Source: Blattabacterium cuenoti (GTDB taxonomy: Bacteria > Bacteroidota > Bacteroidia > Flavobacteriales > Blattabacteriaceae). Taken from it: DNA of 64,000 nucleotides. Position 1 is the first letter of the stretch. Every line of letters begins with the position of its first letter. A program made the translations under genes and the position numbers. Below, piece after piece: positions 1 to 64,000 of the stretch. The stretch covers positions 62,001 to 126,000 of the forward strand of contig NZ_CP059205.1 of the NCBI RefSeq assembly GCF_014251995.1, in the 5' to 3' direction. The notes below the pieces were generated by a model. That model ran no database searches. It saw nothing but the letters and a program-made list of their open reading frames with translations, and was not told where the DNA came from.

Positions 1-1
1 T

Positions 2-688
2 GTTTCTAGATTAATAGGAGCTCCTCCAGGTTATGTAGGTTATGAAGAAGGAGGTCAATTAACAGAAATTATACGGCGTAAACCTTATTCTGTAATATTA
101 TTGGATGAAATTGAAAAAGCACATCATGAAGTATTTAATATATTATTGCAAATATTAGATTACGGAAGTATAACAGACAGTGTTGGAAGGAAAATAAATT
201 TTAAAAATACTATAATTATCTTTACTTCAAATGCAGGAACACAACAACTAAAAGAATTTGGTAGAGGAATTGGATTTTACACTAAATCAAGAAAATCAAA
301 TGATTATGTTAAAAATATTCTTGAGCAATCTTTAAAAAAGACTTTTTCTCCGGAATTTTTAAATAGAATAGACGACGTTATCATTTTTAACTCTTTAACA
401 CGAAAAGATATTTCTAAAATAACTTCTATAGAATTAGAAAAAATAATAATCCATGTATCTAATTTAGGATATCAATTAAATTTGTATCCTGAAGTACAGA
501 AATTTGTTCAAGAAAAAGGATTCGATCATGAATATGGAGCTCGTCCTTTAAAAAAGGTAATAGAAAAATTTATTAAGAATCCTATATCAGAATGCATAAT
601 AAATGAAAAATTAAAAAAAGGTGATATAATCTCATTAAGAATGAACAAAGAAAACAATAAAGTGGAAACATTTATTCATAATAAATAA
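2..688 (+). CDS. clpC: ATP-dependent Clp protease ATP-binding subunit ClpC, C-terminal part (5' truncated by window edge)
   Basis: Only the last ~228 residues are present; the open frame runs to the left edge of the window from base 2. It opens with the second AAA+ module substrate pore loop (GAPPGYVGYEEGG), then Walker B (ILLDE followed by IEKAH), sensor-1 TSNAG, the arginine-finger region (FLNRIDD), and the C-terminal small D2 domain (GARPLKKVIE). The linker after TSNAG resembles ClpC rather than ClpB, which reads TSNLGS there. ClpC hexamers unfold proteins and feed them to ClpP in the cytosol. The gene ends 3 bp before nth, suggesting read-through. ClpB is the main alternative. Confidence 0.9.
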   Translation, partial: VSRLIGAPPGYVGYEEGGQLTEIIRRKPYSVILLDEIEKAHHEVFNILLQILDYGSITDSVGRKINFKNTIIIFTSNAGTQQLKEFGRGIGFYTKSRKSNDYVKNILEQSLKKTFSPEFLNRIDDVIIFNSLTRKDISKITSIELEKIIIHVSNLGYQLNLYPEVQKFVQEKGFDHEYGARPLKKVIEKFIKNPISECIINEKLKKGDIISLRMNKENNKVETFIHNK

Positions 689-691
689 TAA

Positions 692-1330
692 ATGAGTTTT
701 TTTTTAATAAAAAGAAAAATAATTGAATCTATACTAGATTCTTTATACCCAAATCCAATCAGTACCTTATATTACACCAATGAATATACTTTATTAATAG
801 CCATAATACTTACCGCGAGAAGTAAAGAAAAAACGGTAAATAGAACAACAAAATATTTATTTAAAATAATAAACCATCCTAAGGATATTTTTAAAATATC
901 TGTTGATAGATTAAAAAATATTATAAAAAATATAGGTCTCCATAATAAAAAATCGAAAAATATTTATGACTTATCTATCATTTTAATAAATAAGTATAAT
1001 TGTATAATTCCTAAAGATTTCTCAAAGTTAAAATATTTACCTGGAGTAGGGAGAAAGACAGCATCTGTTTTTTTATCTTTTGTATCAAAAAAACCTGTAT
1101 TTCCTATAGATACTCATATTCGTAGAATGATGATTCGTTGGAAATTAAGTGATGGAAAAAATGTAGAAAAAACGGAAAAAGATGCAAAAAAAATTTTCAA
1201 TAAAAAAAATTGGAAAAAATTACATCTCCAAATTATATCTTACGCAAAACGATATTCTCCTTCCAAAAATTGGAAGGTAAATGAAGATATAATCTACCAA
1301 AAATTATTAAAAAATAATTTGTTATCCTAA
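692..1330 (+). CDS. nth: Endonuclease III (HhH-GPD DNA glycosylase/AP lyase) lacking the Fe-S cluster ligands
   Basis: Removes oxidised pyrimidines and nicks abasic DNA in base excision repair. The helix-hairpin-helix LPGVGRKTAS (about residues 116-125) carries the catalytic lysine near residue 122, and PIDTHIRR carries the catalytic aspartate near 139; both are intact. The usual C-terminal Cys-X6-Cys-X2-Cys-X5-Cys [4Fe-4S] loop is absent: the matching stretch reads AKRYSPSKNW and the only cysteine in the protein lies near residue 105. At 212 residues the protein is near normal length, so the ligands were substituted rather than cut off. It follows clpC by 3 bp and converges on the DUF3127 gene. 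Confidence 0.88.
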   Translation: MSFFLIKRKIIESILDSLYPNPISTLYYTNEYTLLIAIILTARSKEKTVNRTTKYLFKIINHPKDIFKISVDRLKNIIKNIGLHNKKSKNIYDLSIILINKYNCIIPKDFSKLKYLPGVGRKTASVFLSFVSKKPVFPIDTHIRRMMIRWKLSDGKNVEKTEKDAKKIFNKKNWKKLHLQIISYAKRYSPSKNWKVNEDIIYQKLLKNNLLS

Positions 1331-1340
1331 TAAATTTAGA

Positions 1341-1691
1341 TTAGAAAGGTAAATCATCAAAATCATCAGATGATAAAGATGAAGATACAGAAGATGTTTT
1401 TCTAGAAGAACTTGGTGAAGAAAAATCTTCTATTTTCCATCCTTGGATAGAATTAAAATATTTAATTAGTCCTTCAGGATTAGTCCACTCCCGCCCCCTA
1501 ATATTTATAAAAACTTTTATTTTATCTTTTATATTTATATTTTCTAGTAAATCTACTTTGTCTTGAATAAATTCAATTAATATATTTTGAGGGTATGGCT
1601 CTTCAGTGGTAAGAACAATTTCCCTTTTTCTAAATCCACTATCAAATTTCTGAGATTTGAATATTTTTTTCACTCTTCCTATAATTTCCAT
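1341..1691 (-). CDS. DUF3127 domain protein (putative OB-fold, Bacteroidota-specific)
   Basis: This 116-residue protein has a ~90-residue conserved N-terminal region beginning MEIIGRVKKIF and containing KREIVLTTEEPYPQ and GREWTNP, followed by a serine-rich acidic tail ending DDFDDLPF. That layout matches DUF3127, a family largely confined to Bacteroidota. The acidic phenylalanine-ended tail resembles the tail of single-stranded DNA-binding proteins, so a nucleic-acid role is plausible but is inference. It is the last gene of a leftward group, 9 bp after the SPFH gene, and converges on nth. Confidence 0.8.
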   Translation of the reverse strand: MEIIGRVKKIFKSQKFDSGFRKREIVLTTEEPYPQNILIEFIQDKVDLLENINIKDKIKVFINIRGREWTNPEGLIKYFNSIQGWKIEDFSSPSSSRKTSSVSSSLSSDDFDDLPF

Positions 1692-1700
1692 GGAATTTTA

Positions 1701-2642
1701 CTATTTATTTTTTTTGCTATTATTATTCTTTTTTTTAAGTGTTTCTCCAATTTGATTAGAAATGTTAAATGAAGTGATCATATTATTCAACATTTCACTA
1801 GCTGATCCCGGTGAATTAGGTAATAAAATTAAATTAGTATTACTTCCTTCTCCCATAGCTTGAAGAGTATCATAATGTTGTGTAACCACTATTAAAGCAG
1901 AAGCTTCTTGTGAATTTATTCCTACATTATTTAATACTTCAACAGATTCTAATATACCTCTAGCAATCTCTCTACGTTGATCAGCAGTTCCTATTCCTTG
2001 CAATTTTTTACTTTCAGCTTCCGCTTTTGCCTTAGCAACAATTTTGATCCTTTCAGCTTCTGCTTGATATTCAGCTGCTACTTTTTCTCTTTCAGCTGTA
2101 TTAATACGATTCATTGCTTGTTTAACTTGTTCATCTGGATCAAGATCCGTTACTAATGCTTTTATAATGGAATATCCATAATTTAACATAGATCCTTTTA
2201 ACTCTCCTTTTACTACAAGAGCAATATGATCTTTCCTTTCAAAAACATCATCTAAACGCATTTTAGGTACTTCTGCCCTAACAACATCAAAAATATAAGA
2301 GGTAATTTGAGCATGGGAATTATCTAACTTATAAAAAGCTTCATAAACTTTATCTTTAATTACTTTAAATTGAACCGATATTTTAACCTTTACAAAAACG
2401 TTATCTTTGGTTTTTGTATCCACTAAAATATCTAATTGTTGAATTTTCAAAGTTAGTTTTCCTACTATACTATCTAAAATTGGAATCTTGAAATTTAATC
2501 CAGCATAACGAATGCTATGAAATTTTCCCATTCTTTCAATAATCACAGCAGTTTCTTGATTAACTATAAAAACAAAACTGGAAAGAAGAGATAAAACTAA
2601 AAGAATTAATATCCCATAAAACAATAAACTAAAAATATTCAT
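1701..2642 (-). CDS. SPFH/Band 7 (stomatin/prohibitin family) membrane protein
   Basis: A single N-terminal transmembrane segment (about residues 5-26) is followed by the Band 7 domain (QETAVIIERMGKF through VRAEVPKM), then a long alanine/glutamate-rich coiled coil (AEREKVAAEYQAEAERI) and a C-terminal tail ending in lysine/asparagine repeats. Length (313) and order match the QmcA/HflK-like bacterial stomatins, which oligomerise as membrane scaffolds and often influence membrane proteases. It lies between the DUF59 and DUF3127 genes in a leftward group. The exact role is unknown; no NfeD partner is seen here. Confidence 0.88.
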   Translation of the reverse strand: MNIFSLLFYGILILLVLSLLSSFVFIVNQETAVIIERMGKFHSIRYAGLNFKIPILDSIVGKLTLKIQQLDILVDTKTKDNVFVKVKISVQFKVIKDKVYEAFYKLDNSHAQITSYIFDVVRAEVPKMRLDDVFERKDHIALVVKGELKGSMLNYGYSIIKALVTDLDPDEQVKQAMNRINTAEREKVAAEYQAEAERIKIVAKAKAEAESKKLQGIGTADQRREIARGILESVEVLNNVGINSQEASALIVVTQHYDTLQAMGEGSNTNLILLPNSPGSASEMLNNMITSFNISNQIGETLKKKNNNSKKNK

Positions 2643-2657
2643 ACTTTAAAAAATTTA

Positions 2658-2972
2658 TTATAATAAACCTAGTTCCAAACGAGCTTCTTCACTCATAAAT
2701 TCTCTACTCCAAGGAGGATCAAATGTTAAAATCACATCTACATTTTTTATTTCTTTTAAGGATTTTACTTTATTTTTTATTTCTAAAGGTAAACTATCTA
2801 CTACTGGACAATTCGGTGTGGTTAAAGTCATAACTATTTTAACTTCTTTTTCACTAGAAATTTGAATATCATAAATAAGTCCCAATTCATAAATATCTAC
2901 CGGAATTTCTGGATCATATATATTTTTCAATACGGAAATAATCTTTTCCTCTAAAGAAAATTTTTCATTCAT
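2658..2972 (-). CDS. DUF59/MIP18-family iron-sulfur assembly protein (SufT-like)
   Basis: The 104-residue protein contains the DUF59 signature: an N-terminal helix, the YDPEIPVDIYELGLIY motif, and TLTTPNCPVVDSLP with its conserved cysteine, then FDPPWSREFMS near the C terminus. Relatives help mature Fe-S proteins, and in Bacteroidota this gene often travels with suf genes. The start overlaps the end of the upstream M16 gene by 4 bp (ATGA type), implying translational coupling. No suf gene is visible here, so the link to Suf is based on family knowledge. Confidence 0.85.
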   Translation of the reverse strand: MNEKFSLEEKIISVLKNIYDPEIPVDIYELGLIYDIQISSEKEVKIVMTLTTPNCPVVDSLPLEIKNKVKSLKEIKNVDVILTFDPPWSREFMSEEARLELGLL

Positions 2973-4435
2973 TTTTCATCTTTTAAAAACGATCCAAATT
3001 GATCAAAATAACGAATAGGATATCCTAATTCTTTTATTTTAGGTAGTATATCATCAGCTTTTCCAATAATTATAATTCTACCATTTCTAATAGAAAAAAA
3101 TTTTTTACATGACTGATATACATCTTCTACAGATACAGATTGTATCTTATTTAAATAATCTTTATAAAATCCATTTGGTAAATTATTTTTCAATTCACAT
3201 ATAAAAAGATCACCAATCCTACTTGGATCTTCTAAATCAAGAATAAATTGTCCAATTATCTCATTTTTTTTAATATTTAATTCGTCATAAGAAACTTTAT
3301 GATTCTTTATTTCTACAATTTCTTTCAAAATATCTCTAATAGCTTTTTCTGTAACGTTATTTCTAACTTGAGTATAAACTGAAAAATATCCAATATTTTT
3401 GTCATGTTTTAAAACGGAATAAGCCCCATATGTATATGCTTTTCTTTCTCTAAGATTTAAAAATAATCGACTTTGAGCTCCACCACCTAATATTCCATTT
3501 GCTATAACAGAAGAAAAATATATCGGATCATTTTTCCTTAAACAAACAGGTCCTCCAAAACAAATAGTAGATTGCGTTAAAGATGGAACGTCCACTATAT
3601 CAATTTCTGTTTCAGTAGGAACAACAAATTCTTTCTTAATTGGTGGAGTATCAAAACTATCAGAAATGTCTGATTTTTTTTCCCATTTAGAAAAATATAA
3701 ATCACACAATTTTTTTGCTTCTTTTTTGGAAATATCACCTACAAATGAAAGATAAAACATATTTGGAACATAATATTTATTGTACAATTTTTTTAAATCA
3801 TTAAGAGTTATGTTTTTTATTGTATCATATGTTTCATACTCACCATAAGGATGATCCTTTCCAAAATATAGAACATTTCTTACTCTTTGTAAAATAGCAC
3901 TAGGATCCTTTTCCGAAAGATCAATATCTACAATTCTTTGCTTAATTATTTTTTCTAATTCTTTGGAATTATCAAATTTGCTATTCATTAAAATATCACT
4001 TACTATAAAAATAGATTTATCTAAATTTTTTTTCAAAGTAGAAATAGATGTTTCAAAAAAAGAAGTATATAAACTAATTCCTAGATAATCAATTATTTCG
4101 TCTAATTTTTTCTTAGAATAATTTTTTGTTCCTGAACGTAACATTTGTCCAAAAACTTTCTTTATTCCAGCTTTATCCTTCTCTAAAAAAGGATCACAAT
4201 CCAATTCCAGAGTAACTCTAACCAAAGGTAGTTTATGATTTTCTGAAACCAAAACTTTTAATCCATTTTTCATCTGAAAAAATTCAGGATTTTTAATATT
4301 TATAGAAATTTTTCTATTTAAAGATTTTGGCGGCTTATTACGATTAACATTGTCAGAAAACATAACTGTTGTTTGAAAAAAAATTATTATAGTAAAAATG
4401 ATTTTTCTTAAAAATTTATTTTTTATCCGGAACAT
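2969..4435 (-). CDS. M16 family peptidase homologue, probably the non-catalytic partner
   Basis: A hydrophobic signal-like segment (residues ~10-27) suggests export. The body has the M16 fold: an N-terminal beta hairpin (FQMKNGLKVLVSENH), and a C-terminal half with GPVCLRKND and GGGAQSRLFLNLRERKAYTYGAYS, the R/Y substrate-binding pair typical of the inactive domain. The zinc motif HxxEH is missing; the corresponding region reads VFGQMLRSGTK. It should pair with the active M16 subunit encoded immediately upstream, with which it overlaps by 20 bp. Substrate unknown; such pairs in Bacteroidota degrade peptides in the envelope. Confidence 0.85.
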   Translation of the reverse strand: MFRIKNKFLRKIIFTIIIFFQTTVMFSDNVNRNKPPKSLNRKISINIKNPEFFQMKNGLKVLVSENHKLPLVRVTLELDCDPFLEKDKAGIKKVFGQMLRSGTKNYSKKKLDEIIDYLGISLYTSFFETSISTLKKNLDKSIFIVSDILMNSKFDNSKELEKIIKQRIVDIDLSEKDPSAILQRVRNVLYFGKDHPYGEYETYDTIKNITLNDLKKLYNKYYVPNMFYLSFVGDISKKEAKKLCDLYFSKWEKKSDISDSFDTPPIKKEFVVPTETEIDIVDVPSLTQSTICFGGPVCLRKNDPIYFSSVIANGILGGGAQSRLFLNLRERKAYTYGAYSVLKHDKNIGYFSVYTQVRNNVTEKAIRDILKEIVEIKNHKVSYDELNIKKNEIIGQFILDLEDPSRIGDLFICELKNNLPNGFYKDYLNKIQSVSVEDVYQSCKKFFSIRNGRIIIIGKADDILPKIKELGYPIRYFDQFGSFLKDEK

Positions 4436-5750
4436 TGTATAAACGAACTCTATTATTTTTGTTTAAATATTTATTAGCAACTCTTTTTATATCATTTTCA
4501 GTTATTTCATAATATTTATTTATATCAGTATTAATTAAATTTGTATCCTTGAAATATAAATGATAATGAGATAAATTTTCTGCTATTCCACTCATGTAAT
4601 AATTATCAGATAGAAATTTTTTTTCAAAAAAATTTCTTTGTTTCTCCAATTCATATTTTGTTATACCTTTTTCTTTTAGCATTTCAATTTCATGATCTAT
4701 AGTTTTAGTTAGTTGATCTAAAGTAACTCCAGGATTAACAATTCCATATATAATGAATATTCCATAATCCTCCATTGTTTCAAAAAAAGAACCTGCATAA
4801 GAAGCTTCTTGTTTTAAAGTAACTACATTTTTCATAATACGAGAACTTTCTCCGGATGATAATACATGATCTATAATTTGTAATATATAAGAATCTTTAT
4901 TTGTCATTTTAGGAACTCTATATGACAAAAATACTCCAGGAACTTCAGTATTTTTATCCACATGTGTATATAATATTTCTTTTTGGATAGGATCTTCTAT
5001 TATTGTTTCCATTTCAAAATTTTTTTCCCCTTTTGGAATAGAAGAAAAATACTTTTTTACTAAACTCCTTGCTTCATCCATATCAAAATCTCCTGATATA
5101 ACTAAAATAGCATTGTTTGGAACATAATATTTTTTATAAAAATTTTTATAATCTTCTTCTGTAGCTCTATCCAAATCTTCGTTAAAACCAATAATAGGGT
5201 TTTTATACGGATGTTTTTTGAATAATAAAGAAGGAATTATTTCTGAAATAGCTGTTACATACGGTTGATTATCTATTCGCATTTTCCTTTCTTCTTTAAT
5301 TACTTCTCTTTGTATATTGATGCTTTCTTGATCCACTTTTGCATGGAGCATTCTCTCAGATTCTAACCACAAAGCTAATGGAAGTTTATCAGATGGTAAA
5401 ACTTCATAATAACAAGTTTCATCATTATTTGTATAGGCATTATTTTTACCTCCATTGGAGGCTATATATTTAAAATATTCCCCCTTTTTGAGATTCTTAG
5501 ACCCCTCGAACATAAGATGTTCAAAAAAATGTGCAAAACCGGATTTTCCTGGTTCTTCATTTTTACTTCCAACATGATATAAAACAGAAACTGAAACTAA
5601 AGGATTTGTGTTATCTTGATGAAAGATTACATGTAATCCATTAGAAAGTTCCTCTTCTAAAAATTTTATATTATACAACTCTTTAGAATTTAAATAATTA
5701 AACGTTAAAAATGAAAAAAAAACCAATAAAGAAAAATAAACCCTAAACAT
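4416..5750 (-). CDS. M16 family zinc metallopeptidase (active subunit)
   Basis: The inverted zinc motif HFFEH lies at about residues 74-78 and the downstream glutamate region (REVIKEERKMR) supplies the third ligand, so this is the catalytic subunit. The start at the second ATG (MFRVYFSLL) gives a clean N-terminal signal sequence; a start 27 bp upstream would put polar residues before it. The C-terminal half has the companion M16 domain. It heads the leftward group shared with the inactive partner, DUF59, SPFH and DUF3127 genes, and diverges from the ACIII operon across ~150 bp. Likely an envelope peptidase similar to PqqL. Confidence 0.88.
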   Translation of the reverse strand: MFRVYFSLLVFFSFLTFNYLNSKELYNIKFLEEELSNGLHVIFHQDNTNPLVSVSVLYHVGSKNEEPGKSGFAHFFEHLMFEGSKNLKKGEYFKYIASNGGKNNAYTNNDETCYYEVLPSDKLPLALWLESERMLHAKVDQESINIQREVIKEERKMRIDNQPYVTAISEIIPSLLFKKHPYKNPIIGFNEDLDRATEEDYKNFYKKYYVPNNAILVISGDFDMDEARSLVKKYFSSIPKGEKNFEMETIIEDPIQKEILYTHVDKNTEVPGVFLSYRVPKMTNKDSYILQIIDHVLSSGESSRIMKNVVTLKQEASYAGSFFETMEDYGIFIIYGIVNPGVTLDQLTKTIDHEIEMLKEKGITKYELEKQRNFFEKKFLSDNYYMSGIAENLSHYHLYFKDTNLINTDINKYYEITENDIKRVANKYLNKNNRVRLYNVPDKK

Positions 5751-5840
5751 ATAGGTCACAAAGTTAAAGATTAACAAATTAACACAAAGAAATTTACGAA
5801 TTTTTTTATCTAAACAAAATGGAATTTTTCTCTTTTATTC

Positions 5841-5848
5841 TAATTTTG
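5841..5848 (+). promoter_or_regulatory. Putative Bacteroidota -7 promoter element for the act operon
   Basis: The octamer TAATTTTG fits the Bacteroidota -7 consensus TAnnTTTG, about 50 bp before the chosen actA start in the divergent spacer. No good -33 TTTG is seen at the usual distance, so support is moderate. Confidence 0.4.
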
Positions 5849-5898
5849 TTCTGTTAGAAAATCGTAATATCACAAAATTGCAAATTTTTTTATTTAAT

Positions 5899-7206
5899 AT
5901 GAAAAAAATTTTATTTTTTATTTCCATTTTTTACTGTTCTTTAATTTTTTCTATCAAATCTGAAAATATAAAAGGAGATGCAAATGTTGGAGCAGATCTT
6001 TTCAAAAAGAATTGCACAGCATGTCATTCTATGGAATTAGAAAAAAAAATGATAGGACCTGCTTTGTCTGGAATAACTAAAAAGAGAAGTCGTGAATGGT
6101 TACATAAATGGATTATAAATAATAAATCTTTACGAGAAAGCGGAGATAAAGATGCTATAGCTATTTACAAAGAATATGGAAATATAGAAATGAATCTGTT
6201 TCCTAAATTATCAGAAAAACAAGTAGATGATATCTTATTTTTTATTCAAAATCCAAAAATAGAAAAAAATAAAAATAATCACAATAAAAAAAATGAAAAT
6301 GAAATAACAGAAGAAAAACAATTAAAAAAATTTTTAATTAAACTAATTATTTTTTGTTTTGTTATTTTATCTTTGATATTACTTTGGATATTATATAGAA
6401 TCCAAATTTTAACTTCTTTATTAAGTGAAACTAAAAGTCCAGTTTTTAAGAAACGAGATTTTGCAATATTTTTTTTGTACAAGAAAATTCTAAAAAATAA
6501 AAAAATAAGATGGAGGTTGCTATTTTATTTCGTAAGTTTTTTACTATTTCTAACAGTTTATGGAACTTGGAATTTTTTAATGAAAATAGATGTAAATAAA
6601 GGATATAAACCTAAGCAGCCTATTCATTTTTCCCATAAAATTCATTCTGACATTAATAAAATCGATTGTCAATACTGTCATTCTTCCGCAAAATATAGCA
6701 AAGTATCTGGAATTCCATCAGCAAATGTTTGCATGAATTGCCATATCACCATTGATAAATATCAAGGAGATTATTTGGAAGAAGGAAAAAGTAGAGATGA
6801 ATATGATAAGGAAATAAAAAAAATTTATCATGTTGTAGGGTGGGATCCAGAAAATAGAAAATATTCGGGAAATACTCATCCAGTTCAATGGATTAGAATA
6901 CATAATATGCCAGATTTTGTCTATTTTGATCATTCTCAACACATCGTTTCAGGAGAAAAAATGATAAAAAAGTTTAAAAAAGTTGATTTAGTTTGTAAGG
7001 CTTGCCATGGAGATGTTCAAAAAATGGATCAGGTAGAAATGTCTAATGATTTTACCATGGAATGGTGTATTTCTTGTCATCGAAATGTAGAAATTGATAC
7101 TAATAATCAATACTATAAAAATTATTTTTCAAATAACATAAAAAAAGAGAAAAAAATAACCGTTGATATGGTTGGAGGAACAGAATGCGCTAAATGCCAT
7201 TATTAA
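5899..7206 (+). CDS. actA: Alternative complex III subunit ActA, multihaem cytochrome c with fused monohaem domain
   Basis: Six CXXCH haem-binding motifs are visible: CTACH near residue 39, then after a transmembrane region CQYCH, CMNCH, CKACH, CISCH and a C-terminal CAKCH. The N-terminal monohaem domain fused through membrane helices to a pentahaem domain is the Bacteroidota form of ActA. The start at ATG 5899 gives a direct signal peptide (MKKILFFIS); an upstream in-frame TTG is less likely. ActA passes electrons from the iron-sulfur subunit ActB towards a terminal oxidase on the periplasmic side. It is the first gene of actABCDEF. Confidence 0.93.
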   Translation: MKKILFFISIFYCSLIFSIKSENIKGDANVGADLFKKNCTACHSMELEKKMIGPALSGITKKRSREWLHKWIINNKSLRESGDKDAIAIYKEYGNIEMNLFPKLSEKQVDDILFFIQNPKIEKNKNNHNKKNENEITEEKQLKKFLIKLIIFCFVILSLILLWILYRIQILTSLLSETKSPVFKKRDFAIFFLYKKILKNKKIRWRLLFYFVSFLLFLTVYGTWNFLMKIDVNKGYKPKQPIHFSHKIHSDINKIDCQYCHSSAKYSKVSGIPSANVCMNCHITIDKYQGDYLEEGKSRDEYDKEIKKIYHVVGWDPENRKYSGNTHPVQWIRIHNMPDFVYFDHSQHIVSGEKMIKKFKKVDLVCKACHGDVQKMDQVEMSNDFTMEWCISCHRNVEIDTNNQYYKNYFSNNIKKEKKITVDMVGGTECAKCHY

Positions 7207-7282
7207 AAATGAAATAAAATAAACTTAACTAAGAACTAGAACTAAGACATAAGACAAGTGCTTATCTTATATTAAAATTATT

Positions 7283-10200
7283 ATGAAATCAAATAAAAAG
7301 TTTATTAAAAAAAGTAATATAATTAAAGATCTTTTTAAAGAAAAAACTTCTAGAAGAGATTTTCTAAAATGGATAGGATTTAGTACAGCGTCAGTAACCT
7401 TAGCAGCTTGCAAAGGTCCAGTTATTCAATCTATTCCTTACGTGGTTAAACCAGAGTCTATAAATCTTGGTATTCCAAATTATTATGCGTCTACTATGAT
7501 TGATTCTTTCGATATAGGAAATGTTTTAGTAAAAACAAGAGAAGGTCGTCCTATAAAAATAGAACCTAATCCTACCTCAAAATTTTTTAATACGACCTCA
7601 GTTAGAATACAATCTTCTTTATTATCTCTCTACGATGAAGAAAGATTAAGGTATCCTTTTTTAAAAGGTAAGAGAACTTTTTGGAAAAAAATAGACGATT
7701 ATATTATCAGACATTTAAAAAATTCTTCTAACAAAAATAAAAAAATTATTTTTCTATCTTCCTCTTTCCCAAGTTTTTCTACTAAAAAATTAATCCAAAA
7801 TTTTAAAAAAACTTATCCCAGTACTAAGTGGATTGTTTATGATGCCATATCATACTCTGGGGCATTAAATGCATCTGAAAAAATATTTGGAGTACGGGCA
7901 TTTCCTTTTTTTAATCTAAAAAAATCTAAACTAATAATATCTTTTGATGCTGATTTTTTAGGAGACTGGAGTCCAGAAAACATGAGCAAATATTATATTT
8001 CAAATAAAAATCCTGGAAAATTAATGATGAAACATATCCAGATAGAAAGTAATATGAGTATTTCTGGAGCAAATGCTGATATTAGAATTTCTAAAAAACC
8101 TTCTGAAATTAAAAGAATGTTATTTGAACTTTATCAAAAAATTCTTTTCGAAAAGGAACCTAAAGATAAAAATGTTAAAAAAATAGCTTCTTTAATTAAA
8201 GAAGTAGGTTCTAAAAGTGTAATTCTTGCAGATGGAGATCAAGAATCTTATGAATTTTCTTTTCTAATTAATCAAAAAATTAATAGCCATTCTTTTCAAA
8301 AAGAAAGATATATTTTATCAAAAGAAAGCAATGATCAAGAATTAAAAGGATTTTTAAAAGATTTAGAAAAAGGAAATATAGAATGTTTATTTTTCCATAA
8401 TACTAATCCCATATATAGTTTTCCATTATCCATTTTAAAAAAAATAAAAAAATTCATAAAAACAGTTCCATTGACAGTTTCATTTTCTATGAGTAAAGAT
8501 GATACTAGTCAAATGGTGGATGTGTTAATTCCTACTCCTCATTGGTTAGAATCTTGGGGAGATACAAATCCAATTACTAATGTTTTTACATTAATTCAAC
8601 CTTCTATTCAAAAAATTTTTGACACAAGACAATTACAAGATTCTTTAATTATTTGGGGGAAAATGAAATATAATAATTATTACAATTTTTTGAAAAATAC
8701 TTGGGAAAAAAATATTCTTCCTAAATCTAATATTTCTTCTTTCAATGAAGCGTTATTTCATGGATTTGTAGAAATAAAAAAAAAAGAATCTATTTCTACT
8801 AATAAAAATCATTTAAATATTTTTAAAAAAACATATGAAATACAAAAAGATATTAATGACATTAATATATCAACTAATCGAAATCAAAGAAAAGTCAAAA
8901 ATAATTTTGAGTTAAGATTATATACAAAATTAGGTATAGGTGATGGATTTCAATATAATAATCCTTGGTTACAAGAATTTCCAGATCCTATAACACGAAC
9001 AACTTGGGATAATTATTTGACTATGTCATATTTTGACGCAAATAAAATGGATTTAAAAAACTGGAATACAGGAGATGGATCTCTAAATGGAAACTGTGTT
9101 AATTTAATCAGAAAAAATAAAATTTTAATTCAGGATATTCCTGTATTAATCCAACCTGGACAAGCCATAGGCTCTATAGGATTAGCTTTTGGTTATGGGC
9201 AAAAAATAGGAAAACTATCTTCCTTATGTAATGGGAAAAATGCTTATAGGATATACGAAAAATTTTGCATAATACAAAAAAATATAGAATTAAAAAAAGT
9301 TGATAAAACTCATAAATTTGCTTGTGTTCAATTACAAAATACAACTGTAGATAGAAACATTGTTAAAGAAACAGATTTAAATATTTTCTTAAATAAACCT
9401 AAAGAAGTATGGAATGAAGATGAAAAAATTTCCACTTATAAAGGAAAAATTTCTCTAAAAGAAATATCTTCTATTTGGAATCAAAATCAAAGCAAAAAAG
9501 AAGAAAATAAAAAAAGTGGACATCATTTTAATTTGTCCATAGATTTAAATGCATGTATTGGATGCGGATCTTGTGTAATAGCATGCCATTCAGAAAACAA
9601 CGTTCCTGTTGTTGGAAAAGAAGAAGTTAGAAAATTTAGAGACATGCATTGGATTCGTATAGATAGATATTATTCAAATAATGAAAATCAAAAAAAACTC
9701 AATGATACTAATAATAGTAATAACAATGAGGAAGATTTATTAAATAATAATGTAAAAGTTTCTTTTCAACCTATTATGTGTCAACATTGTGAGTATGCTC
9801 CCTGTGAAACAGTATGTCCAGTAGGTGCTACTGTTCATGGAAAACAAGGTCAAAATATGATGGCGTATAATAGATGTGTTGGAACTCGATATTGTGCAAA
9901 TAATTGTCCCTATAAAGTAAGACGTTTTAATTGGTTTGATTACGCTAACAACAAAAAATTTGATTTCAATATGAACAATTCTTTAGGAAAAATGGTTTTA
10001 AATCCAGATGTAGTTGTTAGAACTAGGGGAGTTATGGAAAAATGTTCTTTATGTATTCAAAGAACACAATATGTGATTGGAACAGCGAAAAAAGAAAATA
10101 GAACAATAGAAGACAAAGAATTTGAAACAGCTTGTAGTATTTCTTGTCCTACAAAAGCTATTACTTTTGGAGATATCAATGATAAAAATAGCCTTATTTA

Positions 10201-10297
10201 TAAAAAAATAAAGAATCCAAGATCTTATAAGCTTCTTGATTTTATAGGAATACAACCTAATGTATCTTATCAAGTAAAAATAAGAAACAAAAAATAA
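7283..10297 (+). CDS. actB: Alternative complex III subunit ActB, molybdopterin-oxidoreductase-like plus ferredoxin-like domain
   Basis: A twin-arginine-like leader (SRRDFLKWIG then an AAC) begins near residue 23. The N-terminal ~700 residues resemble a molybdopterin oxidoreductase, and the C-terminal ~250 residues bind Fe-S clusters: CIGCGSCVIAC, CQHCEYAPCETVCP, CVGTRYCANNCP and CSLCIQRTQ with CSISCP. In characterised ACIII the large domain carries no molybdenum cofactor and the clusters form an electron wire; I assume the same here. At 1004 residues it has family length. An in-frame A10 tract lies at 8776-8785. Confidence 0.93.
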   Translation: MKSNKKFIKKSNIIKDLFKEKTSRRDFLKWIGFSTASVTLAACKGPVIQSIPYVVKPESINLGIPNYYASTMIDSFDIGNVLVKTREGRPIKIEPNPTSKFFNTTSVRIQSSLLSLYDEERLRYPFLKGKRTFWKKIDDYIIRHLKNSSNKNKKIIFLSSSFPSFSTKKLIQNFKKTYPSTKWIVYDAISYSGALNASEKIFGVRAFPFFNLKKSKLIISFDADFLGDWSPENMSKYYISNKNPGKLMMKHIQIESNMSISGANADIRISKKPSEIKRMLFELYQKILFEKEPKDKNVKKIASLIKEVGSKSVILADGDQESYEFSFLINQKINSHSFQKERYILSKESNDQELKGFLKDLEKGNIECLFFHNTNPIYSFPLSILKKIKKFIKTVPLTVSFSMSKDDTSQMVDVLIPTPHWLESWGDTNPITNVFTLIQPSIQKIFDTRQLQDSLIIWGKMKYNNYYNFLKNTWEKNILPKSNISSFNEALFHGFVEIKKKESISTNKNHLNIFKKTYEIQKDINDINISTNRNQRKVKNNFELRLYTKLGIGDGFQYNNPWLQEFPDPITRTTWDNYLTMSYFDANKMDLKNWNTGDGSLNGNCVNLIRKNKILIQDIPVLIQPGQAIGSIGLAFGYGQKIGKLSSLCNGKNAYRIYEKFCIIQKNIELKKVDKTHKFACVQLQNTTVDRNIVKETDLNIFLNKPKEVWNEDEKISTYKGKISLKEISSIWNQNQSKKEENKKSGHHFNLSIDLNACIGCGSCVIACHSENNVPVVGKEEVRKFRDMHWIRIDRYYSNNENQKKLNDTNNSNNNEEDLLNNNVKVSFQPIMCQHCEYAPCETVCPVGATVHGKQGQNMMAYNRCVGTRYCANNCPYKVRRFNWFDYANNKKFDFNMNNSLGKMVLNPDVVVRTRGVMEKCSLCIQRTQYVIGTAKKENRTIEDKEFETACSISCPTKAITFGDINDKNSLIYKKIKNPRSYKLLDFIGIQPNVSYQVKIRNKK

Positions 10298-10318
10298 TAA
10301 AAATGAAATAGAAAAATT

Positions 10319-11701
10319 ATGTCAAATCACTATGAATCTCCTATTAGAAATCCATTAATTTTAGGGAAAAAAACATTCAAAAATATTACTAATGATATAT
10401 TAAAGCCCATCAAAAATAAAGCTGGAAACTTATGGTGGATTGCTTTATTCATTTCTGTTTTAGCTTTTCTATGGGGAATAATGTGTATATTTTATACAAT
10501 AGGAACGGGAATTGGAGTATGGGGATTAAACAAAACAATAAACTGGGCTTGGGATATAACTAATTTTGTATGGTGGGTTGGTATTGGACATGCTGGAACT
10601 TTAATTTCCGCTGTTTTATTATTATTTCGTCAAAAATGGCGTTTATCTATCAATCGATCAGCAGAAGCAATGACTATTTTTGCAGTTATCCAAGCTGGAT
10701 TGTTTCCTATTATTCACATGGGAAGACCATGGAATGCTCATTGGGTTTTACCAATTCCAAATCAATTTGGAACCTTGTGGCCCAATTTTAATTCTCCATT
10801 ATTATGGGATGTTTTCGCAATTAGTACTTACTTTTCTGTTTCTACTGTTTTCTGGTTTATGGGATTAATTCCAGATTTTGCTATGATACGAGATAGAATA
10901 TCGAATCCTTTTCAAAAAAAAATTTATAGCATTCTAAGTTTTGGATGGGGAGGAACTTCTAAAGAGTGGAAAAGATTTGAAGAAATATCTTTGATATTAG
11001 CTGGATTGTGTACTCCATTAGTTTTTTCTGTTCATACTATAGTTTCATTTGATTTTTCAACTTCTGTTATAAAAGGTTGGCATAGCACTATATTTCCCCC
11101 TTATTTTGTAGCAGGAGCCATATTCTCCGGTTTTGCAATGGTCCAAACTTTACTTGGCGTAGCAAGAAAAGTTCTTTCTTTAGAAAGTTATATAACTAGA
11201 AATCATATAGAATATATGAATATGATTATCCTATTAACAGGAGGTATTGTTTTTCTGGCTTATATTTCAGAATTTATTCTTGCTTGGTATTCAGGAAGCC
11301 CTTTTGAAAAATTTATTTATTTTTCTAAAGAAGCAGCAAAAGGACCATTTTGGTGGGCTTTTTGGGCTTTGATTATTTGTAATATTATTATCCCCCAATT
11401 TTTATGGATTAGATCTATACGGAGAAGTTTTTTTTGGTCATATGTAATAGCGATAATTATAAATATAGGGATGTGGTTTGAAAGATTTGACATTATTGTT
11501 TTAAATCTTAGCCATGACTATCTTCCTTCTTCTTGGACTGGATTCATTCCATCATTTGTAGATGTTGGAATATTTATAGGAACTATTGGATTATTTTTCA
11601 TTCTTTATCTACTTTACATACGTACATTCCCAGTAATTTCACAATCGGAATTAAAAACGATATTAAAACCTAAAAAGGAAGATGAATTGAATAATAAATA
11701 A
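10319..11701 (+). CDS. actC: Alternative complex III subunit ActC, NrfD-type quinol-binding membrane protein
   Basis: This 460-residue polytopic protein has about ten transmembrane helices with conserved WWVGIGHAGTLISA, FPIIHMGRPW and FSVHTIVSFDF segments, characteristic of the NrfD/PsrC superfamily as found in ActC. The histidine in the HAGT helix and the acidic residue of SFDF lie near the proposed quinol and proton path. It ends 2 bp before actD, so the genes are co-translated. Confidence 0.93.
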   Translation: MSNHYESPIRNPLILGKKTFKNITNDILKPIKNKAGNLWWIALFISVLAFLWGIMCIFYTIGTGIGVWGLNKTINWAWDITNFVWWVGIGHAGTLISAVLLLFRQKWRLSINRSAEAMTIFAVIQAGLFPIIHMGRPWNAHWVLPIPNQFGTLWPNFNSPLLWDVFAISTYFSVSTVFWFMGLIPDFAMIRDRISNPFQKKIYSILSFGWGGTSKEWKRFEEISLILAGLCTPLVFSVHTIVSFDFSTSVIKGWHSTIFPPYFVAGAIFSGFAMVQTLLGVARKVLSLESYITRNHIEYMNMIILLTGGIVFLAYISEFILAWYSGSPFEKFIYFSKEAAKGPFWWAFWALIICNIIIPQFLWIRSIRRSFFWSYVIAIIINIGMWFERFDIIVLNLSHDYLPSSWTGFIPSFVDVGIFIGTIGLFFILYLLYIRTFPVISQSELKTILKPKKEDELNNK

Positions 11702-11702
11702 T

Positions 11703-12233
11703 ATGAATAATAATAAAGATATATGTTTACACGTTTTATATGATGATGATCGTATATTATTGAATGGTATTAAAATTATCCAATGTCATAATTTTTGTAG
11801 CATAAATGAAGTTTATTCCCCTTTTCCAATTCATAATTTGGATAAAATTCTTAAATTAAAGAAAACTAATTTATCTTTTTTATCTTTCGTATATGGATCA
11901 TTTGGTTTTTGTCTTGCAAGTTTATTAACTTGGTACATTATGATTTTTGATTGGCCTCAAAATATTGGGGGAAAACCTTCTTTTTCTTGGATCAAGAACA
12001 TTCCTTCTTTTATTCCTGTAATATTTGAAATATCTATTTTTTTCTCTGCACATCTTATGTGCATTAGTTACCTAATTCAATGCAAACTTTTTCCTGGATT
12101 TTCTCCAAAAAATCCAGATCCTAGGACAACCGATAATATGTTTCTAATAGAACTTTCCATTAAAAATAATTCTGAAAAATTGGTGAACTTATTAAAAGAA
12201 AATGGAGCAAAAGAAGTTATTATAAAAAAGTGA
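11703..12233 (+). CDS. actD: Alternative complex III subunit ActD (DUF3341 membrane protein)
   Basis: 176 residues with two transmembrane helices flanking DWPQNIGGKPSFSW, the DUF3341 signature of ActD. The N-terminal soluble part reads DICLHVLYDDD and the C-terminal part DPRTTDNMFLIELS. ActD binds at the membrane next to ActC. Position directly after actC and before actE confirms the call. Confidence 0.92.
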   Translation: MNNNKDICLHVLYDDDRILLNGIKIIQCHNFCSINEVYSPFPIHNLDKILKLKKTNLSFLSFVYGSFGFCLASLLTWYIMIFDWPQNIGGKPSFSWIKNIPSFIPVIFEISIFFSAHLMCISYLIQCKLFPGFSPKNPDPRTTDNMFLIELSIKNNSEKLVNLLKENGAKEVIIKK

Positions 12234-12275
12234 ATTTGTTTAATATTTAACTATTAATTTTTATAGTGAATAATT

Positions 12276-12896
12276 ATGAAAATTTCATACAGAATTATAA
12301 TTAGTATCATCTTATTAAAGATGATGTTTTTATTAGAATCTTGTTGGTTTGATAAAGAAAAGACGAACACAGTTTATATGCCGGATATGTATTATTCCGA
12401 TGCATATGAACCCTATTCAGATCCTTATTTTTACTACAATAAAAAAATAAAAAAAATTAAAATACCGTTTTTTATAAACGGAAAAACTTCTTCACTTTTA
12501 CCAGTAAAAGGAACTATTAATAGAAACAATTCTTATGATCCAATTTCTGATGAAATTGAAAATAAAGGATTTGATCATTCTAAAAAAGTCATAAAATATT
12601 TCATTTATAAAAACAAAGAAAAAAAAGAAGAGTACTTGAAAAAAGGAAAAAAACTATATAACATTAATTGTTCTATATGTCATGGTAATAACGGAGATGG
12701 ACAAGGTCAATTAGTAAAAAATGAAAAAATTTTAGGTATTCCTGATTATAAAGATAGAGATCTTACTATTGGTAGTGTTTATTATGTAATTACATATGGA
12801 AAAAATAATATGAATTCTTATTCTTCTCAATTAAATAAAATTGATAGATGGAAAATAGCAGAATATGTTATGTATCTAAAAAATAATAAAAGATAA
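12276..12896 (+). CDS. actE: Alternative complex III subunit ActE, monohaem cytochrome c lipoprotein
   Basis: An N-terminal hydrophobic segment ends in a lipobox-like LLESC with the cysteine at about residue 23, so the protein is probably a lipoprotein anchored in the membrane. A class I cytochrome c domain fills the C-terminal half, with CSICHG near residue 132 and a downstream methionine candidate (KNNMNSYS) as axial ligand. Family length is usually ~200 residues, as here. It should relay electrons from ActA towards an oxidase. Confidence 0.9.
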   Translation: MKISYRIIISIILLKMMFLLESCWFDKEKTNTVYMPDMYYSDAYEPYSDPYFYYNKKIKKIKIPFFINGKTSSLLPVKGTINRNNSYDPISDEIENKGFDHSKKVIKYFIYKNKEKKEEYLKKGKKLYNINCSICHGNNGDGQGQLVKNEKILGIPDYKDRDLTIGSVYYVITYGKNNMNSYSSQLNKIDRWKIAEYVMYLKNNKR

Positions 12897-12904
12897 ATAC
12901 AAAT

Positions 12905-14101
12905 ATGAAATATCAATTTACAATAATTAAAAAAATCATCATTCTTATAATGATAATAGGTGTTATTTTTATTTTTTTGGATAAATTAGAAAAAAATAAT
13001 CTTTTCATAGGATTATATGTTCCTATTTTTTATTTCACTTCTATTTCTTTAGGTTCATTACTATTTTTAGGAATACAAAATGTATCAAAATCGGGATGGT
13101 CTATTATTATTTATCCTGTTATGGAAAAAATAACTTCTTTTCTCCCATATGGATTTTTCATGATATTTATAATTTTATTATTAAATTCAATGGGTTTTAT
13201 CCATATGTTTCATTGGATGGATTATAATCTGTATGATATAAACTCCAATAAATATGATAATATTATTGCAAATAAAAAATTATTTTTAAATATTCCTTTT
13301 TTCTTGATAAGAAGTGTTGTTTATACATTAGGATGTATTTTTTTTTATTCAAAAATAAAAAAACTTTCTTGTAAATTAGACAAAACTTCATCTTTAAGTG
13401 ATTATAAAAAATTATACTCCATATCTGTCATTTTTATCATATTTTTTTCCTTTATTTCTACATTTATAGCTTGGGATTGGATTATGTCTTTAAATCCACA
13501 TTGGTTTAGTACTCTGTTTGGATGGTACGTTTTAAGTAGTTACTTAGTAACAGGAATAGGACTTATTACAATAATATCTATTTATTTAAATAAAACGGGA
13601 ATATTTCCATTGTTCAGAAAAGATCATTTACATGATTTAAGCAAATATTTATTTTCTAGTAGTTTATTATGGACATATTTTTGGTTTTCACAATTTTTAC
13701 TTTATTGGTATGGAAATGTTCCAGAAGAAATTTACTATTTCTTAAAAAGGGAAGAAATATATAATTCTATACATTTTTGGATTTTAATACCAAATTTTAT
13801 TATTCCTTTTTTTGGATTAATAAAAAGTAAAAATAAATCTAATCCTATAATTGTAGGCACAGTTTCTTTTGTTTTGCTTATTGGACATTATATTAATACA
13901 TATTACTTAATAGTTCCAGAAATTTATCAAGAAAGAAAAATAAATTTTGGAATTTCTGATTTAGGATCCCTATTATTAGTAGGAGGAATTTTTATATATG
14001 TTTTATTTTATAATTTATTTTTTAATAACAAAAAATTAAAACATCATGTAGGAAATCCTTTCTTTAAAGAAAGCAAAAAATATAAATACCCTTATATGTG
14101 A
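12905..14101 (+). CDS. actF: Alternative complex III subunit ActF, second polytopic membrane subunit
   Basis: A 398-residue protein with about ten hydrophobic helices, including FIAWDWIMSLNPHWFST and LWTYFWFSQFLLYWYGN, both hallmarks of ActF, the paralogue of ActC. It completes actABCDEF. In many Bacteroidota coxBA genes follow immediately; here the operon ends and a convergent potassium-transport gene follows after ~100 bp of AT-rich DNA containing only short AT palindromes. Confidence 0.9.
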   Translation: MKYQFTIIKKIIILIMIIGVIFIFLDKLEKNNLFIGLYVPIFYFTSISLGSLLFLGIQNVSKSGWSIIIYPVMEKITSFLPYGFFMIFIILLLNSMGFIHMFHWMDYNLYDINSNKYDNIIANKKLFLNIPFFLIRSVVYTLGCIFFYSKIKKLSCKLDKTSSLSDYKKLYSISVIFIIFFSFISTFIAWDWIMSLNPHWFSTLFGWYVLSSYLVTGIGLITIISIYLNKTGIFPLFRKDHLHDLSKYLFSSSLLWTYFWFSQFLLYWYGNVPEEIYYFLKREEIYNSIHFWILIPNFIIPFFGLIKSKNKSNPIIVGTVSFVLLIGHYINTYYLIVPEIYQERKINFGISDLGSLLLVGGIFIYVLFYNLFFNNKKLKHHVGNPFFKESKKYKYPYM

Positions 14102-14198
14102 AAATTATTATAATAATTAATATATAATGGATTAAAATTCCTATTTTATTTACATTTTTATATATAATAAAAAAGTTGAATATTATTAATCATTTTTT

Positions 14199-14888
14199 TC
14201 AGTTATTTTTATCTTTCAAAAAGTTCATTATAGACTTATTAGATCCAAAAAGAGTTAATATATCTCCTTTTTTTAAAATAGTATCTCCTGTAACCAATCC
14301 AATAACTTTTCTTGTGGAATTTCCTTTTGAGGACATAGGATTTTTTAAATCTCGTATCACGGTAATTAAAGAAACAGAGTATTTTTGTGTTAATTTCAAA
14401 CTTTTAACAGATTTTCCATTAAAAGAAAATGGAGAAAAAACTTCTGCTATAGAATGCTTGTTGTCTACTCTAAAATAATCTAAAGCATAATTGAAGGATA
14501 TTTGTTTAGTTAACCTAAAAGCTGCATCCTGTTCCGGATGTATAACATCGTTAATTCCCATTGCTTCTAATATCGTGTCATGTATCTTTGACAAAGATCT
14601 ACTAACTATTCTAAGATTTTTATACTTTTTAAGTATAGCTGTAGTTACTATTGATGATCCCTCATTTTCTCCAATAGCTACAATTCCTAAATCTGCTTGT
14701 TGAATGGGTAATACTTTATAAGCAGATTCATTATTTGCATCCATACATACCACATTTGCTATATGATCTTTTAATAAATCTACTTTTTCCATTTTTTGAT
14801 CTATTCCAAATACTTCATGTCCATTATCTGTTAGATTAATCGCTAGAGATCTTCCAAAATTTCCTAAACCAATAATTATAATCTTCAT
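14199..14888 (-). CDS. Potassium uptake regulator, TrkA/KtrA family (RCK domains)
   Basis: The first 130 residues form an RCK_N Rossmann domain with the nucleotide motif GLGNFGRSLA and the acidic strand end FGIDQ; residues ~140-229 form a TrkA_C/RCK_C domain ending LTLFGSNKSIMNFL. With a single RCK_N plus RCK_C it is a KtrA-type gating ring subunit rather than the double-length proteobacterial TrkA. It lies 32 bp after the TrkH-like channel gene, which it should regulate from the cytosol by binding nucleotides. Confidence 0.88.
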   Translation of the reverse strand: MKIIIIGLGNFGRSLAINLTDNGHEVFGIDQKMEKVDLLKDHIANVVCMDANNESAYKVLPIQQADLGIVAIGENEGSSIVTTAILKKYKNLRIVSRSLSKIHDTILEAMGINDVIHPEQDAAFRLTKQISFNYALDYFRVDNKHSIAEVFSPFSFNGKSVKSLKLTQKYSVSLITVIRDLKNPMSSKGNSTRKVIGLVTGDTILKKGDILTLFGSNKSIMNFLKDKNN

Positions 14889-14920
14889 GTTACCTTACCT
14901 ATATAAATATTATTACTTAT

Positions 14921-16675
14921 TTAGTTAATAAGAATTTCCCCTTTGGGAAATCTGTAATAATAATGAGAACTAATTTTATTTTTTTTCAATAATCCAATCA
15001 TTACATTGAATATACCTATTCTTCCTAATAACATTAAGAATATTAAAACCAATTTACTTCCATTAGACAAACTAGAAGTAATTCCCAAAGATAACCCTAC
15101 TGTTGAAAAAGCAGAAAAAACTTCAAAAATAATAGATAAAATATTTTGTTTAGGATCTAAAAAAACAATCATCAAAACTCCAATATATATCACAATTAGT
15201 GATAACATAACAATTGAAAAAGCTAATCTAATAGACTCTGAAGAGATTTCTTTTTTTTGTATTTCCAATCTATTTTTTCCTCTAGATAAAGAAATAATAT
15301 TCATTAAAGCTAACGCAAATGTACTTGTTTTAATTCCACCACCAGTAGAAGCTGGAGAAGCACCTATCCACATTAAAAAAATAGTAAAAAGAATAGTAAC
15401 TGTAGTTAAATTATTTATGTTTATAACATGAAATCCAGCAGTTCTAGATGTTGCAGAAGAAAAAAATGAAGCTACCAATTTTCCATGAAAAGAAGAATGC
15501 TCCAAAAGAGCAAAATTATATTCATTAATGTAATAAAAAATAGTTCCAAATAAAAGTAAATAAAAAGTTGTTATCACAACAACTTTTGTATTTAAAGTAA
15601 CTATATTAGCTGGATAATGGAAATATTCGTCTCTAAAAATTTTATAAAAAAATTTTTTTATAGTTAACCATATATATGTAAAGAAATTAAATAAAATATT
15701 AAATCCTATTCCTCCTAATATCAAAATAAAAGAAACAATTATTTGTAATAAATAATTAAGTCTTACAGATTTAGAATATAATCCTTGACTCAAAGTAGAA
15801 AAACCACTGTTGCAAAAAGCAGATATAGAATGAAAAATGGAAAAAAATAATGGGCTATCGAATTCTATTATATTTTTATTTCTAACGGAAAAATATATTA
15901 ATAATGCTCCTATAATCTCAACGGTTAAACTAAACATTACTACCCTCACTGCTAAACTCAAAACATTACTTGTTGTTTTAGTATTCAGAAAATTACTAAC
16001 AAAAATAGCTTCTTTAAAAGAAAATCCATCTCTAAAAAAATAACTAAAAAAAGAAGTTATAGTTAAAATTCCTAATCCTCCAAGTTCAATTAAACTAAGT
16101 ATAATAAGCTTTCCTAAATAAGTGAAATCTTTAGAAGTATCTAACACAACTAATCCAGTTACACATACCGCACTAGTAGAAGTGAATAGAGCGTCTATAA
16201 ACGATATTTTTTTTACTGTAGATTCTGGAAGCATTAATAAAAATGATCCTAAAAAAGATAAAAAGATAAAACTAATAATAAATATAAAAGCTGGATTATT
16301 TATTTTCATGTATACCATTCGCATAAAATATGTAATACGAACAAGTAAGTATAAAATTAAACTAATTAATAAAGATATTTTTATATCATTCGTAATTTTT
16401 CCATTGTTATAAAAAAATATTTTTCCAATAGAAAAAAAAATAAAAATCATTAATATAAAAAAAGAAAGAAAAATCATAGATTTATAATCATTTTTTATAT
16501 TCTTTTTTCTCCTAAGAAGAATAAAGAGGTGTAAAATACTTAAAATAAGTACTATTCCTAGCATAATTTCACTACTAAAAAATCTAAAATTTTTCCATCC
16601 TAAAGATATAATTATATAAAAAAATATAATTGGTGTAAAAATTCCTAAAATATTTTGGATTCTGATTTGAATCAT
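14921..16675 (-). CDS. TrkH/KtrB family potassium transporter membrane subunit
   Basis: 584 residues with many transmembrane helices and the repeated pore loops of the SKT superfamily: STSAVCVTGLVVLD, SAFCNSGFST, SRTAGFHVINI and SAFSTVGLSLG. These glycine-containing loops form the potassium selectivity filter. The extra N-terminal hydrophobic block (~130 residues) is common in Bacteroidota TrkH proteins. It is co-oriented with the downstream RCK subunit. Retention implies active potassium control inside the host cell. Confidence 0.9.
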   Translation of the reverse strand: MIQIRIQNILGIFTPIIFFYIIISLGWKNFRFFSSEIMLGIVLILSILHLFILLRRKKNIKNDYKSMIFLSFFILMIFIFFSIGKIFFYNNGKITNDIKISLLISLILYLLVRITYFMRMVYMKINNPAFIFIISFIFLSFLGSFLLMLPESTVKKISFIDALFTSTSAVCVTGLVVLDTSKDFTYLGKLIILSLIELGGLGILTITSFFSYFFRDGFSFKEAIFVSNFLNTKTTSNVLSLAVRVVMFSLTVEIIGALLIYFSVRNKNIIEFDSPLFFSIFHSISAFCNSGFSTLSQGLYSKSVRLNYLLQIIVSFILILGGIGFNILFNFFTYIWLTIKKFFYKIFRDEYFHYPANIVTLNTKVVVITTFYLLLFGTIFYYINEYNFALLEHSSFHGKLVASFFSSATSRTAGFHVININNLTTVTILFTIFLMWIGASPASTGGGIKTSTFALALMNIISLSRGKNRLEIQKKEISSESIRLAFSIVMLSLIVIYIGVLMIVFLDPKQNILSIIFEVFSAFSTVGLSLGITSSLSNGSKLVLIFLMLLGRIGIFNVMIGLLKKNKISSHYYYRFPKGEILIN

Positions 16676-16747
16676 GACTTTATAAAATTTTTTAAAGTAT
16701 TATTATCACATTTTCTTATTAGCTTACTTTTTATTTTTTTTAATTTT

Positions 16748-17410
16748 TTATAAGTAGAAAGGAATAAATTTTTCAATATTATTGAATTCATTATTACAGA
16801 ATTTTAAATAAGAAATAAATGACATATCCATAGCAGATGGATTAATTTTAATAAAAAATCTTTTTTTAGAAAAAATTCTTTTTTTATCAGAAAAAAGTAT
16901 ATTCTTAAAAATATCAACATCTCCTATAAAATATACTTTTTCATTTTTTGTAAAATCTGTAAAAAAACTATCATTAACTTTTTTTACACATATAGAACTT
17001 AATCTTTTTTTTGATTCATTAAATAATGAAGTATAAAATAAATCAGATTTTGCATATATTATTGGAATTAAAAATCCTTTTTCTATATTCACCTTATAAT
17101 TATAAGTCATAATAGTTAAAGAATCTAAAGATAATAAAGGAATTCCTAAAGTGTAACATAATCCTTTAGCCGATGATGATCCTATTCTCAAAGAAGTATA
17201 AGATCCCGGTCCTTTACTTATACAAATAGATTTTAAATCTTTAAGGTTTATTTTAGAAATTTCTGCGGCATATTCTATAAATGTATGCAATTTTTCTGAA
17301 TGATTATATTGTTTATAACATTCCTCTAAAAGAGTAATACATATTCCATTTTCAGCAAAACTCACTGAACAATTTTTAGTAGAAGTTTCTAAATTTAAAA
17401 TTAAAGACAT
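16748..17410 (-). CDS. tsaB: tRNA N6-threonylcarbamoyladenosine biosynthesis protein TsaB
   Basis: An ASKHA-fold pseudo-ATPase of 220 residues. The N terminus LILNLETSTKNCSVSF and the signature GPGSYTSLRIG near residue 68 are typical. TsaB bridges TsaD and TsaE in t6A37 synthesis on ANN-decoding tRNAs. It diverges from nadE with only 21 bp between the start codons, so each promoter must lie within the other gene or transcription must come from further away. Confidence 0.92.
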   Translation of the reverse strand: MSLILNLETSTKNCSVSFAENGICITLLEECYKQYNHSEKLHTFIEYAAEISKINLKDLKSICISKGPGSYTSLRIGSSSAKGLCYTLGIPLLSLDSLTIMTYNYKVNIEKGFLIPIIYAKSDLFYTSLFNESKKRLSSICVKKVNDSFFTDFTKNEKVYFIGDVDIFKNILFSDKKRIFSKKRFFIKINPSAMDMSFISYLKFCNNEFNNIEKFIPFYL

Positions 17411-17431
17411 ATAAATTTTATTTTTTATTTT

Positions 17432-18208
17432 ATGAAAACAAAAAAGGTAATAAAATATATTGTTTGCTGGTTAAAAAAATATATTCATAGATCTCAATCA
17501 AATGGATTTGTAATTGGAATATCCGGAGGAATAGATTCTTCTGTAACCTCTCTATTAGTTTCTATGACAAAATTTCCTACTCTAATTTTAGAGATGCCTA
17601 TTTTAGAAAAAACAAAAAATTTTTTATCCATAAAACATGCAAAATTTTTAACTGAAAAATTTTCAAACGTTTCTTATTTAAAGAAAAATTTATCTACCTT
17701 ATTTAATTCTTTTTGTGATATAGTGAATAAAAAAAATATAAAATCTTCTTTAGAGCTGGCAAATGTCCAATCCCGTCTTAGAATGTTAACTTTATATTAT
17801 TACGCTAATACAAAAAATTATCTTGTTGTTGGAACCGGAAATAAAGTGGAGGATTTTGGTGTAGGATTTTTTACAAAATATGGAGATGGAGGAGTAGATT
17901 TACACCCCATAGCTGATTTAAATAAAAGTGAAGTTCGTTTTCTTGCAAAAGAATTAAACATTTTAGATGAAATACAAAAATCCAAACCAACAGATGGTCT
18001 TTGGGAAGATGAACGACTAGATGAGGATCAATTAGGAATTAGTTATGAGGAATTGGAGTGGGCCATGAAAATAGAAAAGAAAAAAAATAAAAATATTTAT
18101 AAAGAAAAAGAATATGAAATTTTTAAAAAATACAAAATATTAAATCAAAAAAATAAACATAAAATAAAATCTATTCCTATATGTAAAATTCCTCATTTTT
18201 TTAGATAA
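17432..18208 (+). CDS. nadE: NAD(+) synthetase, ammonia-dependent
   Basis: The PP-loop ATP pyrophosphatase motif SGGIDSSVTS begins near residue 31; VGTGNKVEDFGVGFFTKYGDGGVD binds deamido-NAD and positions ATP and metal, and KPTDGLWEDERLDEDQLG is the C-terminal mobile loop. At 258 residues it lacks the N-terminal glutaminase domain, so it should use free ammonia. It completes NAD synthesis from deamido-NAD. It is divergent from tsaB. Confidence 0.93.
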   Translation: MKTKKVIKYIVCWLKKYIHRSQSNGFVIGISGGIDSSVTSLLVSMTKFPTLILEMPILEKTKNFLSIKHAKFLTEKFSNVSYLKKNLSTLFNSFCDIVNKKNIKSSLELANVQSRLRMLTLYYYANTKNYLVVGTGNKVEDFGVGFFTKYGDGGVDLHPIADLNKSEVRFLAKELNILDEIQKSKPTDGLWEDERLDEDQLGISYEELEWAMKIEKKKNKNIYKEKEYEIFKKYKILNQKNKHKIKSIPICKIPHFFR

Positions 18209-18267
18209 AGATCATAGTTTAAATAAAGTTTGATAATATCTTTCTCATAAATACAGAATCCTTTTTG

Positions 18268-18275
18268 TAAATTTG
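18268..18275 (+). promoter_or_regulatory. Putative Bacteroidota -7 promoter element upstream of folE
   Basis: TAAATTTG is an exact match to TAnnTTTG in the nadE-folE spacer. It lies 38 bp before an ATG at 18313 that may be the ancestral folE start. No matching -33 element is clear. Confidence 0.4.
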
Positions 18276-18312
18276 TTGATTTATGTATCAATATTATTTT
18301 GCCTTAAAAAAT

Positions 18313-18393
18313 ATGGATATAAAAGGAAAAAAAGAAAAAATTTCAAATAATTCTTATAATAATTATTCGCATAAAAATATTTTTTATGAATGA
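18313..18393 (+). other. Short leader frame, possible frameshifted N-terminal extension of FolE
   Basis: An ATG at 18313 opens a 26-codon hydrophilic frame ending in TGA at 18391-18393, overlapping the start of folE in another frame. Removing one T from the six-T run at 18380-18385 would fuse it to the folE frame, giving a junction ...HKNIF-MNDEEKI that resembles the N-terminal extension of flavobacterial FolE as I remember it. It could also be translated as a separate leader peptide or be noise. Confidence 0.35.
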
Positions 18394-18958
18394 TGAAGAA
18401 AAAATTGAAAAAATAGAAAATCATTTTTTTCAAATTATGAAAATATTGGGTTTAGATATGAATGACGACAGTTTACGTCAAACTCCAAAAAGAGTAGCAA
18501 AAATGTTTATTCAAGAAATATTTAGTGGACTTAATCTAAAAAATATTCCTAGATCTTCTATTTTCGAAAATAAATATAAGTATAACCAAATGTTGATAGA
18601 AAAAAATATTACAGTTTATTCTACCTGTGAACATCATTTTCTTCCTATTGTGGGAAAAGCTCATGTTGGTTATATTTCTAATGGAAAAGTTGTGGGACTT
18701 TCTAAAATTAATAGAATTGTAAATTTTTATGCAAAAAGACCTCAAGTTCAAGAACGTTTGACTATACAAATTGTAAATTATTTGAAAAAAATGTTGGAAA
18801 CAAAAGATGTAGCCTGTGTTATAAAAGCGAAACATTTATGTGTGAATTCTCGTGGAATTCAAGATACGGAGAGTAGTACTATAACAACTGAATTCTTAGG
18901 ATCTTTCAAAAAGGATATAGAAATTCGAAAAGAATTTCTTCGTCATATTGGAATTTAA
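18386..18958 (+). CDS. folE: GTP cyclohydrolase I
   Basis: Catalyses the first step of pterin/folate synthesis, GTP to dihydroneopterin triphosphate. The zinc and active-site motifs are intact: STCEHHFLPIVGKAHVGY (cysteine and histidines near residues 76-79), NRIVNFYAKRPQVQERLT, and KHLCVNSRGIQD with the second zinc cysteine. The start used here (MNDEEKIEKIE) gives 190 residues, about 25-30 shorter at the N terminus than free-living flavobacterial homologues; the missing piece may sit in another frame just upstream. Only 4 bp separate folE from cysS. Confidence 0.93.
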   Translation: MNDEEKIEKIENHFFQIMKILGLDMNDDSLRQTPKRVAKMFIQEIFSGLNLKNIPRSSIFENKYKYNQMLIEKNITVYSTCEHHFLPIVGKAHVGYISNGKVVGLSKINRIVNFYAKRPQVQERLTIQIVNYLKKMLETKDVACVIKAKHLCVNSRGIQDTESSTITTEFLGSFKKDIEIRKEFLRHIGI

Positions 18959-18962
18959 AAAA

Positions 18963-20438
18963 ATGGATAAAATAAGTGACATAAAAAAAAATTTAAAAAT
19001 ATATAACTCTTTAACAGGAAAAAAAGAATTATTTATTCCAATTAATAAAGACTATGTGGGAATTTATGTCTGTGGGCCAACAGTTTACAACCATTTACAT
19101 TTAGGAAATTGTCGAACTTTTATATCATTTGATCTTGTTTTTCGATATTTAAAACATTTAGGTTATAAAGTTCGTTATGTTAGAAACATCACTGATGTTG
19201 GACACTTAGAAAGTGACTTAGAAGATAAAATTTTTAAAAAATCTCGTTTAGAAGGACTTGAACCTATGGAAATTGTTCAAAAATATACTCTTTCCTTTCA
19301 CAATTTATTAAGTATTTTAAATGTACAACCTCCAAGTATAGAACCAAGAGCAACAGGACATATAATAGAACAAATAGATATGATTCAAAAACTAATAAAA
19401 AAAAAATTAGCCTATGAAATGAATGGTTCCGTTTATTTTAATTTAAAAGAATATGAAAAATTTTATCCTTATGGAATTCTTAGTAAAAATAAAACTAATC
19501 AACTAGTAAATAAAAAGTTTAAAATCACTATAGTGGAAAAAAAAAATCCTCAGGATTTCTCACTTTGGAAAAAAGCATCTTCTAATCATATTATGAGTTG
19601 GAATTCCCCATGGGGAAAAGGATTTCCAGGTTGGCACATAGAATGTACTGTTATGAGTACAAAATATTTAGGAGAGACGTTTGATATTCATGGAGGTGGA
19701 ATAGATCTCAAATTTCCTCATCATGAATGTGAATTAGCACAATCCATAGGGGCTTACAATAGAAAAAGTCTTGCACATTATTGGATGCATACTAATATGT
19801 TAACCTTGAATGGTAAAAAAATGAGTAAATCTACAGGAAATTCATTAGGAATAAACGACATTTATTCTTTTTGTGAAAAAAAATCCTTTTCTCCTAATAT
19901 TTTTAGATTTTTTATTTTGAAATCTCACTACCGAAGTGTTATGAATTTTACAAAAAAAGGGCTTATACATGCAGAAAAAGAATACACAAAAATTATAGAA
20001 TCCATAAATATATTAGAAAATTTTAATTCCAAAACATTAAAAGAAAAAAATAATGATAATTTTTTTAAAATATTTTTTTGGATTAAGAAATGTTATGAAT
20101 CTATAAATGACGACTTTAATACGCCTTTGTTAATTTCAAATTTATTTAAAGTTTCTCATATTATTCGCCATAATATAAATGAAATAGAAAAATGTCATAT
20201 AAATTTATTAAAAAAATATATGACTCATTTTGTTTTTGATATATTAGGGCTTAAAAAAGAAGAAGAACAAAAAACAAAGTCATCATCATTATCTGATAAT
20301 AGATTATCAATACTTATTGAAAGATTGATAAAATTCCGTATGGAAGCAAGAAAACAAAAAAATTGGATTCTATCAGATAGAATTAGAAAAGAACTTTCCC
20401 ACATAGGAGTTAAACTTCATGATGAAAAATTATTTTAA
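18963..20438 (+). CDS. cysS: Cysteinyl-tRNA synthetase
   Basis: Class I synthetase with the HIGH-type HLHLGNCR near residue 39 and KMSKSTGNS near 290. Zinc ligands are visible in YVCGPTVYN, GWHIECTVM and HHECELAQS. The ATG at 18963 is chosen because the in-frame TTG upstream overlaps the folE stop. The gene ends inside the convergent transsulfuration gene, with a 9-bp tail overlap (20430-20438). Confidence 0.95.
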   Translation: MDKISDIKKNLKIYNSLTGKKELFIPINKDYVGIYVCGPTVYNHLHLGNCRTFISFDLVFRYLKHLGYKVRYVRNITDVGHLESDLEDKIFKKSRLEGLEPMEIVQKYTLSFHNLLSILNVQPPSIEPRATGHIIEQIDMIQKLIKKKLAYEMNGSVYFNLKEYEKFYPYGILSKNKTNQLVNKKFKITIVEKKNPQDFSLWKKASSNHIMSWNSPWGKGFPGWHIECTVMSTKYLGETFDIHGGGIDLKFPHHECELAQSIGAYNRKSLAHYWMHTNMLTLNGKKMSKSTGNSLGINDIYSFCEKKSFSPNIFRFFILKSHYRSVMNFTKKGLIHAEKEYTKIIESINILENFNSKTLKEKNNDNFFKIFFWIKKCYESINDDFNTPLLISNLFKVSHIIRHNINEIEKCHINLLKKYMTHFVFDILGLKKEEEQKTKSSSLSDNRLSILIERLIKFRMEARKQKNWILSDRIRKELSHIGVKLHDEKLF

Positions 20439-21584
20439 AGATTGATCGATATCTTCTATAAGATCTTCTACATTTTCTATCCCAAGAGATAAACGAATAA
20501 GAGAATTCTGTATTCCGGCATTAATCCTCACCTCCAAAGGAGTAGACTTATGAGTCATAGTAGATGGATGACAAATTAAACTTTTTGTTCCTCCTAGACT
20601 TTCTGCTAATTTAAACAACTTTGTTGAAGTAACAACTTTTTTTGCTGATTCTATTGTATCATCTTTTAAACTAAAAGAAATAATTCCTCCAAAATATCTT
20701 TGTTGTTTAATTGCTATCAAATGATTTTTATGATGTGATAATCCAGGATAATAAACTTTATCTATACAAGTATTTCTTTTCTTTTCTAAAAAAGAAGCAA
20801 CATCGTATGCGTTTTGAGATTGTTTTTTAACACGTAGATATAAAGTTTGAATCCCTCTAATTGTCAACCAACAATCAATAGGAGATAAAACACCTCCACT
20901 TGCGTTTTGTATATACTTCAACTCATCATATAAATCTGGATTTTTTACTGTAATTAATCCAGCTAAAACATCTGAATGTCCTGCTAAATATTTTGTGGCA
21001 CTATGAATAATTATATCCGCTCCTAGATTAAGAGGGTTTTGAATAGCAGGAGATGCAAAAGTGTTATCCACCACAACCAATATTTTTGGATTTATATCTT
21101 TAGATTTTTTGCTGATGTATTCTATGTCAGATATCTTTAATGTAGGATTTGTGGGACTTTCCAGCCAAACTAATTTTGTATTGTCAGATATTTCTGATAT
21201 TGTTTTTTCTGCATCAGTTGTATCCACAAATTTAGTTTTAATTCCTAATTTTTTATATAAATTTAGTAAACGAAAAGTTCCTCCATAAATATCATCTACA
21301 GCTACTATTTCATCTTTATATTTTAACAATTTTAAAACAGCATCTACAGATGCTAATCCTGAAGAAAATGCCAAACTATCGTATCCATATTCTAAATCAG
21401 TAACTAAACGTTCTAATATTTTTCTTGTAGGATTATTTGTTCTTGTATAGTCAAATCCTTTATGAACCCCAGGAGATTCTTGTACATAAGTTGACGTTTG
21501 ATATATTGGTGTAGAAATAGCGCCTGTAAGAGGATCTGATAAAATATTTTGAATTAGTTTTGTTTCTTCCTTCATTAGCTTCAT
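20430..21584 (-). CDS. Cys/Met-metabolism PLP enzyme (cystathionine gamma-lyase or gamma-synthase type)
   Basis: 384 residues with the Cys/Met PLP fold. The Schiff-base lysine lies in IIHSATKYLAGHSD, the cofactor phosphate site in SSGLASVDAV, and the aspartate that contacts the pyridine nitrogen in VVVDNTFASP. DDIYGGTFRLL, GIKTKFVDTTD and a C terminus IRLSLGIENVEDLIEDID read most like cystathionine gamma-lyase, but synthase and homocysteine lyase activities cannot be separated by eye. A second ATG lies 9 bp inside. It would link cysteine and methionine metabolism; it diverges from the ATP synthase operon. Confidence 0.85.
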   Translation of the reverse strand: MKLMKEETKLIQNILSDPLTGAISTPIYQTSTYVQESPGVHKGFDYTRTNNPTRKILERLVTDLEYGYDSLAFSSGLASVDAVLKLLKYKDEIVAVDDIYGGTFRLLNLYKKLGIKTKFVDTTDAEKTISEISDNTKLVWLESPTNPTLKISDIEYISKKSKDINPKILVVVDNTFASPAIQNPLNLGADIIIHSATKYLAGHSDVLAGLITVKNPDLYDELKYIQNASGGVLSPIDCWLTIRGIQTLYLRVKKQSQNAYDVASFLEKKRNTCIDKVYYPGLSHHKNHLIAIKQQRYFGGIISFSLKDDTIESAKKVVTSTKLFKLAESLGGTKSLICHPSTMTHKSTPLEVRINAGIQNSLIRLSLGIENVEDLIEDIDQSLK

Positions 21585-21707
21585 TGTTTAAATAAATAAA
21601 ATTTCATTCTATTACAAATGTACTCTTTCCAATTCAAAAAATGAAAATACAATTTTTTTCCAAAAATTATTTAAGTAAAAACAGCACTTTTTTTTAGAAA
21701 AAAAAAC

Positions 21708-21715
21708 TAAATTTG
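21708..21715 (+). promoter_or_regulatory. Putative Bacteroidota -7 promoter element for the atp operon
   Basis: TAAATTTG matches TAnnTTTG exactly and lies 24 bp before the atpB ATG at 21740. A TTG within it could be misread as a start codon; its promoter match argues for the ATG start. No good -33 TTTG is seen. Confidence 0.45.
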
Positions 21716-21739
21716 CTTATTATTTTTTTACAACAAACC

Positions 21740-22843
21740 ATGGTTTTAAAAAAATTATTATTATTTTGTTGCTTTTTATTTTTATGCTCTGATTCTGATA
21801 CCAATATCTATGATGTTAATAGCAATCATATTGCTAATGTAAAAATGAAAAAAGATGGAAATTATGTTCTCAAAAAGAAAGAAAATGCAAAAATAAATAT
21901 ATCTGATACAATTTTTGATCATATCAATGATTCTTATGAATGGAATTTTTTAGGATCTCATAATCATGGTATCACATTGTATTTACCAATTATTTTATGG
22001 AATCATGGTTTAGAAATTTTTTCTTCATCTAAATTTTCATGTCAAAAAATTGTTAAAGGGAAATATGGATATTACAAAATTTTTCATGGAAAAATATATA
22101 ACACTAATTCTATAGGAAAATTTGATATGAACAAAAAAGGAGTACCAATTAATGATAAACCTTGGGATTTTTCTATTACAAAAAATGTATTTTCTGTTTT
22201 AACTTCTTTTTTTCTGTTATGTTATTTTTTTATTCGAATGAGATATAGTTACAAAAACAATCAAATTAAATGGAGTCTAGGAATTTTTTTGGAGTTTTTA
22301 ATTTTGTTTATACGTGATAAAATAGCAATTCCAAATATCGGAAATAATAAATACAGAATGTACTTTCCTTTCTTACTAACTTCATTCTTTTTTATATTAA
22401 TTAACAATTTAATGGGCATTATTCCAGGATTTCCAAATATAACAGGAAATATAAATGTTACATTTGTTTTAGCTTTTATTACATTTGTAATAACTAATAT
22501 AAATGCAAATAAAAATTATTGGAAACATATTTTTTGGATGCCTGGTGTTCCAGTGGGAATTAGATTTTTATTAGCCCCTATAGAATTTATAGGAATTTTT
22601 ATCCGTCCTTTAACTTTATGTATTCGTTTATTTGCGAATATTACTGCTGGTCACATAATTATATTAAGTTTTATTTGTCTTATTTTTATTTTTAAAAATT
22701 TATTCATAGCTGGATTTTCTGTAATTTTTGGTTTTTTTATTTCTGTTTTGGAAATTATGGTATCTTTTTTACAAGCTTTTATCTTTACAAGTTTATCTTC
22801 CTTACTTATAGGAATTTCTGTAAAAACAAATGAAACACATTAA
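21740..22843 (+). CDS. atpB: F0F1 ATP synthase subunit a
   Basis: The N terminus (MVLKKLLLFCCFLF) is a signal-like segment followed by a ~130-residue extracytoplasmic extension typical of Bacteroidota subunit a. The essential proton-channel arginine lies in CIRLFANITAGH, preceded by PIEFIGIFIRPLTL and followed by the last two membrane helices. Length about 367 residues. It forms the proton half-channels against the c-ring and is first in atpBEFHAG. Confidence 0.93.
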   Translation: MVLKKLLLFCCFLFLCSDSDTNIYDVNSNHIANVKMKKDGNYVLKKKENAKINISDTIFDHINDSYEWNFLGSHNHGITLYLPIILWNHGLEIFSSSKFSCQKIVKGKYGYYKIFHGKIYNTNSIGKFDMNKKGVPINDKPWDFSITKNVFSVLTSFFLLCYFFIRMRYSYKNNQIKWSLGIFLEFLILFIRDKIAIPNIGNNKYRMYFPFLLTSFFFILINNLMGIIPGFPNITGNINVTFVLAFITFVITNINANKNYWKHIFWMPGVPVGIRFLLAPIEFIGIFIRPLTLCIRLFANITAGHIIILSFICLIFIFKNLFIAGFSVIFGFFISVLEIMVSFLQAFIFTSLSSLLIGISVKTNETH

Positions 22844-22881
22844 TAAATAAAAATAAATTAAAAAAATTAATTATAAATTAT

Positions 22882-23109
22882 ATGGATATAGATTTAACTT
22901 ACTCTGGATTAGCAGCTCTAGGAGCGGGGATTGCCGTAGCAGGAGCTGGATTAGGAATTGGCAAAATCGGAAGTTCTGCAATGGATGCTATTGCTAGGCA
23001 GCCTGAAGCTTCAGAAAAGATACAAAATGCAATGATTATTGCTTCAGCATTGATTGAGGGAGCTGCACTTTTTGGTATAGTGACCACATTACTAGCTGTA
23101 TTTAAATAA
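22882..23109 (+). CDS. atpE: F0F1 ATP synthase subunit c
   Basis: 75 residues, two helices: a glycine/alanine-rich first helix (GAGIAVAGAGLGIG), the polar loop ARQPEA, and a second helix carrying the proton-binding glutamate at about residue 59 in ALIEGAALFG. No obvious sodium-site glutamine/serine pattern is seen, so proton coupling is assumed. Base composition is less AT-rich than its neighbours because of the conserved glycine and alanine codons. Confidence 0.95.
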   Translation: MDIDLTYSGLAALGAGIAVAGAGLGIGKIGSSAMDAIARQPEASEKIQNAMIIASALIEGAALFGIVTTLLAVFK

Positions 23110-23116
23110 GACAAGA

Positions 23117-23602
23117 ATGGATTTAGTTACCCCTTCTATTGGGTTAATTTTTTGGCATACAATTATATTTGTAACTTTGATATTATTTCTTTCTAAGTTT
23201 GCTTGGAAACCTATAATGAATTTTATTGATCAAAGAGAAAAAAAAATTAGTAAATCTCTTGAAGAAGCAGATAAATTAAAAGAAGAGTTGAAAAAAATAG
23301 ACAACCATAAGAATAAAATATTAAAAGAAGCCTGTAGAAAAAGAGATCTAATTTTAGAAGAAGCTATTCAGATTAAAAAAGAAATAAAATCAAAAGCAAA
23401 AGAGGAAAGTTTAATAGAAAAAAAAAGAATTATTGAAGAAACAAAAAAAGTTATTCAAACAGAAAAAGAAGTAGCTATTCATGAATTAAAAAATAAAATA
23501 AGCGATTTTTCTGTGAAAATAGCTGAAAAAATATTAACTAGAGAATTGGATAAAATACAAAAGCAAGATAAGTTCATCAGAAATTTGATAGATAAATTAT
23601 AA
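23117..23602 (+). CDS. atpF: F0F1 ATP synthase subunit b
   Basis: 161 residues: one N-terminal transmembrane helix (GLIFWHTIIFVTLILFL) followed by FAWKPI and a long charged coiled coil rich in lysine and glutamate, the peripheral stalk. It begins 7 bp after atpE and precedes atpH. Confidence 0.93.
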   Translation: MDLVTPSIGLIFWHTIIFVTLILFLSKFAWKPIMNFIDQREKKISKSLEEADKLKEELKKIDNHKNKILKEACRKRDLILEEAIQIKKEIKSKAKEESLIEKKRIIEETKKVIQTEKEVAIHELKNKISDFSVKIAEKILTRELDKIQKQDKFIRNLIDKL

Positions 23603-23611
23603 TGAATATAA

Positions 23612-24172
23612 ATGTTCTTGAATAAAAAAATAGTCCAACATTATGCCGGAATTTTTTTTGAATATTCTATTGCGAATAATAATAATTGCAACGATTTTTT
23701 TTATCATAAAGTCAAAAAATTCTCTTCTTTACTACACAAAAATTTTTATTTAAAAAAAATCATTCATACATCATTATTAAGTTCAACAAAAAAAATAGAA
23801 ATTTTCAGAAAAATTATTTATTCTTATGATGTTTTCATTTTTCAATTCATAAAACTTTTAATCACGAGAAAAAGAGAACATTTTTTAGAGAAAATTATTT
23901 TAGAATATCAGAAAATATATGAGGAAGAAAAAAAAGGATTTATAAAATGTATTATTATTTCTGCCTTCCCATTAAGTATGGAATTACAAAAAATAATTTT
24001 TCATAAAATCAAGAAAATAAATTTTAAATATCGAAAAAATAAATTCTACATCATAAATAAAATAGATAAATCTATTATTGGAGGATTTTTGCTTCGTATA
24101 GGATATACAGAATGGGATTTTAGTATTAAAAGTAAATTAATTTATCTTAAAAAGAATTTTAAAAATTATTAA
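23612..24172 (+). CDS. atpH: F0F1 ATP synthase subunit delta
   Basis: 186 residues of the OSCP/delta family: N-terminal helical bundle (VQHYAGIFFEYSIANN) and the C-terminal conserved IDKSIIGGFLLRIGYTEWDFSIKSKL. It connects the b stalk to the alpha subunits. Sequence is quite diverged and lysine-rich, as expected in a reduced genome; assignment rests on the C-terminal motif and on operon position. Confidence 0.88.
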   Translation: MFLNKKIVQHYAGIFFEYSIANNNNCNDFFYHKVKKFSSLLHKNFYLKKIIHTSLLSSTKKIEIFRKIIYSYDVFIFQFIKLLITRKREHFLEKIILEYQKIYEEEKKGFIKCIIISAFPLSMELQKIIFHKIKKINFKYRKNKFYIINKIDKSIIGGFLLRIGYTEWDFSIKSKLIYLKKNFKNY

Positions 24173-24193
24173 AAAAATAAATATTTTATTTTC

Positions 24194-25774
24194 ATGTCAG
24201 ATTTAAAATATTCTGAAATATCATCAATTCTAAAAGAACAATTATCAGATTTTCAATTTGAATCAAAATTATCTGAATATGGAATTGTTATTCAAGTAGG
24301 AGATGGTGTAGCTAGATCATTTGGATTAAATTCCGCTTTTTATGGAGAGTTGGTAGAATTTAATAATACAGAAGTTAAAGGTATTGTTCTAAATTTAGAA
24401 GAAAATCATGTTGGTATTGTTTTGCTTAATTCATTAAAAGATATAAAAGAAGGAGACATAGTCAAAAGAACAGGAAAACCTTTTTCTATAAAAGTAGGAG
24501 AAGGAATGTTGGGAAGAGTTATAAATGTATTAGGAGACCCTATTGATGGAAAAGGACCTATAAGAGGAAAATTATTCGACATGCCTCTAGAAAGAAAAGC
24601 TCCAGGAATTATTTATAGAGAACCTGTTAAAGAACCTCTTCAAACTGGAATTAAATTTATAGATTCAATGATTCCAATAGGAAGAGGACAAAGAGAATTG
24701 ATTATTGGAGATAGACAAACAGGAAAAACTACAATAGCTATTGACACTATTATTAATCAAAAAAAATTTTATGAACAAAATAATCCTGTCTATTGTATTT
24801 ATGTAGCTATTAGTCAAAAAGGCTCTACAATAGCAAGAATTGCAAATCTTTTACAAGAAAAAGGTGCAATGTCTTATACTGTAATTATTTCAGCTAAATC
24901 CTCTGAACCAGCTTCTATACAAGTATTTGCTCCTTTTTCAGGAACTTCTATTGGAGAATATTTTCGAGATACTGGACGTTCTTCTTTAGTTGTATATGAT
25001 GATCTATCAAAACAAGCTGTTTCTTACAGAGAAATTTCTTTATTATTACGACGTCCTCCTGGTAGAGAGGCTTATCCAGGAGATGTTTTTTATTTACATT
25101 CTCGTCTTTTAGAAAGAGCTTCTAAAATTATTAAAGATCAGAAAATAGCAGAAAAAATGAATGACATTCCAGAATCTATTAGAAAAGAAATTAAGGGAGG
25201 AGGATCATTAACTGCTTTACCAATTATAGAAACCCAATCTGGGGATATATCTTCTTACATTCCTACTAATGTAATATCTATAACTGATGGACAAATTTTT
25301 TTGGAAAAAGATTTGTTTAATTCTGGAGTTCGTCCTGCAATTAATGAAAGTATATCTGTTTCTCGTGTAGGAGGGTCTGCTCAAATTAAATCTATGAGAA
25401 AAATATCTGGAACTCTAAAATTAGATCAAGCTCAATTTCGGGAATTGGAATCTTTTTCAAAATTTGGCTCCGAATTAGATCCTTCTACCATAGAAATTAT
25501 TAAAAAAGGAAAAATAAACATAGAAATATTAAAACAAACACCTCATAATCCATATGAAATAGAAGAACAAATAGCCATTATTTATATTGGAACAAAGAAC
25601 ATTTTAAAAAATGTTCCTCTAGACAAGATTTCAAATTTTGAAAAAGAATATCTTTTTTATTTGAAAGAAAAACATAAAACCTTACTAAAATCGTTGAAAA
25701 ATGGAATATTTGATGATAAAATATCTGATACTTTAGAAAAAGTAGCATTAGAATTAAGCAAAAAGTACCTATAA
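24194..25774 (+). CDS. atpA: F0F1 ATP synthase subunit alpha
   Basis: 526 residues with an N-terminal beta barrel, Walker A GDRQTGKT near residue 172, the Walker-B strand [12 protein letters not shown], and the conserved [17 protein letters not shown]. The [32 protein letters not shown] segment is diagnostic. It is the non-catalytic nucleotide-binding subunit; the catalytic beta subunit is not in this window. Confidence 0.97.
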
Positions 25775-25784
25775 ATTTTTTTCC

Positions 25785-26675
25785 ATGTCTAATCCAAAAG
25801 AGATAAAAAGAAGAATATTATCCATAGAATCAGTTAGCAAAACAACAGAAGCTATGAAAATGATTTCTATTGTAAAATTACGAAAAATTAAAAATTTTCT
25901 AAAAAATGTGAATATATATTCAGATTATATGGAATGTATTATATCAGATTTTTTATCTTTTGATAAAAAAAAAATATTTGGAAAACATAATTTTTTTATA
26001 GAAACAGGAAATAAAAAATTGTTTATTATATTCACTTCCAATCGTGGTTTATGTGGAGCTTTTAACTCTTTAATTTTTGAAAAAGTTCATTCTCTATTCT
26101 TAAAAAGAGACTATTTATATAATGAATGTATATTTTTTTCAATTGGAAAAAAAGGAACCGATTTTTTAGAAAAAAAATATAATATGTATGAAAAAAATAA
26201 TAATTGGACAAATAAAGAGAATGACAATAATCTTGAAAAGATTAGTGAAAATATAAAAATTTTTATAAAAAAATTAATTTTAAATTTTTCTGATAAAAAA
26301 ATTTCTTATGTTTATTTAATATATAATAACTTAAAAAAATCTTTTTTCCAAAAAGTGATTGTAGAAAAATTACTTCCATTAAGCATTACTCCAAATTTAA
26401 AAAAAGAAAAAAAAAAAATTAACTATATTGCAGAACCTTCTAAAAAAGAAATATTTGATTATTTAGTTCCGAAATTTTTACATTCAAAACTATTGAAAAC
26501 ATTTTTAATATCTTCTGTATCAGAACATACATCACGTATGATTGCCATGCATAAGTCTACGGAAAATGCGAATGATATTAAAAATGATTTAATACTAAAT
26601 TACAATAAAGAAAGACAAAATATAATAACTAAAGAAATACTTGAAATTATCAGTGGATTAGAATCTTTAAGTTAA
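25785..26675 (+). CDS. atpG: F0F1 ATP synthase subunit gamma
   Basis: 296 residues. The N-terminal helix KRRILSIESVSKTTEAMKMIS and the C-terminal SRMIAMHKSTENANDI form the rotor coiled coil, and FTSNRGLCGAFNS is the conserved Rossmann-like segment. An in-frame A11 tract at 26407-26417 encodes lysines and is prone to slippage. It is the last gene of this atp cluster; trpS follows after ~40 bp. Confidence 0.94.
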   Translation: MSNPKEIKRRILSIESVSKTTEAMKMISIVKLRKIKNFLKNVNIYSDYMECIISDFLSFDKKKIFGKHNFFIETGNKKLFIIFTSNRGLCGAFNSLIFEKVHSLFLKRDYLYNECIFFSIGKKGTDFLEKKYNMYEKNNNWTNKENDNNLEKISENIKIFIKKLILNFSDKKISYVYLIYNNLKKSFFQKVIVEKLLPLSITPNLKKEKKKINYIAEPSKKEIFDYLVPKFLHSKLLKTFLISSVSEHTSRMIAMHKSTENANDIKNDLILNYNKERQNIITKEILEIISGLESLS

Positions 26676-26717
26676 AAAAATTTAAATATTCATAAATATG
26701 TTTTTTTATTAATTTTT

Positions 26718-27719
26718 ATGGGAAAAATATTAACAGGAATTAGAAGTACAGGAGTTCCGCATTTAGGAAACATTTTAGGTGTTATGATTCCGTCTATTAA
26801 AATTTCTAACATGAATAAAAAAAACTCTTCATTTATATTTATAGCGGATTTACATTCTATGGTTAAATTAAGCAATATGAAATCAATAAAAAATAATACC
26901 TATCAAATTGCGGCAGCATGGTTAGCTTTTGGTTTAAATACAGAAAACTGTTTTTTTTATAGACAATCTGATGTTTCAGAAGTTACTGAATTAGCTTGGT
27001 ATTTAAGTTGTTTTTTCCCTTATAAAAGACTTACATTAGCTCATTCATTTAAAAAAAAACAAAACGAGAAAAAAAAAAGTAAAAAAGAAATTAGCTTAGG
27101 ATTATTTTCTTATCCCATTCTAATGGCCGCTGACATATTGCTTTATAATGCAGAAATTATCCCTGTAGGGAAAGATCAATTACAACATATAGAAATAGCC
27201 AGGCGGATAGCTTCTTTTTTTAATAAAAAAATAGGAAAACAATTATTTAAATTACCTAATGCATTCTTACAAAAAGAAACTATGTCTATATCAGGAACAG
27301 ATGGAGAAAAAATGAGCAAATCTAAAAATAATTGGATTAATATTTTTTCTTCAGACGATATTTTAAAAAAACAAATTATGAGTATTCGTACAGATAGTAA
27401 ATCCCTAGAGGAGAGAAAAAATCCTGAAAAGGATTACATAATGTATTTATATAAATTGATAGCTTCTTCAGAAAAAGTAAATGAAATGAAAGAGAAATAC
27501 ATAAAAGGAGGATATGGATATTATGATGCGAAAATAGAATTATATAATCTTATAATTCGTAAATTTTCAACAGAAAGAAAAAGATTTTTTTCTCTCATGA
27601 AAAAAAAATCTTTTTTGGACGGTATTCTCTATTCCGGTTCTAAAAAAATAAAAAGTATAGCTATAAATAGGTTAAATGAAATTAGAAAATGCTTAAATTT
27701 CAATCCAATAAACTTGTAA
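26718..27719 (+). CDS. trpS: Tryptophanyl-tRNA synthetase
   Basis: Class Ic synthetase of 333 residues. HIGH-type motif PHLGNILG near residue 13 and KMSKSKNN near 198 are intact; the tryptophan/ATP-binding GKDQLQHIEIARRIA is recognisable, as is SYPILMAADILLY. The start directly precedes the typical GKILTGIRSTGVPHLGN segment. Confidence 0.96.
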   Translation: MGKILTGIRSTGVPHLGNILGVMIPSIKISNMNKKNSSFIFIADLHSMVKLSNMKSIKNNTYQIAAAWLAFGLNTENCFFYRQSDVSEVTELAWYLSCFFPYKRLTLAHSFKKKQNEKKKSKKEISLGLFSYPILMAADILLYNAEIIPVGKDQLQHIEIARRIASFFNKKIGKQLFKLPNAFLQKETMSISGTDGEKMSKSKNNWINIFSSDDILKKQIMSIRTDSKSLEERKNPEKDYIMYLYKLIASSEKVNEMKEKYIKGGYGYYDAKIELYNLIIRKFSTERKRFFSLMKKKSFLDGILYSGSKKIKSIAINRLNEIRKCLNFNPINL

Positions 27720-27727
27720 AAAGTTAA

Positions 27728-27740
27728 TGTCATAATGACA
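27728..27740. promoter_or_regulatory. 13-bp perfect palindrome upstream of grpE (possible operator)
   Basis: TGTCATAATGACA is a perfect inverted repeat around a central A, 11 bp upstream of the sigma-54-like -24 element. It lies in the 87-bp trpS-grpE spacer and so cannot be coding. It could bind a dimeric regulator; no such regulator is identified here. Confidence 0.45.
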
Positions 27741-27750
27741 CAATTAAATT

Positions 27751-27767
27751 ATGGCAAATATTTTGCT
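27751..27767 (+). promoter_or_regulatory. Putative sigma-54 (RpoN) promoter for grpE-dnaJ
   Basis: The 17-mer here aligns to YTGGCACGRNNNTTGCW with intact TGGCA at 27752-27756 and TTGCT at 27763-27767. The invariant GG and GC are exactly 10 bases apart. The predicted start of transcription is near 27778, about 30 bp before the grpE ATG. No exact TAnnTTTG housekeeping element is seen in this spacer. Confidence 0.5.
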
Positions 27768-27806
27768 CTTTATAGAGTTAAAGAATTCTAGTTATTTTTA
27801 TGATTT

Positions 27807-28364
27807 ATGAATACTAATCCGAAAAATATTGAAAAAGAATCTTCTTCATCTGAAAAAATTTCAAATATTAAATCTTCTTCTTCTCAAAAAAAAGGACAAG
27901 ATGACGTATTAAAAGAGGAAATAAAATTTCTAAAAGAAGAGTTAGAAAAAGAGAAAGACAAGTTTTTACGTATTTTTGCTGAATTTGAAAATTCTAAAAA
28001 ACGTATTCAGAAAGAAAGATTCGATATTTTTAGAACAATTCATGAGCGTATTTTTATAGATTTAATTCCAATTTTAGATGATTTTGAACGAGGACTCAAA
28101 GAATTAAAAAAATATAAAAATGAACATCTTGTAAAAGGAATTTTTTTAATACAAGAAAAATTAATTAATATTTTAAAAGAAAAAGGACTAAACAAAATTA
28201 AAATAAAAAAGGGAGATGATTTTAACACAGATTTTCATGATGCTATTTCACAAATTCCAGCTGTTACAGAAGATTTAAAAGGAAAAATTATAGAAATAAT
28301 AGAATCTGGATATTCTCTCAATGAAAAGGTCATACGACATGCTAAAGTTATAACCGGAAAGTAA
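27807..28364 (+). CDS. grpE: Nucleotide exchange factor GrpE
   Basis: 185 residues. A serine/lysine-rich N-terminal tail leads into a long coiled coil ([19 protein letters not shown]), then [15 protein letters not shown], the central helix [11 protein letters not shown], and the C-terminal beta domain with FHDAISQIP and [16 protein letters not shown]. It releases ADP from DnaK in the cytosol. It sits 14 bp before dnaJ in a two-gene chaperone operon. dnaK is not in the window. Confidence 0.95.
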
Positions 28365-28378
28365 ATTTTATCTTCATA

Positions 28379-29497
28379 ATGAAAAAAGATTATTACGACG
28401 TATTAGGAGTTTCTAGAAATGCTTCTTCAGAAGAAATTAAAAAAGCTTATCGAAAATTAGCAATAAAATATCATCCAGATAAAAATTTGGATAATAAAAA
28501 AAAAGCAGAAGAAAAGTTTAAAGAAGCAGCTGAGGCTTATGAAGTTTTGAGTAATTCAGAAAAAAGACAACGTTACGATAAATTTGGACATTCTGGAGTT
28601 AAAGGAAATGGATCTGAATCTGGAATGAATATGGAAGATATTTTTACAAATTTCGGAGATATTTTTGCTGATGCATTTGGAGAAGGATTTTCCAGTTTTG
28701 GATTTGGAAGGTCTAACAGAAGAAATAAAACTATTAAAGGAAGTGATTTAAGAATAAGAGTTAAACTCTCATTAGAAGAAATAGCTAGTGGAATAGAAAA
28801 AAAGGTCAAAGTAAAAAGACAAAAAATAGCTAAGGGTATAAAATTTAAAAATTGTTCATCTTGTAATGGAACCGGACAAACTGTACGTATTACAAATACA
28901 ATTTTGGGAAAAATGCAAACAACTTCTCAATGTTATGTTTGCTCAGGAACAGGAAAAAATGTTGAAAATATTCCTTATGGAGCTAACAAATATGGACTAA
29001 TTAAAGAGGAAGAAATGGTTAATATAAAAATACCTGCAGGACTTACAGAAGGAATTCAGTTAAAAGTTTCTGAAAAAGGAAATGAAGCTCCTTTTGGAGG
29101 TATCCCTGGAGATTTAATTGTCTTAATTGAAGAGATTCCTCATCCTCAATTAAAAAGAGAGGGAAATAATCTCCATTATGATTTATACATATCTTTTCCA
29201 GATGCAATATTAGGAGCTTCTAAAGAAGTTCCAACCGTTAATGGGAAAGCAAGAATAAAAATAGATCCTGGAACACAATCAGGAAAAACTCTTAGATTGA
29301 AAAATAAAGGATTACCTAATTTAGAAGGATATGGACATGGAAGTCTTTTAATTCATGTTAATGTTTGGACTCCAAGAAAAGTTAATGATGAACAAAAAAA
29401 ATTTTTCGAAAAAATGAGAAAAAATGAAAATTTTCTCCCCCATCCGGATAATTCAGAAAAATCTTTTTTTGATCGTGTAAGAGAAATGTTTTCTTAA
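28379..29497 (+). CDS. dnaJ: Chaperone DnaJ with a half zinc-finger domain
   Basis: The J domain ([25 protein letters not shown] near residue 33) and a glycine/phenylalanine region ([12 protein letters not shown]) are intact, as are the C-terminal substrate-binding domains ([21 protein letters not shown]). The cysteine-rich domain has only two CXXCXGXG repeats, CSSCNGTG near residue 159 and CYVCSGTG near 185, instead of four. The linker containing TNTILGKMQ shows they are repeats 2 and 3, so zinc centre II remains and centre I (repeats 1 and 4) has been deleted. Length 372. Confidence 0.95.
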
Positions 29498-29605
29498 AAG
29501 GTATTTAATTTTTTAATTCTTCAATTTTTTACTTTTAAATATTCTTGAGATTGAGTCAGTAACTAAAACTAGAAAATCAACAATGATTAACAATATTAAA
29601 TTAAT

Positions 29606-30789
29606 ATGAAAAAAATAGTAGTAGTTGGACTTTCAGGAGGGGTGGATTCCAGTGTATCTGCATTAATTCTTAAAAAAAAAGGATATCAAGTTATTGGTTT
29701 ATTTATGAATAATTGGGAAGATGAAAATGAAGATTCATGTAATGCCTGGAAAATGGATAAAACGGACGCTATGTTAGTAGCTCAAAAATTAAATATTCCT
29801 TTCCAAGGAATTGAAATGAAAAAAGAATATAAAAAATATGTTATTAATTATATGTTCAATGAATATAAACTAGGAAAAACACCTAATCCAGATATTTTAT
29901 GTAATAAAAAAATTAAATTCAATTTTTTTTTAAAAAAAGCCATTGGTTTAGGAGCAGATTTTATTGCTACAGGACATTATGTTAAAAAAACAACAATCTT
30001 AAAAAATAAAAAAATAATTTACCGTCTTTTAATAGGGAAAGATACTAATAAAGATCAATCGTATTTTTTATGTCAACTAAATCAATATCAGTTAAAAAAA
30101 TCTCTTTTTCCATTAGGATCATTAACTAAAAACCAAGTTAGAAAAATAGCAGAAAAAAATGGACTACACAATGCTTATAAAAAAGAATCACAAGGTCTTT
30201 GCTTTGTAGGAAAAATTAGATTACCTCAATTTTTGAAAAAAAAAATTCTTCCAAAAAAAGGAAAAATAATTTGTATTGATTCTAATTCTTTAAAATACAA
30301 ATTTAATAATAAATCTTTTTCTTCTAAAGAAGAAGAATTATTTTTTTTATCTAAAAAAAAAAGTATAAAAAATCAGATGGAAAAATAATTGGCTATCATC
30401 AAGGAGCTTATTGTTTTACTAAAGGACAACGTAAAGGAATATCTTTGGGAGGATATCAAGAACCTTTATTTGTAATTGATACTGATGTAAAAAAAAACAT
30501 TATTTATACCGGAATAGGCAGAAATCATCCAGGATTATATAGAAAATATTTATTCATTCAAGAAGAAAATATACATTGGATAAGAGATGACATAAGCCTA
30601 AAAAATGGAGAAGATTTAGATGTATTTTGTAGAATTCGTTACAGACAACCATTACAAAAATCAAAATTATACAAGGTTAAAAAAGGAATGTTTGTTGAAT
30701 TTGAAAAAATGCAATTTGCTATAACGGAAGGACAATTTGCGGCTTGGTATCTCGGATTAGAATTAATAGGATCAGGAATAATTTATTAG
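29606..30789 (+). CDS. mnmA: tRNA-specific 2-thiouridylase MnmA, interrupted by a frameshift in an A10 tract
   Basis: The first frame (29606-30388) carries the PP-loop SGGVDSS at residues 10-16, the first catalytic cysteine near residue 99 (PDILCNKK) and the second near 199 (GLCFVG). It then runs into a run of ten A at 30353-30362 and stops at 30386-30388. The -1 frame from ~30361 continues without a stop through the conserved TKGQRKGISLGGYQ and the C-terminal barrel (GQFAAWYLG) to 30789. One extra A (or two fewer) restores a single ~394-residue protein. Both halves look well conserved, so slippage may rescue it; sequencing error is the alternative. It makes 2-thiouridine at U34 of Lys, Glu and Gln tRNAs. 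Confidence 0.88.
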
Positions 30790-30801
30790 TTTACTAAACT
30801 A
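30787..30801 (+). terminator. AT-rich hairpin at the mnmA stop codon
   Basis: A 15-bp perfect palindrome (TAGTTTA, C, TAAACTA) starts on the mnmA stop codon. It lacks a strong T tail, so termination is uncertain. Confidence 0.25.
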
Positions 30802-30891
30802 GTATAATTAAGATATAACTTATTTATATTTTATAATATATTCATAAATAAATCAAAAAAACAATATTATTTTAAAATAAATCAATAATAA

Positions 30892-30926
30892 TTGCTTTTA
30901 TATAATTTATTTTTTTTATATTTTTG
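30892..30926 (+). promoter_or_regulatory. Putative ilv operon promoter
   Basis: TATTTTTG at 30919-30926 matches TAnnTTTG, and a TTG lies at 30892-30894, 24 bp upstream, slightly longer than the usual spacing. It would start a leader of about 105 nt before ilvD. Confidence 0.35.
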
Positions 30927-30998
30927 CATATTATATAATTCATCTAATCTGAATTAGATTATTATAGAGAATTTATCCAATAATTGGTTTGTTTTTAC

Positions 30999-31022
30999 CC
31001 CTACTAACCGGTAGGGCTTTTT
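30999..31022 (+). terminator. Terminator-like hairpin in the ilvD leader (possible attenuator)
   Basis: CCCTAC at 30999-31004 pairs perfectly with GTAGGG at 31011-31016 across a 6-nt loop and is followed by C and five T. This GC-rich stem stands out in AT-rich DNA and lies only 18 bp before the ilvD ATG. An upstream repeat (TAATCT...AGATTA around 30945-30961) may form a second hairpin. Confidence 0.5.
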
Positions 31023-31039
31023 GATTTATAAAATGTTTC

Positions 31040-32725
31040 ATGAAAAAAAAAATTAATAATTTTAGTAGAGGAATAACAAAAAGATCAGATTTACCAGCTG
31101 CACATGCTATGTTGTATGCTACAGGAATGAAAGAATATGATTTTTGCAAAGCCCAAATAGGAATAGTAAGTAATTGGTATGAAGGGAATCCTTGCAATAT
31201 GCATTTAGATAAATTAGCTAAAAAAATAAAATTATCTATTATAACTAAAGATTTAATGGGATTTCAATTTACTACAATTGGGATCAGTGATGGAATTACT
31301 ATGGGAACTTCAGGAATGAGATATTCTTTACCTTCACGAGAATTAATAGCTGATAGTATAGAATCAGTAATTGATTCTCATCATTATGATGGTGTAATTG
31401 CTATTCCAGGATGTGATAAAAATATGCCAGGAGTTATGATTGCTTTACTAAGATTAAACCGTCCATCTATTATAGTATATGGAGGAAGTATTTCTTCAGG
31501 TTATTATAATGGTAATAAACTAGATATTGTCTCATCTTTTGAAGCTTTGGGGAAAAAAAATACTTCTAAAATAACAGAAGAAGAATATAAAAATATTATT
31601 AAGAATTCTTGTCCAGGACCAGGAGCTTGTGGAGGAATGTATACCGCAAATACCATGGCTTCTGCTTTAGAAGCTATGGGAATGATGCTTCCCTATTCTT
31701 CGTCATCTCCTTCAACAAGTAAACATAAACAAATAGAATGCAAAAAAGTTTCCATATATATTAAAAAATTATTAGAAATAGGAATAAAACCTAAAGATAT
31801 AGTCACTAAATCTTCTATAGAAAATGGAATAAAATTAGCTATTTCTTTAGGAGGTTCAACAAATCTAGTTTTACATTTTTTAGCAATTGCTAAATCTGCA
31901 AATATTAATTTTTCACTAAAAGATATTCAAAGAATTAGCAATCAAACTCCTGTTATTGGAAATTTAAAACCAAGTGGTTCCTTTTTAATGGAAGATATTC
32001 ATATGCATATAGGAGGAATGCCTATTATTATAAAATATTTATTAAATGAAGGAGTATTGTCAGGAGATTGTTTAACCGTAACTGGAAAAACATTATTTGA
32101 AAATATGAAAAATGTTCCTAACATAATTTTTAACCAAAAAATTATTTATCCTTTAGATAAACCAATTAAAAAAAATGGACATATCAAAATATTATATGGA
32201 AATATTTCTCCTGATGGATGTGTAGCTAAAATTACAGGAAAAGAAGGAACAATTTTCAGAGGAGAAGCTAATGTTTTCAATTCAGAAGAAGAAGCAAACC
32301 AAGCAATTTTAAACAACCAAATATTACCTGGAGTTGTAATTGTGATTAGATATGTAGGTCCAATAGGAGGCCCAGGAATGCCAGAAATGTTAAAACCAAC
32401 ATCATATATTATGGGATCTGGATTAGGTAAAAAAGTAGCTCTTATTACAGATGGAAGATTTTCAGGAGGATCGCATGGATTTGTTGTAGGTCATATTACT
32501 CCAGAAGCTCAATCTGGAGGATTAATAGCTTTAATAAAAAATAAAGATTTCATAAAAATAGATACAGAAAAAAATACCATTACTCTTGAAGTAAATGATG
32601 AAGAAATTCAAAGAAGAAAAAAATTATGGAATCCTCCTTCATTGAAAGTCAATAAAGGATATTTATATAAATATACTAAAATAGTTTCTTCAGCTTCTGA
32701 AGGTTGCATTACAGATCAGTTTTAA
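31040..32725 (+). CDS. ilvD: Dihydroxy-acid dehydratase
   Basis: 561 residues. Iron-sulfur cysteines lie in PGCDKNMPG and SCPGPGACGGMYTANTM; VGPIGGPGMPEML, ITDGRFSGGSHGFVVGHITPEA and the preceding GDCLTVTGKT are diagnostic. It converts dihydroxyacids to the 2-keto acid precursors of valine, leucine and isoleucine. It is first in the ilvDBNCA operon and follows a leader with a terminator-like hairpin. Confidence 0.97.
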   Translation: MKKKINNFSRGITKRSDLPAAHAMLYATGMKEYDFCKAQIGIVSNWYEGNPCNMHLDKLAKKIKLSIITKDLMGFQFTTIGISDGITMGTSGMRYSLPSRELIADSIESVIDSHHYDGVIAIPGCDKNMPGVMIALLRLNRPSIIVYGGSISSGYYNGNKLDIVSSFEALGKKNTSKITEEEYKNIIKNSCPGPGACGGMYTANTMASALEAMGMMLPYSSSSPSTSKHKQIECKKVSIYIKKLLEIGIKPKDIVTKSSIENGIKLAISLGGSTNLVLHFLAIAKSANINFSLKDIQRISNQTPVIGNLKPSGSFLMEDIHMHIGGMPIIIKYLLNEGVLSGDCLTVTGKTLFENMKNVPNIIFNQKIIYPLDKPIKKNGHIKILYGNISPDGCVAKITGKEGTIFRGEANVFNSEEEANQAILNNQILPGVVIVIRYVGPIGGPGMPEMLKPTSYIMGSGLGKKVALITDGRFSGGSHGFVVGHITPEAQSGGLIALIKNKDFIKIDTEKNTITLEVNDEEIQRRKKLWNPPSLKVNKGYLYKYTKIVSSASEGCITDQF

Positions 32726-32729
32726 CTAT

Positions 32730-34427
32730 ATGGGAAAAAACAAATTATTTCCAGGATCGGAAATAGTAATAAAAGCGCTCTTACATGAAGGGGTAAAATA
32801 CATATTTGGTTATCCAGGTGGAGCTATTATGCCTATTTATGATTCTTTACATGATTATGTAAATTTTATTTCTCATATTTTAATGCGTCATGAACAAGGA
32901 TCTATACATGCAGCACAAGGATACGCTAGAGTTAGTGGAAAAATAGGTGTTTGTTTTACAACTTCAGGTCCAGGGGCTACTAATTTAATTACTGGATTAG
33001 CTGATGCTTTAATAGACAGTACACCTATTGTTTGTATTACTGGACAAGTATCTTCTCATTTATTGGGGACCGATGCATTTCAAGAAACAAATATTATAGA
33101 TATTTCTATTCCTGTAACTAAATGGAATACTCAAGTATTAAAGGCTGAAGATATTTGTAAATCTATTCAAAAAGGATTTTTCATAGCTAAAAAAGGAAGA
33201 CCTGGTCCAGTTCTAATAGATATTACTAAAGATGCACAAGTTCAAAAAACTGAATTTCGTTATGAACGATGTAAATATATAAAAAATTTCCATCCATATC
33301 CTCGTATAAAAGAGGATAAAATAATAGAAGCAGCAAATTTAATAAATTCAGCCAAAAAACCTTTAATTGTTGTAGGACAAGGAGTCATTTTAGCAGAAGC
33401 AGAAGAAGAATTTAAAGAGTTTGTTGAAAAAACAGGAATTCCTGTGGCTAGTACTTTATTAGGCTTAGGTGTTTTAGATACAGATCACTATTTGTATGTA
33501 GGAATGTTAGGAATGCATGGAAATTATGCTCCAAATATTTTAACTAATCAATGCGATATTCTCATTGCAATAGGAATGCGTTTTGACGATCGTGTAACAG
33601 GAGACGTAAAAAAATATGCAAAACAAGCAAAAATAATTCATTTAGAGATTGATTCTTCGGAAATAAGCAAAAATATATTATGCCATGTTCCAATATTAGG
33701 AGATTGTAAATCTTCTTTAATAAAATTAAAGAACTATGTTAATAAATCTACTCACAAAGAATGGGAAAAAAAGTTCTTTCATCTTAAAGAAAAAGAAAAA
33801 ACGATAATTATACAACGTGATCTAAATCCGAAAAAAAAAGGAATGACTATGGGAGAAGTAATTAAGTGGATCAATAAATATAAACAAAAAAATGCAGTTC
33901 TTGTAACTGATGTAGGACAACATCAAATGATTGCTTCTAGATATTTTAATTTCACTTATAAAAAAAGCCAAATAACTTCTGGGGGATTAGGAACTATGGG
34001 GTTCGCTTTACCAGCTTCAATAGGAGCTAAATTAGGATCAAAAAATAGACAAGTTATCTGTGTTGTTGGAGATGGAGGAATTCAAATGACAATACAAGAA
34101 ATGGGAACAATTTTACAAAATAATATTCCTATAAAAATCATATTACTGAATAATAATTTTTTAGGAATGGTACGTCAATGGCAACAACTTTTTTTTGATA
34201 AACGTTACTCATGTACAGAATTAATTAATCCAGATTTTATAAGGATAGCAAATGCTTATAATATAAAAGCAAAAAAAGTAATAAAAAGAGAAGAATTAGA
34301 GAATTCAGTAAAAATAGCACTAGATAGTGAAAAAGCTTTTTTATTGGAAGTTTTGATAGAGAGAGAGGATAATGTTTTTCCTATGATTCCATCAGGGTCA
34401 TCTGTAGATGAAATTCGTTTAAAATAA
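32730..34427 (+). CDS. ilvB: Acetolactate synthase large (catalytic) subunit
   Basis: 565 residues of the ThDP-dependent family. The catalytic glutamate lies in RHEQGSIHAAQGYAR near residue 53; the FAD-binding middle domain has GMLGMHGNYAPN and the C-terminal ThDP motif GDGGIQMTIQE followed by NNNFLGMVRQWQ. It condenses pyruvate (or 2-oxobutyrate) in the first common branched-chain step. It starts 4 bp after ilvD. Confidence 0.97.
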   Translation: MGKNKLFPGSEIVIKALLHEGVKYIFGYPGGAIMPIYDSLHDYVNFISHILMRHEQGSIHAAQGYARVSGKIGVCFTTSGPGATNLITGLADALIDSTPIVCITGQVSSHLLGTDAFQETNIIDISIPVTKWNTQVLKAEDICKSIQKGFFIAKKGRPGPVLIDITKDAQVQKTEFRYERCKYIKNFHPYPRIKEDKIIEAANLINSAKKPLIVVGQGVILAEAEEEFKEFVEKTGIPVASTLLGLGVLDTDHYLYVGMLGMHGNYAPNILTNQCDILIAIGMRFDDRVTGDVKKYAKQAKIIHLEIDSSEISKNILCHVPILGDCKSSLIKLKNYVNKSTHKEWEKKFFHLKEKEKTIIIQRDLNPKKKGMTMGEVIKWINKYKQKNAVLVTDVGQHQMIASRYFNFTYKKSQITSGGLGTMGFALPASIGAKLGSKNRQVICVVGDGGIQMTIQEMGTILQNNIPIKIILLNNNFLGMVRQWQQLFFDKRYSCTELINPDFIRIANAYNIKAKKVIKREELENSVKIALDSEKAFLLEVLIEREDNVFPMIPSGSSVDEIRLK

Positions 34428-34444
34428 TTAAAAATATTTATTAT

Positions 34445-34765
34445 ATGAGGCATCAATATCAATTCAGAATAATAATTCTAGGAGAAAAAGAAACAAGGTT
34501 ATTAAGCAGAATACTTATTATATTAAATAGAATAAATTTAAAAATTAATCATATAAATGTTTCTAGAAATGAAAGTAAAAATATTGAAAATATTCAATTT
34601 CAATATATTCTAGATTTAGAATGTCGAGAAGAACAGTTAATAAAAATAAAAAAATTAATTGAAAAATTAATTGGAATTATTCATGTTTACTATTCTAAAA
34701 TAGAAGACAAAAATTCCAGGAAAAATTCATGGAAAAAAGTAGATTTACCACTAGCAACATCTTAA
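34445..34765 (+). CDS. ilvN: Acetolactate synthase small (regulatory) subunit, single ACT domain
   Basis: 106 residues comprising one ACT domain: the segment ETRLLSRILIILNRINLKINHINVSRNE matches the valine-binding edge of IlvN/IlvH, and a second half ends GIIHVYYSKIED. Bacteroidota homologues are usually ~170-190 residues with a second domain; this one stops after the ACT domain, resembling the short E. coli IlvN. Downstream DNA holds no remnant because ilvC begins 21 bp later. Feedback control may be altered. Confidence 0.85.
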   Translation: MRHQYQFRIIILGEKETRLLSRILIILNRINLKINHINVSRNESKNIENIQFQYILDLECREEQLIKIKKLIEKLIGIIHVYYSKIEDKNSRKNSWKKVDLPLATS

Positions 34766-34786
34766 AATTAAATTAATTAAAAAATC

Positions 34787-35848
34787 ATGAAAATTAAATT
34801 TGGATCTGTAGAAGAAACTATTGTAACAAGAGAAGAATTTCCATTATCAAAAGCTAAGGAAATATTAAAGAAAGAAACTATTTCCGTATTAGGATACGGA
34901 GTTCAGGGTCCTGGTCAATCTCTCAATTTAAGAGATAATGGATTTAAAGTTATTATCGGACAAAGAAAGGATTCTCATTCATGGAATAAAGCAAAGGAAG
35001 ATGGTTGGATTGAAGGAAAAAATCTTTTTTCATTAGAAGATGCTTCCAAAAAGGGGACCATTATTATGTATCTATTATCAGATGCTGGACAAATTGATTT
35101 TTGGCCTACTCTTTCTAAATATCTCACTAAAGGAAAATCTTTATATTTCTCTCATGGATTTGGATTAACTTTTTTAGATCAAACAAAAATATGTCCTTCT
35201 AAAAATATAGATATTTTTCTGGTAGCTCCTAAAGGATCGGGAACTAGTTTAAGAAGATTATTTTTACAAGGAAAAGGAATTAATTCAAGTTATGCAATTT
35301 ATCAAGATTATAGTGGAAAAAGTTTAGAAAAAGCTTTGTCTATTGGAATAGGAATTGGATCTGGATATTTATTTAAAACTAATTTTAAAAATGAAGTTTA
35401 TTCGGATTTAGTAGGAGAAAGAGGAACTTTAATGGGAGCTATACAAGGAATTTTTTCTGCTCAATATCAAATATTAAGAGAAAAAGGACATTCCCCTTCA
35501 GAATCTTTTAATGAAACTGTAGAAGAACTAACTCAAAGTCTGATGCCGTTAGTAGCAGAAAATGGAATGGATTGGATGTATGAAAATTGTTCCACAACAG
35601 CACAAAGAGGTGCTTTAGACTGGTGGAGTAAATTTAGAGATGCTACATTACCAATATTTAGAGAATTGTACAATGAGGTTTCTTCTGGAAACGAAGCAAA
35701 AAGAGTTATAAAATCTAATAGCGATATTAATTATAGAGTAAAATTAAAAAATGAATTGAAAAATCTTGGAAAAAGTGAATTATGGAAAGTTGGATCTATT
35801 ATTAGAAATCTTAGACCAGAAAAAAAACGAAATAAAAATAATTCTTAA
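34787..35848 (+). CDS. ilvC: Ketol-acid reductoisomerase
   Basis: 353 residues. The NADPH-binding Rossmann motif is VLGYGVQGPGQSLNLRDNG; catalytic residues lie in LFLVAPKGSGTS and in the knotted C-terminal domain with DLVGERGTLMGA and EELTQSLMP. The sequence has the Bacteroidota form of class I KARI. It makes dihydroxyacids from acetolactate or acetohydroxybutyrate for IlvD. Confidence 0.96.
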   Translation: MKIKFGSVEETIVTREEFPLSKAKEILKKETISVLGYGVQGPGQSLNLRDNGFKVIIGQRKDSHSWNKAKEDGWIEGKNLFSLEDASKKGTIIMYLLSDAGQIDFWPTLSKYLTKGKSLYFSHGFGLTFLDQTKICPSKNIDIFLVAPKGSGTSLRRLFLQGKGINSSYAIYQDYSGKSLEKALSIGIGIGSGYLFKTNFKNEVYSDLVGERGTLMGAIQGIFSAQYQILREKGHSPSESFNETVEELTQSLMPLVAENGMDWMYENCSTTAQRGALDWWSKFRDATLPIFRELYNEVSSGNEAKRVIKSNSDINYRVKLKNELKNLGKSELWKVGSIIRNLRPEKKRNKNNS

Positions 35849-35937
35849 GTTTTAATAAAAAATAAAAATTATTATAATTAGTTAATCATCATTTGTGTAA
35901 AGTTTTTTTCACACTTAATTAAAGTATTTCTAAAATA

Positions 35938-37203
35938 TTGAAAAATCAATTTAAAGGTTATTTTCCTTCTTATAAAGAAGTAGTAAAAGCAAAAAAAATC
36001 CTAAAAAATATTATTTATGAAACTCCACTACAAAAAAATTTTCTCCTTTCGGAAAAATATAAAGCGAATGTTTTCTTAAAAAGAGAAGATTTACAAATCA
36101 TACGTTCATATAAAATTAGAGGAGCTTACAATAAAATAAAAAGTTTATCTAAAACAGAATTAAAAAAAGGGATTGTATGTGCTAGTGCTGGTAATCATGC
36201 ACAAGGTGTTGCTCACTCTTGTCATATATTAAAAATTCCAGGAAAAATTTATATGCCCACTACTACTCCAAAACAAAAAGTAGAAAGAGTAAAAATGTTT
36301 GGTAAAAAATATGTTGAAATTATTTTAAATGGAGATACGTTTGATTCAGTTAGCTTTGAAGCTATGAAGGATTGTAAAAAAAATTCAAAAATTTTTATCC
36401 ATCCTTTTGATGATAATAAAATTATTGAAGGACAAGCTACTGTTGGATTAGAAATCTTGCAACAATCTATTTCGAAAATAGATTATGTTTTTATTCCCAT
36501 TGGAGGAGGTGGATTGGCTTCTGGAGTTGGAAGTCATTTTAAAGAATTTAGTCCAAAAACTAAAATTATAGGAGTAGAACCTAAAGGAGCTCCATCTATG
36601 AGTTATTCTTTGAAAGAAGGAAAAATTGTAGAATTAAAAAAGATAGATAGATTTATTGATGGAGCTTCAGTAAAAAAAGTAGGAAAGTTAAATTTTGAAA
36701 TTTGTAATAAAGTATTGTACGATGTAAAAACGGTTCCAGAAGGAAAAGTTTGTACAACCATTTTAGATTTATATAATTTAGAAGCTATAGTTGCAGAACC
36801 TGCTGGAGCTCTTTCAATAGCTGCTTTAGATTTTTATTCTGAACAAATAGAAAGAAAAAATATTGTTTGTATTTTAAGTGGAGGAAATAATGATATTACT
36901 AGAACAGAAGAAATACGAGAAAGATCTCTTTTATACGAAAATAAAAAACATTATTTTATTGTTAAATTTCCACAAAGGGCCGGAGCTTTAAAAGAATTTG
37001 TTAATAATATTTTAGGGCCAAAAGATGATATTGCTTACTTTGAATATTCCAAAAAAACTTCTAAAGAAGAAGGTCCTGCTGTTATAGGTATAGAATTGGC
37101 AGATAAAAATGAATTTTCTTCATTATTAGGAAAAATGAAAAAGCACAAGGTACATTTTCAATATTTAAATCAAAATCCTGATTTATTCCGTTTCCTAATA
37201 TAG
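35938..37203 (+). CDS. ilvA: Threonine dehydratase, biosynthetic
   Basis: 421 residues. PLP lysine in IRSYKIRGAYN near residue 60; phosphate-binding GGGGLASG motif; C-terminal ACT-like domain beginning HYFIVKFPQRAGALKEFV. The only plausible start is TTG at 35938, as no in-frame ATG precedes the conserved N terminus. It supplies 2-oxobutyrate for isoleucine. In many flavobacteria leu genes lie between ilvC and ilvA; here they are adjacent. Confidence 0.94.
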   Translation: MKNQFKGYFPSYKEVVKAKKILKNIIYETPLQKNFLLSEKYKANVFLKREDLQIIRSYKIRGAYNKIKSLSKTELKKGIVCASAGNHAQGVAHSCHILKIPGKIYMPTTTPKQKVERVKMFGKKYVEIILNGDTFDSVSFEAMKDCKKNSKIFIHPFDDNKIIEGQATVGLEILQQSISKIDYVFIPIGGGGLASGVGSHFKEFSPKTKIIGVEPKGAPSMSYSLKEGKIVELKKIDRFIDGASVKKVGKLNFEICNKVLYDVKTVPEGKVCTTILDLYNLEAIVAEPAGALSIAALDFYSEQIERKNIVCILSGGNNDITRTEEIRERSLLYENKKHYFIVKFPQRAGALKEFVNNILGPKDDIAYFEYSKKTSKEEGPAVIGIELADKNEFSSLLGKMKKHKVHFQYLNQNPDLFRFLI

Positions 37204-37229
37204 GAATAACATTGATTATTAAATAATTG

Positions 37230-37316
37230 TACCCACGACTGGATTTGAACCAGCACATCCTTAATTTGGATACCACTCCCTCAAAGTGGCGTGTCTACCA
37301 TTTTCACCACGTGGGT
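37230..37316 (-). tRNA. tRNA-Leu (anticodon GAG)
   Basis: A perfect 7-bp acceptor stem (ACCCACG with CGTGGGT), discriminator A, anticodon stem CCACT/AGTGG around loop TTGAGGG, a long variable arm and T loop TTCAAAT. CCA is not encoded. It is alone on the minus strand between ilvA and dapB. Confidence 0.92.
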
Positions 37317-37470
37317 AAAATAAAAATTTATGGAATAAATAATAATGAAAAAATAGTATGATTATTCAAAATTATTTATAAATCAAAATTTTTTTATCTC
37401 AATTTATAAATATTGAGTTATATGTTCTAATATAGATAATTTATTTATAATTTTTAAAAAAAATATAATC

Positions 37471-37478
37471 TATCTTTG
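37471..37478 (+). promoter_or_regulatory. Putative Bacteroidota -7 promoter element for dapB
   Basis: TATCTTTG matches TAnnTTTG 23 bp before the dapB ATG. The rest of the 185-bp spacer after the tRNA is AT-rich, with one short AT hairpin (37398-37417) lacking a T tail. Confidence 0.4.
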
Positions 37479-37501
37479 AAAAGATTTTCAAAAAAATTCA
37501 T

Positions 37502-38221
37502 ATGAATATAGCAATAATAGGATATGGAAAAATGGGGAAATCCATAGAAAAAATAGCAAAAAAAAGAAATCATAAAATTTCATTATGTTATGATGAAACT
37601 CCTTCTCCATCTTTATTAAAAGATTCAGATGTAGCAATTGAGTTTAGTCAACCTGATTCAGCATTCAATAATGTAAAAATTTGTATAGAAAATAATATAC
37701 CAACAGTATGCGGAACTACTGGTTGGTTAGAAAAAATAGAACTAATTAAAAAAATTTGTAGAAAAAAAAATGGATCTTTTTTATATTCTTCCAATTTTAG
37801 TATTGGAATGAATATTTTCTTTGAAATCAATAAAAAATTGTCAGGACTTTTATTTCCTTATTCTAAGGATTATGAAATAAGAATTGAGGAAATTCACCAT
37901 ATAAAAAAAATAGATAAACCTAGTGGAACCTCTATTTCATTGGCAGAGGATATCATAAAAAATAAAATAAAAAAAACATGGATTCTAGATAACAATAAAA
38001 AAACAAAAGATCAAATTTTAATTGTTTCTAAAAGATTTGGAGATGTATCAGGAACACATATTGTTAAATATGAATCTAAAATAGAAAATATAGAAATAAA
38101 GCACAAAGCTCATAATAGAGAAGGATTTTCTGTTGGAGCCGTAATTGCTGCAGAATGGATTAAAAATAAAAAAGGAATTTTTTCTATGAAAGATTTTCTT
38201 ATAAGTAAAGGAGTACTATAA
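37502..38221 (+). CDS. dapB: 4-hydroxy-tetrahydrodipicolinate reductase
   Basis: 239 residues. N-terminal Rossmann motif IIGYGKMGKSIE, the CGTTGWLE nucleotide loop, SSNFSIGMNIF, catalytic EIHHIKKIDKPSGTS with its histidines and lysine, and C-terminal HKAHNREGFSVGAV. It acts in the diaminopimelate/lysine path, serving both provisioning and peptidoglycan synthesis. It is followed 11 bp later by lepB, a common Bacteroidota arrangement. Confidence 0.95.
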   Translation: MNIAIIGYGKMGKSIEKIAKKRNHKISLCYDETPSPSLLKDSDVAIEFSQPDSAFNNVKICIENNIPTVCGTTGWLEKIELIKKICRKKNGSFLYSSNFSIGMNIFFEINKKLSGLLFPYSKDYEIRIEEIHHIKKIDKPSGTSISLAEDIIKNKIKKTWILDNNKKTKDQILIVSKRFGDVSGTHIVKYESKIENIEIKHKAHNREGFSVGAVIAAEWIKNKKGIFSMKDFLISKGVL

Positions 38222-38232
38222 TAATTAATTTC

Positions 38233-39624
38233 GTGCATAAATACTTTGTTTTAAGTGGTATTTTTTTACTTTTTGAGTATATTTTTCATGTTCTAGGAAC
38301 ATGGAGGCTTTATCAAAAAGCTGGAATGAAATTGTGGGAAATCATTATCCCTATATATAATTTTTATATTCTTTTAAAAAAAAATAATCTATCTAAATGG
38401 TATATACTTTTTTTAGTAAATCCATTAACAAGTATTATTTTACTTTTTATTTTTTGGATGGATTTAATTCATTCTTTTGGAAAGAACAAGAAAAAAGATA
38501 TTTTATTTCTTTTCCTATCTTTAGGAACATATATTTATTACATTAGTTTTTTTGAAAAAGTTTATTTTTCAAAATTTAAAACAAAAAAAGAAAAAGAAGA
38601 TAATAGAGGAATTTTATTAGCAACTATTTTAGCTTTTATTATACATACTTATATAATACAACCTTTTGTGATTCCTACTTCTTCTATGGAGAAAACATTA
38701 TTAGTAGGAGATTTTATACTGGTTAGTAAAATTCATTATGGTTTGAGAATGCCTATGTCACCTATTTCAATTCCTTTTATACACAATAAGACTATCGGAA
38801 AAATAAAATTTTATATTCCTATTTTTAAATGGCCTTATTTTCGTTTTCCTCCTTTTCAATCTATAAAAAGAAATGATATAGTTGTTTTCAATTTTCCTAA
38901 AGATCCTAATCATGAAATTATAGATAAAAAAGATCATTATGTTAAACGTTGTGTAGGACTTCCAGGTGATTTAATATTTATTAAAAATGGAATTTTATTT
39001 GTTAATAATAAAAAAGAAAAATTTTTTTCAAAAAAACAACAAGCTTACTTTATTAAAACTGAAAATATCCCTTTAAATATAGAATATATTAAAAATAAAA
39101 TGGATATTAAAGATCTTGAGTTTATTGGAGAAATTAATAACGGATATTATTACAAAATAATGTTAACCGAAAAAGAAGCGATTCAAATAAAAAATATTTT
39201 TGGTAATATAGTTTTTATAAAAAAGGATATCTTTCCATCGAATTTTAAAGAAAAATTTATATTCCCTAACAGTTATTCTTGGAATAGAGACTTTTTTGGA
39301 CCATTATATGTACCAAAAAAAGGAGAATTTCTCAAACCTAACAAAAAAAATATTCATCTTTATAAAGAAATTATTTTTTACGAAAAAGGAGAAAAAGTTT
39401 TATTATCCTCAAAGGGATATAGAATAAAAAAAAATTACTACTTCATGATGGGAGATAATAGACATAATTCATATGACTCTCGTTATTGGGGGTTAGTTCC
39501 AGAAGACCATATAGTAGGAAAACCAATATTTATATGGACAAGTATCGATTGGGATAGAAAGCATCCTTGGAATTTATTTAGTTGGAAATTTCGTTGGAAT
39601 CGAATTATGAAAACAATAGAATGA
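38233..39624 (+). CDS. lepB: Signal peptidase I
   Basis: 463 residues, GTG start. The N-terminal ~110 residues are several membrane helices (a Bacteroidota-specific extension), followed by a further transmembrane segment and the S26 core: nucleophile serine in IPTSSMEKTL near residue 150, general-base lysine in HYVKRCVGLPGD, and the box E segment MMGDNRHNSYDSRYWG. A large insertion separates these boxes, as in other Bacteroidota. It cleaves signal peptides at the membrane outer face. It ends 4 bp from the convergent rhomboid gene. Confidence 0.93.
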   Translation: MHKYFVLSGIFLLFEYIFHVLGTWRLYQKAGMKLWEIIIPIYNFYILLKKNNLSKWYILFLVNPLTSIILLFIFWMDLIHSFGKNKKKDILFLFLSLGTYIYYISFFEKVYFSKFKTKKEKEDNRGILLATILAFIIHTYIIQPFVIPTSSMEKTLLVGDFILVSKIHYGLRMPMSPISIPFIHNKTIGKIKFYIPIFKWPYFRFPPFQSIKRNDIVVFNFPKDPNHEIIDKKDHYVKRCVGLPGDLIFIKNGILFVNNKKEKFFSKKQQAYFIKTENIPLNIEYIKNKMDIKDLEFIGEINNGYYYKIMLTEKEAIQIKNIFGNIVFIKKDIFPSNFKEKFIFPNSYSWNRDFFGPLYVPKKGEFLKPNKKNIHLYKEIIFYEKGEKVLLSSKGYRIKKNYYFMMGDNRHNSYDSRYWGLVPEDHIVGKPIFIWTSIDWDRKHPWNLFSWKFRWNRIMKTIE

Positions 39625-39628
39625 AATT

Positions 39629-40324
39629 CTAAAAAGTTTTTTTTATAACACTTCCTATAAGATAACCAGAAATAATTCCTCCAATATGGGCAAAATGAGC
39701 TACCCCGGGTGCTAAATCGAAAATAGATGATATTAAACTTCCAAAAATAAAAATTATAATAGCTTTTCTAACAGCAATTGGAAAAGGAAAAGGGAGAATA
39801 AAAATTCTATGTTCTGGAAAAAATTTAGCAAAAGCTCCTACTATTCCACTTATAGCTCCAGAAGAACCTATCATAGGAGAATATATGTAATTATAAAGAT
39901 TCATTTTTTGTTCTTCATCCATTATTAAATAATCCAATGTTTTTCTAATTTCCGAAAAATTCAAGGTTTGTAAATAATAATATATAATACTAGTATTGAA
40001 AATGATTTGAAATAATGCAGCAAAAAAACCTGATAAAAAATATATTATTAAAAATCTTTTAATTCCCAATAAAGTCTCTATTTGTCCTCCAAACATTAAC
40101 AATGCTAACATATTAAAAATTATATGTAAGAAAAAACTTTTAGAATGAATAAACATATGTGTTAAAATTTGATACAATTCAAAACGGTCATCTATAGGAT
40201 GATATAAAGAAAACATATTTTCTATTTTATATTGTGAAAAAACGAAAATAGCCGTATACACAAGTATATTAATACTGATTAAATGTTTTACAGCATCCGA
40301 GTTAAGATTTGTATGAAAATTCAC
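39629..40324 (-). CDS. Rhomboid family intramembrane serine protease
   Basis: 231 residues, about six membrane helices. The catalytic serine lies in IGSSGAISGIVGAF and the histidine in AHFAHIGGIISGY; HIIFNMLALLMFGG is the conserved second helix. The start overlaps the end of mutL by 23 bp, implying co-transcription. Substrate unknown. Confidence 0.9.
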   Translation of the reverse strand: MNFHTNLNSDAVKHLISINILVYTAIFVFSQYKIENMFSLYHPIDDRFELYQILTHMFIHSKSFFLHIIFNMLALLMFGGQIETLLGIKRFLIIYFLSGFFAALFQIIFNTSIIYYYLQTLNFSEIRKTLDYLIMDEEQKMNLYNYIYSPMIGSSGAISGIVGAFAKFFPEHRIFILPFPFPIAVRKAIIIFIFGSLISSIFDLAPGVAHFAHIGGIISGYLIGSVIKKTF

Positions 40325-42056
40325 TTTTTGAAAAATTTGTTTTTAAGAAAAAAATTATAGGATCACCCGAATCCGTATAACTTGGATTATTACAAGAAAA
40401 TAAATTTTTAATTAGACACACCATTTCATTAGAAAGTAATCTCGTTCCATATTTTATAGATGCAGATTCCGATATTAATTTAATAAGTATTATTTTATTA
40501 TTTTTTTCTCCTTTAATAAAATTATATTTTAAAATATTTTTAAAAATTTCAATTAATGTATTTTGATGTATCATTTCAGGAATGGAATATAAATAAACTG
40601 ATTCATTGAAAAAATACAAATGGAACCCCAAATCTATTAAATCATTTTTTATATTCTTTAAAGAAAGAAATTCTTTTCCAAAAAGTTTTATTTTTATAGG
40701 GAAAAAAAATAGTTGACTCATTAATTTTTTTCTTCCTGAAAAAAATTCAACTAATATATTCTTATGAGCTCTATATTGATCTACTAGAATAGTAGATTCA
40801 TTATCAAATTTAAATATTATATATTTTTTATTTATTTGAAAAACTTTTATTTTTTCCTTGTTGGAAACATAATTTGATAATTTTATTATCAAATCAGAAT
40901 TTTTATTTAAACCTTCATTTAAAGAATAATCATTTAATTCAAACCAATTTATTGACTGTTTTTCTTTTTTATAAGAAGGATTTTTAAAACAAGAATTATT
41001 CAAAAATGAATTTTCTAAATTAGGATCTAAAAAAATATTATAATTTTTTAATTCTTTTTTTTTTACATTATATTGACGAAATAAAACATTTTTAATTTCT
41101 TGTTGAATTATCGAACCAACTATCTCTTCACCTTTTAATTTAACCTCTTTTTTTGAAGGGTGAATATTACAATTCACAAGACTTGGAGGAACATAAATAA
41201 AAATGAAGTAAGAAATTGTTTCAAAATTTTTCAAAAACCCATTATAAGAATGAATAATTTTTCTATGTAAAAATAAATATTTAACACAACGTTGATTAAC
41301 TAGTATTAAATGATTTCCTTTTTTGATGGAAGAATCAGGAACACTAACAAATCCTTCAATAAAAATTTCATTTTTATTTATTAAAATAGGTTTTAATACC
41401 TTTTTTTTATTATTAAAAATTTCTTTAATTCTTTCTATTAAAGAAACTTCTTGAAAAGAAAAAATAATTTTATTATTATGATAAAAACGATATAAAATAT
41501 TTCTATGTGCTAAAATTATTTTATAAAATTCATAAACTATATTTTGAAATTCTATCCGTGAAGATTTTAAAAACCTTCTCCTAACAGGAAGTTTATAAAA
41601 AATATTTTTTACAGAGATTCTTGTTCCCTTAAGCATATTTATAGGAATTTCATTTTTTATTTTTCCTTCCTCTATGAAAAGATGAATTCCTACTGAATCT
41701 TTTTCATTTTTAGTCTGTATTTCTAATTGAGAAATGAGAGCTATAGAAGCTAAAGCTTCTCCTCTGAATCCTTTTGTACTAATTTTGAAAATATCATCAT
41801 GTTTTTTAATTTTTGAAGTAGTATATCTTTCAATACTCATTCTTGCATCATTTTTACTCATTCCATCTCCATCATCTATTAATTGAATTAATGTCTTTCC
41901 TGAATCTTTTATAAAAACGTCAATAACTCTTGCATTTGCATCTATTGAATTTTCTAAAAGTTCTTTTAAAATAGAAGAAGGACGTTGTATGACTTCTCCT
42001 GCGGCTATTTGATTAATCACCTTAATAGGTAAGAAATTAATAACATCTTTTTTCAT
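40302..42056 (-). CDS. mutL: DNA mismatch repair protein MutL with a degraded endonuclease motif
   Basis: 584 residues. The GHKL ATPase is intact: AAGEVIQRPSSILKELLENSIDA, DDGDGMSK and STKGFRGEALASI. The C-terminal metal-site motif DQH(R/A)xxExxxxE is altered: residues ~426-437 read DQYRAHKNILVE, with histidine to tyrosine and the first glutamate to lysine. Bacteroidota lack MutH and rely on MutL to nick DNA, so this copy may bind but not cut. It overlaps ribH by 4 bp. Confidence 0.94.
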   Translation of the reverse strand: MKKDVINFLPIKVINQIAAGEVIQRPSSILKELLENSIDANARVIDVFIKDSGKTLIQLIDDGDGMSKNDARMSIERYTTSKIKKHDDIFKISTKGFRGEALASIALISQLEIQTKNEKDSVGIHLFIEEGKIKNEIPINMLKGTRISVKNIFYKLPVRRRFLKSSRIEFQNIVYEFYKIILAHRNILYRFYHNNKIIFSFQEVSLIERIKEIFNNKKKVLKPILINKNEIFIEGFVSVPDSSIKKGNHLILVNQRCVKYLFLHRKIIHSYNGFLKNFETISYFIFIYVPPSLVNCNIHPSKKEVKLKGEEIVGSIIQQEIKNVLFRQYNVKKKELKNYNIFLDPNLENSFLNNSCFKNPSYKKEKQSINWFELNDYSLNEGLNKNSDLIIKLSNYVSNKEKIKVFQINKKYIIFKFDNESTILVDQYRAHKNILVEFFSGRKKLMSQLFFFPIKIKLFGKEFLSLKNIKNDLIDLGFHLYFFNESVYLYSIPEMIHQNTLIEIFKNILKYNFIKGEKNNKIILIKLISESASIKYGTRLLSNEMVCLIKNLFSCNNPSYTDSGDPIIFFLKTNFSKSEFSYKS

Positions 42057-42535
42057 TTTATGGACCTTCTAAACAAAGACATATATATGGCTGTTTTAGC
42101 ACATTCTACTCCTTTATTACCCTTTTTTCCACCTGATCTATCAATAGATTGTTGTTTATTTTTATCAGTAAGAACACAAAATATAACAGGAACATCATAT
42201 TTTATATTGATATCTTTAATTCCTTGTGAAATAGATTGACTTATATATTTATAATGAGAAGTTTCTCCTTCTATTATAGATCCAATTGTAATAATTGAAT
42301 CAAAATTATAGTAATGTGCTATTTTCTTAGCAGAATAAATTAATTCATAACTTCCAGGAACTTTCCAGGTTTGAATGTTTTCTCTAAAAATTTCTGATTG
42401 AATTAAAGTATTATAAGCACCTTGGTATAATCTATTAGTAATTTCTTCATTCCATAAAGAAACAATAATTGCAAATTTTAAATTTGCATTTCTTATTTTT
42501 TTTTTATCCAATGAATAAACAGGATCCGTTTTCAT
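42053..42535 (-). CDS. ribH: 6,7-dimethyl-8-ribityllumazine synthase
   Basis: 160 residues. Substrate-binding motifs KFAIIVSLWNEEIT, VPGSYELIYSAKK, TIGSIIEGETSHYKYIS (with catalytic histidine) and PVIFCVLTDKN are all present. It makes the riboflavin precursor by joining the ribityl pyrimidine to a four-carbon unit. It overlaps mutL by 4 bp and follows the TPR gene by 11 bp. Confidence 0.96.
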   Translation of the reverse strand: MKTDPVYSLDKKKIRNANLKFAIIVSLWNEEITNRLYQGAYNTLIQSEIFRENIQTWKVPGSYELIYSAKKIAHYYNFDSIITIGSIIEGETSHYKYISQSISQGIKDINIKYDVPVIFCVLTDKNKQQSIDRSGGKKGNKGVECAKTAIYMSLFRRSIK

Positions 42536-42546
42536 AAAAAATGATT

Positions 42547-43176
42547 TTATAATTTATTGTTAATAAACGTTAGATATTTTTCCACATTTTTTCTATACAT
42601 AAAAAATGGATATTTTTTTTCAATTTTTTCGAAAAAAAATTTCGAATTTTTATATTTTTTCATAGAAAAATTTAATAATGCAGCTTTATAATAATAAAGA
42701 GGGGTTGTTATTTCATTATCTCTAATACTTGCTGCAATAATATAATTTTTTAATGCTTCGTTTTTATTTTTTATTTGAGTGTAAGCATCTCCTATTATTC
42801 CAAATTTTATAGAAGGTAAAATTTCATCTTTTGCGGAAAATTCTTTCATTATTTCAATTGATTTTTTGTAATAACCTAATTTATAATAACAAATTCCTGC
42901 ATAAAATTTTGAAATATTTCCTGCTTTTGTAAAAGGATATTTATAGGATATTCCCGAGAATCCTAAATAATCAATTTTATTTTTTTTTAAATTTAAAGCT
43001 TTATCTATATGACCGTTATAAAGATATTGTTGAGCATAATCCAATTCTTTCATAGCTTTTTTTTCCTCCTTAGAAGAAAAGGATTTTTTTAAAAAAAAAT
43101 ATATAGAAATTGATATTGTGAATAATAAAATGAAAGAAAAGAAAATGATATTTTTTTTTATAAAAAACTTTCTCAT
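42547..43176 (-). CDS. Membrane-anchored TPR-like protein
   Basis: 209 residues: one N-terminal transmembrane helix (residues ~10-28), then helical repeats with the TPR-like spacing (KFYAGICYYKLGYYKKSIEIMKEF, GIIGDAYTQIKNKNEALKNY, YYKAALLNFSMKKYKNSKFFFEKI). The shape resembles YfgM-type periplasmic TPR proteins, and in Bacteroidota a TPR gene commonly precedes ribH. Function not known. Confidence 0.75.
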   Translation of the reverse strand: MRKFFIKKNIIFFSFILLFTISISIYFFLKKSFSSKEEKKAMKELDYAQQYLYNGHIDKALNLKKNKIDYLGFSGISYKYPFTKAGNISKFYAGICYYKLGYYKKSIEIMKEFSAKDEILPSIKFGIIGDAYTQIKNKNEALKNYIIAASIRDNEITTPLYYYKAALLNFSMKKYKNSKFFFEKIEKKYPFFMYRKNVEKYLTFINNKL

Positions 43177-43226
43177 AATATAACAAAATATATAATTAAA
43201 TTATAAAGATTAATTAATAAATTTAA

Positions 43227-44558
43227 TTAATTGTAATTTTTTTTTCTTATTACTTCTACAGCTTTTATTCTTTTATTATCAATACTTCTTATAATAAAAG
43301 AATAATTTGAAAAATTTATTCTCTGTTTTTTTTTAGGAAACTCTTTATTTATTTCCATAATAAATCCACCTAAAGTGTCTGCATTTCCTTTTTTTTTTTC
43401 AAAAATAAATTCTTCTTTTATTTCCATAATACGATAAAAATTAATTAAAGAAGTTTTTCCATCAAATAAGTAATTATTTTGATTTAATTTTGAATAAGAC
43501 ATATCTTCTTCATCGAATTCATCAATAATATCTCCAACTATTTCTTCAATTACGTCTTCAAGAGTAACTAATCCACAAGTTCCTCCATACTCATCCACTA
43601 CAATAGCTAAATGAATTTTCCTTTTTTTAAAATCGTTTAAAAGATCGTCTATCTTTTTTTTTTCTGGAACAAAAAAAGGAGGATGAATAAGATTAGTCCA
43701 TTCAAAATTTTTACTAGAAATAAATGGAAGAAGATCTTTAGCAAAAAGAACACCTTCTATATCATCGATACTATCTTTATAAATAGGTATTCGAGAATAC
43801 CCTTGATAACGAACTAATTCTAATACATCAGAAAAAATAATATTTTTATTTAAAGAAAACATATCTATTCTAGGAGTCATAATTTGATGCGTTTCTGTAT
43901 TTCCAAAATCAATAATTCTTTGTAGGAATTGACACTCTTTAACATTTTTTTGATTTGGAGATGCAATTTTTAACGCTTTTGATAGTTGATCTACAGAAAT
44001 TGAATTCTTTTTTTTTATTAATTTTTTTTCTATGAATTTTGAAATAATAATTATTATTCTACTAATAGGATTCAAAATTTTACTAAGAAAAATCAATGTT
44101 GTTGACATAAAAAAAGCAAAACGAAAATTATTTTTGCTAGCATATATTTTTGGAATTATTTCCCCGAATAATAATAAAATAAAAGTGAGAAAACAAACTT
44201 CTAAAAGAAAATTGATAGGTATATAAAATTTATTGTAAAATACTAAACATTTATTTTCTAAAAATTTACTTATTAAGTAAGAGCTCAGTATTACTATTCC
44301 AATATTGGAAAAATTATTGGATATTAATATTGTTGCTAAAAGTTTTTTTTTCTCTCTAAGAATTTCTAATATAATATTTCCTTGTCGAAGATTTTTTTTT
44401 CTTTCTTTATCAAGAGTTTTTTTTTCAAGACAAAAGAAAGCGGTTTCGGATCCAGATATCAATGCAGAAAATAATAATAATATTATTATTAATAATAAAT
44501 AAAAAATAAAGTATAAAGTGTTTTCTAAAAAAAAATTCGTCGAAGATTCTTTTTCCAA
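43227..44558 (-). CDS. gldE: CNNM/CorC-type membrane protein with CBS domains, GldE-like
   Basis: 443 residues: an N-terminal DUF21 membrane domain (SALISGSETAFFCLEK), a CBS pair (TETHQIMTPRIDMFSL and VVDEYGGTCGLVTLEDVIEEIVGDI), and a C-terminal CorC/HlyC domain. Such proteins move or sense divalent cations. Adjacency to mutY points to GldE, found in flavobacteria as mutY-ssb-gldE-gldD; ssb and gldD are missing at this site. The symbol rests on context; plain hemolysin C family protein is the cautious name. Confidence 0.8.
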   Translation of the reverse strand: MEKESSTNFFLENTLYFIFYLLLIIILLLFSALISGSETAFFCLEKKTLDKERKKNLRQGNIILEILREKKKLLATILISNNFSNIGIVILSSYLISKFLENKCLVFYNKFYIPINFLLEVCFLTFILLLFGEIIPKIYASKNNFRFAFFMSTTLIFLSKILNPISRIIIIISKFIEKKLIKKKNSISVDQLSKALKIASPNQKNVKECQFLQRIIDFGNTETHQIMTPRIDMFSLNKNIIFSDVLELVRYQGYSRIPIYKDSIDDIEGVLFAKDLLPFISSKNFEWTNLIHPPFFVPEKKKIDDLLNDFKKRKIHLAIVVDEYGGTCGLVTLEDVIEEIVGDIIDEFDEEDMSYSKLNQNNYLFDGKTSLINFYRIMEIKEEFIFEKKKGNADTLGGFIMEINKEFPKKKQRINFSNYSFIIRSIDNKRIKAVEVIRKKNYN

Positions 44559-44653
44559 GAGGTTAAATTTTGATAATAATTTTAATAAAGAATTAGATAA
44601 TCCATAATATTATAATATTTTTATTTACATATATAATTTTTTGTGGTTTATTA

Positions 44654-45703
44654 CTAAATTATTTTTTCATGTTTTAGAAATAAAATAATAGGTTTAGGAA
44701 AAGGATATTTTTTTATTTCATTATGTGAAATGAAAAAAATGTCACTAGGTGATATCAAGTTTTTGAATTGTAAACATTTACAATTCAAAAACTTGATATA
44801 CAAAATCTGACGAGTAATTTTATGTTTCATTTTATAAGTTAATACAATATTAGAAACAACTAATCTAAATAACTTTCGAAGTTTATTGTTAATTTCATCA
44901 ATAGTAAGATTTTTTCTTGACTCAATTAAAGGAAACTCATAAAGTCCTTTCCATATATCTTTAGATCTTTTTACAATACAAAAATTATTATTTTGATCAT
45001 GAATAAAAACATAATAAAAAAATCTATGCTTTATTGTATATTTTTCTATTCTTTTTACAGGAAATTTATATACAGAATTATTTTTAATAGAAAAACAAGA
45101 ATTTTTAATTGGACATAATAAACATTTTGCATTTTTTGGAGTGCAAAAAATTGCCCCGATATCCATAATTGCTTGATTAAAAATACCAGGAGTTTTCCAA
45201 TCTATCATTTTTAAAACAATAGTCTTAAATAAATTTTTTGTTATAAAAGAAGTTATATCATATTTAATTCCCAAATATCTAGAAAATACTCTATAAGCAT
45301 TTCCATCAATAGCAGGAATAACTTCATTAAAACATATAGATGCAATAGCAGCCCCCGTATATGGACCTATCCCTTTATGTTTTATTAATTCTTTATATGT
45401 TTTTGGAAATAAATTATCATTACCTTCTAATTTTTTAGAAAAAGAATGTAAATACCTTGCTCTAGAATAGTAACCTAGTCCTTCCCATTCTTTTAATACA
45501 TTTTTTTCCTCTGCTTGAGATAACTTTTCCAAAGTTGGAAATTTTTGTATAAAGTTTAAATAGTATTTTATTGTATTTGAAACTTTTGTTTGTTGTAACA
45601 TAAATTCTGAAACTAATATATGATACGGATTTTTAGTCCTTCTCCAAGGAAGTTTCCTATGGTTTTTTCTGTACCAATTTATTATTTTTCTGGAAAAATT
45701 CAT
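44654..45703 (-). CDS. mutY: A/G-specific adenine glycosylase MutY
   Basis: About 349 residues. N terminus NWYRKNHRKLPWR; catalytic glutamate in SEFMLQQTKV; helix-hairpin-helix KHKGIGPYTGAAIASI; catalytic aspartate in PAIDGNAYR; and an intact [4Fe-4S] loop CTPKNAKCLLCPIKNSC. The C-terminal NUDIX-like domain is diverged. The ATG at 45703 gives the conserved N terminus; another lies 6 bp upstream. A perfect 48-bp palindrome lies inside the coding sequence near the 3' end. Confidence 0.93.
   Translation of the reverse strand: MNFSRKIINWYRKNHRKLPWRRTKNPYHILVSEFMLQQTKVSNTIKYYLNFIQKFPTLEKLSQAEEKNVLKEWEGLGYYSRARYLHSFSKKLEGNDNLFPKTYKELIKHKGIGPYTGAAIASICFNEVIPAIDGNAYRVFSRYLGIKYDITSFITKNLFKTIVLKMIDWKTPGIFNQAIMDIGAIFCTPKNAKCLLCPIKNSCFSIKNNSVYKFPVKRIEKYTIKHRFFYYVFIHDQNNNFCIVKRSKDIWKGLYEFPLIESRKNLTIDEINNKLRKLFRLVVSNIVLTYKMKHKITRQILYIKFLNCKCLQFKNLISPSDIFFISHNEIKKYPFPKPIILFLKHEKII
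44752..44799. repeat. Perfect inverted repeat, 23-bp arms and 2-nt loop, inside mutY
   Basis: Arms 44752-44774 and 44777-44799 are exact reverse complements separated by CA. The segment is coding (mutY residues around YIKFLNCKCLQFKNL), so mutY mRNA can fold into a long hairpin here. The flanking bases (G at 44751, A at 44800) do not pair. Confidence 0.95.
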
Positions 45704-45787
45704 ATACATTTAATTTTATAGCAATTTTATAAAAAATAGGTATATTTAGGAAACCGAATTTTGTTATTCGATATTAATGGATTTAAC

Positions 45788-46081
45788 ATGACAAAAGCAG
45801 ATATAATAACAGAAATCATATCAGAAACTGGATCTGAAAGAACTGATACACAAAGGGTTATAGAAACATTTATGAAAAAAATAAAACAAAGTCTCACGTC
45901 TGGAGAAAATGTTTATTTAAGAGGATTTGGTTCATTTATTGTTAAATACAGAGCAAGGAAACTTGGAAGACATATATCTAAAGATGAATCTATTGTAATT
46001 CCCGAACATAATATTCCAGCATTTAAACCTGCAAAATCTTTTACCAATTTAATAAAAAAAAATGTTCCTATAAAAAAATAA
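45788..46081 (+). CDS. hup: HU/IHF family DNA-binding protein
   Basis: 97 residues from ATG 45788. N-terminal helices TKADIITEIISETG and ETFMKKIKQSLTSGENVYLRGFGSFIVKYRARKLGR match the HU dimer core and the base of the DNA-binding arms; AFKPAKSFTNLI ends the fold. An upstream in-frame start is possible but lies outside the conserved protein. A nucleoid protein; it is divergent from mutY. Confidence 0.93.
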   Translation: MTKADIITEIISETGSERTDTQRVIETFMKKIKQSLTSGENVYLRGFGSFIVKYRARKLGRHISKDESIVIPEHNIPAFKPAKSFTNLIKKNVPIKK

Positions 46082-46214
46082 TATATAATATAATAAACAT
46101 TTATATTCAATAAATTTAAGGATCTATATTATAGAATTATTTATTTGGTAATATAACAAAAATAAATCAATTATATATTTATGAATAATAATAAGTTAAT
46201 AACAATTGAAAGTT

Positions 46215-46304
46215 ATGCCTAACGGAAAGAAAAGAAAAAGACGTAAAATAGCAACTCACAAAAGAAAGAAAAGAAGCAGAAAAAATAGGCATAAGAAAAA
46301 ATAA
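46215..46304 (+). CDS. 29-residue basic protein, conserved in Bacteroidota
   Basis: An ATG at 46215 opens a 29-codon frame ending TAA at 46302-46304. About two thirds of its residues are lysine, arginine or histidine, starting MPNGKKRKRRK and ending RHKKK. A near-identical tiny protein stands between HU and RNase G genes in many Bacteroidota, as I recall. Size and charge suggest a ribosomal or RNA-binding protein; the Bacteroidota ribosomal protein bL38 is one candidate but I cannot confirm it. Confidence 0.8.
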   Translation: MPNGKKRKRRKIATHKRKKRSRKNRHKKK

Positions 46305-46361
46305 AATTGGCTTATTAATTTTTACAAAATTTAAACGTTTTTACTTGTTTTTGTGTATGTT

Positions 46362-47903
46362 ATGAATAAAAAATTAATTATAAGTGCAGAAGAACAAGAA
46401 ATAAAAATAGCTCTTTTAGAAGAAGGAAAATTGCTAGAATTTCATCGAGACATTTCTAATAAAAAATTCTCTGTGGGAGATATTTATCTAGGAGTAGTGA
46501 AAAAAATTTTGTATGCATTAAATGCTGCTATTGTTGATATAGGACACTCAAAAGGAGGTTTTTTACATTACAATGATCTTGGAATTCAAGGAAGTAAAAT
46601 GTTAGAATTCATTTCTATAATGGATCAGAATTTTTTATTTAAAAAAATTGAAAAAAAAGAGAACAGTAATTCTATAAGTGATATATTAAGCCCTGGACAA
46701 AAAATTTTAGTTCAAATTTCAAAAGAACCAATATCTAATAAAGGTTTAAAATTAACTTCCAAAATTTGTATACCAGGAAGATATTTAGTACTTATTCCTT
46801 TTTCAGAAGAAATTTTTATTTCTAAAAAAATAAAGAATTTAAATCCATTAGAAAAATTTAGATTAATTTCTTATATGAAAAAGATAAAACCAAATAATTT
46901 TGGTGTAATTATTCGTACAGCTTCCTATAATAGGATAGAAAATGTTTTAAATGAAGAACTAATTTTTTTAATTAAAAAATGGAAAAAAATATTAAAAAAT
47001 TTAATAAAATTACCTCCAGTTAGGGTTCTAAGTGAAATTAGAAAAACTTTTTCTTTATTAAGAGATACTTTCAATGATGATTTAAAATCAATATATTGCA
47101 ATAATAATCTTCTTTTTCAAGAAATTCGTTCATATTTATCTTTAATCGCTCCAGAAAAAATCAATATTATTAAATATTATAAGGATGATATTCCAATATT
47201 TGAAAAATATGGAATAGAAAAACAAATAAAAATTTTTTTAGGAAAAAATGTACCTCTCGAAAATGGAGCTTATTTGATTATAGAACATACTGAAGCTTTG
47301 CATGTTATAGATGTTAATAGTGGAGTTAACAACCATATGAAAAAAAATTGTACAGAATCGGATAGAGTTAATAATGTTCTGAAAATTAATTTACTAGCAG
47401 CTACAGAAATAGTAAGACAACTTAGATTAAGAGATATGGGGGGGATTATTGTAGTAGATTTTATAGACATGTCTGATCCTATTCAGAAAAAACAGTTATA
47501 TGAACATTTAAAAGAAAAAATGAAAAACGATAGAGCAAAACATGAAATTTTACCCCCAAATAAATTTGGATTGGTTCAATTTACGCGTCATCGAGTAAGA
47601 CCTGAACTAAATATCATGAATGATAATAATCATGTAAAGTATAAATATACTCCTATAAATTATGTTCATAGATTAGAATTTATCATAGAATCTATTATAA
47701 AAAATAAAAAAAATCATGGAATACAATTATATATAAATTCTTTTGTCTCCGCTTACTTAAAAAAAGGATTTCCTTCCATTCAACAAAAATGGTTTCTAAA
47801 ATATAGAAAGTGGATTAAAATAATTCCGAAAGATTCATTTGGATATACAGAATATCAAATTATTAATAATAACCATAAAATTCTATCCTCTTATTTTCAA
47901 TAA
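46362..47903 (+). CDS. rng: Ribonuclease E/G family protein (RNase G)
   Basis: About 513 residues from ATG 46362. The S1 domain (GDIYLGVVKKILYALNAAIVDIG, KGGFLHYNDLG) is split as usual, and the catalytic aspartates lie in VIDVNSG and VVDFIDM. FGLVQFTRHRVRPEL follows. The CPXC zinc-link of proteobacterial RNase E/G is absent, which I believe is normal for flavobacteria. It processes rRNA and degrades mRNA. It follows the 29-residue gene. Confidence 0.92.
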   Translation: MNKKLIISAEEQEIKIALLEEGKLLEFHRDISNKKFSVGDIYLGVVKKILYALNAAIVDIGHSKGGFLHYNDLGIQGSKMLEFISIMDQNFLFKKIEKKENSNSISDILSPGQKILVQISKEPISNKGLKLTSKICIPGRYLVLIPFSEEIFISKKIKNLNPLEKFRLISYMKKIKPNNFGVIIRTASYNRIENVLNEELIFLIKKWKKILKNLIKLPPVRVLSEIRKTFSLLRDTFNDDLKSIYCNNNLLFQEIRSYLSLIAPEKINIIKYYKDDIPIFEKYGIEKQIKIFLGKNVPLENGAYLIIEHTEALHVIDVNSGVNNHMKKNCTESDRVNNVLKINLLAATEIVRQLRLRDMGGIIVVDFIDMSDPIQKKQLYEHLKEKMKNDRAKHEILPPNKFGLVQFTRHRVRPELNIMNDNNHVKYKYTPINYVHRLEFIIESIIKNKKNHGIQLYINSFVSAYLKKGFPSIQQKWFLKYRKWIKIIPKDSFGYTEYQIINNNHKILSSYFQ

Positions 47904-47990
47904 ATAAATTTTCTATTTTTAATATTTTTATTTCATTTATATAATAATATAAAGATAAATTATTACTAATTTACTATAGTAACTAGTATG

Positions 47991-48073
47991 GCGGGCGTGG
48001 TGGAAACGGTAGACACGTCAGACTTAGGATCTGATGCCGATTAGGTATAAGGGTTCGAATCCCTTCGCCCGTA
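47991..48073 (+). tRNA. tRNA-Leu (anticodon UAG)
   Basis: Acceptor stem GCGGGCG/CGCCCGT with G-U at the first pair and discriminator A; anticodon stem TCAGA/TCTGA around loop CTTAGGA; long variable arm; T loop TTCGAAT. CCA not encoded. Confidence 0.93.
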
Positions 48074-48141
48074 CTTATAGTATTCATTTTTTTTTATTAT
48101 TTGTTAAACTGTTTTATATAAAAAATATTATTAAAATCAAT

Positions 48142-49080
48142 TTAATAAATCATTTTATCAAATGAAATTAATGTATGAAATCCTTTATTATAAAAATAAT
48201 TCCTCATTCCTTTTCTATAACTTATCAAGACAAAATCCCCACCCCAAGCTCCTAAACTTTTAATTAATCCTAAATAATCTGGAAAATACAGTTCTTTAAT
48301 TGTAGGTATATTTAATTCTTTAGACACAATTAATTCATGTTTAAATAGCAATTCTTCAAACTCTTTTAATGTTTTAGAATAAGGAATTTTATTAGTAATA
48401 GAAGATATAGATTCAATACTATGATTAGATACTTTTTTTTTAGAAAGAAAAAATTTTATTCCATCACAAGTATTTTTTTTCTTATTGAGATGAAGAAAAA
48501 AAAGTTTATTCTTAAATGGAGGATTAAAATTAATAGGAATAACAGATGGATTTTTTTTATCATTCAATTTATAAATTATAGGCTTCATATTTAAAACACA
48601 AGCAATGTCATAACCACTTCCTGGAAAATTATCTCCTAATAACATATAAGGATTGATTTTAGCCCATTTTGATATGTTATGAATTAATGTGGAACTACTC
48701 CCCAATCCCCAGTTAATAGGAAAATCTAATTTTGTTTTTACAAAAATTCCTAATTCTTTAGAAAGAAAATTCTTTTGGATTTTTCTAGACTTTAATAATA
48801 AATATCTCAATTTTTGAGCTATTTTTTTTTCTGTTTCATAAAAAATTTCTAAAGATGGAAGTTTAAAACTCGCTTCAAACCATGGAGTATTTAATTCATC
48901 ATAACTTTTCCAATGTAAAAAAGAAGAAGATGATAAATTGTTGTTATTTTTTTTTAATATAGTTAATGACTGTCCTTTTATTGTCGGTAAAGCTAATCCA
49001 CAAGCTCCATTTAAAATAAAATATTCTCCCGTTAATAACAGTTTTCCATGACTATAAAAGAAATTATCATGTTGATACAT
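48142..49080 (-). CDS. GYDIA family GHMP kinase
   Basis: 312 residues. GHMP motif 1 HGKLLLTGEYFILNGACGLALP, motif 2 FPINWGLGSSST, the family signature SGYDIAC and motif 3 SLGAWGGDFVLIS are present. The family is typical of Flavobacteriia and is often near mevalonate-pathway genes, so a mevalonate or phosphomevalonate kinase role is likely but unproven. No other isoprenoid gene lies in this window. It sits 12 bp after fabD. Confidence 0.85.
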   Translation of the reverse strand: MYQHDNFFYSHGKLLLTGEYFILNGACGLALPTIKGQSLTILKKNNNNLSSSSFLHWKSYDELNTPWFEASFKLPSLEIFYETEKKIAQKLRYLLLKSRKIQKNFLSKELGIFVKTKLDFPINWGLGSSSTLIHNISKWAKINPYMLLGDNFPGSGYDIACVLNMKPIIYKLNDKKNPSVIPINFNPPFKNKLFFLHLNKKKNTCDGIKFFLSKKKVSNHSIESISSITNKIPYSKTLKEFEELLFKHELIVSKELNIPTIKELYFPDYLGLIKSLGAWGGDFVLISYRKGMRNYFYNKGFHTLISFDKMIY

Positions 49081-49092
49081 GATTGCATATTT

Positions 49093-49962
49093 TTATATTT
49101 TTTTTGAAAAATTTTCTATAATTTTTTTTACTAAACCTTTTAAAATATTTCTGGGACCTATTTCTATAAATGAAGTAGCTCCATTATAAATCATATTTTC
49201 TATAGATTGTTTCCACCTTACAGGTGAAGTCAATTGTTTTACAAGATTTTTTTTTATATCATTAGATTTCATTACTGGTTTAGCAGTTACATTTTGATAA
49301 ATTGGACATTTAGAATCTTTAAAAGGAATTTTATTTATAAAATTTTCGAATTTTTTTACTGCTGGATCCATAATTGGAGAATGAAATGCTCCATGAACAG
49401 GAAGAATAAATATTTTTTTAGCCCCCTTTTTTTCTAAAGAAAAACAAACTCTTTTCAAGGCTTCCTTTTCTCCTGAAATAACTAATTGTTTAGGTCCATT
49501 ATAATTAGAAGGAACAATAATTCCTCTATCTTTATTACAAATATCTTCTATAATAGAATCCTCTAAACCTAATACTGCAGCCATTCCTCCATTGGTAGAT
49601 TCACAAATTTCTTGCATAACTGAAGCTCTTTGATTAACTAATATTAATCCATCTTCAAAAGAAAAAACATTTATTGCAGCTAAAGCAGAAAATTCTCCAA
49701 GAGAGTTTCCAGCCACCATATCAGGTTCAAAATTATTTAATATTTTTGCTTTTATAACTGAATAAATATAAATAGAAAGTTGTGTATATTTTGTTTTTTT
49801 TAAAATATTCATAGTTCCATCAAACATAATAGATGTGATTCTAAATTTTAAAACATCATCAGCTAATTGAAATAATTGTTTCGCAAAATGAGAATTTTTA
49901 TATAGATTTTTTCCCATTCCTAAAAATTGTGATCCTTGTCCAGGAAATAAATAAGCTTTCAT
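49093..49962 (-). CDS. fabD: Malonyl-CoA:ACP transacylase
   Basis: About 289 residues. Start chosen at MKAYLFPGQGSQ, the conserved N terminus; a longer frame adds 19 non-conserved residues. Nucleophile serine in AGNSLGEFSAL, histidine in PVHGAFHSPIM, and C-terminal EIGPRNILKGL. It loads malonate onto acyl carrier protein for fatty-acid synthesis. It diverges from tatD with 30 bp between starts. Confidence 0.95.
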   Translation of the reverse strand: MKAYLFPGQGSQFLGMGKNLYKNSHFAKQLFQLADDVLKFRITSIMFDGTMNILKKTKYTQLSIYIYSVIKAKILNNFEPDMVAGNSLGEFSALAAINVFSFEDGLILVNQRASVMQEICESTNGGMAAVLGLEDSIIEDICNKDRGIIVPSNYNGPKQLVISGEKEALKRVCFSLEKKGAKKIFILPVHGAFHSPIMDPAVKKFENFINKIPFKDSKCPIYQNVTAKPVMKSNDIKKNLVKQLTSPVRWKQSIENMIYNGATSFIEIGPRNILKGLVKKIIENFSKKI

Positions 49963-49992
49963 AAGTAAAAACTTTTTAAAATTAATAATTAC

Positions 49993-50769
49993 ATGAAAAT
50001 TACTGACACACATGCCCATTTATATATGAAAGAATTTAATAAGGATGTTGATATTGTAATAGAAAATGCTTTAAATCAAAAAGTAAACAGATTTTTACTA
50101 CCTTCCACAGATACTTCTGATATTCCTAACATTTTAAAGTTAGAGAAAAAATATCCTAATATATGCTATCCTATGATAGGATTACATCCTAATAAAATTT
50201 CTATAAATAATTTAGAAAAAAAATTAAATATTATTAAAAAATATCTTTGGAAATATTCTCCTATTTCTGTAGGAGAAATTGGAATGGATCTCTACTTAAA
50301 AAATGAACTTATTTCAGAACAAGAATATGTTTTCAAAACTCAAATAAAATGGGCAAAAAAAAAAAGACTTCCTATAGTCATACACTGTAGAAATGCTTTT
50401 AATTATATTTTTAAAATCTTATCAAATGAAAAAGATTCTTCTCTTAATGGAGTATTCCATTGTTTTTCAGGAACTTTAGAGCAAGCAAAAAAAATTATTG
50501 ATTTGGAAATCAAATTAGGAATTGGTGGAATGATTACTTTTAAAAAAAATCATGTTAGTCAATTTTTACATAAGATATGTTTAAAACATTTAGTGTTAGA
50601 AACAGACTCTCCTTATCTTTCTCCACATCCTTTTAGAGGAAAAAGAAATGAACCAAAGAATTTAAGAATAATTTTAAAAAAATTATCTCAAATTTATTCT
50701 TTTTCAGAAGAAAAAATAGCAGATATTATTCACATGAATGTAGAAAATCTATTTTTTCGTCGGAACTAA
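49993..50769 (+). CDS. TatD family metal-dependent hydrolase/DNase
   Basis: 258 residues, TIM-barrel metal hydrolase. Metal ligands are visible in DTHAHLY (residues 4-10), VGEIGMDLY, IVIHCRNAF, FHCFSGT and LETDSPYLSPHPFRG. Family members act as 3'-5' DNases or D-aminoacyl-tRNA deacylases. An in-frame A11 tract lies at 50355-50365. It converges on fumC with 6 bp between them. Confidence 0.92.
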   Translation: MKITDTHAHLYMKEFNKDVDIVIENALNQKVNRFLLPSTDTSDIPNILKLEKKYPNICYPMIGLHPNKISINNLEKKLNIIKKYLWKYSPISVGEIGMDLYLKNELISEQEYVFKTQIKWAKKKRLPIVIHCRNAFNYIFKILSNEKDSSLNGVFHCFSGTLEQAKKIIDLEIKLGIGGMITFKKNHVSQFLHKICLKHLVLETDSPYLSPHPFRGKRNEPKNLRIILKKLSQIYSFSEEKIADIIHMNVENLFFRRN

Positions 50770-50775
50770 ATTAAT

Positions 50776-52167
50776 TTATACCATTTTTGATGGATTAACT
50801 AGTCTTTCAAACTGATCTCCAGTTAAATATCCTAATCGAATAGCTTCTTCTTTTAAAGTACTGTCATTTTGATAAGCAAATTTTGCTATTTCTGCGGATT
50901 TTTCATATCCGATATGAGTATTAAGTGCTGTTACAAGCATTAGAGATTTGTCTAAAAATTCTTGGATCCTTTTATAATTTGGTTTAATCCCTTTCACACA
51001 AAAATAAGAAAAAGATGTGCATGCATCTGCAAGAAGTTGTGAAGATTGTAAAAAATTATAAATTATTAATGGTTTAGAAACATTTAGCTCATAATTTCCA
51101 GAAGAACCCGCTATAGAAATGGTTACATCATTTCCTATGATCTGTGTACAAACCATAAGAAGGGCTTCACATTGAGTTGGATTTACTTTTCCAGGCATAA
51201 TAGAAGATCCTGGTTCATTTTCAGGAATATGAATTTCTCCAATTCCTGAACGGGGACCAGAAGATAAAAAACGAATGTCATTTGATATTTTAATTAAAGA
51301 AACGGATATTTGTTTTAACGCTCCATGAGCCTCAACTATAGCATCATGTGATGCTAGGGATTCAAATTTATTTTTTGCAATTTTAAAAGGATAACCTGTA
51401 TATTCGCATATATATTTGGTTACTTTTTTATCATATCCTTTGGGTGCATTTAATCCTGTTCCAACTGCAGTTCCTCCTATAGCTAATTCAGAAAGATTAT
51501 ATAAAGTCTTTTCAATGGATTTTAATCCATGATCTATTTGAGAAACATAACCAGAAAATTCTTGTCCTAAAGTAATAGGAATAGCATCCATTAAATGTGT
51601 TCTACCTATTTTAATTACATTTTTAAATGAACGAGATTTTTCTTCTAAAACTCCTCTTAATTTTTTAATAGAAGGAATAGTATATTCTATCAATTTTTTA
51701 TAGGAAGCTATATGCATCGCTGTAGGAAAAGTGTCATTAGATGATTGAGACATATTGACATCATCGTTTGGATGTATGAAAAAATTTTTTTTCCTTTCTC
51801 CTAAAACCCCCCCCATTAAAACATGTCCTCTATTGGAAATTACTTCATTGACATTCATATTAGTATGAGTTCCAGACCCCGTTTGCCATATAACAAGAGG
51901 AAACTGTTTGTTTAGTTTTCCTGTTATAATCTCATCACAAACTAAAGAAATGATATCTCTTTTTTTTTTAGATAAAAGTCCAAATTCAAAATTTGCATGA
52001 GCCGCAGCTTTTTTTAAAATAGCAAAAGAATGAATAATCTCTATAGGCATAGAAGATTCTAAACCTATTTTAAAATTTTTCCTAGATCTTTCCGTTTGAG
52101 CTCCCCAATATTTATCTATTGGAACTTTTACTTCTCCAAGTGTATCTTTTTCAATTCTATAAATCAT
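50776..52167 (-). CDS. fumC: Fumarate hydratase class II
   Basis: About 463 residues from [16 protein letters not shown]. The fumarase/aspartase signature [15 protein letters not shown] is intact, with [10 protein letters not shown]-like [14 protein letters not shown] and [10 protein letters not shown]. The start near 52167 gives the family N terminus; upstream codons are non-conserved. An eight-G tract (C at 51777-51784 on the + strand) encodes glycines. Converts fumarate to malate in the TCA cycle. Confidence 0.95.
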
Positions 52168-52252
52168 TATTACATTTTTTGCGAAATTAAAAATAAATTT
52201 TATATTTTTACTTAATGTATGTATATAAGTAACATAGATATAATAGAAATTA

Positions 52253-52423
52253 ATGATAATCAAATTTATAGGATTTTTACTTTTTTTATTAGCAATAATA
52301 TCTGGTTTTTGGTGTGTTATTTTTCTATCTTTTTTCAGTATTTATTGGCTTATTTTAAGCATATTTGTTAATATTTTTGTTACTTTTAAAACTAAGCTAA
52401 AAAGTGGAGAAAAGAAAATATAA
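52253..52423 (+). CDS. Small hydrophobic membrane protein (hypothetical)
   Basis: A 56-codon frame from ATG 52253 to TAA 52421-52423 encodes two hydrophobic stretches (about residues 4-27 and 29-44) and a short basic tail ending SGEKKI. It overlaps the GTG start of the FtsB/DivIC-like gene by 20 bp in another frame, a spacing suggestive of translational coupling. I do not recognise the family. It may be a real overlooked gene or a chance AT-rich frame; T-rich DNA favours hydrophobic codons. Confidence 0.45.
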
Positions 52424-52694
52424 AATTTTCAGAAAAAAATATTTTTGGATCGTTTTTTTTTTCTTTATCTGGATGTCCTTTTTTGATTCTAACTCTTTTT
52501 TATTACATTATAAATTTATTAAAAACATTCAAAAAATGAAATCAGATAGAGATTATTTAAAAAAGCAAATTATTTTAGAAAAAAAGAAAATTCAAAAATT
52601 GAAAAAAAATTCTAAATATCTAGAAAGATTAGCAAGAGAAAAATTTTATATGAAAAAAGAAGATGAAGATTTATTTGTTATATCGTCATCTTAA
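52404..52694 (+). CDS. Septum formation initiator family protein (FtsB/DivIC)
   Basis: 96 residues, GTG start. A basic N terminus, one transmembrane helix (IVFFFFIWMSFF), and a coiled coil (MKSDRDYLKKQIILEKKKIQKLKKNSKYLERLAREKFYMKK) ending in the family motif LAREKFYM. It would join FtsL and FtsQ in the divisome. It converges on mnmG with 2 bp between stop codons. Confidence 0.9.
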   Translation: MEKRKYKIFRKKYFWIVFFFFIWMSFFDSNSFLLHYKFIKNIQKMKSDRDYLKKQIILEKKKIQKLKKNSKYLERLAREKFYMKKEDEDLFVISSS

Positions 52695-52696
52695 TC

Positions 52697-54571
52697 TTAA
52701 CGTCTCATATAAATGAGTATAATACTTAAATCAGAAGGAGATATTCCACTAATTCTTGATGCTTGTGCTAACGATATTGGACGATAATAATCCAATTTCT
52801 CTCTTGCTTCTAAAGAAAGAGATTTTATTTTTTTATAATCAAAATTATTTGGAATTTTTAAGTTTTCTAATTTTAATAATTTTTTTGCATTTTCTTTTTC
52901 TTTATCTATATATCCTTTATACTTTATATTAATAGAAACTTGTTCCAATATTTCTTGATTAAAATTATTTTTTTTAATTTCTTTTTCTAAAAATGGTATC
53001 GATATAATATCTTTTATATCAATTTCAGATCGGGATAGAATAGATTTTATTTTTTTATTAGAATATATTATAGGAGATTTATTTTTTTCTAAAACAGGAT
53101 TTATAACTTCTGGTTTTAAACTTTCGTTCTTAAATAAAGAAATACATTTTTTTACTTTCAATTTTTTGTTATTTAATATATTCATGTTTTCTTCTGAAAT
53201 TAATCCAATATTATATCCCATGGGAGTGAGTCTAATATCTGCATTATCTTGCCGTAATAACATTCTATACTCGGCTCTTGAAGTAAACATTCTATAAGGC
53301 TCTTTTGTCCCTTTCGTAATTAAATCATCTATTAACACTCCAATATAAGCTTGATTTCTTTTAAGAATAAAAGGATCTTTTTCAAAAATTTTTAAATGAG
53401 CATTTATTCCCGCTAATAATCCTTGAGCAGCGGCTTCTTCATATCCAGTGGTTCCATTAATTTGTCCAGCAAAAAAAAGATTTTCTATAAACTTGCTTTC
53501 TAAATTTGGTTTTAATTGATCTGGAGGAAAATAATCATACTCGATCGCATATCCAGGTCTTAATATTTTTACTTTTTCAAATCCAGAAATTTTTTTCAAT
53601 GATTGATATTGTATTTTTTCTGAAAAGGAAGTAGAAAACCCATTTATATAAACTTCTACAGTATTCCAACCTTCAGGTTCTACAAAAATAGGATGTTGTT
53701 CTCTATCTGGGAATTTATAAACTTTTTCTTCTATAGAAGGACAGTATCTAGGACTTATTCCTTGAATAGATCCTGAAAAAATAGGAGATATATCTAAATT
53801 ATTATGTATTAAATTATGTACTTCTTGATTTGTATAAGTAATATAACATTTTTTTTGTTTTGTCAATTTTTTTGTTTTATGAAAAAAAGAAAATTTTCTT
53901 GGATGTTCATCTCCATATTGAGGTTTCATTTTTTTATAATTTAAAGAACGACCATCTACTCTTGGAGATGTCCCTGTTTTCATTCTACCAGATTTTATAC
54001 CAAAATTTTTAGTTAATTGTTCCGTTATTCCGCGAACTTCCTGTTCCGCTATTCTTCCTCCATTGATTTTTTTTCCACCAATATGTATTTTTCCATTTAA
54101 AAAAGTTCCATTTGTCAATATAACTGATTTCCCCTTAATTTCTAATCCAAGAAAAGTTTTCACACCTTTTATTCTATTTTTTTCTATTATTAAAGATGTA
54201 ACTGTATCTTGATATAAATCTAACCTAATATTTTTTTCTAATAAAAATCGCCAATAATAAGAAAATAATTTTCTATCACATTGAGCCCTAGGGCTCCACA
54301 TTGCAGGTCCTTTAGATTTATTAAGCATCCTAAATTGAATCGTACTATAATCAGAGACAAATCCAGAATAACCTCCCAAAGCATCTATTTCTCTTACAAT
54401 TTGACCTTTAGCTATTCCTCCTACTGCTGGATTACATGACATTTGACCTATAGTTTGTAGATTAGTAGTAATAAGTAAGGTTCTAGACCCCATATTGGAA
54501 GATGCTAAAGAAGCTTCCATCCCAGAATGTCCACCACCAACCACTATAATATCATATATATTTAAAAACAT
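52697..54571 (-). CDS. mnmG: tRNA uridine 5-carboxymethylaminomethyl modification enzyme MnmG
   Basis: 624 residues. FAD motif VGGGHSGMEAS at the N terminus, conserved CNPAVGGIAKGQIVREIDALGG, the cysteine-bearing segment RYCPSIEEK, INGTTGYEEAAAQGL, and the C-terminal YRPISLAQASRISGISPSDL that binds MnmE. With MnmE it modifies U34 of tRNAs; MnmA, encoded at 29606, acts on the same base. It follows ybeY by 11 bp. Confidence 0.97.
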   Translation of the reverse strand: MFLNIYDIIVVGGGHSGMEASLASSNMGSRTLLITTNLQTIGQMSCNPAVGGIAKGQIVREIDALGGYSGFVSDYSTIQFRMLNKSKGPAMWSPRAQCDRKLFSYYWRFLLEKNIRLDLYQDTVTSLIIEKNRIKGVKTFLGLEIKGKSVILTNGTFLNGKIHIGGKKINGGRIAEQEVRGITEQLTKNFGIKSGRMKTGTSPRVDGRSLNYKKMKPQYGDEHPRKFSFFHKTKKLTKQKKCYITYTNQEVHNLIHNNLDISPIFSGSIQGISPRYCPSIEEKVYKFPDREQHPIFVEPEGWNTVEVYINGFSTSFSEKIQYQSLKKISGFEKVKILRPGYAIEYDYFPPDQLKPNLESKFIENLFFAGQINGTTGYEEAAAQGLLAGINAHLKIFEKDPFILKRNQAYIGVLIDDLITKGTKEPYRMFTSRAEYRMLLRQDNADIRLTPMGYNIGLISEENMNILNNKKLKVKKCISLFKNESLKPEVINPVLEKNKSPIIYSNKKIKSILSRSEIDIKDIISIPFLEKEIKKNNFNQEILEQVSINIKYKGYIDKEKENAKKLLKLENLKIPNNFDYKKIKSLSLEAREKLDYYRPISLAQASRISGISPSDLSIILIYMRR

Positions 54572-54582
54572 GATTTTTCAAT

Positions 54583-54999
54583 TCAATATTGAAATAAATT
54601 TAAATAAAACTCTTCCTTTTTTTTCATTATTTTTTTATCAAGTTTTTTTTGATCATTATATCCCAAAAAATGTAATATCGAATGTATCATAACACGTTTT
54701 AATTCAATAATAAAAGGTTGATTCCATATTTTAGAATTATCCAACACACGATCTATACTAATGAATGTATCTCCGGATATCCATTTATTAACAGAATAAT
54801 TAAATGAAATAACATCCGTATAAAAACTTTTTTTTAAGTATTTTTCATTCATATCTAAAAGATAATTATCATTACAAAAAATGTAATTAATATTCCCAAT
54901 ATACATTCCCTCATTATTTAATAAAGTACAAATTTCTTTAATAAAGAAGGATTTTTCTTTAACCTGAAAATCAGAATAATTATAAAATAATTTAATCAT
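54583..54999 (-). CDS. ybeY: Endoribonuclease YbeY (rRNA maturation)
   Basis: 138 residues. DVISFNYS and the metal motif HSILHFLGYND are present. The third zinc ligand, usually histidine, is aspartate here; I believe this is the normal Bacteroidota form (GYKD type). It matures 16S rRNA and supports ribosome quality control. Divergent from pssA with 40 bp between starts. Confidence 0.92.
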   Translation of the reverse strand: MIKLFYNYSDFQVKEKSFFIKEICTLLNNEGMYIGNINYIFCNDNYLLDMNEKYLKKSFYTDVISFNYSVNKWISGDTFISIDRVLDNSKIWNQPFIIELKRVMIHSILHFLGYNDQKKLDKKIMKKKEEFYLNLFQY

Positions 55000-55039
55000 T
55001 ATTTATTATTTTTAAATTCTTAAACAAATTTTAAATATT

Positions 55040-55741
55040 TTGACAAAAATTAAAAAAACAGTACCGAATGTTTTAAGTTTATTAAATTTATTTTTTGGAT
55101 GCATATCTATAATTTTTCTACAACTAAAAAAATTTGATATTTCTGCAACTGCTACTTTATTTTCAGTAATTTTTGATTTTCTGGATGGATTTTTTTCTAG
55201 ATTTATAAAAAATGAGAATAAATTCGGAAAAGAATTAGATTCTCTTTCTGATATGGTTTCTTTTGGGGTTGTTCCATCAATAATAGTTTTTAATTTATTT
55301 AAAGCTATGAAAAATAAAATCCCATTTATTGAATGGATTTCTTTTTCTATTTCTATTTTTTCTGCGTACCGTTTAGCTCGATTTAATATTGATTCTAGTT
55401 ATAAAGGATTAACAACAACAATCAATACTTTATTTTTTTCTTCTTTATCTATTATAATAACTTATTCTTTGGTTCCTACTTATATAAAAAATATTATTAT
55501 TCATCCTATTACAATGCTTATTCTTATATTTTTTTCTTGTTATTTATTAGTATCAAGAATACCAATGATTTCATTCAAATTAAAAGGTATTTCCTGGAAA
55601 AAAAATAAAATTCTTTATATTTTTTTGTTGATTAGTATATTTCTTTTATTAACTTTACATATAATGGTGGCTTTATTATCCATTATCATTTGTTATATAA
55701 TAATTTCAATTTTCTTTCACAAGGAAAAAATTGGTAATTAA
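55040..55741 (+). CDS. pssA: CDP-diacylglycerol-serine O-phosphatidyltransferase
   Basis: 233 residues. The CDP-alcohol phosphotransferase motif DG-x2-(A/S)R-x8-G-x3-D-x3-D is seen as DGFFSRFIKNENKFGKELD followed by SLSD. Several transmembrane helices follow. No in-frame ATG precedes the conserved N terminus (KTVPNVLSLLNL), so TTG at 55040 is the start. It makes phosphatidylserine, precursor of phosphatidylethanolamine. Confidence 0.92.
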   Translation: MTKIKKTVPNVLSLLNLFFGCISIIFLQLKKFDISATATLFSVIFDFLDGFFSRFIKNENKFGKELDSLSDMVSFGVVPSIIVFNLFKAMKNKIPFIEWISFSISIFSAYRLARFNIDSSYKGLTTTINTLFFSSLSIIITYSLVPTYIKNIIIHPITMLILIFFSCYLLVSRIPMISFKLKGISWKKNKILYIFLLISIFLLLTLHIMVALLSIIICYIIISIFFHKEKIGN

Positions 55742-55750
55742 TCTTGAAAT

Positions 55751-56524
55751 ATGAAATTAAAACTTTATCGTCCTATTTGTTTTTTTGACATAGAAGCAAC
55801 AGGAATAAATATTGGGAAAGATAGAATTATAGAAATATCTATATTGAAAATATTTCCTGATGGAAATCAGGAAAATAAAACTTGGATGATAAATCCTGGA
55901 ATTCCTATACCTCCACAATCAACAGCGATTCATGGAATTAGGGATGAAGATGTTATAGGAAAACTTAAGTTCAAAGATTTTTCTTCATCTATTTTTAAAA
56001 TGATTGAAAATTCTGATTTAGCAGGATACAATTCCAATAGATTTGATATACCAATATTAGCAGAAGAAATGCTTCGTTCAGGAATTTCTTTCGATATCAA
56101 AAAATATAAAACTATAGATGTTCAAGTTATTTTCCACAAAATGGAACCTAGAACACTTTCTGCAGCTTATAAATATTATTGCAATAAAAATCTTATGAGA
56201 GCTCATAGCTCAAAATCAGATGCATTTGCTACGTATGAAATATTACTTGCACAATTAGAAAAATATAAAAATTTAAAAAAAGATGTTAAAGGTCTAAACC
56301 AATTTTCTCATCAAAAGAATATAGCGGATCTCGCTGGATTCATAAAAATAGATGAAAACGGAAACGAAATATTTAATTTTGGTAAATATAAAGGAGAAAA
56401 GGTTTTCGATATTTTTGAAAAAGATCCTAATTATTATGGATGGATACAAAATTCAGATTTTCCATTATACACAAAAAAAATACTTACAGGAATAAAATTA
56501 AGAAAATTTAATAAAAAATCTTAA
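55751..56524 (+). CDS. DEDDh 3'-5' exonuclease with C-terminal DUF3820-like domain
   Basis: 257 residues. Exo motif I FDIEATG near residue 13, HGIRDED and motif II YNSNRFDIPIL, motif III HSSKSDAFATYEIL with the DEDDh histidine. The last ~60 residues contain FNFGKYKGEKVFDIFEKDPNYYGWI, a DUF3820-type module. It resembles DnaQ/epsilon but acts probably as a separate repair or RNA exonuclease. It begins 9 bp after pssA and converges on htpG. Confidence 0.88.
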   Translation: MKLKLYRPICFFDIEATGINIGKDRIIEISILKIFPDGNQENKTWMINPGIPIPPQSTAIHGIRDEDVIGKLKFKDFSSSIFKMIENSDLAGYNSNRFDIPILAEEMLRSGISFDIKKYKTIDVQVIFHKMEPRTLSAAYKYYCNKNLMRAHSSKSDAFATYEILLAQLEKYKNLKKDVKGLNQFSHQKNIADLAGFIKIDENGNEIFNFGKYKGEKVFDIFEKDPNYYGWIQNSDFPLYTKKILTGIKLRKFNKKS

Positions 56525-56535
56525 AAAGATAATTT

Positions 56536-58404
56536 TTATTTTACCAAATCATTTATTTTTTTTGAGACAAAAGTAGTAAGATTTTTTCCGGTAAGTAAAT
56601 TATTTAATAAAAGTGTCAAATTCAAAGTTTCTTGAATAATTTCTTTTCTTTTTTCTTCAGATGTTTCTCGCAATATTTTTTTCATTAAGATATGATTTGT
56701 ATTTACTATTAATTGATAATACTTTTGTTGATTTTTTTCTTCTAAAACATCTTTTCCTACATCGTTCATTTCTTTAATCCTTCTTAAAAATTCTGGAAAA
56801 ATAATTAAAAAAGGAGAATCTTTTTCGGACAAATTCTCTAATTTTATGGAAAATTTATAATTTTCTATTAAATAAGTATTAATAATACTTTTTAAATTTA
56901 ATTTTTCTTCTTTGGAAAGAATCGAATCAAATTTTTTTTCTTTATTGATTAATTTATCAATATGATCTGAATCTACTCTAACGAAAGAAATTCCTTTATC
57001 ATGAAATTCTAGCTTTTGGATCAAATGAACCGAAAGAGGACTATCTAAAATTAAAACTTCAAAATTTCTACTTTTTGCATTTTCAATATAACTATCTTGT
57101 TTTTCCTTATCAGAAGAATAAAGAAAGACAAGATTTCCATCTTTATTTTTTTGTGTTTCTTTTATTTTTTCTTTGAATTCTTCTAAAGTAAAATAATTAT
57201 TTTCTACAGTAGAAAAAATAAAAAAATTTATAGCTTTGTTAAAAAAATTTTGCGAACTAATCATTCCGTATTCTACTATAATTTTTATATTTTCCCACTT
57301 TTTTTGAAAATTTTCTCTGTTATTCTTAAACATAGAATCTAGTTTGTCAGAAACTTTTCTTGTTATATATTTTGATATATTTTTTACAGATCTATCAGAT
57401 TGTAAATGAGAACGTGATACATTAAGAGGAATATCTGGAGAATCTATAACTCCTCTTAATAAACTAAGAAAATCTGGTACTACTCCCTCTAAGTTATCTG
57501 TAATGTAAACTTGATTTTGGTATAAATGAATCTTATCTTTTTGAAGATCAATTCTTTTTTCTATTTTTGGAAAAAATAGAATTCCTGTTAAATGAAAAGG
57601 GTGATCTATATTTAGATGAACCCAAAATAAAGGATCATCTAATTGATTAGGATATAATTCATGATAAAAATCTAAATAATTTTTATCATTTAATTGAAGT
57701 GGAGACTTTTTCCAAGTAGGATTAACGTTATTTACAAGAACATCTTTTTCATTGTCATTATTTTTATCTTTGGAAGATAAATAAATTTTTATAGGAAGAA
57801 ATTTGCAATATTTTTTTAATAATTTTAAAATACAATTATATTCTAAAAATTCTTTGGATTCTTCATTAATAAGTAAAACAATTTCTGTTCCTCTATCTCT
57901 TTTTTCAATTTCTTTCATAAGAAAATTAGGAGAACCTTCACAAGACCAAAATATGGATGATTCATCTTTTCGATACGATTGAGTGAATATCATAACTTTA
58001 TTAGCTACCATAAAAGAAGAATAAAATCCTAATCCAAAATGTCCAATAATATAGTTTTTAGATGTATTATATTTTTTAACAAATTCTTCTGCTCCAGAAA
58101 AAGCTATTTGATTAATATATTTTTCTACTTCTTTTTTTGTCATTCCAATACCATTATCAATGATATGAATAGTTTTATTTTTTTTATCAATTTGAATAAT
58201 AATTTTTAAATCATTTTCTAAGTAATTATCCAAATATTCACCCTCTGATTTCGAATTAACTAAGGTTTTTAATTTTAAAATAGCATCGGTAGCATTAGAA
58301 ACAAGTTCACGTAAAAAAACCTCTTGATCAGAATATAGAAACCTTTTAATTATAGGAAAAATATTGTCTGAAGTAACGTTAATTTTTTTTTTGTTTTTAT
58401 CCAT
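56536..58404 (-). CDS. htpG: Molecular chaperone HtpG (Hsp90)
   Basis: 622 residues. GHKL ATPase motifs: FLRELVSNATDA, HIIDNGIGMTKKE, IGHFGLGFYSSFMVA and GTEIVL. The middle domain catalytic arginine segment PLNVSRSHLQ is present, with a typical C-terminal dimerisation domain. Upstream DNA (58405-58486) is nearly pure A/T and shows no clear promoter element. Confidence 0.96.
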   Translation of the reverse strand: MDKNKKKINVTSDNIFPIIKRFLYSDQEVFLRELVSNATDAILKLKTLVNSKSEGEYLDNYLENDLKIIIQIDKKNKTIHIIDNGIGMTKKEVEKYINQIAFSGAEEFVKKYNTSKNYIIGHFGLGFYSSFMVANKVMIFTQSYRKDESSIFWSCEGSPNFLMKEIEKRDRGTEIVLLINEESKEFLEYNCILKLLKKYCKFLPIKIYLSSKDKNNDNEKDVLVNNVNPTWKKSPLQLNDKNYLDFYHELYPNQLDDPLFWVHLNIDHPFHLTGILFFPKIEKRIDLQKDKIHLYQNQVYITDNLEGVVPDFLSLLRGVIDSPDIPLNVSRSHLQSDRSVKNISKYITRKVSDKLDSMFKNNRENFQKKWENIKIIVEYGMISSQNFFNKAINFFIFSTVENNYFTLEEFKEKIKETQKNKDGNLVFLYSSDKEKQDSYIENAKSRNFEVLILDSPLSVHLIQKLEFHDKGISFVRVDSDHIDKLINKEKKFDSILSKEEKLNLKSIINTYLIENYKFSIKLENLSEKDSPFLIIFPEFLRRIKEMNDVGKDVLEEKNQQKYYQLIVNTNHILMKKILRETSEEKRKEIIQETLNLTLLLNNLLTGKNLTTFVSKKINDLVK

Positions 58405-58486
58405 AAAAATAAAATTTTTGAATGAAAATAATTAAAACAAATATTATATCATAAAACAAAATAAATAATATTAATTTTTATTGTTT

Positions 58487-59431
58487 TCAAAACAAAGAAT
58501 CTATAAACTTTTTTTCATTAAATTTTTTTAAATCCTTCATTTTTTCACCTATACCTAAATATTGTATAGGAATTTTAAATTGATCAATAATTCCTATTAT
58601 CACTCCACCTTTAGCTGTTCCCTCTATTTTAGTTAAAATAATAGAAGAAATTTTAACAAAAGAAGAAAATTTTCTTACCTGTTCAAATGCATTTTGTCCT
58701 GTACTTGCATCTAAAACTAGAATAATCTCATGTGGAGATTCAGGTATAATTTTTTTCATGACCCTACTAATTTTAGAAAGTTCTTTCATTAAATCTATAC
58801 GGTTTTGTAATCTCCCAGCAGTATCAATTAATACTACATCTTTTTTCTTAGATTTAGCTGATTGTAAAGTATCATATGCAACAGATGCTGGATCCGAATA
58901 CATATGTTGTTTTATTAAAGACACTTTAGCTTCCCTTGCTAAAATTTCAATTTGATCAATAGCTGCTGCTCTAAATGTATCAGAAGCTCCTATAACTAAA
59001 TCAAGTCCTTTTTTCTTTAAAAGAAAAGCTAATTTTCCAATTGTAGTTGTTTTTCCTGATCCATTAACTCCTACCATCATGATTACATATGGTTTTTTTT
59101 TATGATTTTTTATTTTTTTTTCCAAGCATTCTTTTTCTTTTTTAATCTTTAAAAGACTCTTTATTTCTTCTTTAAGAAAAAAAAATAATTCCTTTGAATC
59201 TTTATATTTTTCTTTTTTAACTCGTTTTTCTAAATTACTAATTATTTTCAAGGTAGTTTTTACCCCTATGTCTGCGGACAATAATATATTTTCTATATAA
59301 TCAATAATATTTTCTTCTATTTTTGATTTTTTTAGAAAAAAATTTTTTATTTTAGAAAAAAAGGATTCTCTAGTTTTTTTTAATTCATTATCAAATGTTA
59401 TATTTTTTTCGGATTCTTTTTTTAAAAACAT
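58487..59431 (-). CDS. ftsY: Signal recognition particle receptor FtsY
   Basis: 314 residues. NG domain with G1 GVNGSGKTTTIGKLA, ASDTFRAAAIDQ, DTAGR, and TKIEGTAKGGV. A short N-terminal charged region replaces the long acidic domain of E. coli FtsY, as in other Bacteroidota. ATG at 59431 is preferred over the TTG three bases upstream. It targets SRP-ribosome complexes to the membrane. Last in rpmB-rpmG-DUF4295-ftsY. Confidence 0.96.
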   Translation of the reverse strand: MFLKKESEKNITFDNELKKTRESFFSKIKNFFLKKSKIEENIIDYIENILLSADIGVKTTLKIISNLEKRVKKEKYKDSKELFFFLKEEIKSLLKIKKEKECLEKKIKNHKKKPYVIMMVGVNGSGKTTTIGKLAFLLKKKGLDLVIGASDTFRAAAIDQIEILAREAKVSLIKQHMYSDPASVAYDTLQSAKSKKKDVVLIDTAGRLQNRIDLMKELSKISRVMKKIIPESPHEIILVLDASTGQNAFEQVRKFSSFVKISSIILTKIEGTAKGGVIIGIIDQFKIPIQYLGIGEKMKDLKKFNEKKFIDSLF

Positions 59432-59435
59432 CAAA

Positions 59436-59591
59436 TTATTTTTTTTTAAAAAAACTATTTATTTCTTCATAAGAAATAATCTTACTTTCAAAAGTGTAAG
59501 AATCAGATTTCTTAGATTTAACTATTTTTACTGCTAAAGTCATTTTTCTTGACTTTTTTTTTTTTTTATTTTCTTTGATTTTTTTAGGCAT
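59436..59591 (-). CDS. DUF4295 small protein
   Basis: 51 residues from ATG 59591 (MPKKIKENK) to TAA at 59436-59438. The body MTLAVKIVKSKKSDSYTFES and SYEEINSFFKK matches DUF4295, a ~50-residue Bacteroidota family always found between rpmG and ftsY in my experience. It contains a run of 14 A on the coding strand (59554-59567) encoding lysines, a slippage hot spot just after the start. Function unknown; position suggests a ribosome- or translation-linked role. Confidence 0.88.
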   Translation of the reverse strand: MPKKIKENKKKKKSRKMTLAVKIVKSKKSDSYTFESKIISYEEINSFFKKK

Positions 59592-59593
59592 AT

Positions 59594-59776
59594 CTATTTT
59601 ATTTCTTTATGAATTGTATATTTTTTTAAAATTGGATTATATTTTTTTAACTCTATCCTATTAGGAGTATTTTTTTTATTTTTTGTTGTAATATATCTAG
59701 AACAACCAGGAATACCACTTTTTTTTTGTTCAACACATTCTAATATCACCTGTATTCTATTCCCTTTTTTAGACAT
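59594..59776 (-). CDS. rpmG: 50S ribosomal protein L33
   Basis: 60 residues: [40 protein letters not shown] and KYTIHKE match bL33. The zinc CXXC pairs are absent, as in zinc-independent Bacteroidota L33. Its start overlaps the end of rpmB by 8 bp. Confidence 0.95.
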
Positions 59777-60008
59777 TTTTTAAATTTTTATATTTGTATC
59801 GTTTTAACACATTTTCAATTCCTATTTTATTAATAATCTTAATAGTATTAACACATACTTTTAAAGTAATCCATTTTTTTTTTTCTGTTAAAAAAAAACG
59901 TTTCTTACATAAATTAATGTTGAATCGACGTTTTTTTTTATTATTAGCATGAGATACTTTATTTCCTATCATTGCTTTTTTTCCAGTTAGCTCACAAATT
60001 TTTGACAT
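59769..60008 (-). CDS. rpmB: 50S ribosomal protein L28
   Basis: 79 residues: [30 protein letters not shown] and [15 protein letters not shown] are diagnostic of bL28. First gene of the ribosomal protein-DUF4295-ftsY group; divergent from yebC across 75 bp. Confidence 0.96.
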
Positions 60009-60083
60009 ATTATAGTTTTTTTATAAATTTCTTTTTTAAATTGCTAATTTATCATTTTTAAAAATTAAAAAGGAAAACACTTC

Positions 60084-60791
60084 ATGTCAGGACATAGTAA
60101 GTGGTCAAATATACAACATAGAAAATCTAATCAAGATTTTATAAAGTCGAAGAAGTTCTCTAAAATAATAAAGGAAATAACAATCGCTTTAAAGGAATCG
60201 GGAAGGAATAGTTTCCGTTTCAAAAACGCAATTTTGAATGCAAAATCAGTAAACATACCTAAAAGTACTATAGAAAAAGCCATAAAAAAAACTGTTCAAT
60301 TAAAAACAGATGATTATAAAAATATAAATTTAGAAGGAAAATTGCTTGGAGTTAGTCTAATTATAGAATGTAGAACAAATAATACTACTCGTACAATTTC
60401 TAATATTAGAGCTTTGTTTAATAAAAATGGAGGAAGATTATGTAATAATGGAGAATTAATTCATTTATTTCCTAAAATAGGAATTTTTCATGTGAAAAGA
60501 AAAAACATTCATTCTTCAATAGAAGAGTTTGAGTTAATGACAATCGATTTTGGCGCTAATGATTTCGTAAAAAACAAAAACATAATTTCTATTTATACTG
60601 ATTTCGAATCTTTTGGATCTATGAAGAATAATTTAGAAAAATTAGAAATATTCCATGAGTGTAAAATAATTCGTATTCCGAAACAAATAATAAAAAATAT
60701 TTCAAAAGAAAAAAAGGAAAAAATTTTAGATTCAATTGAAAAAATTAAAAAACATGATGATGTTGAAAAAATTTATTCAAATTTAAGATAA
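60084..60791 (+). CDS. yebC: YebC/PmpR family protein
   Basis: 235 residues. MSGHSKWSNIQHRKSNQD at the N terminus and IPKSTIEKAIKKT define the family; the GGRLCNNGELIHLFPKIG segment is the conserved middle. Relatives are annotated as transcriptional regulators, and recent work links them to translation of difficult stretches. Its stop codon abuts the first base of RNase P RNA. Confidence 0.92.
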   Translation: MSGHSKWSNIQHRKSNQDFIKSKKFSKIIKEITIALKESGRNSFRFKNAILNAKSVNIPKSTIEKAIKKTVQLKTDDYKNINLEGKLLGVSLIIECRTNNTTRTISNIRALFNKNGGRLCNNGELIHLFPKIGIFHVKRKNIHSSIEEFELMTIDFGANDFVKNKNIISIYTDFESFGSMKNNLEKLEIFHECKIIRIPKQIIKNISKEKKEKILDSIEKIKKHDDVEKIYSNLR

Positions 60792-61134
60792 AGTAGGACA
60801 ACCTATCGCATTATTCATTATTAATTAATAAATAATGAGGAAAGTCCGGACACCATAGAGCAACACAATGGGTAATTCCCATCCATCGTAAGATGAGGAA
60901 TAGTACAACAGAAAGGAAGTACAGGAGAAAAATTTATAAAATATTATAATAATATTATAATAATATTTTTATTTGCTGTAGTGAAATCATGTAAACTCTG
61001 TGTGGTGAAATGCCATGTATACCGGAAAACTTGCTCGGTTTAATAACGGGGGGTAGGCAGATAGAGATTTCGGGTAACCTAAATCCTAGATAAATGATAG
61101 GTATTATTACAGAATCCGGCTTATAGTCCTACTT
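60791..61134 (+). ncRNA. rnpB: RNase P RNA (class A)
   Basis: Conserved regions are seen in order: P1 AAGTAGGAC (60791-60799) pairing with GTCCTACTT (61126-61134), GAGGAAAGTCCGGAC, ACAGAAA, GTGAAA, and AGATAAATGATAG with AGAATCCGGCTTAT near the 3' end. A low-complexity TAATAT stretch at 60938-60969 fills a variable helix. It starts on the last base of the yebC stop codon, so the two may be co-transcribed. It ends 11 bp before tRNA-Ser. Confidence 0.95.
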
Positions 61135-61145
61135 TATTTTTTTTA

Positions 61146-61232
61146 GGAGAGATGGCCGAGAGGATTAAGGCGCACGTCTGGAAAGCGTGTTCACTAAATA
61201 AAGTGACAAGGGTTCGAATCCCTTTCTCTCCG
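61146..61232 (+). tRNA. tRNA-Ser (anticodon GGA)
   Basis: Acceptor stem GGAGAGA/TCTCTCC, discriminator G, anticodon stem around loop TCTGGAAAG giving GGA, long variable arm, T loop TTCGAAT. CCA not encoded. Confidence 0.94.
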
Positions 61233-61255
61233 TTTTCTTTAAAAAAAATTCTAGT

Positions 61256-62425
61256 TTAAGATTCTATATCCTTTAACTTTTTTTCAATTAAATTGCTTCT
61301 AACACCTAATAATTTGTCTATATCTTCTGATGCACCTTGAAGTTTATCTTGAGCTTGATGAAGCAAAATTCCAAATTTTTTAAATTCCTGTTTTACAATC
61401 TCTAAAGTTTTCCAAACCTCAGAAGTTCTTTTTTGAATAGCTAAAGTTCTAAACCCTATTTGCAAACTATTTAATACAGCTGCTAATGTAGAGGGGCCCG
61501 TTATAACGATTTTATGTTTTCTTAGAAGTTCTTCCAATAACGAAGAATTCCTTGCTATTTCGGCATATATTCCTTCAAAAGGAAGAAAAATAATAGCAAA
61601 ATCAGTAGTATTAGGAGGATCTATGTATTTATCTTTAATATCTCGTGACATTTTTTTTAGTACAGATTCCATATTTTTTATAGCTATCTCTATACCTTTT
61701 TTTTCTCCTTTATGATATGCTTTTTGAACCTTTTCATAAGTTTCTTTTGGAAATTTAACATCAATAGGCAACCATACAATATTTCCATCTCCAATCCCTG
61801 GAAGTTTTATTGCAAATTCTACTACAAAATTCGTATTGGATTTTGTAACAACATTAGAAGCATATTGTTCTGGAGATAAAATTTGTTGCAAAAGCATTGA
61901 AAGCTGCATTTCACTAAAACTTCCACATATTTTCACATGATTTAAAGTCCTTTTTAAGGAACCTACATCTCTTGCTAGAATCTTCATTTCTCCCAAACCT
62001 TTTTGTAAAAAAAGTAGTTGATTTCCAATTATTTCAAATGATTTTTCAAGATGAATATTTAAAGAAGTCTGGAGTTTTTCATTAATATTATATTTTATTT
62101 CTTCAATTTTTTTTTCTAAAAATTTAAATAGTTTTTCTTGTTCATTGCAAATGAAATCCAATTTTTTAGATTGGTAATCAACAATGTAAAATTGAATTTT
62201 TTTATCAATATAATCTTGAGAATCTTTTATAGACCGTGATAGTATACTTTTGATTCCTGTTAAAGAATTGTCCAAATCTATTTTACCATATTGATACAAT
62301 TTTTGAATTTCATTTTTCTGATCTTTAAATTCTTTTCTAAAAAATAATTCCAATTTTCTAAAAAAATATATACATGAAAATATAAAAGCAACAAGGAAAC
62401 AAAAACAAATGAAAAGATAATACAT
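61256..62425 (-). CDS. rmuC: DNA recombination protein RmuC
   Basis: About 389 residues from ATG 62425. An N-terminal transmembrane helix, a long coiled coil, and the RmuC nuclease-like domain with LPIDVKFPKETYEKV, DFAIIFLPFEGIYAE and ITGPSTLAAVLNSLQIGFR. A longer frame with a TTG start would run to within 4 bp of the tRNA gene. It limits DNA rearrangements in E. coli. It lies just after the initiator tRNA. Confidence 0.93.
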   Translation of the reverse strand: MYYLFICFCFLVAFIFSCIYFFRKLELFFRKEFKDQKNEIQKLYQYGKIDLDNSLTGIKSILSRSIKDSQDYIDKKIQFYIVDYQSKKLDFICNEQEKLFKFLEKKIEEIKYNINEKLQTSLNIHLEKSFEIIGNQLLFLQKGLGEMKILARDVGSLKRTLNHVKICGSFSEMQLSMLLQQILSPEQYASNVVTKSNTNFVVEFAIKLPGIGDGNIVWLPIDVKFPKETYEKVQKAYHKGEKKGIEIAIKNMESVLKKMSRDIKDKYIDPPNTTDFAIIFLPFEGIYAEIARNSSLLEELLRKHKIVITGPSTLAAVLNSLQIGFRTLAIQKRTSEVWKTLEIVKQEFKKFGILLHQAQDKLQGASEDIDKLLGVRSNLIEKKLKDIES

Positions 62426-62470
62426 GGAAGAAATTATTGATTTTGGGAAAGAAGAAAGAAAAAACAATAA

Positions 62471-62543
<73 letters not shown>

Positions 62544-62658
62544 TTTATATGGTAAAATCAACAATATAACGTTTTTCATCTAAAAAATCAAATATTAATC
62601 AATACACATATAAAAATTGAATATTAATCAACTATTTTTTTAGTTTAAATTTATTTAT

Positions 62659-64000
62659 CTATCCATTCATTGATACTAAAAATTCTTCATTATTTTGAGT
62701 TCTAGACATCCTAGATCTTAAAAATTCCATAGCTTCCACTGGATTCATGTCAGAAAGATGTTTTCTTAAAATCCACATTCTTTGTAATGTATTTTGGTCT
62801 AATAAAAGATCGTCTTTTCTTGTGCTAGAAGAAACTAAATCAATAGCTGGATAAATTCGTCTGTTAGCTATTTTCCTATCTAATTGAAGTTCTTTATTTC
62901 CTGTTCCCTTAAATTCTTCAAAAATAACTTCATCCATTTTTGATCCAGTATCAATCATAGCTGTAGCAATAATTGATAAAGATCCTCCATTTTCTATATT
63001 TCTAGCAGCTCCAAAAAATCTTTTAGGTCTATGTAATGCATTTGCATCTACCCCTCCTGATAATACTTTTCCAGATGCAGGAGCTACAGTGTTATAGGCA
63101 CGGGCTAAACGTGTGATAGAGTCCAATAATATAATTACATCATGAGAACATTCAACCATTCTTTTTGCTTTTTGCAATACAATATTAGCTACTTTTACAT
63201 GCCTATCTGCTGGTTCATCGAAAGTAGATGCAATAACTTCTCCTTTTACATTTCTTTGCATATCTGTAACTTCTTCTGGACGTTCATCAATTAATAAAAT
63301 AATTAAATAAACTTCAGGATGATTGGCAGCAATAGCGTTTGCTATTTCTTTTAATAAAGTAGTTTTTCCTGTTTTAGGAGGAGCGACTATCATTCCTCTT
63401 TGCCCTTTTCCTATAGGTGTAAAAAGATCCACTATTCTAGTGGATAACGTTGCGTTTTTTTCGGCTAATTTAAATTTTTCGTTTGGAAATAATGGAGTTA
63501 AATGTTCAAATGAATCTCTTCCTCTAACAAAAGAAGGGGATCTTCCATTAACTTCAAGAATTTTAATTAACGGAAAATACTTTTCTCCGTCTTTAGGAGG
63601 ACGAACTTCTCCTCTTATCGTATCTCCTGTCTTCATCCCGAAAAGTCTAATTTGAGATTGAGAAACATAAATATCATCAGGTGATGATAAATAATTAAAA
63701 TCAGAAGATCTTAAAAATCCATAATTTTCTGGCATAATTTCCAATACACCTTCACTGATTATAATTCCTTCGAATTCATATTCAGGAGTACGATACTTAT
63801 TAGAAGAAATTTTTTGAGGAATTACTCCACTACCAACGCCCACGTTACCATGACGATGTGTTGATAAATTGGATTCAGATCTGTCATTTTTTTTCCAATT
63901 AGTAAAATTTTTATATTTTTTTTGAAATTTTGTATTATCTGATAAATTAGAATTAGAATTTTTTGAATGTTCTTGAAAGACTAATTTTTTTTTCCCATTG
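62659..64000 (-). CDS. rho: Transcription termination factor Rho, 5' part beyond the window
   Basis: The C-terminal ~447 residues are present; the frame stays open to the right edge. RNA-binding cold-shock-like domain: [36 protein letters not shown]. ATPase: Walker [30 protein letters not shown]-loop segments ([21 protein letters not shown]). Upstream of GVGSG the frame encodes an asparagine/lysine/serine-rich low-complexity stretch, the Bacteroidota N-terminal insertion. The GTG at 63843 is internal, not the start. Confidence 0.95.

Follow-up and report, generated by a model that had tools for sequence, protein, structure and literature searches.

A perfect palindrome in Blattabacterium mutY as a probable scar of quasipalindrome correction

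Why should mutY of Blattabacterium, a cockroach endosymbiont, contain a long perfect palindrome that is translated in both arms? The locus lies in the 64-kb stretch of DNA analysed here (the window), positions 62001-126000 of a single 628,453-bp contig, and the initial annotation, which described a perfect 48-bp palindrome with 23-bp arms and a 2-nt loop inside mutY, was accurate: ATATCAAGTTTTTGAATTGTAAA-CA-TTTACAATTCAAAAACTTGATAT is found exactly at 44752-44799, with 23 of 23 arm positions complementary across the loop CA (Table 1). It corresponds to about codons 304-320 of mutY, within the NUDIX_4 domain and ~100 nt ahead of the stop codon, and the reading frame of the gene (best NCBIfam match 280.9 bits, just below the cut-off of 286.5) is open across it. 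No longer perfect hairpin exists in the window when loops of up to 20 nt are allowed; the runners-up have 15- and 14-nt arms, and third-order Markov simulations of the window (n=10) reached maximum arms of 11-15 nt, which places the mutY palindrome far beyond chance.

Table 1. Positions, within the window, of mutY, the parts of its palindrome and the downstream gene
Feature	Position	Strand	Remarks
mutY, A/G-specific adenine glycosylase	44654..45709	-	351 aa, intact frame; TIGR01084, Pfam HhH-GPD and NUDIX_4
Coding-strand 5' arm, ATATCAAGTTTTTGAATTGTAAA	44777..44799	-	residues Y-I-K-F-L-N-C-K; likely template arm; aligns with a conserved segment of relatives
2-nt loop	44775..44776	-	
Coding-strand 3' arm, TTTACAATTCAAAAACTTGATAT	44752..44774	-	encodes L-Q-F-K-N-L-I; probably the rewritten copy, with one codon fewer than most relatives
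gldE-like CNNM/CBS/CorC_HlyC protein	43227..44558	-	downstream of mutY; palindrome lies outside the mutY-gldE gap

Codon alignments with 39 mutY genes of the same genus show the palindrome to be absent from all 39, in which 6-17 of the 23 positions pair, and no comparable RNA fold occurs at this site among them. The arms are thus not conserved in related mutY, the comparison that the initial annotation had proposed, and what relatives show is also not the clear simple local duplication that it had named as the refuting alternative. Their pairing is best in the register of the palindrome itself (11.9 of 23 on average, 17 at most, against means of 5.4-10.1 at registers shifted by 1 to 6 nt), with TTGTgAAAtTTTACAA as the core of the quasi-palindrome, and this best pairing in the exact register indicates that an imperfect inverted repeat pre-existed. 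The 5' arm segment reads ATT CAA TTT TTG AAT TGT GAA (I-Q-F-L-N-C-E) in relatives and ATC AAG TTT TTG AAT TGT AAA here. The 3' arm stretch is variable, typically TTA CAA GAT TTT AAA AAA AAT ATA in relatives; here it reads TTA CAA, then, after an in-frame loss of 3 nt, TTC AAA AAC TTG ATA. In most comparisons with the nearest relatives the 3' arm is more diverged than the 5' arm (e.g. 0.62 v 0.17, 0.46 v 0.30 and 0.42 v 0.26), with equal or opposite values against some near relatives.

The RNA fold predicted for an 88-nt mRNA segment with the palindrome is very stable (-31.6 kcal/mol, z = -8.4), as would suit an mRNA hairpin selected for the stability, translation or 3' processing of the mutY-gldE transcript. 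We nevertheless hold such selection to be unlikely: the palindrome is confined to this one genome among the mutY genes compared, the region has no terminator-like site, and no Rfam family scores above its gathering threshold, two weak miRNA-type matches being those expected by chance on a long hairpin. Judged by sequence comparison, the absence in relatives refutes a regulatory or processing hairpin that is conserved; a lineage-specific RNA role is conceivable, with nothing to support it. An intrinsic terminator or attenuator was likewise rejected, because the stem is AT-rich and within a gene, not a GC-containing stem at the end of a gene with a U run directly behind it.

We consider it probable, at roughly three chances in four, that the mutY palindrome is a mutational scar of quasipalindrome correction via replication template switching. 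For mutY the case rests on anatomy and on the population of similar palindromes described below. Explicit template-switch alignment against relatives gave no gain above controls (0.5-1.5 edits; controls mean 0.9, 95th percentile 1.9), the lineage being too diverged: protein identity to even the nearest relatives is about 73% and the focal genome sits on a long branch, which puts the mutY donor sequence beyond reconstruction. Since the 5' arm is itself derived over its outer 8 nt (ATATCAAG), the present state requires at least two events, or point mutations in between. Copied to the 3' position, the genus-typical 5' arm ATTCAATTTTTGAATTGT would put TGA in frame (CAA TTC AAA AAT TGA); with the focal lineage's ATCAAGTTTTTG the copy reads CAA TTC AAA AAC TTG ATA, which contains no in-frame stop. 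The 5' arm had therefore probably changed before it was copied, or several events took place, either of which fits the failure of one-step alignment from any relative.

Palindromic elements of the REP/BIME, MITE-like or Rickettsia type are known within genes elsewhere. Insertion of such a mobile or dispersed element into mutY is nonetheless barely credible, in that the palindrome arm is single-copy in the whole genome even when 3 mismatches are allowed, the genome's other palindromes are unrelated in sequence, and the site shows a net codon loss with no inserted length. The exact arm is absent from viral contigs, and a viral source was rejected. Hairpins can also cause errors in amplified libraries, and the second arm might then be an artefact of sequencing or assembly. 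This we judge highly improbable: ordinary reads are longer than the 48-nt feature, the mutY frame is open across it with a length change that is a multiple of 3 nt, and palindromes like it are present in many genomes of the genus that were sequenced independently, some of these palindromes being shared between species.

Within 464 kb of the focal genome there are 11 perfect palindromes (arms of at least 15 nt, loops of up to 8 nt), 9 of which are inside genes, namely mutY, tyrS, recG, sufD, cysJ, tilS, mtaB, the thiamine diphosphokinase gene and the gene of a 204-aa protein without an NCBIfam match. As a null we permuted synonymous codons within each gene, which keeps both protein and codon usage. 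Coding palindromes with arms of at least 12, 15 and 17 nt number 24, 9 and 7 in the focal genome against 6.9, 1.2 and 0.3 under this null, and arms of at least 20 nt number 2 against 0.1 (415 kb of coding sequence). Arms of such length therefore seldom arise under a protein-preserving null, and the view of the initial annotation that protein constraint does not explain the structure holds. The same counts make it very unlikely that AT-rich codons (AAA/TTT, ATA/TAT, GAA/TTC) together with ordinary point mutation gave rise to the palindrome by chance, even though AT-rich Lys, Phe, Ile and Tyr codons do produce many short inverted repeats; at 11 nt, coding arms are merely two-fold above null. Counts from partial samples of seven relatives, which are non-independent through ancestry and some overlapping stretches, are 69, 25 and 14 against 19.8, 3.3 and 0.5 for the same three arm lengths.

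The excess is distributed in a telling way. For 18-nt coding arms of the focal genome, the classes with 13-16 pairs lie near null (ratios 0.5-1.2), whereas those with 17 and 18 pairs exceed it 10- and 80-fold; the relatives show a weaker form of the same trend (1.2-1.6 for 13-16 pairs, 4.7 and 14.7 for 17 and 18). Selection for RNA structure should also enrich imperfect but good stems, whereas conversion should enrich perfect ones alone, and an excess so confined to perfect and one-mismatch repeats, that is, bimodal, therefore points to mutational conversion and further against a selected mRNA hairpin. Of the three origins that the initial annotation had offered, template-switch correction is best supported, by the species-specific occurrence, the precursor in relatives and the bimodal excess; a hairpin for mRNA stability and a processing site between mutY and gldE are unsupported, given the lack of conservation and of a terminator-like site. 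The idea that the enrichment is unique to Blattabacterium was dropped as well: loci of free-living Bacteroidota have a coding excess too, at lower density (6 v 0.5, arms of at least 12 nt), so that just the abundance is genus-specific. Long palindromes at these free-living loci are 21 non-coding and 2 coding, the non-coding ones presumably being terminators.

The asymmetry between arms that template switching predicts is seen more clearly in other genes of the focal genome. In guaA, where relatives have TTTTTCACATTTGCAAATGTagttc and the focal genome TTTTTCACATTTGCAAATGTGAAAA, one arm is identical to that of two relatives and the other is 38-46% different; mtaB has kept one arm as it was and changed CAAACA to CGCAAA in the other; and alignments of cysJ and recG with relatives again show one arm kept and the other rewritten. 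Explicit template-switch alignment gains 2.4-3.0 edits for mtaB, recG, prmC, thiN and cysJ, against a control 95th percentile of 1.9.

Several further palindromes were observed in the genus. A second mutY site holds a hairpin with 22-24-nt arms in three related genomes (L129:9657-9709, L132:10657-10709, L130:10659-10707), and in three others (L125, L126, L127) it keeps 23 of 24 pairs with a compensatory change of T-A to C-G. Near the place of the focal palindrome, two genomes have their own, different perfect palindromes with 17-nt arms (L130:10950-10985, L135:10082-10115), which marks this mutY stretch as a recurrent site. Different perfect palindromes with arms of 15-18 nt are found in mutL of three species (L134:6594-6629, L117:6525-6557, L133:5978-6008; MutL identity was checked for L134). 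A GC-richer perfect palindrome with 18-nt arms and no loop (L089:15875-15910), with related versions in L197 and L157, lies upstream of a pyruvate-dehydrogenase-beta-like gene and is possibly a regulatory or terminator element.

Palindromes in hisF-like (L197:18256-18292 and orthologues), sufD (L103:15430-15464) and uvrD-like (L176:12038-12080) genes are retained in nearly perfect form by several species, with one or two compensatory changes per palindrome. That these hairpins and the second mutY site keep their pairing with few compensatory changes is a point in favour of selected mRNA structure, but template switching has been proposed as a source of compensatory changes in stems (PMC8794818) and would be expected to yield them too; shared hairpins of this kind could reflect either selection or repeated switching.

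Under quasipalindrome correction, the starting point at mutY would have been an AT-rich quasi-palindrome that the fast-evolving NUDIX part of the gene already contained. This would have folded into a transient hairpin during replication, and the nascent strand would have copied the neighbouring arm instead of its proper template and then returned, leaving a 3' arm that now matches the reverse complement of the 5' arm exactly, with an in-frame loss of 3 nt. We infer the direction of copying, the replication setting and the choice between single and repeated events. The change may have been tolerated in that the segment is poorly constrained, the gene is in decay in some members of the genus and the copied arm is without an in-frame stop, and it would be one of many such events in Blattabacterium. 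Among relatives the NUDIX half of mutY has a lower mean identity (57%) than the catalytic half (72%). Of the 49 genomes of the genus, 43 give a match to mutY and 6 give none, and the mutY genes of five genomes (G013, G015, G019, G023, G042) contain in-frame stops; the stops and the missing matches indicate decay in parts of the genus. Also in the NUDIX part, MutY residue 300 is Arg in place of the conserved His of an L/I-T-H-Q motif (His in 33 and Asn in 6 of the 39 relatives), a substitution that, from the sequence, may touch 8-oxoG recognition.

Single-strand exonucleases limit mutations of this kind in E. coli. Model searches of the focal genome gave no match for SbcD, RecJ or XseA (the ExoVII large subunit), and matched RecA and MutS; we suggest that the lack of single-strand exonuclease genes fits the template-switch reading. 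None of the 49 genomes of the genus has SbcD, and loss of SbcCD as a special cause was set aside as non-discriminating, given that 9 of 15 further genomes from the order likewise gave no match for SbcD.

What is of more interest reaches beyond the coordinates of this palindrome: the genus-wide bimodal set of coding palindromes. Dozens of cockroach-symbiont genomes amount to a natural experiment on template-switch mutation, with fixed coding events and, in some cases, clear donors, in cells where models of SbcD, RecJ and ExoVII match no gene. They also carry a warning that strong hairpins, and even compensatory changes, need not imply functional RNA in AT-rich reduced genomes.

The mechanism itself is already known, from the Ripley model of quasipalindrome correction by template switching and from E. 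coli lacZ reporters (PMC7202029; PMC7954356). As in that system, an imperfect repeat is made perfect by a cluster of changes that one arm takes over from its partner, with small indels and a tight loop; unlike the reporters, the events here are fixed evolutionary scars in an uncultured endosymbiont, read from its sequence, and for mutY the donor state is beyond reconstruction. An inverted-repeat survey of all bacteria names Blattabacterium (Cryptocercus punctulatus) as a high-frequency outlier for its GC content (PMC10434271); in its available part that survey gives frequencies per genome and annotated feature, and species comparison, arm polarity and mechanism are added here. Apart from this outlier remark, the genus-wide bimodal set of coding palindromes appears not to have been described in the literature searched, as far as the accessible portions of those papers extend. 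Template-switch protein innovation in Saccharomyces (PMC8604942) is, in the sections available, similar in its homogenised arms of coding inverted repeats and its multinucleotide protein changes, and different in being eukaryotic, the cases here being many, near-perfect and in AT-rich reduced bacterial genomes.

The closest likeness is to the mitochondria of Nematomorpha (PMC6649704), in which perfect repeats lie in protein genes with both arms translated, are gained and lost among species, and have a 'binary' identity with no excess of imperfect repeats, a bimodality that its authors took as conversion and not selection. Those repeats reach 284 bp; Blattabacterium is a bacterium, and its arms reach 26 nt in the genomes sampled, often in poorly conserved segments. 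We tentatively entertain, as something possible though short of an even chance, that continuous template-switch conversion in Blattabacterium both generates perfect palindromes within genes and keeps them perfect, with compensatory paired changes among its effects at shared sites, much as in nematomorph mitochondria. If so, such conversion would contribute notably to multi-residue changes in the proteins of reduced genomes, and would be a bacterial, genus-wide counterpart of the unexplained nematomorph phenomenon.
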